From the NCBI RefSeq assembly GCF_048128805.1, contig NC_136000.1:13660854-13724853 (forward strand): DNA of 64,000 nucleotides, given 5' to 3'. This document shows positions 1 to 64,000 of this stretch, piece after piece (positions within the stretch are counted from its first letter, which is position 1; the number at the start of each line of letters is the position of its first letter). The translations under genes and the position numbers were made by a program. Under the pieces are notes generated by a model. The model searched no databases. It worked only from the letters and a program-made list of their open reading frames with translations, and was not told the origin of the DNA. This DNA is from Centroberyx gerrardi. Taxonomy: Eukaryota; Chordata; Actinopteri; Beryciformes; Berycidae.

Positions 1-3558
<3,558 letters not shown>

Positions 3559-5620
3559 GGAGGAAGACGATGCGGCCCGGCGCCTTTAAAATACACCACA
3601 TTTCTTCTGTACGGTCCAATTTGTACACTGTTGTGATGGGATAGTGTTTCTCACGATCTTGAACTTGATTTTTAAAGAGACTCATACAGGACAAACTGTC
3701 TACCACTGCTCCCTCTGTGTGCCCTTCTGTATGTATAGGAATTAAGACATCTCTTTTTGCTGTGGTCACCGGCCTTTGAAATACTGTGTTCAAGTTCTAT
3801 TCATTTTGTATCTCTGTCAGTCAGTCTCGCTTTGCAGGGCGTCAGTTGAAAGTCATTGTGAATGACAACTGTATTGTGTCACTATTAACTGCTATTGCAC
3901 ACAAGTAACATCCATGACTTTATAGCTCACTTTATTACTGATCACAATGTCTTCCATACCTAACACAAGCCATAATCACCTTTCTAGTAGAATGAAGTTC
4001 AAGTTTCCAAAAGAGGTGCGGGCCAGGAAGATACTGTAGATGATACTTCGCATGTTTTTGTTTCGTTCTGTTATCCTGCCAATCTGTATGTACATTGAAA
4101 CCAGTATCAACTGAAAACGAGAAACACTTTTCAATTGCTTTATACACTGGAGAGAAGATCATTGGCTTCTGCTGAAGGCCTCAGTGAATGGTTGCCTACC
4201 CGCATTCAAAATATACCTCAGTAGTGCACACTGGCAAATCCTGGACCTCTACAGTAGTACATTGTGTTCCAGGCCACTGCAGTCTGCTAGACTAAATTAC
4301 TCACTGTCTCCTTATAAGGCATCTGACTATACACTGTACAGAGGAGAAAATAATGTGTATTTGTATCTCGGTCGCTACATCAAATGGAACATCAAATTGT
4401 TAGATAAAATGGCTATAAGCATGCGTACTAGAACAGAAAAACCCTCGGCATCACTCCTAAACAAAGGTACTTTTGAAGAGCCCTGAATCTTAATCATTTC
4501 AGTAGCAGATTCACTGGATGGCACGTGATAAGACTGGATATGGAAGCAAATTACTGGAAACAACGCACAGAAGTGTAGAAACACTGAAAGCTCTTGGCAT
4601 CTGATAGTGGAGTTGCTATATCCAACACTGACAATATTTCAAGAACACTGGAATAGCTTAAACTGTATTTTGTTAACTGGATGGGATGCTGGTATGGCAA
4701 ATGGCATATCATTTCAGGTGCATGGCCAATCATTTCTCTAAATGATGTATCTCAGCGCAGAGGCAACTCAAACGCTGCTTCGACTGTGGGAAATCCATTT
4801 TTATGACTTGATCACAAAGCTGAGAGAGAGTTGCATTTAGTCATGCACACTCCAGAGAGAATAACGGATATTATACACTGGATTGTTTCCTGTATTTCTC
4901 TGGATGTTTTTAACTATTTTACTTGTGCCTACACAAATAAGAGTGTGAGTGATAACACCTTTGATTAATATAACAATATCTGAGCTATGTAATGTAGCCT
5001 ATTCTTTTCAATTATTATATTTTGTTGTTGTTTACTGAGTGTTATAGGCTTTCTCCCAAACACCATGCAATATTTAATATGTTTCATTTAATGCCTTTTG
5101 AAGTCTATTTTGAATTGCCACTCCATACACGGTGTTGATGTCTGCATTCAGAATGGAAAACCATGATAGTGAATCTCAAACATGAATCAAAATTAAATTG
5201 GAAAAAAACGTCCCTCAGCCAAATTAATTTTATGGAATTTGAAAACACTGTACAATACTTTAAATATGATTATTATGACTTTAATGGGTACAGTGTACTG
5301 TTTTAGCTTATTTATAATGCACCAGCTAGCATAATGAAACCATCGTAGCACTTTTTGCACTGTATATATGAACTGCTTTTGCTCTATCCAGTGCGTCCAA
5401 CTGGTTTCAAATACTCTGGTAGAACTGCATTAAATGTAACTGTATAGCTTCATTTTGTAACAACCAATGCTCCTTTTTATCTGATGTGTTTTATCATATT
5501 GTTTTTATAGTTCATATTTTTTTTGTTGTATTATCAATGATATGTTAACTTTTTTGTTATGGAGCCCATTTCAGTTTCAATCAGAAATGATTAATAGGCA
5601 TGTAATTGTATCATTATATT

Positions 5621-5685
<65 letters not shown>

Positions 5686-5931
5686 ACACACATTTTTCTA
5701 AGCATTTCAACATTTTGGTTATACAACTATTTATCAAGTGGAAAAAGCCAACCCAAACACTAAGATTCATTGAGTATTTTAATATCACTACCACTAGTTA
5801 TTCTTACTCATGTCCTCCCTCACCATTGTCTTCCCTGCCTGACTGTTTTTTAATTAGCCCACGTGATCATTACATTTTCAGTCTTTTGTCAAGAATATGC
5901 TGTAATAATATGAATGCATGCAGTAAATAAA
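3559..5931 (+). other. myrf: myrf 3' UTR with poly(A) signal
   Basis: An AT-rich stretch of about 2.4 kb without supported coding exons follows the myrf stop. A canonical AATAAA lies at 5926-5931, just before the tmem258 promoter, so this is best read as one long 3' UTR. It contains a (CA)n run at about 5626-5682. Confidence 0.6.
5626..5682. repeat. (CA)n microsatellite
   Basis: Nearly pure CA run inside the putative myrf 3' UTR. A long Val-Cys reading frame on the other strand is an artefact of this repeat. Confidence 0.97.
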
Positions 5932-6144
5932 ATTGTGATTCAATTCAGATTGTGTTTGATTGTCTGATTGTTCAGTTCAAAGAGCTGAAAACAAGTTGCT
6001 CATTTCGTCCACTAGATGGCAGCCAATTATTTATTATCGCTTCAGGACGTCACATGAACGTCACGTCAAAACCAGGAAGGAATAGTCAGTACGTGGCCTT
6101 TTCCTCTTGGACCGATAGGAGCAGGAGCATCACTTCATTACAAA

Positions 6145-7936
<1,792 letters not shown>

Positions 7937-9287
7937 AGGTATGTCTAAAATCTGAAACTATGATGATCTAATAATTATTTTCACAATTACTGAAACAGTT
8001 TTGTAATTGTGACATTCATAAATAGCTATTTAGATTTTGTTCCCACTCCCCTTTGTTTTTTCCAGTTTCAGGTTGACTATGTAAACAACGTAAAAGACGA
8101 ACATTCCAGTGGAACAGATGACATCACACGCAACAGCCAACAGGAACTGGATTTTGGATTGGATTGGACTGCACTGACAATATTTTGGGATCATGTGGAC
8201 TGGGGTTTCTTTTCACCAGTAAAGAGGAATTTGTAAAACTTCTGGTGTAGTGTCTTTCCGGGTTTGAGCCTAATTTGCTGCGACCATTTCTCTCATGGAT
8301 TGTAATATTAGCTGTATGGAAGTTTGATCAGTAATTGTAGAGGGAGCAGAGCTGAAGTGTGCAGCACCTTATCCTGCAGGCTGGTGAAAATAGAAGGTTA
8401 TTTCAGGCACACTGGAAACTATTTATGGTGAGTGTTTTACTCGTGGTGCCTAAAACCTTAATCCCAGGTTAATCTTTGGGTTTAAAATAGAGCAGTCTGC
8501 CTCGCCTCGTCTCCAGGTTAATACTGACTACCCTAATGATGAAGAATGAGATCAGGATTACTGATGGATTATTTATTTGATAAAAAACAGTGGGATCCCC
8601 ACTCAAAGATACCCACTGAAATATAAAGAGTTGGATGCACATGGAATCAAAATTGGCGTATTAAAATAACATTAACCATGTAAACGGCACATACTAGCCA
8701 TACATAAGGCAAGGTAAACAAGCATATTTCCTCCTCTTCAGAGTAACAAAAATATCTAAGAAACATTTAAAACTATGAATACATCATATTCCAATGTATT
8801 AAAGTAGATTAAAAAACACAAACATTACAATCCATGGGAAGTAATACCTGCCTCTTCCCTGTAAACTGTTCTTCCCTGAACCTTTGACCCACTGTCAACA
8901 TGTTGGATTCAAACTTCCACTTTAAATTGATTTACAAAGGCCACATAGATGAACAGACTCCATCCTGACTAAAACAATACTACACATGCCATCAGCCTGC
9001 TTGGCTACACAGAGCCAGTAGACAGCTGCAACAACTGCTTGAGGCTTCTCTTCATGTTCTCTATCCCATAGCGGGATGCATCAGAGTGCATTATTATACA
9101 TGCTTAATAGAGTGATGAGTGTCCAACTAGATCAGTAAAATAGAAGTTAAAATATTTTTTTTTCCCTGGAGTCCAATTTTAGAATAGTTGTTGATGACGC
9201 CCTTTGTCTTTTTGTCCAAAGGACTTTTCTTGGCAGATCCCTGTAGAGTCCGTCTCAAAACTGTCCCTCCCTCCCTCTGTCCCGTCT
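7937..9287. other. Convergent 3' UTRs of tmem258 and tmem138
   Basis: Space between the two convergent stop codons. The tmem258 3' UTR continues after an intron (acceptor about 8065). A minus-strand AATAAA at 8572-8577 (tttatt on the plus strand) fits the end of tmem138. I see no further gene. Confidence 0.5.
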
Positions 9288-11396
9288 TCACTGACGAGCT
9301 CTGGTAAAGGCGTCCCGCAACCAGACAGAGTCCTCATAGAGCCTCGGGTCTCCCAGATACTCCGCTGTGCGTTTGTAGAAGTAGTAATACAACACTGCCG
9401 CTGCGCACACAAATGCAGTCATTTAACGACCAGATCATGACAGAATACAGAAAAATAAATAATCAGCTATGGTGAAAAATGTAAACGTAGCCTTAATCAA
9501 CCAGTTTACCTGTTCTCTGGAAAACAAAAAGGGCTTGAAGGCCATTTGTCCATACGAAAAGGTTTGACTCCACCCATCTTAGCTTCTACAGAAAGAAGAA
9601 AAATAAATGAACACTTATCAGGTACAGTTTATCTACAGGTCAGCACCATAGTTACTCTCTGCTATAACTTAATAACTCTGCTATAACAAACTTTTTTCTT
9701 ATACGTATATGGATGGTGGTGTTGATTTCACCAATCAACACTTTCACAGTGGTAGTATGCAGCTGTCCTGCGTGTTGTGACTGACATACCAACAGCCAGC
9801 AGTGGAGGCAGATGCTGAGCGTCAGGTAGAGGGCGGAGGACATCAGCAGAGCCCTAAATTGCTCCAGCAGCAGCGACACCAGTCCAACCTGGAACACGTA
9901 GGTGTTGAACATCATCAACAGGATGATGATCACGTTGAACAAGATGGCAATGTCCTGGATGCTGGAGACACAATTTTTAGATGATAGGAAAGAGAGGAGG
10001 TGAAATTAGCTGTAGGTCATGAGCCAGACTTGAACCCAATGTATTGCGAGTATGTGGTGTATGCATTAGAGCATTGATTCTAAACCTTTTTCACATCAAG
10101 GACCCCCAATTTACTACACATTAGGGCCACGGACCTCCATTTGATGAGATTTTGTCTCTCAAACCATATCTGAGAATATTTTTATTGTTAGATATGATTT
10201 TGTCCAGAATTCCATGACTGTATTGTAGGTAGAGAGATAACAGTGAAACTATGATCAAAACAGTCATTCTTCTACATTCTCTAATTATGTGAAGTTCTTG
10301 TAACTCCCTCAAGGACCCCTGGTGGTCCCTGGACCCCACGTTGAGAACCACTGAGCCATGCAGTCAAGTGCACACACAAACACACATGACCACATCGGAG
10401 AGTGTAAGACGAGTAGCTATAATTTTTCCAACAAAGATATTTCACAGAGTAAAGAAAAAAAGAAAAGCGCTCCAATAGGTACTCACAAAAATGAAGGTGC
10501 TCTTTGGTTGGGAAAAAAACACTCAATGCCAACTTTCCCTTTTCTTATATTCAAGGAAGGTACCAAGGCAACTCTTCTTTTTTGATAAAATATTAATATT
10601 TGAATCACTGGCTAGTCCATTTTGGAACAGTTAAAAATGCAACATGTTTCAGCTAACGCACCTTCATCAGGCAGAGTCTCTGATTTTTTAACGGGTCCAA
10701 ACTGTACTAGCTAGTAAATAAAGGCATTTTAATAATCTGTCACAAAGAAGTGTTGCCTTGGTACCTTTCTTGAATGTACATTTGACAAAGTAATGGGATA
10801 TATATGGTGCTCAATGAATTTAAAAACTGAAATTAAATGTTAAGAGAGGCCGAGGCACTACAAATGCATTATATAAATTTGAGAAAAGGTAGGCTACACA
10901 GGGGACAGCGTTGATCATTTTCAGTTATTAAGAGAGCAAAAATGCAAGCTACTTTGCCATTTACAACTTCAAGGATGATAAATACACTTCAAAAATAGGC
11001 ATGCTTGTTCCAGTACTTGCCTCTAAAAAAGTGAGTCTTCAGATTTTTTAGTCACTGAAGAGACATACTTTCAATGTTTGGTAAGGTAGCTGTGTTATTA
11101 CATTAGAGGATTACTTGATTACTTATCAGTTGCTGCTATTTGCAGTCTTACTCCCTAAACATATTAACATATTAAGTTCAAATCAAAAGACTATCTGTCC
11201 CAAATGGGAAAGGTGCAGCAAGGCATAAAGCAGTGTATTAAACACAACCCAAGAGTTCAGTGACTTACATGAAGAGCACCAGCTGGATGGCAGGCGCGCC
11301 CCTCAGGAGTTCACTGAAGGAGTTGACGAAGAGGTCATAAGCCAGCAGCGTTAACTGGATCAACAGCACCAGTGAGTAGTTTCCAGTCTGGAGCAT
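9288..11396 (-). CDS. tmem138: Transmembrane protein 138 (ciliary, Joubert-syndrome family)
   Basis: TMEM138 is a four-helix membrane protein needed for ciliogenesis and vesicle traffic to the cilium. Exons in transcription order: 11269..11396, 9790..9961, 9510..9585, 9288..9400. They give 162 aa, the same as human. The start [20 protein letters not shown] matches the family N-terminus. Exon 2 gives [20 protein letters not shown] and a further helix. Exon 3 gives [19 protein letters not shown]. Exon 4 has [20 protein letters not shown] and ends in ARARQ-type basic residues plus TGA. Non-coding 5' exons lie upstream, with a clear donor after 12449 near the shared promoter with cracr2b. Two DNA-transposon remnants sit in its first coding intron. 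Confidence 0.96.
10072..10353. mobile_element. hAT-like MITE in tmem138 intron
   Basis: The two ends are imperfect inverted repeats: CATTGATTCTAAACC on the left, and CAGTGGTTCTCAACG reading inward from the right. Both are followed inward by GGACCCC-type runs (AAGGACCCCC; GGTCCAGGGACC). The CAGTGGTTCTCAA end is a pattern I know from hAT non-autonomous elements. I do not see a clean 8-bp target duplication. Confidence 0.6.
10549..10775. mobile_element. 227-bp MITE with about 35-bp terminal inverted repeats
   Basis: Left arm 10549-10583 contains GGTACCAAGGCAACTCTTCT. Right arm 10741-10775, reverse-complemented, contains GGTACCAAGGCAACACTTCT. The interior includes AACATGTTTCAGCTAACGCA. No coding capacity. 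The superfamily cannot be assigned from sequence alone. Confidence 0.6.
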
Positions 11397-12448
11397 CTTC
11401 AGAGGCTGGTCCTGTACCCACCGACACCTGCAAACAACTTCACAGTCTCTCCCTCTGGCTATTTTTTTTTTACACTTGAACCAGTGCAGGTATTTGATAG
11501 TGATACAAGTTTGTTTAATGTGTATTCACCCCCTACACATTTCAGTGCAAACCCACACTGTGTGGAAGTCTGGAGACAGTCACAACCTGTCCGTCTGCAC
11601 ATGTGAAGTTGGAGGGTAACTTTCCATAACTTTCTGTCCGTCACAGCTATTCTCCACTCTGGTTAGTGCCTCTGTTAGGAAACGTGCTGTTTGTTCTCAG
11701 GAAAAGAGTATCTTGGTAATGACTGTAGGGATTCCTGCCTGGATATCAGATGAGATTTGCTTGGTCTTTCCATGTTGACATCTATCTGGAATGCCTCCTC
11801 ATCTGCGGTATTTCCTGTAAGGAAAAAAAAAGAGTTGTTATCAATAAACAACAGATGCATTAATTATATTATTAGAAAGAAAAAAACAATGTAGTTTTCA
11901 AGTCTGAGGCGCACTCACAGCAGTATCTCATGTCTTTAGTCTGTGTCACTATCTCCTTTTCGATTCTGCACATAAGGAGTTGATGTGTGTGTTAGCAAGC
12001 TAGCTGTAAACATGTAACGTCAGTGGGTTGAGGCTGTTACAGGGGCAGGCATGGAAAGGTCAAGGAGGGGATTACAGATTAATTTCACTAAAACAGACAC
12101 CACTATCACTGTTGTTGTTGTTGTTGTTGCTGCTGCTGCACACTTTCTTTACGCATCTAGCTAATCTAACCTGCGACTACGTATTCAGCCGTGCGGATAA
12201 ACTTGGAGACAGACATTGTACTGGCTGAGCTTTCACGTTCGTTTTCCACTACTAATCACGTTGCTGGCACCGACACAGTCACAGATTTGCAACTTCGAGG
12301 AATTCACTGATGGCCAACCACGTTTGCTAACGTTAACCTCAACATTAGCTGATTCTACTGACTCTAGTGTGGGTAGCTTTACAAAATAACATTTAGCCAG
12401 CGCCTTCGTAGCGAGAAAATGTGTATAATAATAAAAACTTAATTTACC
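11397..12448. other. tmem138 5' UTR exons and introns
   Basis: A non-coding exon end abuts the start codon (acceptor about 11429). Further upstream there is a TTG/CTG-rich low-complexity run at about 12110-12140 and GCTAGC/TAACGTTA motifs (about 11998 and 12327). No protein gene is supported here. Confidence 0.45.
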
Positions 12449-12904
12449 TGGAGCCAAGAAGTTGCATGTATCCCCGATTTTATCCGCAAATAACGTTGAC
12501 TACTGGGCTTCGAGAGCGGCTGGCAGTAACTTTTGCATTTCCGTAAGTTCCATGGTAACGGTACTACTTCCCGTAAAACAGCTAATAACAGGCTCACAGG
12601 TCTTCGGCGTCTTCCTAAAAAATATGTTTTGCTGGATTTATGAGCTACTTTACATTGTAAATGTTTTAGTTGCTCGGACCCTGACAATTCCTAAATGTAA
12701 CTGAAAGTAGCCGCCCTGTGAAAATAAAAAGAAAATGGAAAAGAATTGTGTACGACTTCGAATCGCGTACTATACTAAACTTTACGGTAAATAAACAATA
12801 ACACACTCCACACTGCCACCGAGTGGCGGGAGTCGGTAGCCTACTTGGTTGAATTAAAGTGAGCTGATCAAAGGTAGTGGACACCTGCGTCCAGTACGCT
12901 GTAG
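12449..12904. promoter_or_regulatory. Shared (bidirectional) promoter of tmem138 and cracr2b
   Basis: A minus-strand non-coding tmem138 exon ends with a donor at 12448/12449 (CTCCAG then GTAAATT). A plus-strand exon ends at 12904 (CTGTAG then GTGAGTAAAC), which fits a non-coding first exon of cracr2b. The two starts are divergent and a few hundred bases apart, so one promoter region probably serves both. The start sites are inferred from splice donors only. Confidence 0.5.
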
Positions 12905-14644
12905 GTGAGTAAACTAAAAGTTTCTACAACTTCGGAGAACTGACATTAGATCTAGTTATGCGAGTTATTTAGATATTATGAGACAACGCAGACGTCGACC
13001 TTTTGTTTGCTCTGTAAAAGTGTCAATTGAATGACAGTGTTGTGAATGTGCGGGTTTCTGTTCTCCTTCAATAATACATGTATGGCAGAGTACACTGCTT
13101 CATTCTGTCGGATCTGGTTTCCTCAACTACATTGCTCCCAACCATGTTCAAATATTAAGTCTAATCTAGTGTTAATTCTGTCACTATTACAAGAGACCAC
13201 TTTCCCTTTCTGCGAGAGCAACTCCACCTTGCACCACGCACCGATCTTGCTAAATAGGTGTGTAAGTTTATTTGACCTTTGGTGTGGCTGCTGGCTATCT
13301 GGGAGTCTGGTTTGACATAGAAAATCTTTAACACGTACAAATGTTTATACAATTCCCTTATCTGGACTCTTAGCCTATCTCTTGTGTTAGAATAAAGTGA
13401 ATGTTTCATAGATCATCACCAGCATGCTGTAGCCTACTATTATCAGTATTAAGTTTATGTCGAGAGAGGGAGAATATGTCATGCAACAAGTCATGGCAAC
13501 GAGTCATGAGCCAAATTTCAATCCACAACATTGTGTGCTAATAGCATGCGCTTTGAAAACCCAAAATCTTTTGCATATTTTTTGAAACATTTGATATGAT
13601 TTATTGAAATTAAAGCTTTTATGGGAGAATCTGTGCTGACATGTTCTTCCTGTGTGTAACTACAGAAATGCCTCCTAATTTAAAAGACATGTTGTGTTTT
13701 GACCAAGGTGCCTGTATTTATCATAAATCACTGAATTATGGTCCATGGAGATACAGGGGCTTATTTGGCCCATAGTTCTTAGAGTAAACTTGTTTGCAAT
13801 TATAATAGTTTTGTCAATGCAAACAATTGCAAATGTTTTATTTGCATCTCCTTTCCCCTGGCTATCTGCCCTCCCCTCCCAGTACACAATAACTCTCCTC
13901 ACATGACACCATCCTGTTTTTTTACCTTCTACATCCTGGAGCAGAGTCAAGGACACCGTTGGCAGCAAAGCAATTTATTGAAGTTGTTCCCATCTAAATC
14001 CGTAGGACAAATAGTTCCCAAAAGTGAAGAGATTTTGGCTAAGCTATATGTTACATTTAGCCTAAGACATTCAGAAATATTTGGATTTGGACAAAAGTAA
14101 ATTTCAAAAGTATTTTCCCCATAAACATGCATTGTTCTACTAGTTGTTGAAGTAAACTAATATTCATTTGTATTCCTCAAACAAGTTGTACAATCTCAAG
14201 GGGTCTTGACGTGTCAAACACCTGATCGCAGCAGCTGTAGATAGTGTGTACAGTCACAGCTCAGTTTGTTCGGCACTTCATGTTTGACAAGGGAGGACCT
14301 GTAGGCCTAGCTTCCCACAATATATGTAGTATGAGTGTCTCTCAACTGATTCCAGTTCATCAAGAAATGGAGAGTGAATGTCTCAGAGTTTGATGGCGCT
14401 ACAAACATTGCTGCGCAGGCTATGTGATGTATTCTCCAGCAATAACTAACTTAAAATGAACAGCCATTAAATATTAAGAGACTTCACATGACTTCCAGAT
14501 AATTGCAGCAGGTGAAGTGTATGAAACATGACACCAAATGACAAACTAAGAGGTTAGCCAGTGTCAACAGGTACATAACCAATATTAAATGACATACACC
14601 TATACCTCAACTCCCCGCCCATATCTGTCTGCCTCTTTACAGTA

Positions 14645-15891
14645 ATGTCTAAGTGGCTGAACGATGGTGAAGTGTTGGTGGGGCAAGGCAGTGGTGAGGC
14701 GCTACCAGTGAGCCCCAGACAGAGGGGCGTCCCGGCTGGGAGCCCCAGGCCGGGGCGAGGACGCGGCCTGCCGGCTTCACCCGGCACCAGGGAGGCAACG
14801 CCGGGATCCCTGCAGCCAGAAACCATGGGCAAGGCCAGGGAGCTGTTTGTGCTGTGTGACAAAGAGGGCAAGGGATTCATCACAAAGCGGGATATGCAGG
14901 TGAGCAGCTACTGTGGAAGAATAACACAATTTAGATTAATTATGAAGTCTTTAACTTTCCATCTTACTGATCTTCTTCTGGTCAGAGACTACAAGGGGAG
15001 TTGCCTCTGTCCCCTGAACAGTTGGAGACAGTGTTTGAGAGTCTTGACCGAGAGAGTAATGGATTCCTTACTCCTGTTGAGTTTAACACAGGACTTGGTG
15101 AGTGTAGGCCTTTGTTGAGTTATGCCATGATATCCTATGTTTGCTAATGATTTGAGACTTTTGTTCACACAGACTTCCATGGAGACATGCTACTATTCAT
15201 TCACAAATACCTCTTGTCCAATCTCTCCGTGTGCCTCTGTGTCTGCGGTGCAGGGGGGCTGGTGGGGCTGGAGGAGACCACAGAGCAGAGTCCAGACGAG
15301 GCAGAGGAGGATAAGGACCAGGTAGACTGGACCCAGGACCCTGCCGCAATCAGATTTGTAAACATACTGATGGAGCTAGGCGCTGACAAACTCTTCAAAG
15401 AGTAAGACTACTGTCACAAGATCATTGCTATTAGGTGCATCCAGACAGACTGTACAGTTGCTTCTAAAATTTCCCCATTGACTTCTGCAGTAGAATTTGA
15501 CAGAGCAAACTCACCAAAAGCGTACCAACTGTATGTTTACATAATGGCAGAATGGTGGCTATATTTTCTTAAAGTTTAATAATATTTATAATTGAACCAC
15601 TGAGATTTTACATTTTAGGCATTTAGCTGACGCTTTTATCTAGAGCAACTTACAATGTTTTCCTTTTACATTTTCAAAAGTAGAAAAAAAACGTCCATGT
15701 GTCACAATTGTTATTGCAATTTTTGCATATTCACTAGTAGCTGAAGGATAGTGAAGTGTTGTTGGGACATGTTAGAAAAATGTTAAATAAATAGAGAAAA
15801 AGATAAATAAAAATAAATGCATGCTACATGAGTTTTGTACATACATGGGTTTTGTTAATATATCATATATATATATATAGATATATATATA

Positions 15892-15952
<61 letters not shown>

Positions 15953-18900
15953 TACACCACTGTCAGAAAGACACAAAACTAGAAAATAGATGTTATGATA
16001 AAAAATTCTGCAAACCCCCTACTACACTTTGAAGGTCTCAGCAGATTATGATATAAAGATGAAATGTTCCACGTATTTTTGCCTCTGAGCAGTGTAACCC
16101 AGTTGAAAAAAGGGTAGATTGCTTTGTCAAATTACATTTTTATGCTATTTTACTTTTATACTGTCATATAAATTAATATAGCCTAATTCCTATTCCACTT
16201 TGATACAATGAAATGCTTTGTATGTATATCAGAGGAACAAACTGTGTTTAAAAGAATTACTTGAGCAAACTTTCTTTTTTCTTTTAAGGAACTTTACTTA
16301 CTGCAGGTCACAATGAAGATGCTTGTTGAAATTGAAAGTGTTTATATCATTCATGATCAGTTCCCTTTTTCTGCTGTGAGTGGATGTTGTGGTACTGTTA
16401 GGGGAAGATCCTCAGTCAATTTATCAGTTGCGTTGTGTTGTGTTGTGTTTTGTCGTGTCGTGACGTGTTTTGTTGTGTTGTGCTGTGCTGTGCGGTGCTG
16501 TAGTCAGTGGGAGCTCTGTTCTCTTTGGTGCGAGCTCCAGAGAGACAGACCAGAGCTGGTGAGCGTCCTGGAGGATGTCCTGGTCCACGCTGTGTCCCAT
16601 CTGCAGGACTCTCTCAGAGAGAGAGACAGTCTGGAACAGGCTCTGCGCAGGTTCCTACCAACTTGTCCTCCTCCCCTTGTCTTCTGCATGTGGAACACAA
16701 TACACATTCATATAGCTTCTGACCTGTGGGTCTAACTGTGAGTTCAGATTGTGTTAAGTTTACTTGTTTGACTCTACTTTGTTTTATTTTGTTTCAGACG
16801 GGAGAGTGAACATGATCAGGTCGTTCGATCGATATATGAAGAAATGGAAAACCAAGTCACAGAGGAGAGAGATAAATGGCTGGCTCAGGTAGAGATAAAA
16901 TATCTAATCCAAACTTTGTGCTATTTTAGAATAGTTCTGATAAAAATGACATTTCATGTGATTGTTGTGAAATCAAGGACAGTATTAGACAATGGGACAG
17001 AGGGCAACAACTGCAGGAGGAGCTGAAGATGCAGGAGCAAGAGCTGGAGAGTTCACTGACAAAACAGAGAGAGGTAGGCACCCAGATGGCATTCGTGTTA
17101 TTTTTGAATAGTCCCATCGTTCAGTGAATGAATCAAAAGGACCTATCTTTGTACCAAGCTGGAGAGCAGAATCCAGCTGCTGAGCTGTGAGCAGACAGAC
17201 ATCAAGGAGCAGAACCAGCAGCTGCAGAGCCTCAACCTGCAGTTACAGGAGCAGCTAGAGAGCAGCAGGGAGCAGCTGCAGACCGCCTTGGGCCAGCTCA
17301 ACCTCATTCAGCTCAACACCGCCCAGGAACAAATGGCCAGACATAGGTAAGTGGATAAAGAGAGAGATAGATGGCTGATTATCACACCGATTACATCAGA
17401 AACGTGTTACTGCAGACACTACCCCTCCCTGTGGTGTGATGGAAATTAAGAGTTTTATGTTTTCCTCACTTTAGAAACGTGATGAAGGTGTCTAGGAACA
17501 TACAGAAAGAGAAGGATAGTCTGTTGAGACAGCTGGAGCTGTTGAGGTAAGTCTATACAGTAGATCTACAGAGGGTTCATATGCTTTCAGCTTTATTTCA
17601 AAACTTCAAAAATCTTTATTAGCTCAAAGGAAAGAAAATCCCCTAAAATGACTTTCTGGATCAAAACATTGTACCTGAAAAGCAAGGAAAGTAATTCCAG
17701 CATGCATTATTCTCTATATGTCTTTATTCATTCACCACTGGCCACTCTACACATGCAGTCCAGTGTGGTGGTGGTTCTAAATGATGCTGTCTTTCTTTCC
17801 ATCTCAGGGATATGAACAAAAGGCTGCGAGATGAGAAAGACGCCCACCAGTCTCAGAAGAGGGTTAGTCATAGACACACTGTCCTTTCTCCTCTGCCGTT
17901 AACTTATTACCTCTATGGAGACCCTGGTACCCCATGGACACAGCAGATTTATCCACGCTAAGCTAAGTCTTCGAATGGCTTCGTGCTTTCTTCCATCATC
18001 TGGACAATGATTATTTATATGGGCAGCTCTTATTGTTTGGTTATTGTTTGAAATTGTGATGATGTCTTTGCCACAGTTTTGGAGTTTTCTGTGTAAGCTT
18101 TACTGTTTTCAGTAGATGTGGTCAGAACAATTTTGTTGAAAAGACATTCATTCTGTCCTGTGTCAACTTAAAGGAAAGAGTGTTATATGTTGATTAGTGA
18201 TACATAGTGTTATTTATATAGTTGAACGTTAGTGTGTCAGTATTGTAACAAATATAATGGCCTTTATTTATCACACTTCTCAAAGAAGGAGTGCTAATCT
18301 AGAATCTCTCACCAGATCTCCCTGACCATCCCATACTCTTGCCTTGAGAAAACTGATAAATATGGCATACTTATCAAATATTATTTTGTAAGAAAGCTGT
18401 CTAGTGTAGATATACTGTATATCATGGCTGATTTTTGGATTTGAGTCTCTGTTGATCAAGTTTTTTAGGTTTCTGAACAAAGAATTGACAAAGAACACAT
18501 AATATTAATTCAAGGAAACTGTAATGATTATAACACAATGAACACCTGTTTATTTCTTGTAATTTTTCTTACATTACAATTTTTGTGTATTGTTGATCAA
18601 TGATTTATGATAAACAATTTTGCAACAGAATAAATGTCGCCATTGGACTGAGTTCTTTTTTTCATACATGTAAAATAAATCATTTTAACATGCTTGAAAC
18701 AATTAGTATTATTACAGAAGAGGATATTAATATCAATTTATGTTCCATGAAATCTGATCATAGCACATCCATATGTTGAAGACTACAAAGATCTTAATGC
18801 TACTCATTTCTTCTGCCTCACTCTCCACAAAACCTTTTAGAGTCCTAATGTCAGAAAGACTTTGCAGAAGAAAGGGTCAGTCATAGGTAACTACTTACTG

Positions 18901-21352
18901 CAAGACAAGCCATTGAAAAGGTTTGTATGACCAATTACATTTGATGTTACATTTGTATATATGGTCTTTGCAATTATGTGGAGGGTTGCCCTAGAGGAAA
19001 CAAACTAATGTTGTGTATTCATTGATTCTGAAGACAGCTGAGCTCGTCCATTGAGTTGGAGCAGGACACAGAAGAGATGTCAAATTCATCCAAGAGACGC
19101 CAATCGTCAAGTAGAGTCAGGTGTGAAAATGTTGAACAGACTCAAATTCAGGTAGGGCAAATGCTGAATCTACAAATACAAATACACACACTTCATAAAA
19201 CTATATATCAATTTCATAACACAATCAGTTGCTGCAGTTAGCGAGGGTGAGAATGATGCAGATATTGATCTGAGTTCATTTGTACCATGATGGAGCACAG
19301 ATTTACATAAATTCAATCTTGTCTCAGGCAAAAATGGTCTCAATCCTAACAAGCAAAGGAAAAGAAAACACGTTAAATTTAAATGAAATGTAAAGTTTAA
19401 CCCCTATACCTGAATTTTAGAGCAGAATTGTCAGTCCTCAGCGAGTGTTCAAGGTGGTTTTCCTGGGTAACTCAGGAGTGGGTAAGAGCTCCTTCATCCA
19501 GCACTTCTGCTCCGGACACTTCTCCGGTACAATGACTGCTACTGTTGGTAAGCCCTTCTCTTGTTATGATCACGCCCCAGTGAACTTAATCATGCTAATT
19601 AATATGCTTTTCCAGGCATCTAAGTAAAGTATGATAAATGTCCAGTGGGCTCTGTTGCTTCTAGGTATAGATTACCAAATGAAGACTGTGACTCTGGGCT
19701 CCACCACCATTGTCCTGCAGCTGTGGGACACCGCAGGACAGGAGAGGTTGGACATGACACAACTTACTCCCATGTTCAATAGCAATCTGCTTTTTGCCTT
19801 TACATATACCACACATCCTGAGTTATGAAGTTTCTGTCCATCTTGAAAGAGTATCGTCATTCCTACTCCCCGATTTTTGCTTTTTATGGGTATTATTTGT
19901 TTCTTATCCTTCTGTGTTCTCACTTATTCCCGTCAGATTTCGCAGCATCACCCAGCAGTACTACCGTAAGGCTGATGGCATCCTCACCATGTATGACGTC
20001 ACTCACTCCCCCTCCTTCACCGCTGTGAGAGGATGGATGGACGCTGTGCAGGTGAGCGGGTGGAGATGTCCACAGATGGTTTGACATGCAAACATGCAAA
20101 GCAATTTGTCCCATTTTGAATACACACGCAGGTTGTGGGCAATAAAATGCACTAGGCACTTAGGCACTTATGGCATCTGAACAATAGCAATCTGTGTGTG
20201 TGTGTAGACACATTCTTGTGAACACAATAACTCAAGAGCAATACATGATAGAAACTTCATATTTACACCACAGGTTCCCCCTATACAGTAGATGATCTGA
20301 TTAGATTTTGGACCATCTTGCTGCATAAATATGCATATTAATTATTATTTCTTGAAACTACTGTAACTGTACTGTAACTCCTTAAAGTATGCTGACATAG
20401 AAATATGTGTTAATTATTAGCATTATTAGCTTAATGGACTCGTTGGTATAACTGGTTATATTTAATATATCATGGTGATTATGGTGGGACATTAGGCAGC
20501 TCAAGTTCCTCTTGTTTTCTGATGCTTTTATAGACACTACAGCAGCATTCTACACAGTTGGGGAGTATATTTTCTTCAGTTTTCAAACCCTAACACATTG
20601 ACGAGAATGTACGTAGTCTAACCTGTCGTAAGTCTGTCCCAGGAGAATAAGTGTGAAGGGACGGTGCTAATGCTGCTGGGGAACAAGCTGGACCTGGCAG
20701 ACGGTCACAGCAGAAAAGTGTCAACAAAGGAGGGGCAGAGGCTAGCAGAGGTGAGGGGGGGCATTTGAATATTCAAACCAAGTGATTTGCTCATAATGTC
20801 ACTGCTGAGAAAGGAACCATTTTTGCTGGGAATAAATGTGTTTTTTTACTCACTGTTTCCTACAGCAGCACCAGGCTGTGTTCTACGAGTGTAGTGCCAA
20901 GACGGGACATAACATGGAGGAGCTGATGACTCAGCTGGCTGGGTATGGCATCATATATGTTGCACTTCTTTACACTATATGTCACTCATATCATCCATAT
21001 CCCACAGAATATTTGGATCTGCAGTGTTGGCATTTTGTTATTATACTCTTCATTTCTCTTAATTTTTCACTGTAGCCAACATTGTCTCTCATATTATTTT
21101 TTTCATAAACCTGACAATAAGCAAGGCAATTGATAAAAATAAAAAATAAAATGAAATGAAAAATGCAGTGGTGTTAATGGCAATATGAAACATTTTATTT
21201 AAAGATTTATTGATATACAAGGTTTCTCCTGGACAGTGATGATATTATAGTTTTCTTCTTATCTCAGGATGTTAGCTGCCCAACATGATCGACAATGTGA
21301 AGACTCACTTTTACTGACCGAGGATACTACCAAAACAAGCTGCTGTAGATAG
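14645..21352 (+). CDS. cracr2b: CRAC channel regulator 2B with Rab GTPase domain (long form)
   Basis: Calcium-sensing EF-hand protein of the CRACR2A/2B (EFCAB4) family, which regulates store-operated Orai/STIM entry. Exons: 14645..14899, 14986..15097, 15254..15401, 16504..16650, 16798..16888, 16978..17073, 17159..17346, 17475..17546, 17808..17862, 18841..18920, 19034..19151, 19421..19547, 19665..19746, 19937..20051, 20643..20750, 20866..20942, 21268..21352 (651 aa; all phases agree). EF-hand loops are at residues 72-83 ([12 protein letters not shown], Lys at position 5) and 106-117 ([12 protein letters not shown], canonical). A coiled coil spans roughly 170-420. From about 455 a full Rab fold follows: [19 protein letters not shown] and SAK. 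The C-terminus SCCR is a CCX-type geranylgeranylation signal. Paralogue choice (2B rather than 2A) rests on the neighbour cd151, as in mammalian 11p15.5. Mammalian CRACR2B, as I recall it, lacks the Rab part. Confidence 0.9.
15602..15660. repeat. Fragment of a common fish interspersed repeat
   Basis: The stretch containing GGCATTTAGCTGACGCTTTT then ATCTAGAGCAACTTACA matches a motif I recall from many teleost genomes. The family name is not certain, and no ends are visible. Confidence 0.45.
15863..15949. repeat. (AT)n microsatellite
   Basis: About 85 bp of almost pure AT with two interruptions, in cracr2b intron 3. Confidence 0.97.
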
Positions 21353-23123
21353 ACAGTAATGGACTGTCTTTTCAAAAGACTCACAAAACATTCCCAGATG
21401 TCTTTGTCACGGTTCAGTGGAATTTTGTTTTCTTTGTTGGGACAGTTGGAGGGATTTATAGGGAATGGTGAAGGGGAGTCACAGGTGAATCCTACACCAA
21501 CAAGGGCATGGTATCAAAGGCAGGGTCACACCTACTCTATCTTCATCTTTAGAAACAAAGTGCCATTCTTTTATGAACAAGTTTACTGGACTGTATGTTT
21601 AATGTTTGCCTATGTTGTTTTGTATATTGTTAATTGATCCAATAAAGGATATTTTTGGTAATTGTTCTGACTTCATCAGTCTTTTAAAAATGTGCTGAAC
21701 CATTCCTCCTTAGCAACGTCATTGTTTTTGGCAGTGTCAACATAAGTCATGTGCATGAGGAGCCAGCTGGTGGCAGCCATGCACTTTTAATAGGCCGTGG
21801 TGTGGCAAGCTGACCCACTCCAAAAGAGGACAGACGCTCAGACGCTTGGGTAGTAGGCTTGGGTCTGAGTGTCAACTGAGAACTTTCCCTGTCGCTCTTA
21901 ACCTTCAAAGAGAGCAGCACACAGAGACAGGGGTTAGTGGGAGCTTGGAAGACGTTACCCCAATAATCTGCATCCTTCACGGCCCACCGTCCCAAGATCA
22001 GGTAGGAGTATTTTAGTCACGGGGGGAGAGGGAGAGGAATGTTTCCATGACACAATGGTTTAAAAATAACTCTGAATATGAGTTCATTAGGAGATTTTGT
22101 TTTTCTCGACAATCACATTCACACATTGAGTGCTTTTTCTAATGGCTGGAAAACAGCATTATATCTTTTATGTGTTTAGTGTATTTAATGTTTTATTTGA
22201 TATGATTCTATTATCCTTCATACCCTTACTTTGTCTGTTAATTCCCCAAAAAGAGATGTTCACTGGTACCTGAAATGTAACACCACCATCTCTCATGATG
22301 CTGAGAGTCATAACTTGACAGTGGCTGAAGAAAGTTCAAAAGTTTAGGAAAAAACAATTAGACTGTGACTAAGTCATAAAATAAGAGGAGAAATCCAACA
22401 GTATGTCGTTGAGTTTCAGGGTGTAAGGAGACCAGGTTAAGTTACTGGGATGGGAGACATATATATCTGTCTGCTAGTTGGCATGTGAGACAAGTTGTTA
22501 AGTAGTTTTCCCCACAACGTATTTTATTTCATCAGTATAGTCTCTCTTCGTCGCACTGTGTTCTGCTAACTTTTTGCATGTTTTGGAATGCACCAAATTT
22601 TCTTGTTATGGGCTACGTTTTATGTCCCTTAGCAGTAATACATTTAAAACCTTAAAGAAGATTAAATATTTTGTCAGAGAAGCTCTAACGTAGGTGTGTA
22701 TGTTAGAGTTCAGTTCCATAATCAGCTTTTCACACCACACAAGCAGAACTAGAGCGTTTCAGACTGAAAGAGGATAGTCCTATTTTCTAACCAAGCTTCA
22801 TAGTGCAGAGGAATAACTTACTTCACCAGTCTCAATCAGATACAGCAGTGATAGGCTTAACTTAGTGTCATGCAAGTATAGAGGCAGGAAGTCATGCGAT
22901 CATAATCTTAGCTATAGTATGAGAGCAGCGTTGGAAGATATGGCCTGCTGTGAGAGCATCTTGTGTTCATTCTCTAGCGGGAGGTTCAGCATTTAATCTT
23001 CTCCAGACACATTTTTGGTAGTACTGTATTCAGTGATTTTTTTTTTCTTTCTTCTTCTGTACTTGTTGATGCAAATCTGTACTTCAACTTACAATGTAAC
23101 ACATGTACATTTTTCTTTTCAGA
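21353..23123 (+). other. cracr2b 3' UTR, then cd151 5' UTR exon and intron
   Basis: A canonical AATAAA at 21641-21646 ends cracr2b. Around 21900-22001 a GC-richer stretch ends with a good donor (AAGATCAG then GTAGGAG) and fits a non-coding first exon of cd151. The remaining 1.1 kb is its intron. No other gene is supported. Confidence 0.5.
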
Positions 23124-24559
23124 ATGGAAGCACGGCGTGAAAAAACAAACACGTGCGGGACAGTTTGTCTGAAATATCTCCTTTTTATTTTTAACGTTCT
23201 TTTCTGGGTAAGTTGACAACAAGGATTTCCACTGAACTGAAGGCAACAAAATCCCCCATTTCCATTTCATTGCAGGGCTCCACTGAGTCCCATTAATGAT
23301 CAACAGATATACAGGGTGATTTTTGATTTATGACAACAGCAACAGCTGACAAAATTTACAGTATCCCTGCCTTTATGTTTTACCCTGAATAACCATCGCA
23401 TTCCTTATGTACAATTAGAAGCTGTATTAGTATGTTCTATACTATCTCTACAAATTTTACAGTACCATTTAGTTTATGCACAGTGAAAAACAATAAAAGA
23501 CACAGTCTGTTAATATGGTTATGCTGGAGGTAAGGAGGGAAAATAAATGCTACATACCCAGAGACAGATCTAGGCCTACATCTATAGATACATCTTTTAT
23601 TTTCTTAACTTTAGGCCTTAAGTGTGGACAGAATCAATCCTAGTCTTGCTCTGTGCATGCCCACACAGTGTGTACTCAGAAACTAAGTGTGATTTATCTG
23701 CTTCTAGATAAACGCAATGAAAAACAAACTTAGCCGCAAGTCTCTTGAGGCCTACAGGCGAGGAATAAGGAATGAATCAGTGTCTCTTTTCCATCACTGC
23801 TGCGTTTTTAGTGGGGCGAGGAGCTACACAGAGCCGGTTTAAATTATGTGGTGCATTCTTGATACGACCATGTGGTTTGAATTGAGCTGATAACGCTGCG
23901 TTCTGTCAGCTGGCAGGTGGGGCCGTGCTGGCGGTGGGAGTGTGGACTGTGGTGGAGAAGAGCGAGTACATCAGTTTGCTCAACTCCGGCTACTACTCAG
24001 CCTCGGCGTACATCCTGATAGCCGCCGGGGCCATTGTGGTAGTGACGGGGATAATTGGGTGCTGTGCCACTCTGAAGGAGATGAAGAGCCTTTTGATTGT
24101 GGTAAGAGGGTCACTCAAAGTAACACACACACCGCCCCGTCACATTATAATTGAATGTTTTATTATGGCTGTGTTATTTACTACTACAAGACAGTAACAG
24201 CAAATATGAGATAACTATCTATTGTCTAGTATAATGATTATACAGATCATTATACTTGTATATTTAAATAAAACCCAAGCATTAACCCATCATTTCATTA
24301 TAGGGAATCAGAAAAAAAGGAAAAGGCAAATTCAGTGATAAGAGTTTCTGTTTATATACACACAACCTTGTTTGAGTTTAGGTGTATTAAAAGTTCATCC
24401 TGGGTGACCTGTCTGGTCTGCATGTATACAGTGAAGCTCATGTCAGATATAACAGACAAAGTAATGCAGAGTGTATCTTTAAGAGTTTAGATTTAGAGCG
24501 TGGCTCATGCCAGAGGAATGAAGGGCATCACAGGCGGGTGCTTGGACTTTAGAGTGTGT

Positions 24560-24592
<33 letters not shown>

Positions 24593-26740
24593 TGAGAGAA
24601 TATAAAATAGAAGCAAAACTGCACAAGCTCTGTGACGTTATTTCTATTTTCAGATTCCCCATGATCTTTGTAATGAATAGCTTCCTTCTTACAATTTAGT
24701 CATGCATTATCTGGAGCATAACGTTTCTTTTGGCTTTTTAAATCAGCATAACTGCACCGATTTTAATGCTTATTATGAATGTCATAACCGTAACACTGTG
24801 TTCTACCAAATTTTCTGTCTCTCTCTCCACTACAGTATTTTATCTTGTTGTTCTGTATTTTCCTGCTGGAAGTCGTTGCTGGTGTGCTGGCCTACATCAA
24901 CTACCAAGAGGTAAAGCTTTTGAATTTACTGAAATTGAGTTATGACTGAGGTGCAGTGGCAGATATCAGTCCCATAATGCCATTTCTCAACATAAACATT
25001 GGAAGCTAAAACTCTTTTACCACCAAACCACCTGATTGCACTTCTTCATATTTTTTTGCTCAGAGCCACTGTTTTCTTTCTTTTCTTTTTTTTTTTTTTA
25101 TCTCACCCCACCAAATACTAATCTGGCTTGGTCTTTCTCTCTGCTTGTATTTTATACTAATACTGTAAATTGTCCGTAATGTGATTTCAAACCCCTTTCC
25201 TTTTTCTCCATGGTCTCTATTTACATTTTTCGTATTACCCAAAAACAAGGGAATGGCACAGTCGCTGTACACTATTGTGAAATTTTCTCTGCGTGCATAT
25301 ATGTGCATGCTCTTCATTTGTCCGTTTTTCCATCCTTCTCACTCACCTCTCTTTCTTCCCCCTCTTCTTGCTCCAGTGTTTCCCTTTCTGCTACCAGGTA
25401 ATCTGTTGTCACCCGTTTCCATTTTTATATCAAACTGTTTCTCGAACAGGCTGGTATAAGATGGTTAGATTTCACTCAAGCAACACTACTATTTTCTTTT
25501 TATTTTACAAAAATATTTAAAGAATGCTCATGTCAGACAGGGTGTGGGGGTCAGAGGATCTAAGCTCTCATATACTCTGAGCTATGTGAGCATTGGACAG
25601 GTACAGTGGAATGTTACAAGGGAGGAAAGAAACTTGACCATGGGCTATATTTATGAAAAGGGGGGGGGGGGGGGGGGGTGTCCAGAAGAAACTCACATCA
25701 GTGCAGGTGACAAATTCTTCTCAGAAAGCAGTCACTCAAGTCCTGCTCCTTCCTGTCCCACAGCTGGATGAGGAGCTCAGACAGAACCTGAGGGAGACCA
25801 TGCAGCAGAAATACCAGCAGCCGGGGGAGGAGAGCATCACGCAGGCTGTGGACAAGCTTCAGCAGGAGGTATGGAAGTGGGATGTGTTCATGATCACACG
25901 AGTATCCATCCGACCTGACTGAAAAGGAGTATAACAACATTAGCTTTATTGCTTATACGCCTGAGAAAAGCACACTGGCTCTAAAGTTTCAGTTTGACTG
26001 GGGAATGTTAGATTACTTTGGTTGAGGTGTTTTTACGCAGTCAATTAATTTGGAATGAGAGTAAATTAGCCCCATTTGGTTGCATGTGAACATAATCAGT
26101 GTTGAACTCATTTTAAGTTCAGTCATAACTGTATCCCTAACCATCCTCATGTTTTTCTATCCTGTTCCACCCTGTGCTGCCAATTACGTCTCAGTTTAAG
26201 TGTTGTGGCAGTAAGAACTCCTCAGACTGGTCAGCCAGTGTGTGGATCCAGGCAGTGGAGAACAAAAGGCTGGTTCCTGACAGCTGCTGCAAAACCCCCA
26301 CTGACTACTGTGGCCAAAGGGACCATCCCTCCAACATCTACAAGGTAGAGGTAGGTATGGCTATCCGTTTGGCTGTGGATAACCTTTGGATTATAACAGT
26401 GTGTTAATTTCTTCCCCTTTCTTGTGCTCTCAGGGAGGTTGCATCATGAAATTAGAGGACTTCATCCTGAGTCAGTTGCATATTCTTGGTGCAGTGGCTA
26501 TAGGGATTGCATTTCTCCAGGTAAAGCCCTATAAACCACTGAGTGAAACAGTTCCTGATGTGACTCACTGTTGCAGCTGCTGGTGCAAAACACCAGCAGC
26601 TGCAACAGCTTCTGTGTACAATGGTTGGTTTTGTGTGCAGTGTGGTATTAACAAGTTCCTATAATGTCTCTCTCTTTCAGCTCGTGGGGATGATGTTTAC
26701 CTGCTGCCTTTATCGAAATTTAAAAGAAGAACCATACTGA
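23124..26740 (+). CDS. cd151: CD151 tetraspanin
   Basis: CD151 is a plasma-membrane tetraspanin that binds laminin-receptor integrins and organises adhesion webs. Exons: 23124..23207, 23910..24101, 24836..24910, 25764..25868, 26195..26350, 26434..26520, 26681..26740 (252 aa). The N-terminus [20 protein letters not shown] leads into helix 1. Helices 2 and 3 lie in exons 2-3 and helix 4 in exon 6. The large loop has the CCG motif ([12 protein letters not shown]), [16 protein letters not shown] and GGC. The QRD triplet of the integrin-binding site is kept. The tail YRNLKEEPY keeps a YxxL sorting motif, and juxtamembrane Cys pairs for palmitoylation are present. It follows cracr2b, as in mammals. 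Confidence 0.96.
25660..25678 (+). repeat. Poly-G run (19 G) in cd151 intron 3
   Basis: Uninterrupted G tract about 85 bp upstream of the exon 4 acceptor. It may be a sequencing or assembly-length artefact, or a G-quadruplex former. Confidence 0.9.
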
Positions 26741-27412
26741 GTTTTTTGAGTTTGGCATCACCAAATGTTTGGTTATATATTTTATATCCCTAATATACAC
26801 AATTCTAGAATGTTGTGAAGGTATACTTCAAAATTGTGACATGATCATTTTCAAGAAACACATTTATAGGTGAAGCGGTCATGCTGCTGGACAGCACTGC
26901 TCTGTTCTGTGTATTCCAATGCATGCTTTCTATATTTTCACTATATTTTCACTAATGTTGAGTGGATGACCTGGTAACCGAAAGATTTCTTTTAACGAGC
27001 AGACAATTTAACATGTTTTGTTGGGTTCAAGAGAGTATACATTTGCAAAAATTGTTGGTCTTGTCTTGTAGTCTAGTTGAATTTTTATGTATGTCACACT
27101 TTTAAAAGCAGTTTTTACCAGCTAATTTAAAAGATAAATATGTAAAAAAAAAAATATGTTTGTTGGAATGCAATTAAAACACAGTTATTAATTTTGTTGT
27201 CATTTATTATTGGCAATGATTTTCACAGATCATTTACATTCTTGCCCCCGCCTCACACCGAACTTTTATTTTGAAATTATTTTAGCGGATGTTGTTGTCA
27301 GCTGACAACACTTCCCTCTATTGGTTTTCTCGCCTTATTTCACTCAAAACCTCCTTGACTTCAAACAAGCTAAATAACTGTTTTATTCGGAGGCTACAGA
27401 GAATTGCACGAA
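26741..27412 (+). other. cd151 3' UTR and gatd1 promoter
   Basis: AT-rich 3' UTR of cd151 with an ATTAAA-like signal near 27172. An 18-bp perfect palindrome, TGTTGTCAGCTGACAACA (27293-27310), centred on an E-box CAGCTG, lies about 100 bp upstream of the gatd1 ATG. Confidence 0.5.
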
Positions 27413-28945
27413 ATGTCTGCGAAGCCAACTTGTTTGATAGTGGCGAGTGCTTCTCCTCAAGGTGGGTTATTGATTTCCGTCCATCAGCAGTTACATTAGG
27501 GTTAGGGTTCGAACACAATGACACACACATGAATTAGCCAATATTACGTTTTCTGCAACACTTCATATTTCAAAGGCAGCTTAGTTATTTCTTTATCTTA
27601 ATGTTACTTCCACCATCTAGCTGTGGTCCAAAGTAAAGCATCACTGTCAACATTTAGCCAAGCCTTGGTCCCATACAGGAATCAGGAAAACCGGTTATAG
27701 ATATTTCTGCTGCAGCTGTACTGTGCCTATACGCTCCAGCACGTGCATTTGCTAACTGATGCGTTTTGTTAATTCAGGAGTGTCTGCAAAATCATTCCAT
27801 CAATCCTTCAGTCTTTGCAGCTCAGTGTTCAACCTCCAGACAGCAACGCCTGGGGTAGGACTCATTTTCTGACAAAATGTGCAGCAAAATAAACTTTTCT
27901 GCCATATGTCTCACAGTTACTATTTGAATTGCAGGGGAAGCCTATAGACTTTGTTGGGGTCGATGAAAGCACTGCTAGATGGGTGCAGGACTTCAATGTG
28001 AAACCCTACGCAACACCAGCCAAACTTGAATCTATAGATGGTGAGGATGACTAAAATGTTTATTTACTTGATGCCCATTTGACTGTTTTCTTGCCTTTTG
28101 CTGCTGTGTTGTTTGGACTGTGCTGAGCTCAAGGTTATGTCATGATGACCCCTCCAGGTGCCCGGTACCAAGCGCTCCTCATCCCGGACTGCCCCGGAGC
28201 GCTCAATGACCTGGCACACAGCGGCTCTCTGCACCGCATTCTCACTCACTTCATCTCTCAGCAAAGTGAGTGTGTGGCTCCTGTGGTATCCAGTCAGTCT
28301 GCAATCTTGAAAACAGTCCATTACAGTTATGGCATACGCTCATTTGGGGCCGGCATGACGCACAGGTCTGGTGTAGAGACGTGGCTGCAAACTGTCTTTC
28401 TCTGTGTGCAGAGCCTGTGTGCGCAGTGGGACAAGGAGTGTCAGCTTTGTGTTGTGCCACTGAGGGACAGAGGTGGATCTTCAGTGGCTACAGTCTAACA
28501 GGGGTTAGTGTCTGACCTCTCCAGTGTGTGAGGGGAATGTGTCCCAAAATATTTATGCATTTACCTGGTCTTAAGTGTGTATTGCAGTGTAGTAACCAAA
28601 TGTAACTGTTCTTGCTGAAAGCCGTCAGTTTTTGAGCTGGTGCGGAGACCGGACTTTGCCAACCTGCCCTTGATAGTGGAAGACTTTGTGAAAGACAGTG
28701 GTGGATCATACACAGGTGAGCTGCACGTTGAATGCAAAGTACCAGATGCTAAGAGGACTGAGTAAATGCTTAATTAACATGCCTAAAACAAAACTACAAT
28801 CCTTTTATGTTTATCTCTTTGTTTTTCAGCAAGTCAAGAGGACGCCATGCATGTAGTCATAGACAGACACCTAGTAACTGGGCAGAATCTGCAATCAACT
28901 TCAGTTGCTGTAAATAACCTAATCCTGCTCTGTAGTGGCAAGTGA
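27413..28945 (+). CDS. gatd1: Glutamine amidotransferase-like class 1 domain-containing 1 (PDDC1)
   Basis: GATD1 belongs to the DJ-1/PfpI superfamily and its biochemical role is poorly known. Exons: 27413..27461, 27778..27854, 27935..28040, 28158..28265, 28412..28503, 28622..28715, 28830..28945 (213 aa; human about 220). The ATG at 27413 was chosen because [17 protein letters not shown] then [13 protein letters not shown] aligns with the human N-terminus. Earlier ATGs are in another frame. Landmarks: [33 protein letters not shown] with its nucleophile-elbow-like segment, [19 protein letters not shown] with the reactive-cysteine region, and the C-terminal [20 protein letters not shown]. It lies in the same 11p15.5-type cluster as cd151 and chid1. 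Confidence 0.95.
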
Positions 28946-29947
28946 AACTACCAGACAAAATGTTTACAGCCCACACTCCAGATTCAACATGTTTGTTCCA
29001 AATTGATATTCATGTAAAGAATCATACATTCATCCAGGACAAATATCAGGGAAGACGCTGAGTCAGGAGAGATGTCTGGCAACATTGTAAACACAATTCA
29101 TTACTTGTCAATGTCCTAATTACAGACCTAATAAAAAGCCATTTGACAAACTCAAAACATAAATGTTTTGAATCAAAAAAAAAAAAAAAAACCATGGGAT
29201 GTCAGAAGCAGATGCAGTCTGAGTATCTTCAAACAGACATGGAAGATGGGAGCTTAAAGACATCCAACGCAACAGAAGGGAAATGAGTCCAAGATGCATC
29301 TTCACAGCAAAGCTCAATCCAAGAGCAAAACAGTTTGTGGGCAGAGTTGAGCAACATGTCAGAGGATTTCCACTGAATTCTAGCTGAGTATTCGGGACCA
29401 GTGAGGAGAGGTTAGAGAAATTAAATATGAATTCCAAGGCCTGAGGACAAAAATGTACCGCTCTTCATTTAAACTTTATGCATTTTGATCATGCACCTAC
29501 TGTTGTGTAAAAGGGAGAAAAGAGAAGTATTACTGCTGTCTCGCTGTTTGTCCAACAGTTTTCTTATCTTGTCCATGAAAATGAATAAAACAATACTTAA
29601 AAGATCTATGGTTTGCTGCCAATATCTTTTAAAGCAACTAATCCATTTTATTCATGCCGACAATAAGATTCCTCAAAACTTTCACGACCCTCTGACAAGC
29701 CCCAAACCAAGACCAGCACAGGTTGAGTATTAACTAAAGCCCGTCAACGGCTGGTTCCAGAGTTCATTTGACTCAGAAAAGAAAAAAAGAGAAAAATAAT
29801 CACTGCATACAGCACTGATATTTTTGGTTTACCATGTTTGGATTGAAAAAAAAAATGAGGAAAGCAAAACCCAAATTAGATAATTGTGAATCCATATGCT
29901 GATGTTCAAAAGGTCCATCGTAGTCACAAACTTGTCCCTTTCTCTTC
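28946..29947. other. Convergent 3' UTRs of gatd1 and chid1
   Basis: AATAAA at 29130-29135 on the plus strand ends gatd1. tttatt at 29647-29652 gives a minus-strand AATAAA for chid1. An A(17) run lies at about 29177. No further gene is seen. Confidence 0.6.
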
Positions 29948-32654
29948 TCATAGAAGATCATAGAAATAATCCAGTCCTTGTCCTAATTCCCACATGGAAA
30001 TTCCTGTGCCCAGTTCGGTAGCTAAAGACATCCTCAGGTAGATGGACTGTAAAAGAATAAAAAAAAAAATCTTAATCATTTTAATCTCACCATGAAACAG
30101 TAAAAATTCTAAACATATCATTAAAGTTTGATAGTAAATGGCAAAAAGTCTTAAAAATATAGGTTGCTACTGTGTTTACCAACAAAGCTTAAAAAACTTA
30201 AAATGTGAGGGCTTTACCTTCAGAGTTGGATAGTACACTACATGCTTAACTGCATTGTTCCTAGAATGAAAGGGAAGTAACAAATATTGTTAAAAGATGC
30301 CAGTGGATGTCAGCCATAGTTTGTTCACCTAAATAACAGCATTATACAATCATTACCTCTTGTAACTGAAATAATGCTCCGCAGCATATTCATCCCAGAG
30401 AAGTTTTGGCCTAAGTTCTCGCAAAATCTCAATGTACCTGCAGAGAAATAGAGATCGATGTAAGAGGGAGTGGTAAAGAGTGAAATATATGAAACCTTAA
30501 ATTGCTCAAATGTAAATACACTATTACTATTACAAATTACGAGCAATTACAGTGTTATCTTACCTGCCCCCCAGGATAGGCTCTGTTCCTTGGCTTGCAA
30601 AATCTAGACCATACAAATTAAGTCCAAGCAGGATCTTTTGTCTCCATTGATTGTCAGGTGACAACTGGAGAACACAGTCTCTCACCCAGGGCAGGGGGGA
30701 GCTTGGGCCCGGTCTGAAACAAAAAATACCCCAAACCACTGTATTTAAGTGCTTTATGTAAGAGACAAAGCTCTGAATCTAGCTGCACTGCTCATTTATT
30801 CAGGTCATGCCACCTAAAGCAATTCCATTTCAACCAATCAGAATAGATGGACACTGTGTCTGTGAGCCTCACCTGCCAGCGTTGGAGTAGTCGTATGTCA
30901 TGAGGCTGAATGCATCTACGACTGGAGCCAACTGCTCAAACTCCTCCCTGCCAAACATACCTGGCTGCCCCGTGCTGTTCATAATGGAAAGATATGAAGA
31001 TATTAAAAATTCAGCATTTCTTTCAGCAACTTTGTGGCATTTATACTGGTTAAAAGAAAACAAATTGTATTCACCTTGTCACAGGAGGTGGAATGACAAG
31101 GATACAGTCTAGTCTTTTAGCCTTCAAAGTCTCACATATGTGTTTTATCAAATGGACCAGCTCCCTGCATGGAATAGATTAAATAGTGTTTGGTTATTTG
31201 CATTACACACTTGATACTGTAGCAGCAAGCAATTTGAGTAATAATAAAGATGTGATGTGTTAATAGATTAACTCACTTTCGTTTGTTACCTCCCAGCTGG
31301 CTCCACAGCTCCAAAGTAAAACCATCAAAGCCTTCTGTCTGCAAGACCAATGCTTAATTAGACAGAAAACAGCACAAATACATTGTCGCTAGGGAGTAAG
31401 CTATGCAATACTGTGGCTGCTTCTGGCAGCTCATGTTGCCTCTGCATTTAATTACCTTTGCAACGTCCACCAGCTCACTTCCCAGCTCTTCAATTTCATC
31501 TTCACTGCCAAGCACACTTGCGTAGTCCTGGTAAGACCAGCCATCAAATAACAGTCGAGGCACTGAGAATGAGAAAGAAAATGACCGAACAGTGAGGTCA
31601 GGATCAAATTAACTTAAATCACTGGCACTGACCCGAATTAACAGATCTGAGTTGACTTGTAGCGGCCATTAGAGAGGAAGATATCTACTCACCCATCCTG
31701 ATTTTTTTGTTAGACTTGCGCACAGCTTTGACCCAGCCTGGAAAGAAAAGATTCTTTTAGTTGACATAATTAATTTGTTGTGACACTTTACTAAGGAGGC
31801 CAAGTCCTTACAAAGAGTGTTTCATATTTGGCTGCTAGTGATGTGAACCTCCTACCTGGGTCGTGGTCGTGGAGGCCGGTAACATCAAAGCTTTCTAGTC
31901 CCCGTCGGCGAAGCTGAAGCCACACTGGAGACACTGAAGTCAGTTTGGACCCAAATATCTTGGCTATGTCATAGCCATGGGAATTCCACTACAGGGAGGA
32001 AAAAACAGGAGATATAATGCAAATATTGTGTCAACACAAGTCCATAAACCTACATATGAGACACTAATGTTGTGGTAATAACATTGTTGTCAGCTGATTA
32101 GGGCACACTACATGTTGGACAGCAAAAAGTCAGCATGCAGATATTACTGAATGGATTTCAGACTTACAGGTGTGATGTATCCAAGCACAGGTCCTTGAAA
32201 AGTCCGTTTAATATGAGCACAGTATCTCTTCTCCTCCTTCACTATGTCTCTCCACTGCGGGTCTGACACAACGAGGCCTCTCTCCACCGCAGACAACTCT
32301 GCTAGAGATGTCTATCAGTGCAGAAAACCGTGGGTTCAAAGAAAGATTAGCCCATTTCAGACAGATATCCATCTATAACTGGTTATACCATATCATGACA
32401 AAAACCATCTGACTGGACAAATGTCAGGTGGTGATATCACATTTGGTATGTGCTGACGGTGCACTTCCTGATGCTGACAGATTCAGGTGAGTCCAGTGAC
32501 TGACATCAAACACAGCTCACACCCAGTCTAGGGGCCACAACTTACTCACCTCTGCCTCAGCTTTGGGCGACTTCTTTGCATCAGTTTTTGAAAGTGTGGC
32601 ACTAACCATCAAGCAGCAGGAGATGGTGTGCAACAGGATTAACGTCGCTCTCAT
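29948..32654 (-). CDS. chid1: Chitinase domain-containing 1 (stabilin-interacting GH18-like protein)
   Basis: CHID1 (SI-CLP) is a secreted or lysosomal GH18-fold protein that binds saccharides and stabilin-1 but is not thought to be an active chitinase. Exons in transcription order: 32550..32654, 32168..32311, 31856..31988, 31693..31737, 31456..31562, 31277..31338, 31075..31164, 30873..30974, 30564..30713, 30357..30437, 30218..30260, 29948..30046 (386 aa). The N-terminus [17 protein letters not shown] is a signal peptide. Landmarks: [52 protein letters not shown], and DGFTLELW at the site of the GH18 catalytic strand. That strand lacks the Asp ladder of true chitinases, as expected for CHID1. 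Later: [17 protein letters not shown] and the end [18 protein letters not shown]. Head-to-head with ighmbp2. Confidence 0.95.
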
Positions 32655-33506
32655 TTCCAAAAAGGGAGTTAAAAAGGAGTCGCGAAGCAGCAAATAAAAT
32701 GGGTTTGTTCAGATCGATGCAGGGCAACTTCTTCCTTCCTGATTGAGATGAGGCAGATAAGTAATAACGTTAGTACGTGGGTGCACCAAATCACATAATC
32801 ATCGTACCAAAAAACGGGTTAATAATGCTAAAAAACTGTACAGGTGATTGCCGAACGACGCCTGTTAATCATATCACCCCATTCAAGGTGGCTAGTGCCA
32901 GTTGGATTGACAACTTGCTCAACGTGTTTGTTGAGCATCAACGAAGAAGTGCAACTTCCGTGTTGTGTTTTCAAAATAAGAGTTGTGCTGCCTATAAACG
33001 CCAATAAGGCTTCAAGAGGAGAAGTCATCTCAGCAGATAGGTGGCAGTGTAGCTTCTCTCTTTCTTCAAATCCACGAGCTAATAGTCCAAGCAAAGAAGA
33101 CAGCTTATACTTTCTATTTCCTGCATGTTTAACGTTAGCAGAGACTTTTAATTTGTTAGCTTGTATTCCGTCCTCGGCTCTTTCGGTCTCCACTCAGGTA
33201 ATGTGTGTGTCAGTATTATGACATTTTGCAAGGTTTGCTTGGTAACTTAACCCAACGTAATAAAGCTGCAGTTAGCAAGCTAGCTAACTTGTAAACACCT
33301 CTCGAAATCAGTAATGGACTATCTTCATGTAACAGTTATACCAAGCTGTACAGTAGATTTGTTTGGCTGTGAGATCCACAAGGTGTATCATGACTCAAAT
33401 GTGGCCTAGTGTAAACGTTACATCTTAGTTAGCAAATGGTTTGAAACTGACATTGTTTTAGATCTGTACTGTACCATTGATTGTTTTTTGGTCTTTATAG
33501 TGAGTG
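32655..33506. promoter_or_regulatory. Divergent promoter region of chid1 and ighmbp2
   Basis: An 852-bp gap between divergent start codons. A plus-strand non-coding exon ends at about 33198 (CCACTCAG then GTAATG) and splices to 33502, just before the ighmbp2 ATG. TAACGTTAG-type motifs occur near 32766 and 33130, and GCTAGCTAAC near 33278. Two open frames here overlap only UTR and I do not call them genes. Confidence 0.5.
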
Positions 33507-36500
33507 ATGGAAATTGAACAATTTGTGTCCAAGACACTTGAGCTTCTACAGGAGGAGAGAGAGGCTGAAATAGAGGAGACTAGGTATGTAGCCTAGATCT
33601 CTTTTCACACAAGATCTCCTGATTGATAGCTGTCAGTACAAAGTGAAAATGTACATATTCTCTTGTTTTATGCCTTTAGGGTATGGCAGGAGAACATCTC
33701 TCTCAAGGATCTTCAAAGCAAAGGAGTATGCCTGCTGAAACTACAGATAGGAAGTCAGTCCACAGGCATGTATGGCCGGACACTGGTCATCCTAGAGCCA
33801 AGAAAACACCTTGGTATCTCACTGCTTCCAAGTAACAGTTTTGGACCTGGTAAGATGGTTGAATCAAATGCCTGATCTGTGGTTTTGTGTGACTTAGATT
33901 TTCACACTGACTACCTATTTTTGCTGGCCTTTGTTATAGGGGACATAGTTGGCTTGTATGAGACGGGTGGATGCAGTGCAGCCTGTCAGGTTGGCACAGG
34001 GATAGTGACGAGGGTCAGCCAAGCATCTGTAAGCGTGGCGTTCGAGGACTCTCAGGATGGTCTCAGTATTGACTCAGATTCCCTTTACAACCTCTTAAAG
34101 TTGGCGAATGATGTCACCTACAAACGAATGAAACGGTGAGTGACATCTCTAATATGTAACATACCGCTGAGTATGTAAAATGGATACAAGTTAGTTATGA
34201 AACCTTGAAATTACTTCTTTTCACTGTGGTGTTTTTTGTTTGCAGTGCCTTGAATACTTTGAATGGATACAGCAGTGGACCAGCCTCCAATTTGATAAAT
34301 GTTTTCTTTGGGACCTCAGAACCTGGTTCTCAATCACAGCCAAGTAAGTAAGGCTTTACAAACCAAATCTTGTTAGACACTGTCCCTCTGGTTTTCCTTT
34401 CAAATTGCATTCGGTGGTAGTTCACAGACATGCAAGTATACTTTTTACACTATTTTCACAGCCTTGCAAACCAGTATGAAACTCTCAAAACATTTATTTT
34501 GTGTGTGTTTCTGTCATGCTTCATCAGATGAAGTAGCTTTCTTTAACTCCGACCTGGATGATTCCCAGAGAGAGGCTGTGTCCTTTGCCCTGTCTCAGAG
34601 AGAAGTGGCTGTGATTCATGGACCACCAGGCACTGGGAAAACTACCACAGTGGTGGAGATCATCCTCCAAGCAGTCAAACAAGGCCAAAAGGTGCAGATT
34701 AGCCTAAAGTTACTAGTGTATATATGAATATTGTGAGTCCATGAGCCCTAATAGGGGTAAAGATGTGCTGTGGAATGTGTCATAAAATGATTTCAGTAAT
34801 AGGTTGAACTACTTTTATGCTGATCAGTCAGTGTCACTCGTTGATGCATTTGTCATTAGAACATCTCAGTCCAGTTGCAGTGATTTTGATAACTGGATTC
34901 TGTGTTTGTGTAGATCCTGTGCTGTGCCTCCTCTAACGTGGCTGTGGATAACCTAGTGGAGAGGCTAGCCAGGTGCAAGGCCAAGGTCCTGAGACTAGGC
35001 CATCCTGCCAGACTACTAGAGTCTATACAGAAACATTCGCTGGATGCCGTTCTTGCTCAGAGTGACAACACAAACATCATCGCTGACATCCGTAAAGACA
35101 TTGATAAAGCTTTTGTAAGTATGTTAATGTGTGTTGCCGCTAGCACATGTGCTGTCTTGAATGATTTGTAATATAGACAGTATACTGTATGTATATTTAC
35201 TTCTTTGTTTATTTTCAAGATGGGAATGAAGAAGATGCGTGACAAAGGGGAACGGTTCAACTTCAAAAGGGAAATAGGGGAGTTAAGAAAAGAGCTGAGA
35301 ACCAGGGAAGCGACAGCCATCACCCAGATCCTAAAAAGTGCTGACGTCTTGTTATCAACCAACACAGGTCAGTAATGGCCTGCACTGTAGCAAATGTTGT
35401 TCAGTTGTAGCGGTGATGGAAGAAAAGACAATCAGAGGCCACTTGTCTGTGTCTCCACAGGAGCTTGTGATGACGGCCCTCTGAAGTTCCTGCCTGCAGA
35501 CCATTTTGATTGGGTGGTGATAGACGAGTGTGCCCAGGCCCTGGAGAGCAGCTGCTGGATAGCTCTGCTCCATGCACGCAAGTGCATCCTGGCTGGAGAC
35601 TACAAGCAGTTACCGCCCACTATCAAATCACAAAAGTAAAACCAGGTTTTCCTCTTTTTTTGCATTCACTTGAACATTTAAGATATTTTTCCACTGAGAA
35701 CCCAGTTTCTTGTGTTTCTATTTTCTGTATATAAATGAAATAATTCTGAACTTTTGAGTTTGTTACATGCTTATTATAGTTTGGTCCATATTGTTCTCTT
35801 ATGTTTCCCATAGGGCTGCAGCAAAAGGCCTGTCTCTCAGTCTTATGGAGAGACTTATCCAGAAGTATGGGGACTCAGTGGTCCGAATGCTAACAGTACA
35901 GTACCGCATGAACAGTGCCATCATGGAGTGGGCCTCCAAAGAGATGTACCAGGGCAGACTGACTGCTCATAGTTCTGTTGAGAGACACTTGTTAAAGTGA
36001 GAATAAGCTTGGTTATGAAAAAATATCTCACTTGTGTATTTCAGTGAAGTAAGAGCTCTTTAAAAATAACTGTTAAAAATAAGGGTTTCATCCAAACAGA
36101 GATCTGCTGGGAGTTGCCTGTGTTGAAGAGACTAGCACCCCCCTTCTTCTTATCGACACTGCAGGCTGTGGCCTGAGTGAAATGGAGGTCGCAGATGAGC
36201 AATCCAAAGGCAATCGAGGTTAGCCATTTTTATTATAAAAACTGAGAGAATGATTTTACGGTTCTTGTGGGGTATGAGAGCTAACAATCTGTTTAATGTA
36301 TCCTCAGGTGAAGTCGACATTGTTGAACTGCACATAAAGGCCTTGACTGAAGCTGGGATAAAAGCCAAAGACATAGCTGTTATTGCCCCATACAATTTAC
36401 AAGTAAGCCACTGATATGAGGAACTACACCTTTAATATTGCTCTCTAACTACTACTATTTTACTATGTGGTAGTGATAACAATTTTATATAACTTTATTT

Positions 36501-38599
36501 GTATAGCACCTATCAAACTAAGAGATCCAAAGTTTAACATTCATAAAAAATAAAAACCCTAATGTAGTGAACGTCATTTAAAAACAAAAGATCTAACAGT
36601 ACTGTGAATTAATGTGAAGTAATTGATTAAGCACAATGATTTTAACAATGATTAAAAGAAAAAGCTAATGATTTAGCTAGCCTATTCTCCTAAGGCAGGT
36701 GAAGAAACTCTTTAAAGTTTTTTGGTTTTTTTTCTCAAATCTCTGTAAAGGTTGAGCTTCTGCGTCAGAAACTTTCTGCAAGGCATCCGGAGCTAGAGAT
36801 TAAGTCAGTGGATGGATTCCAGGGCAGAGAGAAAGAGGCAGTGGTGTTATCGTTAGTTCGGTCTAACAGAAAAGGTAATCTCTTGATATGAAGCCCTACC
36901 TGGTTCTGTTACACCATGAGCTGCATTAATAAGTGCAACTTATTCCTTAATATACACACATGCATACATACATATTTATGTATTTATCTATTTCTTAATC
37001 TTTTAGGTGAAGTTGGATTTCTGGCTGAGGACAGAAGGATAAACGTGGCTGTTACACGTGCTAGACGCCACCTTGCTGTGGTGTGCGACACGCAGACTGT
37101 TCAGAATCATGCCTTCCTGAAGTCCCTGATCAATCATATGACTGAGTGTGGAGAGGTCAGAACAGCCTTCGAGTACCTCCAGGACATTGTGCCACAGAAC
37201 TATACCCGCGACCACAAAGACACCAAGGCTAATGCTTCTGCTAGCAGCTCCTTATCTACCAAACAGAAGGTCAAAGATCAGCCTCCAGGCAAGGCGAAGC
37301 AAGGACAGAAGAAACCCACTGGTAGCAGCAGTAAGGAAGACACGGCTCGCTCAGATAAGCACACAAAGTCCTGCACATCAACTCTGACAGAGGAAGAGCA
37401 GAACAAGAACAGATACGCTGAGATCAGAGAGCAGGTGGAGAGCTTTCTGAAGGACCCAAATCGGAGTGAACTAGAGTTCCCATCATCCTTCAACTCTCAT
37501 GACCGCCTGCTGGTCCACCAGATCTCTGAGGAGCTGGGGCTCAGTCATGAGAGCAAAGGGGAGGGTAAAGACAGGTGCATCACTGTCTCCAGACCACTGA
37601 ACTCGAGGCCAGCTGAGGAGCCGGCACAACCAGCAGCTGTCCAGGAGGAGGAAAGGGTCCCAGAACCCCAAGGGGGGCCTTTGTGCGAACCTCCATTAGA
37701 CCTGAAAAGTTTACACTTGGAGCGAATGAAGAGGGAGCAACAGAAAAGGGAAGAAAATGCCCAACAAAAGAAGCATCAGGGCAACATTCCCACTGCCCAA
37801 TCTTCAAAGAAGCCCAAGTCAGCTAAAGGTTGGCAGTAGAAGTATTTAATTTCTAGTGTATTCCTTTTTACATGTCAGGGGTGTGAAAACGTTTGTCTGG
37901 TGTGTCTGTAATGGGTCATCTCTTCATCATTTCTCTCCCAGGAAAGAACTGTACCAAGGCAGGTGCCTGTGACATTGCTGCTGCTGCCGGTGCAGATGAC
38001 GACTTTGACACACTTATAAGTGCTGTGAAGAAGGCTGACAGTGTGTGCAGTTTCGTCAAGTGTAAAGCCTCTGTGCTCACACTTGGACAACTTTGCCTAT
38101 TTTGCAATAGGCAGTATTGTCTTAGTCACCACATACCAGAGGTAAGACAAGCTGGAGTGCGAGGGAGGAGCAGACCACAGCCGAGTAGTATTTGCAAATA
38201 CTTTTTATGGCTTGTATTGGCCTACATAGGTGCCAGATGGGAAACTCAATATACTGTTATTTCACTGTGATTGACAATTAAAACAAATGCCACAATTATT
38301 TGCAAATACCACGCAGAACTGTGAGGAGCTTCATTCCAAAACACATCATATTGATTTTGTTTTCTTCCAAAATTTGATTGTTGTCTTGTTAACATTTTTA
38401 GGTTCACGGCTGTGGAGATAAAGCCAAGTCCCATGCTCGGATGAGAATAAGCAAGGAAGGTGTTCTCTATGCTGGCAGTGGGAAGAAAGACAAATCTGTG
38501 GACGCCAACAAGAAAGCCTATCTACAAAGGAAACTGGACTCCAAACTGAAAGATATGGCATGTCAAAGGAAAACAAAAAGCAAAGACAAGGACAATTAA
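33507..38599 (+). CDS. ighmbp2: Immunoglobulin mu-binding protein 2 (SF1B helicase)
   Basis: A ribosome-associated Upf1-like 5'-3' RNA/DNA helicase; human loss causes SMARD1/CMT2S motor neuron disease. Exons: 33507..33583, 33680..33849, 33940..34135, 34246..34343, 34528..34691, 34914..35114, 35220..35367, 35461..35635, 35814..35996, 36100..36218, 36308..36402, 36751..36874, 37007..37828, 37942..38141, 38402..38599 (989 aa). Walker [11 protein letters not shown] begins at residue 212. DEAD-box variant DECA is at 373. Later motifs: [27 protein letters not shown] and [10 protein letters not shown]. The R3H domain (about 710-775) contains [18 protein letters not shown]. The AN1 zinc finger in the last two exons has its Cys/His set (C-x4-[18 protein letters not shown]). 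The donor after 37828 (GTTGGC) is weak. Reading through gives a short product ending AKGWQ without the zinc finger. Confidence 0.97.
36484..36570. repeat. Possible fish repeat fragment in ighmbp2 intron 11
   Basis: ACTTTATTTGTATAGCACCT followed by AAC-rich sequence resembles a motif common in teleost interspersed repeats. No ends are visible, so this is a weak call. Confidence 0.35.
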
Positions 38600-38908
38600 A
38601 AGTTATTAAAATGAAATGTACAATTTAATAGAACTGAAGATTGTTATGCTGATGCAAGATTAAACAATCACTTATTGTTTAACAGTGGCATCTTGTGTGA
38701 TGAAATATAAGGCACATACTGTACATGCAGTGTTGTTTTATCTGACCTACATTTATAAATGATACAATTGAATATGATCATACAGGTTTCTACTGAATTT
38801 TATTTGTACGGCATGGAATAATACTGATACAACTTGTTCAACAGCCATAACACACACCTAGCCATCATGAGTCTTCCTCAACTGTATGACTATTTATCTA
38901 TGTCAAGT
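38600..38908. other. Convergent 3' ends of ighmbp2 and the TRIM gene
   Basis: ATTAAA at 38659-38664 is the only plus-strand poly(A) signal seen after the ighmbp2 stop. A minus-strand AATAAA (tttatt at 38798-38803) fits the TRIM gene. The 85-bp repeat copy A (38687-38771) lies between them. Confidence 0.5.
38687..38771 (+). repeat. 85-bp direct repeat, copy A (ighmbp2 3' flank)
   Basis: Runs from GGCATCTTGTGTGATGAAAT to ATGATACAATTGA. It matches copy B (41316-41400) at 81 of 85 positions with no gaps. Here it is not flanked by transposon ends. Confidence 0.9.
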
Positions 38909-40994
38909 CTACTGTACATCTATAGCTATTGTCATTGGACAGATTGTCAGTGGACTGGAGCTTTTCCCCTCCTCATACATACCAGGGGCAAAGTAGGGGA
39001 ATATTCTCTCTGTGAATCTGTCTTTAAATGTGTGTATTGGTGTTAAATCAGCAGTGTTGAGGAACACTACCTTCCCCTTGTCATAGTCCAGCTCAACAGT
39101 AATCTTCTGGGGTTTCTTCTTCACCGATAACCTGGTACGAGGCGAGGTCTGAGCCCAGTATGTTTCTCCATTGCACAAGCCGATGACCCAGAAACCCTCA
39201 GTCGGGTTGAGGAAGATGGTAGTCTTCCTTTTGATGGACTCTCGGGCCACGCCAATGTACCAGTCTTTGCCGTGGCCCACGTCTACAGTCCAGCTGTGCT
39301 TTCCAGAAGTGAACCCAGTAGCTCCCAGCACAGAAATGCGGCTGTTGCAGCGCTCGGGGTTGTCGGGAAGGAGCTGCTTGCTGCCGTATTGCGCGCAGGT
39401 CAGCTCTTCAGAGAGCCTCAAGTTGGGTTGGGCTGTATTTGGATCCAGAGTGATGGGAACTGGAAGCATAAACAAACTTTAGTGGATTGAAAATACCTGT
39501 AGTTTATAGTAAACTTCCAATGGTCATGGTCTTGTCACTCACCACATTTGACAACTTCAACCATCTTCTTCCAAATTTCAAATTTAAGTAATCGCAGATG
39601 TCTTGCAGAATCTATCAGAATATCTCTGATGCACTCTGGGTCTTGAATGTTGTATTTGGCCCTGGAACATGGTGAAATGATTAATACATTGTCTTATTCA
39701 AACAGGTAGTACTGGTTTTAGCAAATAATTGGTTATACATACCTCTTCTTTGTCTTCTTGTAATCCTTAAAAGTGAAAGAATGAAAACAGTGACATAAAT
39801 AGATCACATCCATTACGTCAGGTTAAATAAAATGCCATTGTATGAATAATGTTCTTAATTTACCTGTAAGAAGGGCACATCACTTGCTCTGATGGCTGTC
39901 TCAATGTCACTGATAATGGAAGAGAGGTTTTTGATCTTGTCCTCGATGTACTCCAGCTTCACACACATCACCTGGCTCTTCATTTCCTCTTCGTGTCTGA
40001 GCTTCACCAGTCTCGCCCTTTCCTCCTCCCACAGAAACTGGTGTAACTTCTCAAATTCCTCCTTTATCACTTTCTCATTTTGATGTGCTTGAGTCTGTAA
40101 TTATTGAGTGAACAGAGGTTGATTATTTACATGGATGAACTGAAGGAGGGTTTGTCTGCCTGCAGGTAAAACAACCTGTTTGGGGTGCAACATGTAGGCC
40201 TACCTCAATAAATAATTAAAAAAAACAAATTGAAGTCCCTTGAATCATTTGAAAATGTATTTATTTATTGTTTAATATAATAGAATAATGGTTTTTACCT
40301 TTAAATAATTTTTGGTTTCCTCCCATTGCCCCTTTGTCTTGTTCAGTGTTTTGAGCTGTTTCTGCAAGGACTCCAGCTTGGCTGAAACTTCGATCTGAAA
40401 TTTTCATCATAAGATTCATTAGCCAAAATGCTTTCATAATTATACCTGTACCAAAAAACTTAAGTAATGTGTCAATTCTGGTTTTACTGCTTCAGATAGG
40501 TAACTTCATCCTATGTTTTAAGCATTTTCCCCTACCGTAGGCCTATGTGACCCCCTGTATTACCCCAATATCAGCTTTTACCTTAAAGGAACTTACTATA
40601 CCTTTTTCTCCAGAGCCGCCTCCCCCACTGGACAAAATTCATGAATTTTATGCTGCTTTGATGTCTGGCAGACAAGACAGATGGGCTCTTCATCATTCTG
40701 ACAGAAAATCTTCAGCTTCTCATTGTGTAGAATACAAAGTTCTTGGTCCTCGCATGTCCTTTGCTCTTGAAAGGAGTCTGCAGCTATCTTTAGTGCCAAA
40801 TTTATAGGAGGCCTCTCGGCGACAGACAATGTGCGGCACACTGGGCATTCTCGAGATCCCTTCCATTCCCACTGTTTCTGTAAACAAGCTTTGCAAGAAT
40901 TATGGCCACATTTTAGAAGCACAGGAAGGCTAAAAACCTCACAGCACACAGGACAAAGCAGGTCCTCTTCAGAGAGTGAACTTCTTGCTGCCAT
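38909..40994 (-). CDS. TRIM-family E3 ubiquitin ligase, TRIM35/NF7-like
   Basis: RING-type ubiquitin ligase of the large, fast-evolving fish TRIM set, often linked to innate immunity. Exons in transcription order: 40602..40994, 40299..40394, 39864..40094, 39743..39765, 39543..39661, 38909..39459 (470 aa). The pattern RING+B-box, coiled-coil exons of 96 and 231 nt, a 23-nt exon, then one PRY-SPRY exon is the classic class-IV TRIM layout. The start is the ATG at 40994 (MAARSSLSEEDLLCPVCCEV). RING: CPVC, CGHNSCKACL, CPVC. B-box2: CILHNEKLKIFCQND, CLVC, H. PRY-SPRY: LDPNTAQPNLRLSE, GKHSWTVDVGHGKDWYIGVA, LDYDKGKVVF, IFPYFAPG. The exact orthologue is unclear, so no symbol is given. It sits between two conserved chr11-type genes and may be a lineage-specific insertion. 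Confidence 0.9.
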
Positions 40995-41281
40995 CGGATC
41001 CAAGTGTTCCGGTAAATGTTGAGTGTAGGCAGCAAATCTCTACTGGCTGGAACTTGTGTCAATGTTGACAAACTAGTTGAACTGGTTAAGTACACATTAC
41101 CTGTAAGTATTTCTTCCTCATATACTAAATCACTGCACCTTTTAATTGATACTACATAGCTGAGGACCATAATATTTCCATGCAGTATGGAAATTAATAG
41201 TCAATAATAATATATACTCCTCCCATGTCAGAAGACAGAAGGATATGTGACATATGCTATGGAAAACAATAGAAATTGTGA
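40995..41281. other. TRIM gene 5' UTR and promoter
   Basis: Short upstream region of the TRIM gene, up to the hAT insertion. No other feature is supported. Confidence 0.4.
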
Positions 41282-41289
41282 CACAACAG

Positions 41290-41976
41290 CAGGGGCGTGT
41301 CTAGGGGGTGGCAGAGGCATCTTGTGTGATGAAATATAAGGCACATACTGTACATGCAGTATTGTTTTCCCTGACCTACATTTATAAATGATACAGTTGA
41401 TACAATTGGGTGGCCTGGGGTGACAAGGGCCACTGAAATCCTAACCCTAACCCCAGGTGCCACCCCAAAATCCTTAGTTATGACTGGCTGATGGGCATGT
41501 TAGAGGTGGGACCATCAAGCCAGCGCATTGTTTTGTTTTTTTGCTGTTGTTGTTGATTTTTGTTCAAAATGTCTGACCAAACTGAATCGCAAACATGAAT
41601 GTAGCACCTGAAGATAAAAACCAAGAGGTAATGATAGTAGCCTACATTTTTAAATATATATACAGTAGATAGTGATGCTTGGAAACATTATGGATAATTT
41701 TCAATCTGGGCCTTTCAAAAAATGTCATCACTGTCTTAATTCACTGGAGAGCTTTCACATCTCCAGATAGCCGGGAACGCTGCGGTCCAATAGGTAGACT
41801 ACAAACACAATCTCCAACAGTTGAATCCAAAAAGTGATTAAAACATGCCCTTTCAACACCCACACAGCAGTGGGACCTGCCTACATCATTCCTAAATGCC
41901 ACACACAGTGCCACCCTGCATTGAGCCTGTGCCCCACCTTGGCCACCCCAGTCAAAATGGCCTGGACACGCCACTG
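41290..41976. mobile_element. 687-bp non-autonomous hAT-type transposon
   Basis: The terminal inverted repeats are CAGGGGCGTGTCTAGG (left) and CAGTGGCGTGTCCAGG (right, reverse-complemented), 14 of 16 matching. They are bounded by a perfect 8-bp target duplication, cacaacag, at 41282-41289 and 41977-41984. The subterminal parts are GGGTGGC/GCCACCCC-rich. There is no transposase frame. The left interior, 26 bp from the end, contains repeat copy B, nearly identical to the DNA downstream of ighmbp2. Confidence 0.88.
41316..41400 (+). repeat. 85-bp direct repeat, copy B (inside the hAT element)
   Basis: Same orientation as copy A, 2.6 kb upstream. The four mismatches are one in the GCAGTGTTG/GCAGTATTG stretch, two in TTTTATC/TTTTCCC and one near the right end. 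The two copies lie on either side of the TRIM gene. Confidence 0.9.
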
Positions 41977-41984
41977 CACAACAG

Positions 41985-44588
41985 CCTACATCGTGGATGC
42001 GTTATTTTTTGCAGAAATATGCATTTTGGGCCTACATGGCACACCGTAGTACATGTGATGCGTCTGGTTTTTAAAGCGAGGTCCACAAATATCAAAAGAA
42101 CCACTTATTCTCACTTTCAGTGCACTTTATTTTCATGACAAAAATGATTTCATATTTAACACATGGTAAAATGGTTTGACTTAGATGCATAAATAATATT
42201 AACAATGCATTTCAGTCAGTTCCTCTAAATCATAGAATTAATGATTAAATCAACATAGTATCTAGAAAAAAAAAATCCCATATTACAATTCTACATGTAC
42301 TTAAATTTTGTGTTTTTATTGCATTAATCCTCTGAAGAGGGGAAGGCTTGGAGGCAAAAAACAGAGGTAGTTTAAACCATTAAAATGAGTGGTTGTTCTG
42401 TCAGCAATCGGAAACAGATATCAGGTTCAAAGTTTGTTTTAAATATCACAGAGCCTAGTTAAAGTCAAGAGTACAAAAAAAAATAAATCTAAACACTGTA
42501 GATAGTATCTATGCTGTACAATTGTCAGTAAATAAGTTTTACATTGACCATAATTGGGGTAAACAGACAATGAATTTAAACTTGATGTATTGTTTGGCTT
42601 ACAAGAGGCACAGGGAGCTCAGACAAGAACAGGGAAAGTGCTGTCCGGAAGTGAAGTCAATCAGTGATGTGTTTCTACAATGAAAACATAAGTGCTTGTG
42701 CAGTATACGTAAATGTCTTGGTCTCTCTGTTTATGCTGTCAACCTTGCAGTAGTCACATGTATGGATAGAGGAAGGAAAATATTTTACAGTGAGGTTTCA
42801 TGTTCTTCAAAAACTTCTATTTTACAGCTCGGCTTGTCTGCATTGCTCACAGTTGTGCGATGAAATAAGTTGTTCACCTCTCTTAGCTGTAACAGTTCGG
42901 ATAATTGGATGACAGTATCTGTTGAAATGGTTTTGTTCCTGTAGCATCAAGCATTTAAGGTGTTTTCACCATAAGAATCAACTTATCGATGTTTAACCTT
43001 ACCTTAAGAAACATTTTAAAATACAACACTTTACTGTACTACACAAGGACACCACACTCTTCTTAAAAAGCAATTTAGTATAAGCAGCTTACAGTTTTTG
43101 AGGAAAATCTATATGACAAACTCGATCTATGCCCTGATCAACTTCCAAGTCTCATTTTGATTGATGAGGCTCATCATAATTGAAATAAGCATACAATTAA
43201 ATAAACACATTTGAATTGTAAAATACTGTAATAAACAATTTTGAAATAACAAGTAAATATGCATACAGTTATTTTGAAACAACATCAGCAACAATTGATG
43301 TGATCCATCTTTGCTGCTCAGTATTGCAAATAAAACATGCAACAACAATTCAAATGGTAGCTGAGCTCTCTTCTTTTCAATTTTACTGTTTTGTCTCGAA
43401 GTCACAATGCCACCCTTTCCTAATAAAAAATCTCTATTTTACCATTGAGATTTTACCAATCAAATCATATTTACATATAGCTACAAATATCAAAACACCA
43501 CAGTAATACAAGTATCTTTTCCAATTAATTAATTTGACATGTAAATGATTGGTCAGATAAGATCATTTCCCAATATTACATAAGGCTTTCCTTCTCAACA
43601 ATCTTTAGACTTAAATTGCAACAAACTTTCTGTTACTGTCAGACTTAAGAGGAAAACATTTCCTGAAATAAACGCTGGATAGAATAGGAATTTATATGAA
43701 TAACACAATGTGTGTTGATCCTGTTCCTTAATCTCCAAGAATAAGGAAAAAAAGAGCTGCGTACGCCTGCTTAGTAAAGACATACTAGTTTTTAGATTTG
43801 TTAAGAGATTTTAGTTAGTTTTAGGTTTTACAAAGAAATCAAACTCAAACAAATTAGCACTAGAATATTATGTACATGAATATAATAATAAATACACCAT
43901 ATCTGAAGTTAATGGTAGCAGTAATATCGTATGTTCTCTACCCTGAAATGACAATATGAACAAACAGTTCCAAACAGTCCCAGAAAATACTGTTTGGTAT
44001 GAAACTGTACACAGTGTTATAATCAAAATCCATAATATGTCCCTGGTCGTTTAGCAGTTGGATGTACAATAAAAACAAATGCTGAAATTTCAACAACAAA
44101 CCCTGTGTCTAAGATTACTGATATATCACTGAATGTTAAACAATTATTCTTTTATAAATCCTTTTATCATGCCTCCAGTACAATTGTAAAGCATATAATA
44201 GCAAATAGACTAAATTATAAATTCTCTTTGCTGCTCCATATTCCTTTCTAACTGTATTCTAAAGTCATCAGAAACAATGTCGGATTCCTTCTTCAGCTTA
44301 TGTTGAAATGTAATGTTGCCAGTTAGGCCTTCTTGGTTAGCTGTCATTTACAGATAGACATCTGTAAAGAACCAGTAAAGACGTGGGTGCCGGGATTCGG
44401 AGCCTCAATCTGGGCCTCTTGGTTCTGTTCAACGTCCTCGGCACAGAGCAGCGAATTATCACTCCTCCTATATAGTCAGCACATCCAGAGGCAACCTGCT
44501 TCTCATAGTTCAATCAGGAGCCTGTGTGGCTGAAGTTGGAGCATCACGCTGTGTCCTGCAGATCCAACGCACAAACACGGCCGTACAA
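41985..44588 (-). other. rapsn: Probable long 3' UTR of rapsn
   Basis: 2.6 kb of AT-rich sequence without supported exons. A minus-strand AATAAA (tttatt at 42126-42131) is the clearest poly(A) signal and would give a 3' UTR of about 2.4 kb. Part of it may instead be intergenic. Confidence 0.4.
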
Positions 44589-47500
44589 TCACACAAATCC
44601 AGGCTTCATGGAGGACTGGCAACATTTGGGACAACCCTTTGTCCCGTTTGTCTGCAGACACCTGAAAGATAAAACAGCTGAGTGTAAACAGCTTTATCTG
44701 TGGGCCTGTTGACATTGGTAAAAAAATGGGTCCACACTAGATTTCCAGCTAGATTCTGCCTAGTTACGGTTTGAAATATGTCTTTGACTAGATATTTATT
44801 TGATGCAAGCTCTGAAAGTGTAAATAAGCTCTACATCAGCCTGGATGAGCTCTTTGGATGAAGAACATCACAAATCGTAGCCAACAGTTTCTGTCATTTC
44901 TGAAATGTCTAACCCTATGTGCTACAAAAAAATAGAGATTAAGAAGAATATGTTGAGGGAAAGCACCCACTTGAGGTGGAAGATGTGGGAACAGGGCAAG
45001 GCCTGCAGCTGTTGGTTCCTTTCCCCGATGGACTCGCCACACATTCCACAGTAGAGCTCCAGCTCCTCCACACACTGCAGGAACTTCACCACCTGCTCTC
45101 TGAGCTCCTCCTGCTGCCCCCGACTTCGGAAAATCCCCTCACTCAGGCAATTCACCTTCAGTGTACACAGCTAAGGTATGCAGGAAAAAGACAGTCAACA
45201 TGACATGCAAACTCTTTGTGCTTGTACTATATGCCAGCAATAAACCTGTAACATTTTGTCCTGTAACTCTGAACTTTGAATACCTTGTTTCCAATTCCCT
45301 CAGCCAACTCCTCTGCTCGTTGCAAAGAATCAAGAGCCTGGGAGAGCAATAGTGAATGATACATAAATAGTGGTTATGGGTAAACTTAAAACAAGTTTCA
45401 GTTTCAAGAGTAATATTTTGCAATACTATATATCCACTTTTGTAGCTAGAAGAAAGATTTATATGTTTTTACTAAATAAAGGGACCTTGTCAAAATCTTT
45501 CTGCAGAAGCCAGCATTTTGCAACCCCCAGGTAAACCTGTGACTGTCCAAGACGATTTCCAATCTCAGTCATAATACACATTGCGGACTCGTAGCGAGGG
45601 AATGCTTTCTGGACAGAAGAAGACAAACACCAAATTAAAATTGTGACAAACAGTAAAAAAAAAACACACAAGCCTGAATATTAGAGTCAATACTTATATT
45701 GCAATGAGAAAGCAAATAAGTATGAACCAATGATAAAATCTGTATCTCTAACTACCAATTTTGTAAACCTAAGCAAACTTGCACAAATGGTGGCACCTTA
45801 CATCAACGTCGCTCCTGCAGCGATGAATATCTGCAAAGTTTAGTAAGCACAGTGCCTGCAGAGGACGGTCTCCATGCTGCAGTGCAATCTTCATAGATTC
45901 CTGTTGGAAACACAAGTTAGTGTGTTTTTTTGTGTCCTTGTGCACAACCTCTGAGTAACAAAATCAACACCCCCTAATCTGTGATATAATAGGCTACTGC
46001 CGCTTCACTGAGATTAAATTGGAAATGATGGGAAATGTGATTTTGAAGTTAGCAAAGATGATTATCAGTGGGTAAGTTTTCATTCTATGGCTTGGAACTA
46101 ATAGCACTACTATGATGTAGAACTTATTTGGGGGTAAAAGGACAAACATTATGTGTCAATCTTTCTCATTGCCAGTGAAATCACTTCACACTGTATCTGA
46201 TTGAAATGGAATGAGTGAGAGCTTTGGTTTCTAGCTTTAGGATAAAATTGATTATGATCACAAATGATTACACTGTCCTAGACCATGACAATAGCATATG
46301 TAAGTTCTTAAATTGAAGGATTTCCCTATTAAATTACAATTAGAAATCTCATTCAGTCATCTCATTTTGAGTTTTCAGTGTCTTTCTCTTTGTACTGTAC
46401 AGCCCACATGTAAAAAACTTGACAAGTGATGGAAAACATGGGACATTATTGTCATTGTTTCACCTTTAGGAGTCTACTTGCACAATGGTATTCTAAGCAT
46501 GACAAGATGAGTAAATTGTTTGGCTAAATGCATTTGGCAAAAGTAATAAATCTGAAATGCATCCTGCTGCCTTGTTACTATACTGATACCTTTGCACACC
46601 AAGGCAATGACGTCAAGTTTTTTTTTGTCCTTGGTACATAATTAGAACAGAGTTAGGACTAAAGCCACTCTCTTCATTAACACTTTAAACCAGCACCTCT
46701 GTGGGCATATTTTTGTCGGGGTCTAAGGCCTGGTACAACAGAACAACTGGCACCTGCACCTGTCAGTAGCACAACGTATATCTGCAGCTCCAACACCAGA
46801 ACAGCCAAAGGCATCAGGGGACATCAAGTTGGTGAGGAAACCAAACTGTGACAATTGCATTCTCCATTGGTTAGATGAGCTCAGTAATAGTTTGTCTTTG
46901 GGGATGAAGCCTGTCTCTGAGGTCTGGCCTCATCTGTTGGACAGTAATAAAACAATACCTCACAGCATTCCATGGCGTCTGGCAGGCGCTCCAGTTTCCT
47001 GTAGGCCACAGACATGTGGTACTGGCTCATGGCGCGATACTTGAGGCTCCAACTCTTACCGTAGTCATTGACAAGCTCAGCCGCTTTGCAGGGGAAGAAC
47101 AGGGCTTTCTCATAGTCCTGTTGGTACACATGTTCGATGAGTGAGACCTCTGATGGCCCGTTATTGCCCACAAGTAACAGTATCAGTATCCTAGGCAAAC
47201 GTCCCATTTAGATACTAGATATGGTATTGACATTAACTCGGTTTGTAATTCCCTTCCCATGAGCTTTCCAACCTTAGTGTTCATACAAACAAAGGATCTG
47301 ATCAGAACCAATGTGTGTTTGTTAGCGTGTGTGTCTATTACTGACAGGCATATTCTATTTTTTGTTTCATAAAGTAACGTGACATATGAGTGCATTCTTG
47401 GAACACCACTTCATCACAATCCCATTGAAACCAATCCTCCCCGGGAAGCCAGGGGATTACTCTTACAAATCTCTGATGTCAAGGGTGCTACATAAGCCCC

Positions 47501-49359
47501 CACCAGCCAGCCTACTCACTCCGCCTTTGTTTTACAATACAGAGTATTGCATGTGCTAACCGTTGATGATGTTTAGTCGAATGCTCTGCAGTGTTATCAT
47601 ACTCTGTAAATACGCTGGCAGCATCAGTATTGATTGCACAATCAACTCGCACATGGGGAATCCAATGAATGCTTTACCCAAAGAAAACAGTTGAGAAATA
47701 TACAATCAACAAAGTATTTCAGATTTTTTTCAACAGATGTAAAAGGCACTTATTCAATCTCCTTGTCTATAATGCCTCATGCAAGGATGCTTTTCGATCA
47801 AATGAATTCAGCCAAAAATAATGCTGAGCAAAGACTGGGATCCAGTATTTACAAACGATGCAGTGCAGCATCTAAAGCACACATCGAATAAATGCTGGGT
47901 GTTAGGGATCCTCATCAAATACAGGTTACTGGATTCAAAACAATCAAATCTCTCATACAAAAAAAACCCAAAACATACAACTGGTACTAATATTATTCCT
48001 TTGACACAGTACCTTAAGCTGGACATAGATGTTTCCCAGACTGCAGCAGACTCTGCACTCCAGCATCTTGTCATCGTTGTTGTGTGCGTAGCGGAGGGCC
48101 TTCTCATAGCTCTCCAAAGCTTTCTGGAAGACACTGAGGCCCAGGAAGGCGTTGCCCATGCTAAGACATACCTGGCCATTGAGCTGCAGGCTGACAGTGG
48201 TGCCCTGCATGTTTAAGCAGGTCTTACAGTAGGAGACTGTTTTCTGGAAATCACAGAGCTTCTCATTGCTGCGCGCCAAGTTCAGGTAGCCCTCTGTCAG
48301 GTAGTCTGGGTCCTCCATTTCTCTGGCTGTGTCAATTTGAGCTAGAGCATACTGCAGAGAGAGGGTGAGTGTGAGATGATGGAGAGCTGGCAAGACACTG
48401 AAAATATCTGCAAAATCAGATAGATGGTATCCTTAAATTCAAATTAATATTAAATAAAACAGAAATAGTGAAATATTCCAATATGTTAAATCTAATCACA
48501 TAAAAATCAATTACAATACTTTTGATTTCAAAGTGGTAGGGCCTCCACTTTAGTAACTTGTTAATGAAGTCCTCACTAAACTATGGGTTAGAGAGACTGT
48601 GGGTGCTGGGTGAGTAAGGATGATTATGTCAACAAGACGCCCCACACTGACGCTCAGGTTGCAGGGCGCTCATTTTACCCCACATCCTGTGGAAGCCACA
48701 AATTAACCCATGGTTCTCAAGATCACAGTAAAGGGGACCAAGAGGAAACCTTTGAACTCTTACTACTATTCATAATCATTTGGATACTGTTGAAATGCTG
48801 CTACAAGATGAACTGTATCTCTCTCGCAGACATGATGACATATAAAATTGATGAGATATTCAGTGGCATTCACTCATCAGATAGCAACCTTGTACACAAC
48901 CCCGCTGCTGGTTGCATAACCTAGATGCCAAGTGAAAGCTAATTCATGCTTCAGTATGATTCTGCTTTTAATCTACAAACCAAGTGATTACTGGACTATT
49001 TTACAATATTGTTATCATTGCTAGGAATATCAATGACTGAACACTTTTGTATGTAAGCAAAGTCATGTTGCTTGTATACAAAATTTCACCAAACTTAATT
49101 CCATACAGTAAAGCAAGGAAACTCCTGAACACCATATTTCATTATTGTTATTGTTTGGGAGGCTTACCTTGAGCATTTCTTTATATTTTCCCATTTCCGA
49201 GTGAGCTGTGATCAGGCACCCCAAAACCCGAAACTTCCCTCCAGGATCTGAGGTCTTCTCCAACACTTTGGTCCAGACATGCAGGGCTTTGTCTGTCTGA
49301 TTGGACTGATACAGCTTAAGGCCCTTCTCTATCTGCTGCTTGGTTTGGTCCTGGCCCAT
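44589..49359 (-). CDS. rapsn: Rapsyn, 43 kDa receptor-associated protein of the synapse
   Basis: Rapsyn clusters nicotinic acetylcholine receptors at the neuromuscular junction; its RING has E3 activity. Exons in transcription order: 49168..49359, 48013..48351, 46959..47117, 45802..45900, 45486..45608, 45284..45337, 44971..45170, 44589..44661 (412 aa, identical to human length). Gly2 of [18 protein letters not shown] is the myristoylation site. TPR repeats fill residues 1 to about 290 ([94 protein letters not shown]). The coiled coil and RING-H2 follow: [37 protein letters not shown]. Two further in-frame ATGs lie upstream at 49392 and 49380, but the ATG at 49359 has the better context and gives Gly2. 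In mammals the gene lies near KBTBD4, as here. Confidence 0.97.
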
Positions 49360-51340
49360 CTCTGCTACAAGGTGCCTCATAAAAATATTCATTCGTTTAG
49401 ATGGTGCAATTTCAGTGAGGGAGCAAGAAAGTAAATCCTTGCCATACAGAGTATGACTCCAAAGACGATCCCCTGAAGATGATCCTCTGAGAGGTCGGTG
49501 CCAGAAGGCCTACCAGATCCAGCTCTCTCTGCTCCGGCTGAGCGGAGATGGAAAGGAAACTGGATCCACCGCAGTAAAAGAGCAACACACTAAGACCATT
49601 ATCACCAATCACTTTGTGGAGAGTTGGAGGGCAAGGAAAATATCTTCCCCATTTAACCCCGCAACGATCCCTTCTCACCATCAAGTGTTCACAAATTCTC
49701 CCTCAGATTTCCGCTTGAAAAACACCAAAGAAACACGTTTCCCAATGGAGTGCTAGCGGCGATATCCCAGAATATCTACTCCCTCCACACCCCAGCGAAA
49801 GGAATTCTCAGCGCCCCTGTGTCCAACCCCCTCCACCTTCCTCCCAGTACTGGCGCTACAGCAGATGGCCTTGTCACTCTAGACCATGTGTCCCTTCAGG
49901 AATTCTGCTCTGCCCTCAGTAAGCAGTCCCAAGGTCAGTATAGCTCCTAGCGATCTACCTTCACACAAAACCCAACTCCTTGACCCAACACAGGATTAAA
50001 ATATTCACATCAAAACACTCCGGACAATTAAAAACCCACATCCACAAATGGATCCGAGCGGAGTCTCTCATGTGGGTCTGTGAACTGTGAGATGGGGGCT
50101 ATAAACAGCGTTATTTCACAACATTGAGGGACTGCATGTCAAATGGTGCTCACAGTGGCTGGCAGTTCCTATTGGTGGTCCTTATGGAGGCGCATATGTG
50201 CCCCCACAGCCCCCCACCTCTCACCTCGGCGTCAGCAACTGATGCTTAGAATAGTTCACAAAGTCTGACATGTTACTGGGCTTGGGTTTCAGCTGCACAG
50301 CCTCCTGCAGCACATCAATGGGATCAGAGCGTTGGCCTCTCTAGAGTAGCTTTCTTTCCCTCAAGTCCCCTTTTACCCTCCAAGGACACAAAAGGCCCCT
50401 TTCTCACCTTGCCATTCACAAGATGTTTTACCAATCCCAAGATAAAACCCTGAGGTTAGAAGTCATGTCTCTGTTGTGGCATAGCCAACAACACCTACAT
50501 TAAAACAAAGTGCACCATTAGAACATATGCACATTTAGAAATGCATCACTGTATAGTTGCAACAGTGTTATTGTTTATTGTTTTATTAGGATCCCCATTA
50601 GCTGGCAAATTAATGACAGCTAAAAGATCTTAAGATAAATTCCTGGTAATAAACCTGGTATTCATAGTAAGAGATAGTTATGTCATCATGATACAGGACA
50701 GAGCCCCCAGATATCAAAACAAAAGCTGACAGCTCATAGCTACAGTGATATATTTGATATTTCTGATAAGTTTAACTTGAGGTACATGTACACTGTACAG
50801 CAAAAAATACAATCTTAGGACAAGAAATTGTGAAAAATTGAAAAGTTAGAAAACATCCTCGATTATCACGTGTATGCACACTCAATATTTGACATCTGAG
50901 GATATTTAACATACAACATCATGATACACTTATTCACTTACAATATAATGGAGGATGTTTTGTGTTTAGGGAAATTTGTCATACTGAAGCTGTTCATGCG
51001 TGTCAATAAACAAGCAGTGCACAGAAAGCAATTATGATTAGTTCATTATTGATTACAGCATCACCACAAAATGGGTTGGACCTTGCTTCTTTCCTAAGAA
51101 AGCAAAAAAAGTAACACACATTGTAATACAAGCCAATGAGACAATGCTAAACTGCTTTTACTGGTCTTGTGGTTGGATAAGAATGGAGTGTGAAATACAG
51201 GAACCAGCTGAGTCAATACATTTAGAGCGAGTCTCCACATAGGATGTCAGAATAGTTCATTCATGGTTAGTTATCCAACAGTTTTCTGTGATTGCCAGTG
51301 GTGAGTGGCTGTGCCACAGTGTCAGCATCCAGAAGAGCCT
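49360..51340. other. rapsn upstream region and kbtbd4 3' flank
   Basis: The first part holds the rapsn 5' UTR and presumed promoter, including a TATA-like GCTATAAACAG at about 50098 and E-boxes (CAGCTG at about 50291). The part near 51340 is the kbtbd4 3' UTR. A fish repeat fragment lies at 50571-50640. No other gene is supported. Confidence 0.4.
50571..50640. repeat. Fragment of a fish interspersed repeat
   Basis: TTTTATTAGGATCCCCATTA then GCTGGCAAATTAATGACAGC matches a sequence type common in teleost repeats (recalled, family not certain). Confidence 0.5.
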
Positions 51341-53222
51341 TTAGGCCAATACAAACTGCCAGTTTGTGAGGAGGATTTTTATACCCCTGATAACAGAAAC
51401 AACAGATGTGGCAGGGTTAAACTTTAATGTGTTTGCATCGCCCTTTTTACACTTGTCCCTGAAGACATATATGCAGCCATTACAGCTGGCCACCTTCCAG
51501 AGCGAAGGAACACAGCTCCACACCTCAGGGAAGCGCAGGCGGGTGAAGCTTTCCAGCAGAGGGTTGTAGCACACCAGGGAGTCTCCCTCTGCTACGATGA
51601 AGATCACGTCCATGTGGGCAGCGGCATGCATGCACCCCGCAAATGGCAGCATGTAGGGTTTGATCTGGCACTTCTGAGAGGCTGTGTCAAAGCACTGAAT
51701 AAGACGGGATGGCTTGGTAAAGAAGTCCATGTCGTTCTCCTCCCCTCCCAGCAGGTAGATGGTACCTCCCAGATTCACCCCAGCAGCCCCGGATACTGCT
51801 GTGTCCAGCTGGCTGGTCTCTGTCCACATGTTGTCCTTCACTGTGTAGTAGATGACGGCGTTGGACAGTGTGTCCTGCAAGGTCTTGCCTCCTAGGGAGT
51901 AGATGGCGTCCTCAGTGGAGACGGAGACCATGGTGTGATGGAGGCGGTCTCTGGGCAGTGGGGCGCAGCGCTCCCAGTCCATGGTGTGCATATTGCACTT
52001 CCACATGCGGCGGGGGATGGAGCCCCCCACCACATACAGGTCCCCTCCGTGCTTACAGGCCGCAGTGATCTGGTGACACAAACTGTTCTGTCCGCTCACA
52101 CTGATGGCATCATCCTCGTCACAGTGCAGCGACACAGCCAGGGAGTGGGTCCGTGTCTCCTCTTTCCCTATCAGGTAAATGTGGACATTCTCACCGATTT
52201 CCTGTGGGCACAGAATAGACATTAGAGACAGAGAATCACCACTGACGTTGCATGAGAGCAGTCCCTTCAAAACTGCTTTTCAACTCTGTGTAAGAGAATG
52301 TTACCTTCAGGTTTTCCTGGAGAATGCAAGAAAACTCCTCTCTCTCCACCTTGTTGTGGTTTATCCACGACTCGATGGCCACTGTTGGATTCTGGGAGCT
52401 CGGAACGCCATCTGCAGCACAAAGTGCAAACACAAGGCCTTTGATTCACATTTATGAAATCTATTTTCGCACAACAGAGGTTAAGACATCACAATGCATG
52501 GGGATACAATTGCAACAGGTAATACCTTTAATGATATCCAAGAGCAGACAGAGAGGCAGATTGAGGAATTCGTCTGTCTGATGCAGCTGGACCAGGTGGA
52601 TTTTAGCGCAGTGCTTGGCAGCAGTGTACAGCTCCTGATCACTGTGTCTGTCTGCAAGCCACATCACCTGGACAAAAAGAGGTTTTCATCAAACTGACAC
52701 TACATAATTATTACTGATGAACAGCTAATAGGCTTGTGAAGTGCAAAAAGAGTAAATCACCTGTAGGCAGTTCTTGACCTCCACTGTCCGCGAAAGGAAG
52801 CGGGAGCATTCCTCAAACAGAGCAGTCAACTGGTACATGTCTGCCATCTCATAAGTATCCTGCAGGTCCTCTACCCTCAGTTTAATAGTGCCATGATAGA
52901 TGTAGTCAACCAGCAGCTGAAAGACAGTGGCGCCAACGTCCTTCAGCTCAATATTGCGGTTGTGGGACTCTTTAAGGTTGGACGTGAACATGGAGCGGAA
53001 GAAACTGCTCTGGGCCGAGAGCACCAGGCGGTGTAGGTGGAACTCTTTGCCATCCACAGTAATGGTAACATCAGCGAACAGGCCGTCCTCCAGGCACAGG
53101 TCCATGATGCTCTTCACCACCCGGCTGGAGTGGGAGCGGTCGGTGAAGGTGTATCCCAGAAAGTAGTTCTCCTCTCCCACAGAGCCTCCCACACTCAGGC
53201 TCCCCTCCTCACTGGACTCCAT
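51341..53222 (-). CDS. kbtbd4: Kelch repeat and BTB domain-containing 4 (CUL3 adaptor)
   Basis: Substrate adaptor of CUL3 ubiquitin ligase; the human protein targets the CoREST corepressor. Exons in transcription order: 52761..53222, 52526..52667, 52305..52411, 51341..52201 (523 aa; human 518-534). BTB: residues about 40-150, with LFADVTITVDGKEFHLHRLV and FRSMFTSNLKESHN. BACK domain: VMWLADRHSDQELYTAAKHC. Kelch blades: DLYVVGGSIPRRMWKCN, DAIYSLGGKTLQDTLSNAVI, GTIYLLGGEENDMDFFTKPS and GCIYVFRDKCKKGDANTLKF, ending ILLTNWQFVLA. The IPRR loop, where human medulloblastoma insertions fall, is unchanged. A 5' non-coding exon precedes it (donor about 53733, acceptor at 53236). Confidence 0.97.
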
Positions 53223-54374
53223 CTCTGCTGCTCGCCTGAGAAGCAGCAAGGAGCACAACATCCATTTAGATAAACTACAGCACACAGAAACAGCTGCTCA
53301 GAAGCTTGCATGTCATTTCACAACTGAGTTAGCTGATGATAAAACACTAAAGTTAACGCTAGCATTAGCAGTTTCTACACAAGTGAGGGTGGCTAGCTGG
53401 CTGCGTGCTTCTGTAGATTGACACATGATCCCTTTACACTTTGTGGTGTTGCATTTATAAACCCGAGCAAGCGTGATAACAAATAGGCGATGCAGGAGGC
53501 GATGCATAGGCAGTGCCGCCTGACTATGCTACGCTAACGTTAGCTGTGTTGTGGTAGGTTAACAGTTAGCTAGCTATATGGCTAACGTTAGCACACAGCA
53601 GCTAGCTAACTGTCCTCGGGTGTAAATTGAATCCTGATATTGCGGCAGTAGAGAGTTATTACTGCAAACGCTTATTTATTGGGACGGCAAAATCGCCATG
53701 TTTTCAAAATAACTATTAAACTAGACTGGTTACCTTTAGCTCCACTACTTTATCATTCAGAGGGGCTTGAACTATTCTCCGGAAGTAAATAAACGTGTTC
53801 GCCAGTCAGCTGTCGCACGACTTGCTGTTATCAATTGGTGGTGCTGCCCCCGTGTGGTGGAGCTGTGTTACTACAGCTGGCATTTGAGAAACACTTGTAC
53901 TGCTTTTCTTGATCTAATAACACTTTGAGAAAGTCAAGATAGAATTACACTCGGTGACTCACTCACTCCTGAACTGAGAGGAGTCAGTTTAGGTGATTGG
54001 GCAACCGGTAAGGATGCACCCATGGGGCGTCTAATAATAATGTAATACCACACTTGAGAGCATCCAGGCTTTGTTCCAGCATATATCATCTTTACCAACT
54101 GGACAAGGTTTTAAGATCAATTGCCAATTTGCCTGGGTGAGCTTTATCAAGTCGTGCTAGCTCAAAGGTCTGCATGCAGTGGATATGCAGAACCAAAATT
54201 TAAAAAATATGGCTGTGAACGCCACAGCCAATTGGCTTTTGGTCCCTTTTTCCAATGTGGAAAAATGCATGGTATTCAGGCTGGGTTGTCTCTGTCTGGA
54301 TTCACAAAAGTAGCTGAGGCAAAGCAGAGGTGAGAGGGATGCCGTGATATCCATCGATAATAATCGAGAGAAAA
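53223..54374. promoter_or_regulatory. Divergent region between kbtbd4 and fam180b, with TAACGTTA cluster
   Basis: kbtbd4 intron 1 and promoter (first exon about 53733-53830), then about 540 bp of unassigned sequence before fam180b. The dodecamer palindrome GCTAACGTTAGC occurs at 53533-53544 and again at 53581-53592, among GTTAGCTAGCTA and GCTAGCTAAC variants. No protein gene is supported. Confidence 0.6.
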
Positions 54375-55188
54375 ATGGACATAAAATTGCAACTTCAAAT
54401 CTGCTTCCAGATCATTTTGTGGCTTTGGTTGGAGCATGTTTTTAAGGGTGAGTTGAAATTGAAGGCCTACTAACAGTACTGTCGATAGGACTCAAATTTT
54501 GAATATTGATGTCATATAATGATACTGCATGCATTGTAATATGCACTGAAAAATACCATGACAGGTGTTCCGTATTGATAGGTGCAAGCATTGGCATTAG
54601 TATAACCTTGAAGCCCACTCTGAAATAACTAATTACAACAAACTAATAAGTAAACATCAATATTTTCTACATCAGATGTGGCTGCAGACAGGAACAATGG
54701 AATAAGCACATCGCTCTCTGATGCAAACCTGATGTTCGAGGTACATTCTTCCCTATACTTTACTGGAGTCTTGGTGCACATACAGTACATATCTTGCAAC
54801 AGAGTAAGTAAGGATACTTCTTTTCTACTCCTGTATGCAGTTCTTGCTGGGTGGGGTAGAGCTCGACCAGGACAACAACATCGTCTTGCTCGACAAGGAG
54901 ATGGCATCAATGAGGCAAGGGCGGGCTTTCCTGTCTCAGATAAATGACAATATTCCCAAAACCCTGAGCTCCATGGTGCAGATGCTGGACACAGTGGAGG
55001 GCCAGAAGAAGAGGCCCCTCACTCAGACCCAGTTTGAGAGTCTTGTCCTGAGCATGGTCTACTCTGCCCACCAGGCCCGGCACCAGGAGGGAGAAGAGGA
55101 ACAAGCGGCCTGGAGTGGAGTGCTCACCCGCCTGGCAAATGTCACAGTCAATGAACTGCGTGGACATTATCTCATCTCTTATGCATAA
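54375..55188 (+). CDS. fam180b: FAM180 family secreted protein, probably FAM180B
   Basis: Small predicted secreted protein of unknown function. Exons: 54375..54447, 54676..54740, 54841..55188 (161 aa). The N-terminus has a hydrophobic signal segment (LQICFQIILWLWLEHVF). The mature part matches the FAM180 family: LSDANLMFEFLLGGVELDQ, VLLDKEMASMRQGRAFLSQI, then LTQTQFESLVLSMVYSAHQA and a Trp/Leu-rich C-terminus. Assignment to the B paralogue rests on position: FAM180B is next to KBTBD4 and NDUFS3 in mammals. Poly(A) signal AATAAA at 55233-55238. Confidence 0.85.
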
Positions 55189-55530
55189 TATATTGACTTA
55201 ACTGCCATTCTGTAAGAGATAAATAAGTATGCAATAAATTACCTGACTTCAGCAGTCATTAAATGTGTATTCATTCATAACTTATTCAATATGCTGTGTG
55301 TTGGCTCTATTAAAGCAAACATGAACATTTTTTATTGTAGAACAGTATAAAAACATATCACAGTACTTAATGAATACAAAAGTCCCAGTTATATACTGGT
55401 GTATAAAACAGTATCTGAACAATAATAGCCCGAGATTTTTTCTTCGTTCCAACATACAGCACATTATTTCAACATTCAACAAGACTTAACGGTATAGTAA
55501 GACATTTCCAGATCCTCATAATTTTACAGT
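55189..55530. other. Convergent 3' UTRs of fam180b and ddb2
   Basis: Plus-strand AATAAA at 55233-55238 (fam180b) and minus-strand AATAAA (tttatt at 55331-55336, ddb2). Confidence 0.7.
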
Positions 55531-58500
55531 TCACTTTTTCCTCCCCCTTTGTGCTTGACTGTTTTCAGTACGCCTAGACTTGGTCTTGGTTTTGGTCCCT
55601 GATGACTCCAGAGAAGCCAGCTTTTTCTTGAGCTTTCCGTCCCCAGCAGGATGTCTTCTGTTCCTGCTGGAGCGCTGCTGACTCCCTCGCTGGCCTCTTG
55701 AGCCTTCCACTTTGGATCTCATTTCCTCCTGTTTGTTCTGCTTACTGATCATCGAGTCTTCCCGGTTCCACACTAGTATGTTAACCCCTGTGAATGAACA
55801 TCAAACAGCTTTAGCAAGACAACAATTTCCCCTCTTTCAAAGAGATGAGTCAAGAACAAGTCTTGACTTGATTGATTTGCATGTATTTGGAAAAACTCAC
55901 CCATTCCAGATCCCATAATATCGCCCATTGGACTGAATTTGTTGACCTATAAACAAATGTGTCCAGGTGTTATTAGGTGTTATATAAAATATAGTTTCAA
56001 CATCTTGAAGGTCTTTATACTGTACTTAAAATGTACATACAGATATGATTCCGGGGGCGTTGGGATCTCGCAGCTGACACACAAGCTCTGCTGTGTTGGA
56101 GTCAAAGATGTCGACGGTCCTCTGATCACCGCGGCAAACCCTCTCATCAGGGTAGCGGCCAGCCACAATGAGGTCATACACAGGGTGCCATGTGGCCTGC
56201 AGAAAAATGGACAAAATACCAAGTTCAAGTTTGAACCTTTTTCTCCAAGGTTTTCTCCTAGGCACTTGGTTTTGCAGCAAGTATTAAACCAAGTATTAAA
56301 TAGAGCATTATATAAAAATAATACAGCCACTACGACAAATGGTTCACAAGTTATTGGCTAAAACGTAAAGTTGCTCATTATAGCGCCACCATCTGACGGA
56401 GTGTCATTTTTTGGACTGACTAGTGGGAGAGATTTGAAACCTATCCACCAAATTTGGTAGCTCTGAGACTTACAGTAAGGTCTCTGAGATCAGATTGTTT
56501 TAAGGCAGAAAAAGAAGGAGCAGCAGAAAAATCAAAATCAATGGGGTTCCAGCTCCTGAGATGCTTGGAGCCCTAATAAGACTGACAGGCAGTCAGTCAC
56601 AAATAGAGGGAGTTGATGCAGAGTTTCAGGCAGGCAGCATAAGACAAATCATCATCATCATGTAATTCATCTGAGTCATCATGACCCAGTAGGAGACATC
56701 AGCAACAGGTTCATTACATCAGCAACAGGAGGATCCTTGCTCATCTACAGCGGAAACCAACCTTGATGGGTGTGAGATGCTGAAACTGCCTGTGTGGATG
56801 TTGGATGATATGTTGAGGCTTTGACCAATCAGAGGACGAGTAGACCCGGATCTGGTCATACTGATCTGTGGTGAGCAGCTTGGAGCAGTCCAACGGACTG
56901 AAATAGGCTGTGGAGAGAGGACAGTGACCACGCCATCAAAATGTGACCTGTGTAAGAGTTTCTGTACACCTATTATTGTCAAATGAATTGTGATAAGAAT
57001 CATGGGGATACGTTCTAAAGCCCCTGTAAACTGTTCTTTCTACATGCTTTATTATTTCCTCTCCATACTGCCTTTGATGTGTAACTCACCAGTCTACTAA
57101 AAAGATATATAAGATTTTACATCAAATAAAGCCAGAGAACTTCCAAATTGCACTAAATGGAAAAACAATAATGACAATTTTTATTACCATTTGAATGTGC
57201 CATCACAACTAAAGTTAATGCACATATAAATTAAAAACACTGCTTTTCAAAATGCGACTGCAGACTCCCAGAGGGTCCCCTCAAAATTTACGACAAGTCA
57301 CATTGTATTATTATATAATTTCCTACTCTGCACATGTGTCACAATCTGTTTTAGGCTCCTCAGCCAAAATTCCTTTCTGCATGGAAAAGTTTGAGAACAC
57401 ATTGAGAACACACATTGAGAACACACTATGCAAAGGAAAAATGTTTCTAAAAGCGAGTGTTACCTGAGTTGACAGCTTTGTCATGCGGCATTTCATGGAG
57501 GAAGCTCTTCTTGTCTTTAATGTTCCTCAGGTCCCAGAGCTTGACAGTGTGGTCAACAGAGGCCGTCGCCATCAACCAATCACAACGGGAGTTGAACTCT
57601 GCATGGGTCACTTTGGCTTTGTGCAACTTGTTACTGAAAATCTACGATATAAAATGAGGAACAAAGCCATTAACAATTAACATCCACATACTTTTTCAAT
57701 TCATAAAAACATCTTTGGACCTGATTATCTAATGTGACAGATACAAATTGTCTTTAGTACGTAAAAGACAATACAAGGCTTTCGCAGTCTCGTCAAAACG
57801 TAGGAGAACGAGTCAAATCTACGCACTAATATTATTTACTTAATTGTTGAATGAATCCACACCTTTTGGCCGTCCATACTCAGGAGCAGGAGCTGTCCCA
57901 TATTGTCCCCCGTCACCAGCATCTGTCGGCTCACAGACACGTCAAGACAGCAGTACCAGTAACTGTGTAAGCAAGCACAGGTGGCTGTTAATGCCTATGA
58001 CAGATAAAACATTAAACATGCATGAAGCCATGAGTTCCATAGCACTATACAAAATTGATGATGTGATAATAGTGAAATTACTGCTTATCAAAACAACGAT
58101 AGACATTTAAAAAAAAATTCAACTGTGGATGATTCCAGTATTACAAATAGATCTTAGATGAATTTCACATAGTTGAAATATACTACATATTCCTTGTACT
58201 CCTTCCTTGTACAGTGGATAAACCTGTACTATTCCTTTTCCTTTAACATCATGTAAAAAACGCGACTACACCATTTCTCTGTTGAGCATCAGTCTTCTCT
58301 GTACTAAAGGCCCTGAATCCTCACCAAACGTCATGGTGATCATGGCCACAATCTTGAGTTGTGGACAGAACAGTGGATGTTCGGCCCTCAAAGCTCTGCA
58401 TGGTCAGTGTGCCATCACCGGAGGCCACATAGACTTTGGAAAGGTCCATTGGGCAAAACTTCATCCCTCCGATAAAGTCTCCGGCTCCTTTCTGTGCACA

Positions 58501-60258
58501 AAAAAGACAAATGCAGGCCTATCACAGGGTAGTTATAGCACTACACCACCACATTAATGGTAGCATTGATTAGATAAGGGCCGCAATAAGAGACTGATAC
58601 TGGACTGACCAAGCAACAGCAGACCTACAACAACCTTAGTGTTTCCTGACCCACATCCACACTGACTTTGTCTTACAGAAAACGAGGGGACTTTATCTTA
58701 CTCCGTGGCATCTGTGTCGGCAAACACTCTTAGAGACATCCCATTGAAATCTCGAAGTGCTGTGGCACCCCCCATAGATGAGGTGAACAGCTGAGTGGGA
58801 TTTAACGGGTTAAACTTCATGTCTGTAACTGAGTCTCCGGCCCCCATCTAAGTAGAGAGCAGATAAAAGCGTGTCATCAAGGAAGATGGGAGACGATTTA
58901 TTTTCCGGCGCCCACAATTTCCTAATAATTTCCTAGAAAGGAACTGTTAATTTCTTAGGAGGTTTCCTGGAAAGAACCATTACATTATGTACAAATTATA
59001 GGGAAAATAGAGAAAGAGTTCAATGGTAGTTGGTAGTTGGTAAGTACCTCCAATTTCGTCTCCAAGACAGAACCATGAAATAGAATAGAATAGAAAACCA
59101 GAAATTAACTAAAATGAATTAGGAATCCAACAAATAACTTTATTATATAATTATATGAATAATGACTTATGATAATTGACCTCTGACTATTATTTTTCCA
59201 ATATATAGTTTATAGTTTTGCAGTTCTCTCCAGGAAATTCTTTTAGAAATGTACAGTATCTTATCATATCTGCTTACATTTTCTGTATAACTACTACATC
59301 ATTTCATGGTTCTTTCCAGGAAACCTCCTAAGAAATGAACAGTTCCTTTCTAGGAAATTATTAGGAAATTGTGGACCCGGAAAATAAAGCATTACCGGAA
59401 GATGACATGGTATCAAAATGAATTTAGGCCTCAGCATAAAATTCAACCTTGACATCATAGCGTTGCATTTGATAATATGTAGTTGCTGCATTATTCATGA
59501 GCAACATTTTAAAAGGTGCTGCTTGTTGAGCATCTCCTGCTGCCAGTCATTCAACAAAGTGTCAGGCAAGATAAATCAGTTTTGACAAGAGCAAGATTTC
59601 CCTTCTCTCTCTCACCCCTTGAATAAAAGTTGTCTTGTTGAGTGCGTCAAAATCCCACAGAACAATATCCCCACCCTTGGATCCAACAGCCAGTGTGGTG
59701 GGATGGGTGGGGTGCCATTCAAGACAGGTGATTCTGCGGTCAAAGGGGCTGGCGGTGCGGTGGAGCCTGTAGGAGCACAGGGAGCGGACAAAGGGCCCCT
59801 GCAGACACTGGAGGGGGAGGGGAGGGGGGGGGGGTACAAGAGTTGGGTGTGAAGATGTTCATGATGTCCTGGTCACTCTGCACTGACTACAGAGGAAACT
59901 GACCAGCAACCTCACCTGTCTCATTTGAGAGTGAAGACTTTGCCCCAGAGTGCTCTTATAAATGTAGTGCAAGATGCTTCTATGACCCCCTCTCTTCTGG
60001 ATTCCTGGACACTTACTGATTTTGAGAGACGGTCCTGAAAGAAGCAGAAACCTACTTAAGTACAATTATCACGACACGCATTATTCACTTACAACGTCGG
60101 TGTATTGAATGGCGGGAATGTAGACCTGGTTTTGATGTGTCCCCCTCCATCTTTTCTCGTAGTTTTTTGGAGAGAGTTCTCCCGGAGTTCTCCCCGGTTC
60201 TCTTCTTCACTTTGCCCTTCGATTCAGACGCATCTGACTGTGCGGGTCTACTTTTCAT
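55531..60258 (-). CDS. ddb2: DNA damage-binding protein 2 (XPE), with alternative exon pair
   Basis: WD40 subunit of UV-DDB that recognises UV photolesions and recruits CUL4-DDB1 for nucleotide-excision repair. Exons in transcription order: about 60096..60258, 59916..60034, 59616..59807, 58702..58847 (or 58325..58491), 57863..57962, 57464..57641, 56762..56907, 56041..56196, 55901..55946, 55531..55787 (about 500 aa). Helical N-terminal part: [22 protein letters not shown] repeats: [52 protein letters not shown], and the DDB1-binding WDxR as VKLWDLR. The damage-probing hairpin FQH is kept ([13 protein letters not shown]). The C-terminus is a basic tail of about 75 residues, longer than in human. 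Exon 1/2 junction: the strong donor GTAAGTG would create TGA across the splice, so a GTTGTA donor 3 nt upstream is used here. That point is uncertain. Confidence 0.93.
56371..56578. repeat. Fish interspersed repeat in ddb2 intron
   Basis: AGCGCCACCATCTGACGGAG, CCACCAAATTTGGTAGCTCT and an end CTTGGAGCCCTAATAA match a repeat type I recall from teleosts. No terminal repeats were found, and the family is unknown. Confidence 0.4.
58325..58491 (-). other. ddb2: Second, mutually exclusive version of ddb2 exon 4
   Basis: 167 nt, fully open. A good acceptor (TTTTTTGTGCACAG) and donor (TTTG then GTGAGG) flank it. It starts in phase 0 and ends in phase 2, exactly like exon 58702..58847. Its product starts [20 protein letters not shown] and ends [10 protein letters not shown]. 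The canonical exon starts [20 protein letters not shown]. The two share the GAGD, MKF, P, G-T and F-G framework of one WD blade. Joining both in one mRNA shifts frame and soon stops, so only one can be used. Confidence 0.75.
58897..59388. mobile_element. 492-bp foldback MITE in ddb2 intron 3
   Basis: Arms 58897-58980 and 59306-59388 are inverted copies with only a few differences over about 83 nt. Both start TTTATTTTCCGG and contain CACAATTTCCTAATAATTTC and GGAGGTTTCCTGGAAAGAAC. No ORF. A target duplication cannot be told apart from the palindromic ends. Confidence 0.8.
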
Positions 60259-61694
60259 TTCTCTCCCTGTAAATTACAGATTATGCAAGACGACACGGGA
60301 CATTTAACTCGACGCTCAATCAAGCTGGCTGGTTAACGTGAGGTATTGATACAGCACAATTTACCGAAAGCTTATTTGTTGCTTACCTGTGATTCAGTCT
60401 TTCAACGAGTAAACGCTGTTCTTTACTCTCTAAAGAGCAGGGATCCCTGTGTTTGCAGAATGCAAAAGTACACGTGAGTGTTTTTTTTTACGGGAAATGT
60501 CTGTTTTGTAACGTGTGTGTGTGTTACAGCTACTGGACGGTAGGTGTCAGTGTTGTTCAATCTTCAATGGACGCCATGTTTGGCGTTTGTGTTAATTGAC
60601 CAGATCAGCTTTTTGTTGAGGTGCTTTATGGGAAACACACATTATTAAATACCTCTGATTAAATTGGAGTTTTGCGGGGGGAAAAAAATCTGTATTAATT
60701 TTGCAGTGCTGTGCCACCACAGCAAGGGAATCACCAATGCTAGAGAAAATGCGAAATTAAAATGAGTAGGCCATTGTAATTTATTTAGAAGTAATGATTT
60801 TATTATGATTAAAAAACATTTTTATCTCTACAACCTCAACTTGTAGTTAGACCCAAACAGTGACAGAAATGGAACAAAGCCACAATTATCCCCCAAGCAC
60901 CACAGCTGCATAGGTAACACTGCTTTGAATTTGTCACCTTGTTGTCTTCAAGTAGGCAGGCTATATGTCTTCTTTCACCAATTTTGTGAATTGTTTTTAA
61001 ACTTTGTGACCCCAACTATTGATATATTTTCTTCAATTAAAATGGTCTCCTATTATTATATTGTCAATTCTCATATGCTCTACTCCATACTGGCTGTATA
61101 GTGATATCATACCCATTTATACCATTCCAGCTCATGTGTGCAACATCCTTGCGGTGTTCAAAACACTCAGACCCACCCAGTGCAATAGCATATGTGTTTA
61201 CAAAAAAATAACTGGATTAACTGCTGAACTAAAAACCTGAATGAAAACAAATTGTTACGGTTCCAAATATGTAATCTTTATTGTGGTAATGAGGGACAAA
61301 AATGCTGATTTTCTGATTAATGAGATTTTTGTTTTTGGCTATTTTCGTTTATACATAGGCCATTGTCTAAAATGAAAATATAGGGTGGAAAAGTTAAATA
61401 TTGTCAATAAACTGAATATTATTTTTTCCTGAGGCTCCCTGATGTATGTTATGTTTTCCTTTTTTTATTTTTTTACTGTTATTTGTGTCTGATTTGGTCC
61501 GCTCACTTGTAGCCCACAGATTTATTGTGGAAAAGTGATATACCCTTTTGACTTTTACTAGGCCTTTATTGTTGTAAGGCCGTCCCAAGTATACCGGAAG
61601 TACAGGTGGAAACACGTGCTCGGTTGTTGTCGAATTCTATTGGTTGCGACCGGCTCTTTTTGAAAAATCCCTTGCGTTCGAGGCGGAGGGAAAG
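60259..61694. other. Divergent region between ddb2 and kif23
   Basis: The ddb2 5' UTR and promoter lie up to about 60480. The following 1.2 kb is AT-rich with no supported gene. The kif23 promoter is at the right end. Confidence 0.5.
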
Positions 61695-61714
61695 TTCGAA
61701 CTTTGAAAACGGGA
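61639..61714 (+). promoter_or_regulatory. kif23: kif23 cell-cycle promoter: CCAAT box plus CHR elements
   Basis: An inverted CCAAT box (ATTGG, 61639-61643) is followed by TTCGAA (61695-61700) and TTTGAA (61702-61707), then GGGAACGGC, all within about 120 bp of the start codon. TTTGAA/TTCGAA is the CHR element bound by DREAM and MMB in G2/M genes. KIF23 is reported to be CHR-controlled in mammals. The motifs are seen; the function here is inferred. Confidence 0.6.
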
Positions 61715-61755
61715 ACGGCAAAACAGACAAGAAAACCAAACAGCAGCAAGTGACA

Positions 61756-63887
61756 ATGATACGGCCGATGTGAGTAGTGCTGAATAGTTTTTATGTATCA
61801 TGCTGAAAATATTTTGTCAACGAGTAGTATGCTGTTTCTTATTGTTATTTTGTAGATACGGCAATGACGACGGAGTCTAAACAAACGGTAACTAACGTTA
61901 GCTGGTTGGCTAACCAGCTGACTAGCCAACGGCTAGGTTAACGTAGCGTAACTTAATGTAACGCAAAGCTAACACTGAATTGTTGCTGGTTTGACTGAAA
62001 TCTGAATTATTTTTCAGGAAGGGTAGAACCCCTCGTAGACCTCCCAAGAAACCTTCCAGCAACCAGAAAGACCCTGTTGGGGTGAGTAACGTTACCCATA
62101 TATAATAATAAAAAAAAAAACACCTAACCTAGCTAAGGTTAGTTTCAGGAGTAAGCAAACCATAGCTAGCTAGTTACAGCTCGCTGCTAACACTTACAGG
62201 TATTTCAAAGCCTAGAATGAGCAACTAAGTTACTAGTGATTAAGTGGTAACTGCGATAATGTTAGAACCTTCTCTGTCTGGGACGCATTTTACCGTATTT
62301 AACTTTATGTTATTTTTATTTCTGATCAGGTGTACTGCCGTGTACGACCTTTAGGTGTCGAAGATGAGGAGTGCTGCATTGAAGTAATCAGCAGCACCAC
62401 CATCCAGTTGCACGCACCAGATGGCCTCAAAGCCAATCGGAATGGAGAGTTCAAAGAGGTAGTTATATAAAGCTAATGTAACAGTAGTCAATACATTATT
62501 TACACAATGTTTCTTAACGTTATTCACCCAATTTGTGATTATTTAAAGTTTCATATATTCTAATGTGCTAAACCTGAATAGCCCAACCCATCTCATTTAC
62601 CTCTCAGACACAGTATTCCTTCAAAAAAGTCTTTGGAAATGCAACATCTCAGATGGAGCTATTTGAGGATGTTGCCAAATCTCTTGTGGATGACCTCATC
62701 CATGGAAGAAACGGTAAGAGTATTGGCCAACGGCAGAAGTGTTGTATGATTCTCAATAACAGATAGCTGTGTTAAATTAAACCCATCTGCCTGATTTTGC
62801 TACTTTCTACCAACAGCTGCAGTATCTGACTATCCTTTTTATACTACATTTTAAACAAGTATACCCAGACACCAGGGTTTGAATAACTTTGGGACTATGA
62901 TTGGCAGTTAAGATTCTCTCTACTCTTCTTCATTATTGCTTCTTTGTTGTAGGGCTGCTCTTTACGTATGGGGTCACAGGAAGTGGTAAGACCTTCACCA
63001 TGACTGGCTCTCCCGGCCAGGGCGGACTTCTACCTCGCTCCCTTGACATGATCTTCAACAGCATAGGCTCGTACCAGGCCAGAAGATATGTAAGAGAGTA
63101 GCACTAAAGAATCTCTGCATATAATCTTCTATATCCCACACTTTGTCAGAGTGTCTTGATTATATTCACTCCTTTGTAAAATCTGTAGACTTGAATCTTA
63201 AATCAATTTATTTAATGCCATTCTTCCTATTTGTTCAGGTTTTCAAGACAGACGATAAAAATGGAATGGAGACACAGAATGAAGTTGATGCTTTGTTGGA
63301 GCGCCAAAGGCGGGAAAACCAGCCATCTGTGCCTAAAACTCCTTCCTCCAAGTAAGTTTGAGTGCTGTGAAATGCCAGTAATCTGCTGAAATAAATATTT
63401 GATGCAGTCATGTCTATTTATTTCACCAACTGTAATTCACTACTTTGACATTTTCAGACAAAAGCTTGATCCTGAATTTGCTGACATGATTAAGCCAGAG
63501 GAGGCCTGCAAGGCAGATGGTGTGGATGAGGACAGCAGCTACAGTGTCTTTGTCTCCTACATAGAAATCTACAACAACTACATCTATGATCTCCTTGAGG
63601 AAACTCCGTATGACCCAATCAAACCAAAGTGAGTTCAGGCAATGTGAACTGAAGGGAATTTGATATTTTGATTGAAAAGGATTTGCAGGAAAATAATGAA
63701 TCTGTATCATGACTTTATTATTAACAGTTTAGTGTAAGAGTAGTCAGATATTAAAAAGATTGTTAATTTGTAGTGATCATTAGAGCTGTTTCCTTCCTGG
63801 TAGAGTAGCTGGCAGATAAAATGTTTCTGTTTCTTTTGTTAGGTGGAATGGTGGAGGCACACCTATGCGACAGAACACTGAGTTCAT
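61756..63887 (+). CDS. kif23: Kinesin family member 23 (MKLP1), 5' part, continues beyond the window
   Basis: Kinesin-6 motor of the centralspindlin complex (with RACGAP1), acting at the spindle midzone and midbody in cytokinesis. Exons seen: 61756..61769, 62018..62081, 62330..62458, 62608..62713, 62953..63089, 63239..63351, 63458..63628, 63843..63887; all phases agree. Start [20 protein letters not shown], then [14 protein letters not shown]. The P-loop is [11 protein letters not shown]. The kinesin-6 insertion loop contains [14 protein letters not shown] and DPEFADMI. It is followed by [20 protein letters not shown]. The switch motifs and tail lie past 64000. Head-to-head with ddb2, unlike the human arrangement. 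Confidence 0.96.
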
Positions 63888-64000
63888 GTATGTTATCAGT
63901 GCATACCACACCAGACTAGTAGCCTCATTTAACAAAATTTAGCTTCCTGCACACAAGTGTGTGCTTTCTGAATTGTAAATGGGGTGTGGGGGTGGGGGGA

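Follow-up and report, generated by a model that had tools for sequence, protein, structure and literature searches.

DDB2 (XPE), the lesion-binding subunit of UV-DDB, is the sensor that global-genome repair uses for UV dimers in chromatin. A cryo-EM structure of human UV-DDB bound to a nucleosome that carries a cyclobutane dimer (PMC12606344) shows contacts to the dimer from residues G154, A155, G156, I200, N201, and W203; of these, I200 and N201 reach its methyl groups and are positioned away from 6-4 photoproducts and abasic sites. Splicing of DDB2 in human stomach cancer is described as chiefly exon skipping (PMC9858704), and mouse Ddb2 shows retention of intron 2 (PMC11264951). Homologous alternative DDB2 exons are not reported in the titles and abstract openings of the papers listed by literature searches on DDB2 splicing. 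In one of these searches, DDB2 is absent from the 25 papers listed of 169; it is absent from the text, supplements apart, of two human surveys (PMC5740500 and PMC9741552), and the main text of the latter does not contain the word "repair." According to that survey, more than 90% of the human tandem-exon substitution events have counterparts in bony fish (PMC9741552). A described pair of this kind is formed by exons 4a and 4b of OGDH, which exclude each other through distant branch points located close to the 5' splice site (PMC7969005).

The window analyzed here, a stretch of 64,000 nucleotides from Centroberyx gerrardi, contains a complete ddb2 gene on the minus strand (positions 60258 to 55531), modeled with ten exon positions, AG/GT borders, and consistent phases (Table 1). 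Its products match human DDB2 across the propeller (E = 1.6e-124), and residues 55 to 424 of the form that carries exon B align with residues 20 to 382 of the zebrafish DDB2 chain (E = 2.8e-178). The top PDB matches are 4a08 and 3ei1 from zebrafish and 9j8w and 6r8y from human; both the whole gene and its exon A resemble the DDB2 of these two species. The 13-residue sequence of the FQH hairpin, which in DDB2 occupies the position opposite the lesion, is present and aligns with human F334-Q335-H336. By its full-length WD40 propeller homology the product is DDB2, and it is predicted to bind lesions together with DDB1. Its C terminus (positions 55531 to 55787) runs 73 residues past the part aligned with the zebrafish PDB construct and forms a basic tail rich in Lys, Arg, and Ser. 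The neighbor of ddb2 on the opposite (plus) strand encodes a kinesin-motor-like segment at positions 62985 to 63110, with a 14-residue sequence that presumably resembles KIF23/MKLP1. The window also has five exact matches to the D-box consensus TTAYGTAA, none of them past position 43583.

Table 1. Exons of the modeled ddb2 gene and associated elements (positions in the window)
Feature	Position	Strand	Basis or remark
E1, with ATG	60126..60258	-	3' end uncertain, donor weak; A/B results independent of the E1 edge
E2	59916..60034	-	Gene model
E3, constant exon upstream of the pair, ends in phase 0	59616..59807	-	Gene model
Repetitive inverted-repeat (MITE-like) element	58902..59384		In the intron directly upstream of exon A
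Exon A (146 nt, entered in phase 0 and left in phase 2), the canonical exon of DDB2	58702..58847	-	Human residues ~153-201; final codon split with E5
Intron of 210 nt separating A from B	58492..58701	-	Exon coordinates
Exon B (167 nt, entered in phase 0 and left in phase 2), the diverged alternative with a DCGHDHHDV tail	58325..58491	-	Matches DDB2 in PDB by itself
E5, constant exon downstream of the pair, entered in phase 2, with the Trp equivalent to W203	57863..57962	-	Gene model and alignment
E6	57464..57641	-	Gene model
E7, FQH hairpin region	56762..56907	-	Gene model and alignment
E8	56041..56196	-	Gene model
E9	55901..55946	-	Gene model
E10, with stop codon	55531..55787	-	Gene model

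A search of the fish's own genome (779 Mb in 278 contigs) with a 363-residue DDB2 query gives seven matches, all seven inside this one locus; thus, the genome has no retrocopy from which the transcribed exon could be read off. Exon B has a single match in the same genome at an E value of 0.001 or better. No DDB2 relatives are found in viral contigs or prokaryote genome contigs (two scans each), as expected. There is no DDB2 family among the Pfam matches listed (best 25 of 29 and of 30 families), and the two exon peptides alone give zero matches in NCBIfam.

The original prediction held that exons A and B are tandem, mutually exclusive exons for the same WD40 blade. Recomputation returns the same coordinates, lengths of 146 and 167 nt, uninterrupted frames, and AG/GT sites, and the two exons agree in splice-site type and reading frame, each being entered in phase 0 and left in phase 2. 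Their lengths of 48 and 55 codons lie within the difference of up to 20 amino acids allowed for tandem exons (PMC3228551). The product with exon A alone has 490 residues and that with exon B alone has 497, each open from the ATG through the natural stop. Exon B is seven residues longer than exon A and ends in the DCGHDHHDV tail, just as predicted. A motif common to both exons is indeed present, with a spacing slightly different from the one first given; the correct form is GAGD....MKF.P.........S..G......F.G. Over 45 aligned residues, A and B share 14 identities. Exon A has 27 of 45 identities to zebrafish and 26 of 45 to human DDB2, and exon B has 16 of 45 to each, which bears out the description of A as close to the human and zebrafish exon and of B as diverged. 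The 55 residues of exon B, used alone as a PDB query, retrieve DDB2 first (human, E = 4e-4; zebrafish, E = 0.01; next unrelated entry, E = 0.11). This match falls on human residues 154 to 196, the position of exon A, and on no other blade. With splice-site scores based on human frequencies, the acceptor of exon B ranks first of the 96 AGs and its donor first of the 99 GTs between E3 and E5; the acceptor of exon A ranks second and its donor eighth.

The blade was predicted to lie beside the DNA-binding surface. This is the right area, but the statement is too modest: as placed by alignment, five of the six dimer-contacting residues of human DDB2 fall in the swapped exon, with W203 located in E5 and the codon for N201 split between the swapped exon and E5. 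The G-A-G triplet is retained in both exons. The stretch from the V193 equivalent to the W203 equivalent spans 9 residues in exon A, as in human, and 16 in exon B: the loop that precedes the tryptophan reads FADTDATDY in A and is replaced in B by a 16-residue sequence. The I200/N201 loop is thereby extended by 7 residues and closes with a 10-residue segment right before W203 (11 residues when counted as the end of the stretch preceding the tryptophan). With five dimer contacts in the exon and a longer loop in B, the pair would swap the dimer-specific side of the pocket and keep the remainder; exon B likely changes the lesion pocket, and we infer that the swap may alter lesion choice. A strict residue-level reading is unsafe, since the I200/N201 contact varies even among A-type exons, with T/D at these positions in Centroberyx gerrardi and W/D in zebrafish. 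The C-x2-H-x-H-H-x2-C spacing in the exon B loop might, speculatively, indicate metal binding.

The reading that we favor, at a probability of about 0.7, is that A and B arose long ago by tandem duplication of a single DDB2 propeller exon and are used mutually exclusively, with the B form differing at the lesion pocket. This architecture is well supported by the reading frames, the homology, the scores of the splice sites, and the constraint over time, and the two exons are a real and probably functional mutually exclusive pair from which two DDB2 isoforms are predicted. The A form would act as the canonical sensor of lesions. In the B form, the G-A-G photoproduct contact and the common tryptophan would be kept and the loop lengthened from 9 residues to 16. 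Because this loop occupies the place of I200 and N201, which contact the dimer methyl groups in human DDB2, the B form would bind lesions at the pocket with a different preference or affinity, with the FQH hairpin and other parts of the propeller unaltered.

The age of the pair and the pressure on it are reflected in the substitutions between its members. Over 44 codons, synonymous sites are saturated (pS = 0.91) and replacement sites are not (pN = 0.44), which argues that A and B have long been constrained. When exon A is left to drift neutrally (4,000 simulations for each value of d, in neutral substitutions per site), the score of B against human DDB2 is kept in 46% of the runs at d = 0.2, in 2.1% at d = 0.4, and in none of the 4,000 at each of d = 0.6, 0.8, 1.0, and 1.5. 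At d of 0.6 and above, the simulated third-position change is 0.41 to 0.64, versus 0.80 observed, a rough comparison because the observed value is a two-branch sum and saturated. The simulations speak for a long past constraint, which is not the same as proof of present function. Such a record would also be left by a duplicate that was once used and lost its function recently, so that exon B is now a relic spliced in no longer or only as noise. The branch leading to exon B is long (about 1.0, versus 0.2 to 0.4), and B has altered 10 of the 19 residues that are invariant among A, zebrafish, and human, both of which could alternatively come from relaxed constraint; the GC content of its three codon positions (0.56, 0.45, and 0.51) carries no coding signature of its own. 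A young relic could stay open as well: at d = 0.05, 34% of freely drifting copies of exon B still look intact (with our own indel rate), and the 46% that keep the score at d = 0.2 point the same way. However, exon B combines the top-scoring splice sites of the interval, a fully open frame, the right phases on both sides, and strong past constraint, and we consider decay to a relic unlikely.

The reading frame sets the terms of exclusion. As originally proposed, the frame is lost both when the two exons are joined (stop at codon 207) and when both are skipped (stop at codon 155). Transcripts with both exons or with neither would be frameshifted and either removed or translated into a truncated protein, and productive mRNAs would therefore hold exactly one of the two. 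Branch-point exclusion of the OGDH type is unlikely here, given that the AG-exclusion zone of exon B is just 27 nt. This short zone, together with the 210-nt intron between A and B, makes frame loss with mRNA decay the likelier and simplest enforcer. The same stops would serve a poison exon, in which inclusion of both exons or of neither leads to decay, splicing tunes the amount of DDB2, and the B protein arises only incidentally. A study of cavefish and zebrafish reports induction of ddb2 by light and UV and, in zebrafish and a cavefish, UV-dependent stabilization of ddb2 mRNA, which would suit such a dosage switch; nevertheless, its main text contains neither "isoform" nor "splic" (PMC7891740). 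A pure poison exon needs no open DDB2-like frame, and the constraint on B acts on protein sequence, which leaves dosage control as the main role of the pair improbable.

The splice sites of exon A are the weaker ones: on the same scale of human frequencies, its donor scores 0.5 and that of exon B 3.8, and the acceptors score 4.8 and 7.4, respectively. No RNA structure is seen between exons A and B; a strong inverted repeat sits upstream of exon A. The arms of this MITE-like element (positions 58902 to 59008 and 59278 to 59384) are 107 nt long and 88% complementary, and the nearer one ends 54 nt from exon A. An arm has at least 40 scored matches in the genome, including the ddb2 copy, at 90 to 100% identity (drawn from 685 candidates; the two arms of one element may score twice). 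The element folds as RNA at -201 kcal/mol, against a mean of -114 for shuffles (z = -12.7), and the resulting hairpin lies near the acceptor of exon A, whose use it may affect. The poorer donor and the hairpin-forming repeat just upstream led us to consider that exon B is the main exon in Centroberyx gerrardi and that exon A is weakening. Against this, exon A is common to human and zebrafish and well conserved, and consensus scores predict exon usage poorly; a takeover by exon B is very improbable.

Within the 64-kb window, tblastn with exon A finds exon B as the top match besides exon A itself (E = 6e-6), followed by E3, a further propeller exon (E = 2e-4). In a scan modeled on WebScipio (PMC3228551), which uses a relative BLOSUM62 score with our own gap costs and may therefore differ from the original, exon B scores 0.22 against exon A, above the WebScipio default cutoff of 0.15, that is, a relative score of 15%. 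Dinucleotide shuffles of positions 58704 to 57960 reach at best 0.012, and none of 100 reaches 0.15. The same scan finds no candidate scoring above 0 in the introns flanking the seven other internal ddb2 exons tested. At thresholds of 7.3 for the acceptor, 3.7 for the donor, and 60 to 300 nt in length, only two open exon-like pairs of sites with phases 0 and 2 exist on both strands of the window. One of these is exon B. The other, with equally strong splice sites, lies on the minus strand at positions 31456 to 31562. A 55-codon stretch is open at random in about 7% of cases by simple arithmetic, but the coincidence of DDB2 homology at the same position, matching phases, splice sites, and 0 of 100 shuffles leaves a negligible chance that exon B is an open intronic stretch that resembles exon A by accident.

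The old, mutually exclusive pair favored above admits a bolder version, which we put forward tentatively and regard as doubtful. Ray-finned fish would have kept a splice switch in the DDB2 pocket since before the split from zebrafish, perhaps since early bony vertebrates; form A, like human DDB2, would recognize dimers and 6-4 photoproducts, form B would serve a different set of lesions, such as abasic or oxidative damage, and mammals would have lost B. The 10-residue His/Asp/Cys segment of the loop would then adjoin the pocket tryptophan and possibly bind metal. Fish also repair dimers by photolyase, which could free one DDB2 form for other lesions.

The age of the pair in the favored reading can be gauged from sequence comparison. 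Three quartet-informative residues place B with human and A with zebrafish, and none supports either of the other two groupings; with a likelihood gain of only 0.7 to 1.1 lnL units, this is a hint that the duplication may predate the separation of Centroberyx gerrardi from zebrafish. The DDB2 entries in PDB (8 distinct sequences) score 99 to 123 bits with an A-type query and 59 to 66 bits with a B-type query, and none is B-like. The zebrafish chains among them fit the A type and are silent on the further content of the zebrafish gene.

The pair, if true, would be a case in which splicing acts directly on the recognition of damage, and two natural forms distinguished by nothing but their lesion contacts would offer a ready-made swap experiment on lesion discrimination by DDB2. 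A pair kept in fish and absent from human, if it is indeed absent there, would be an informative reverse case. Exons A and B resemble the vertebrate tandem mutually exclusive exons described in PMC9741552 in that they are homologous neighbors with equal phases, swap one structural region, and largely keep the key residues; in contrast to those, the swap in ddb2 hits the DNA-lesion pocket. With exons 4a and 4b of OGDH, as described in PMC7969005, they share the mutually exclusive homologous arrangement, the short intron between the two exons, and the occurrence in fish, whereas exclusion in OGDH works through the branch point and exon B of ddb2 has an AG-exclusion zone of 27 nt. The splicing is thus of a known kind, and its place in DDB2 is unusually telling.
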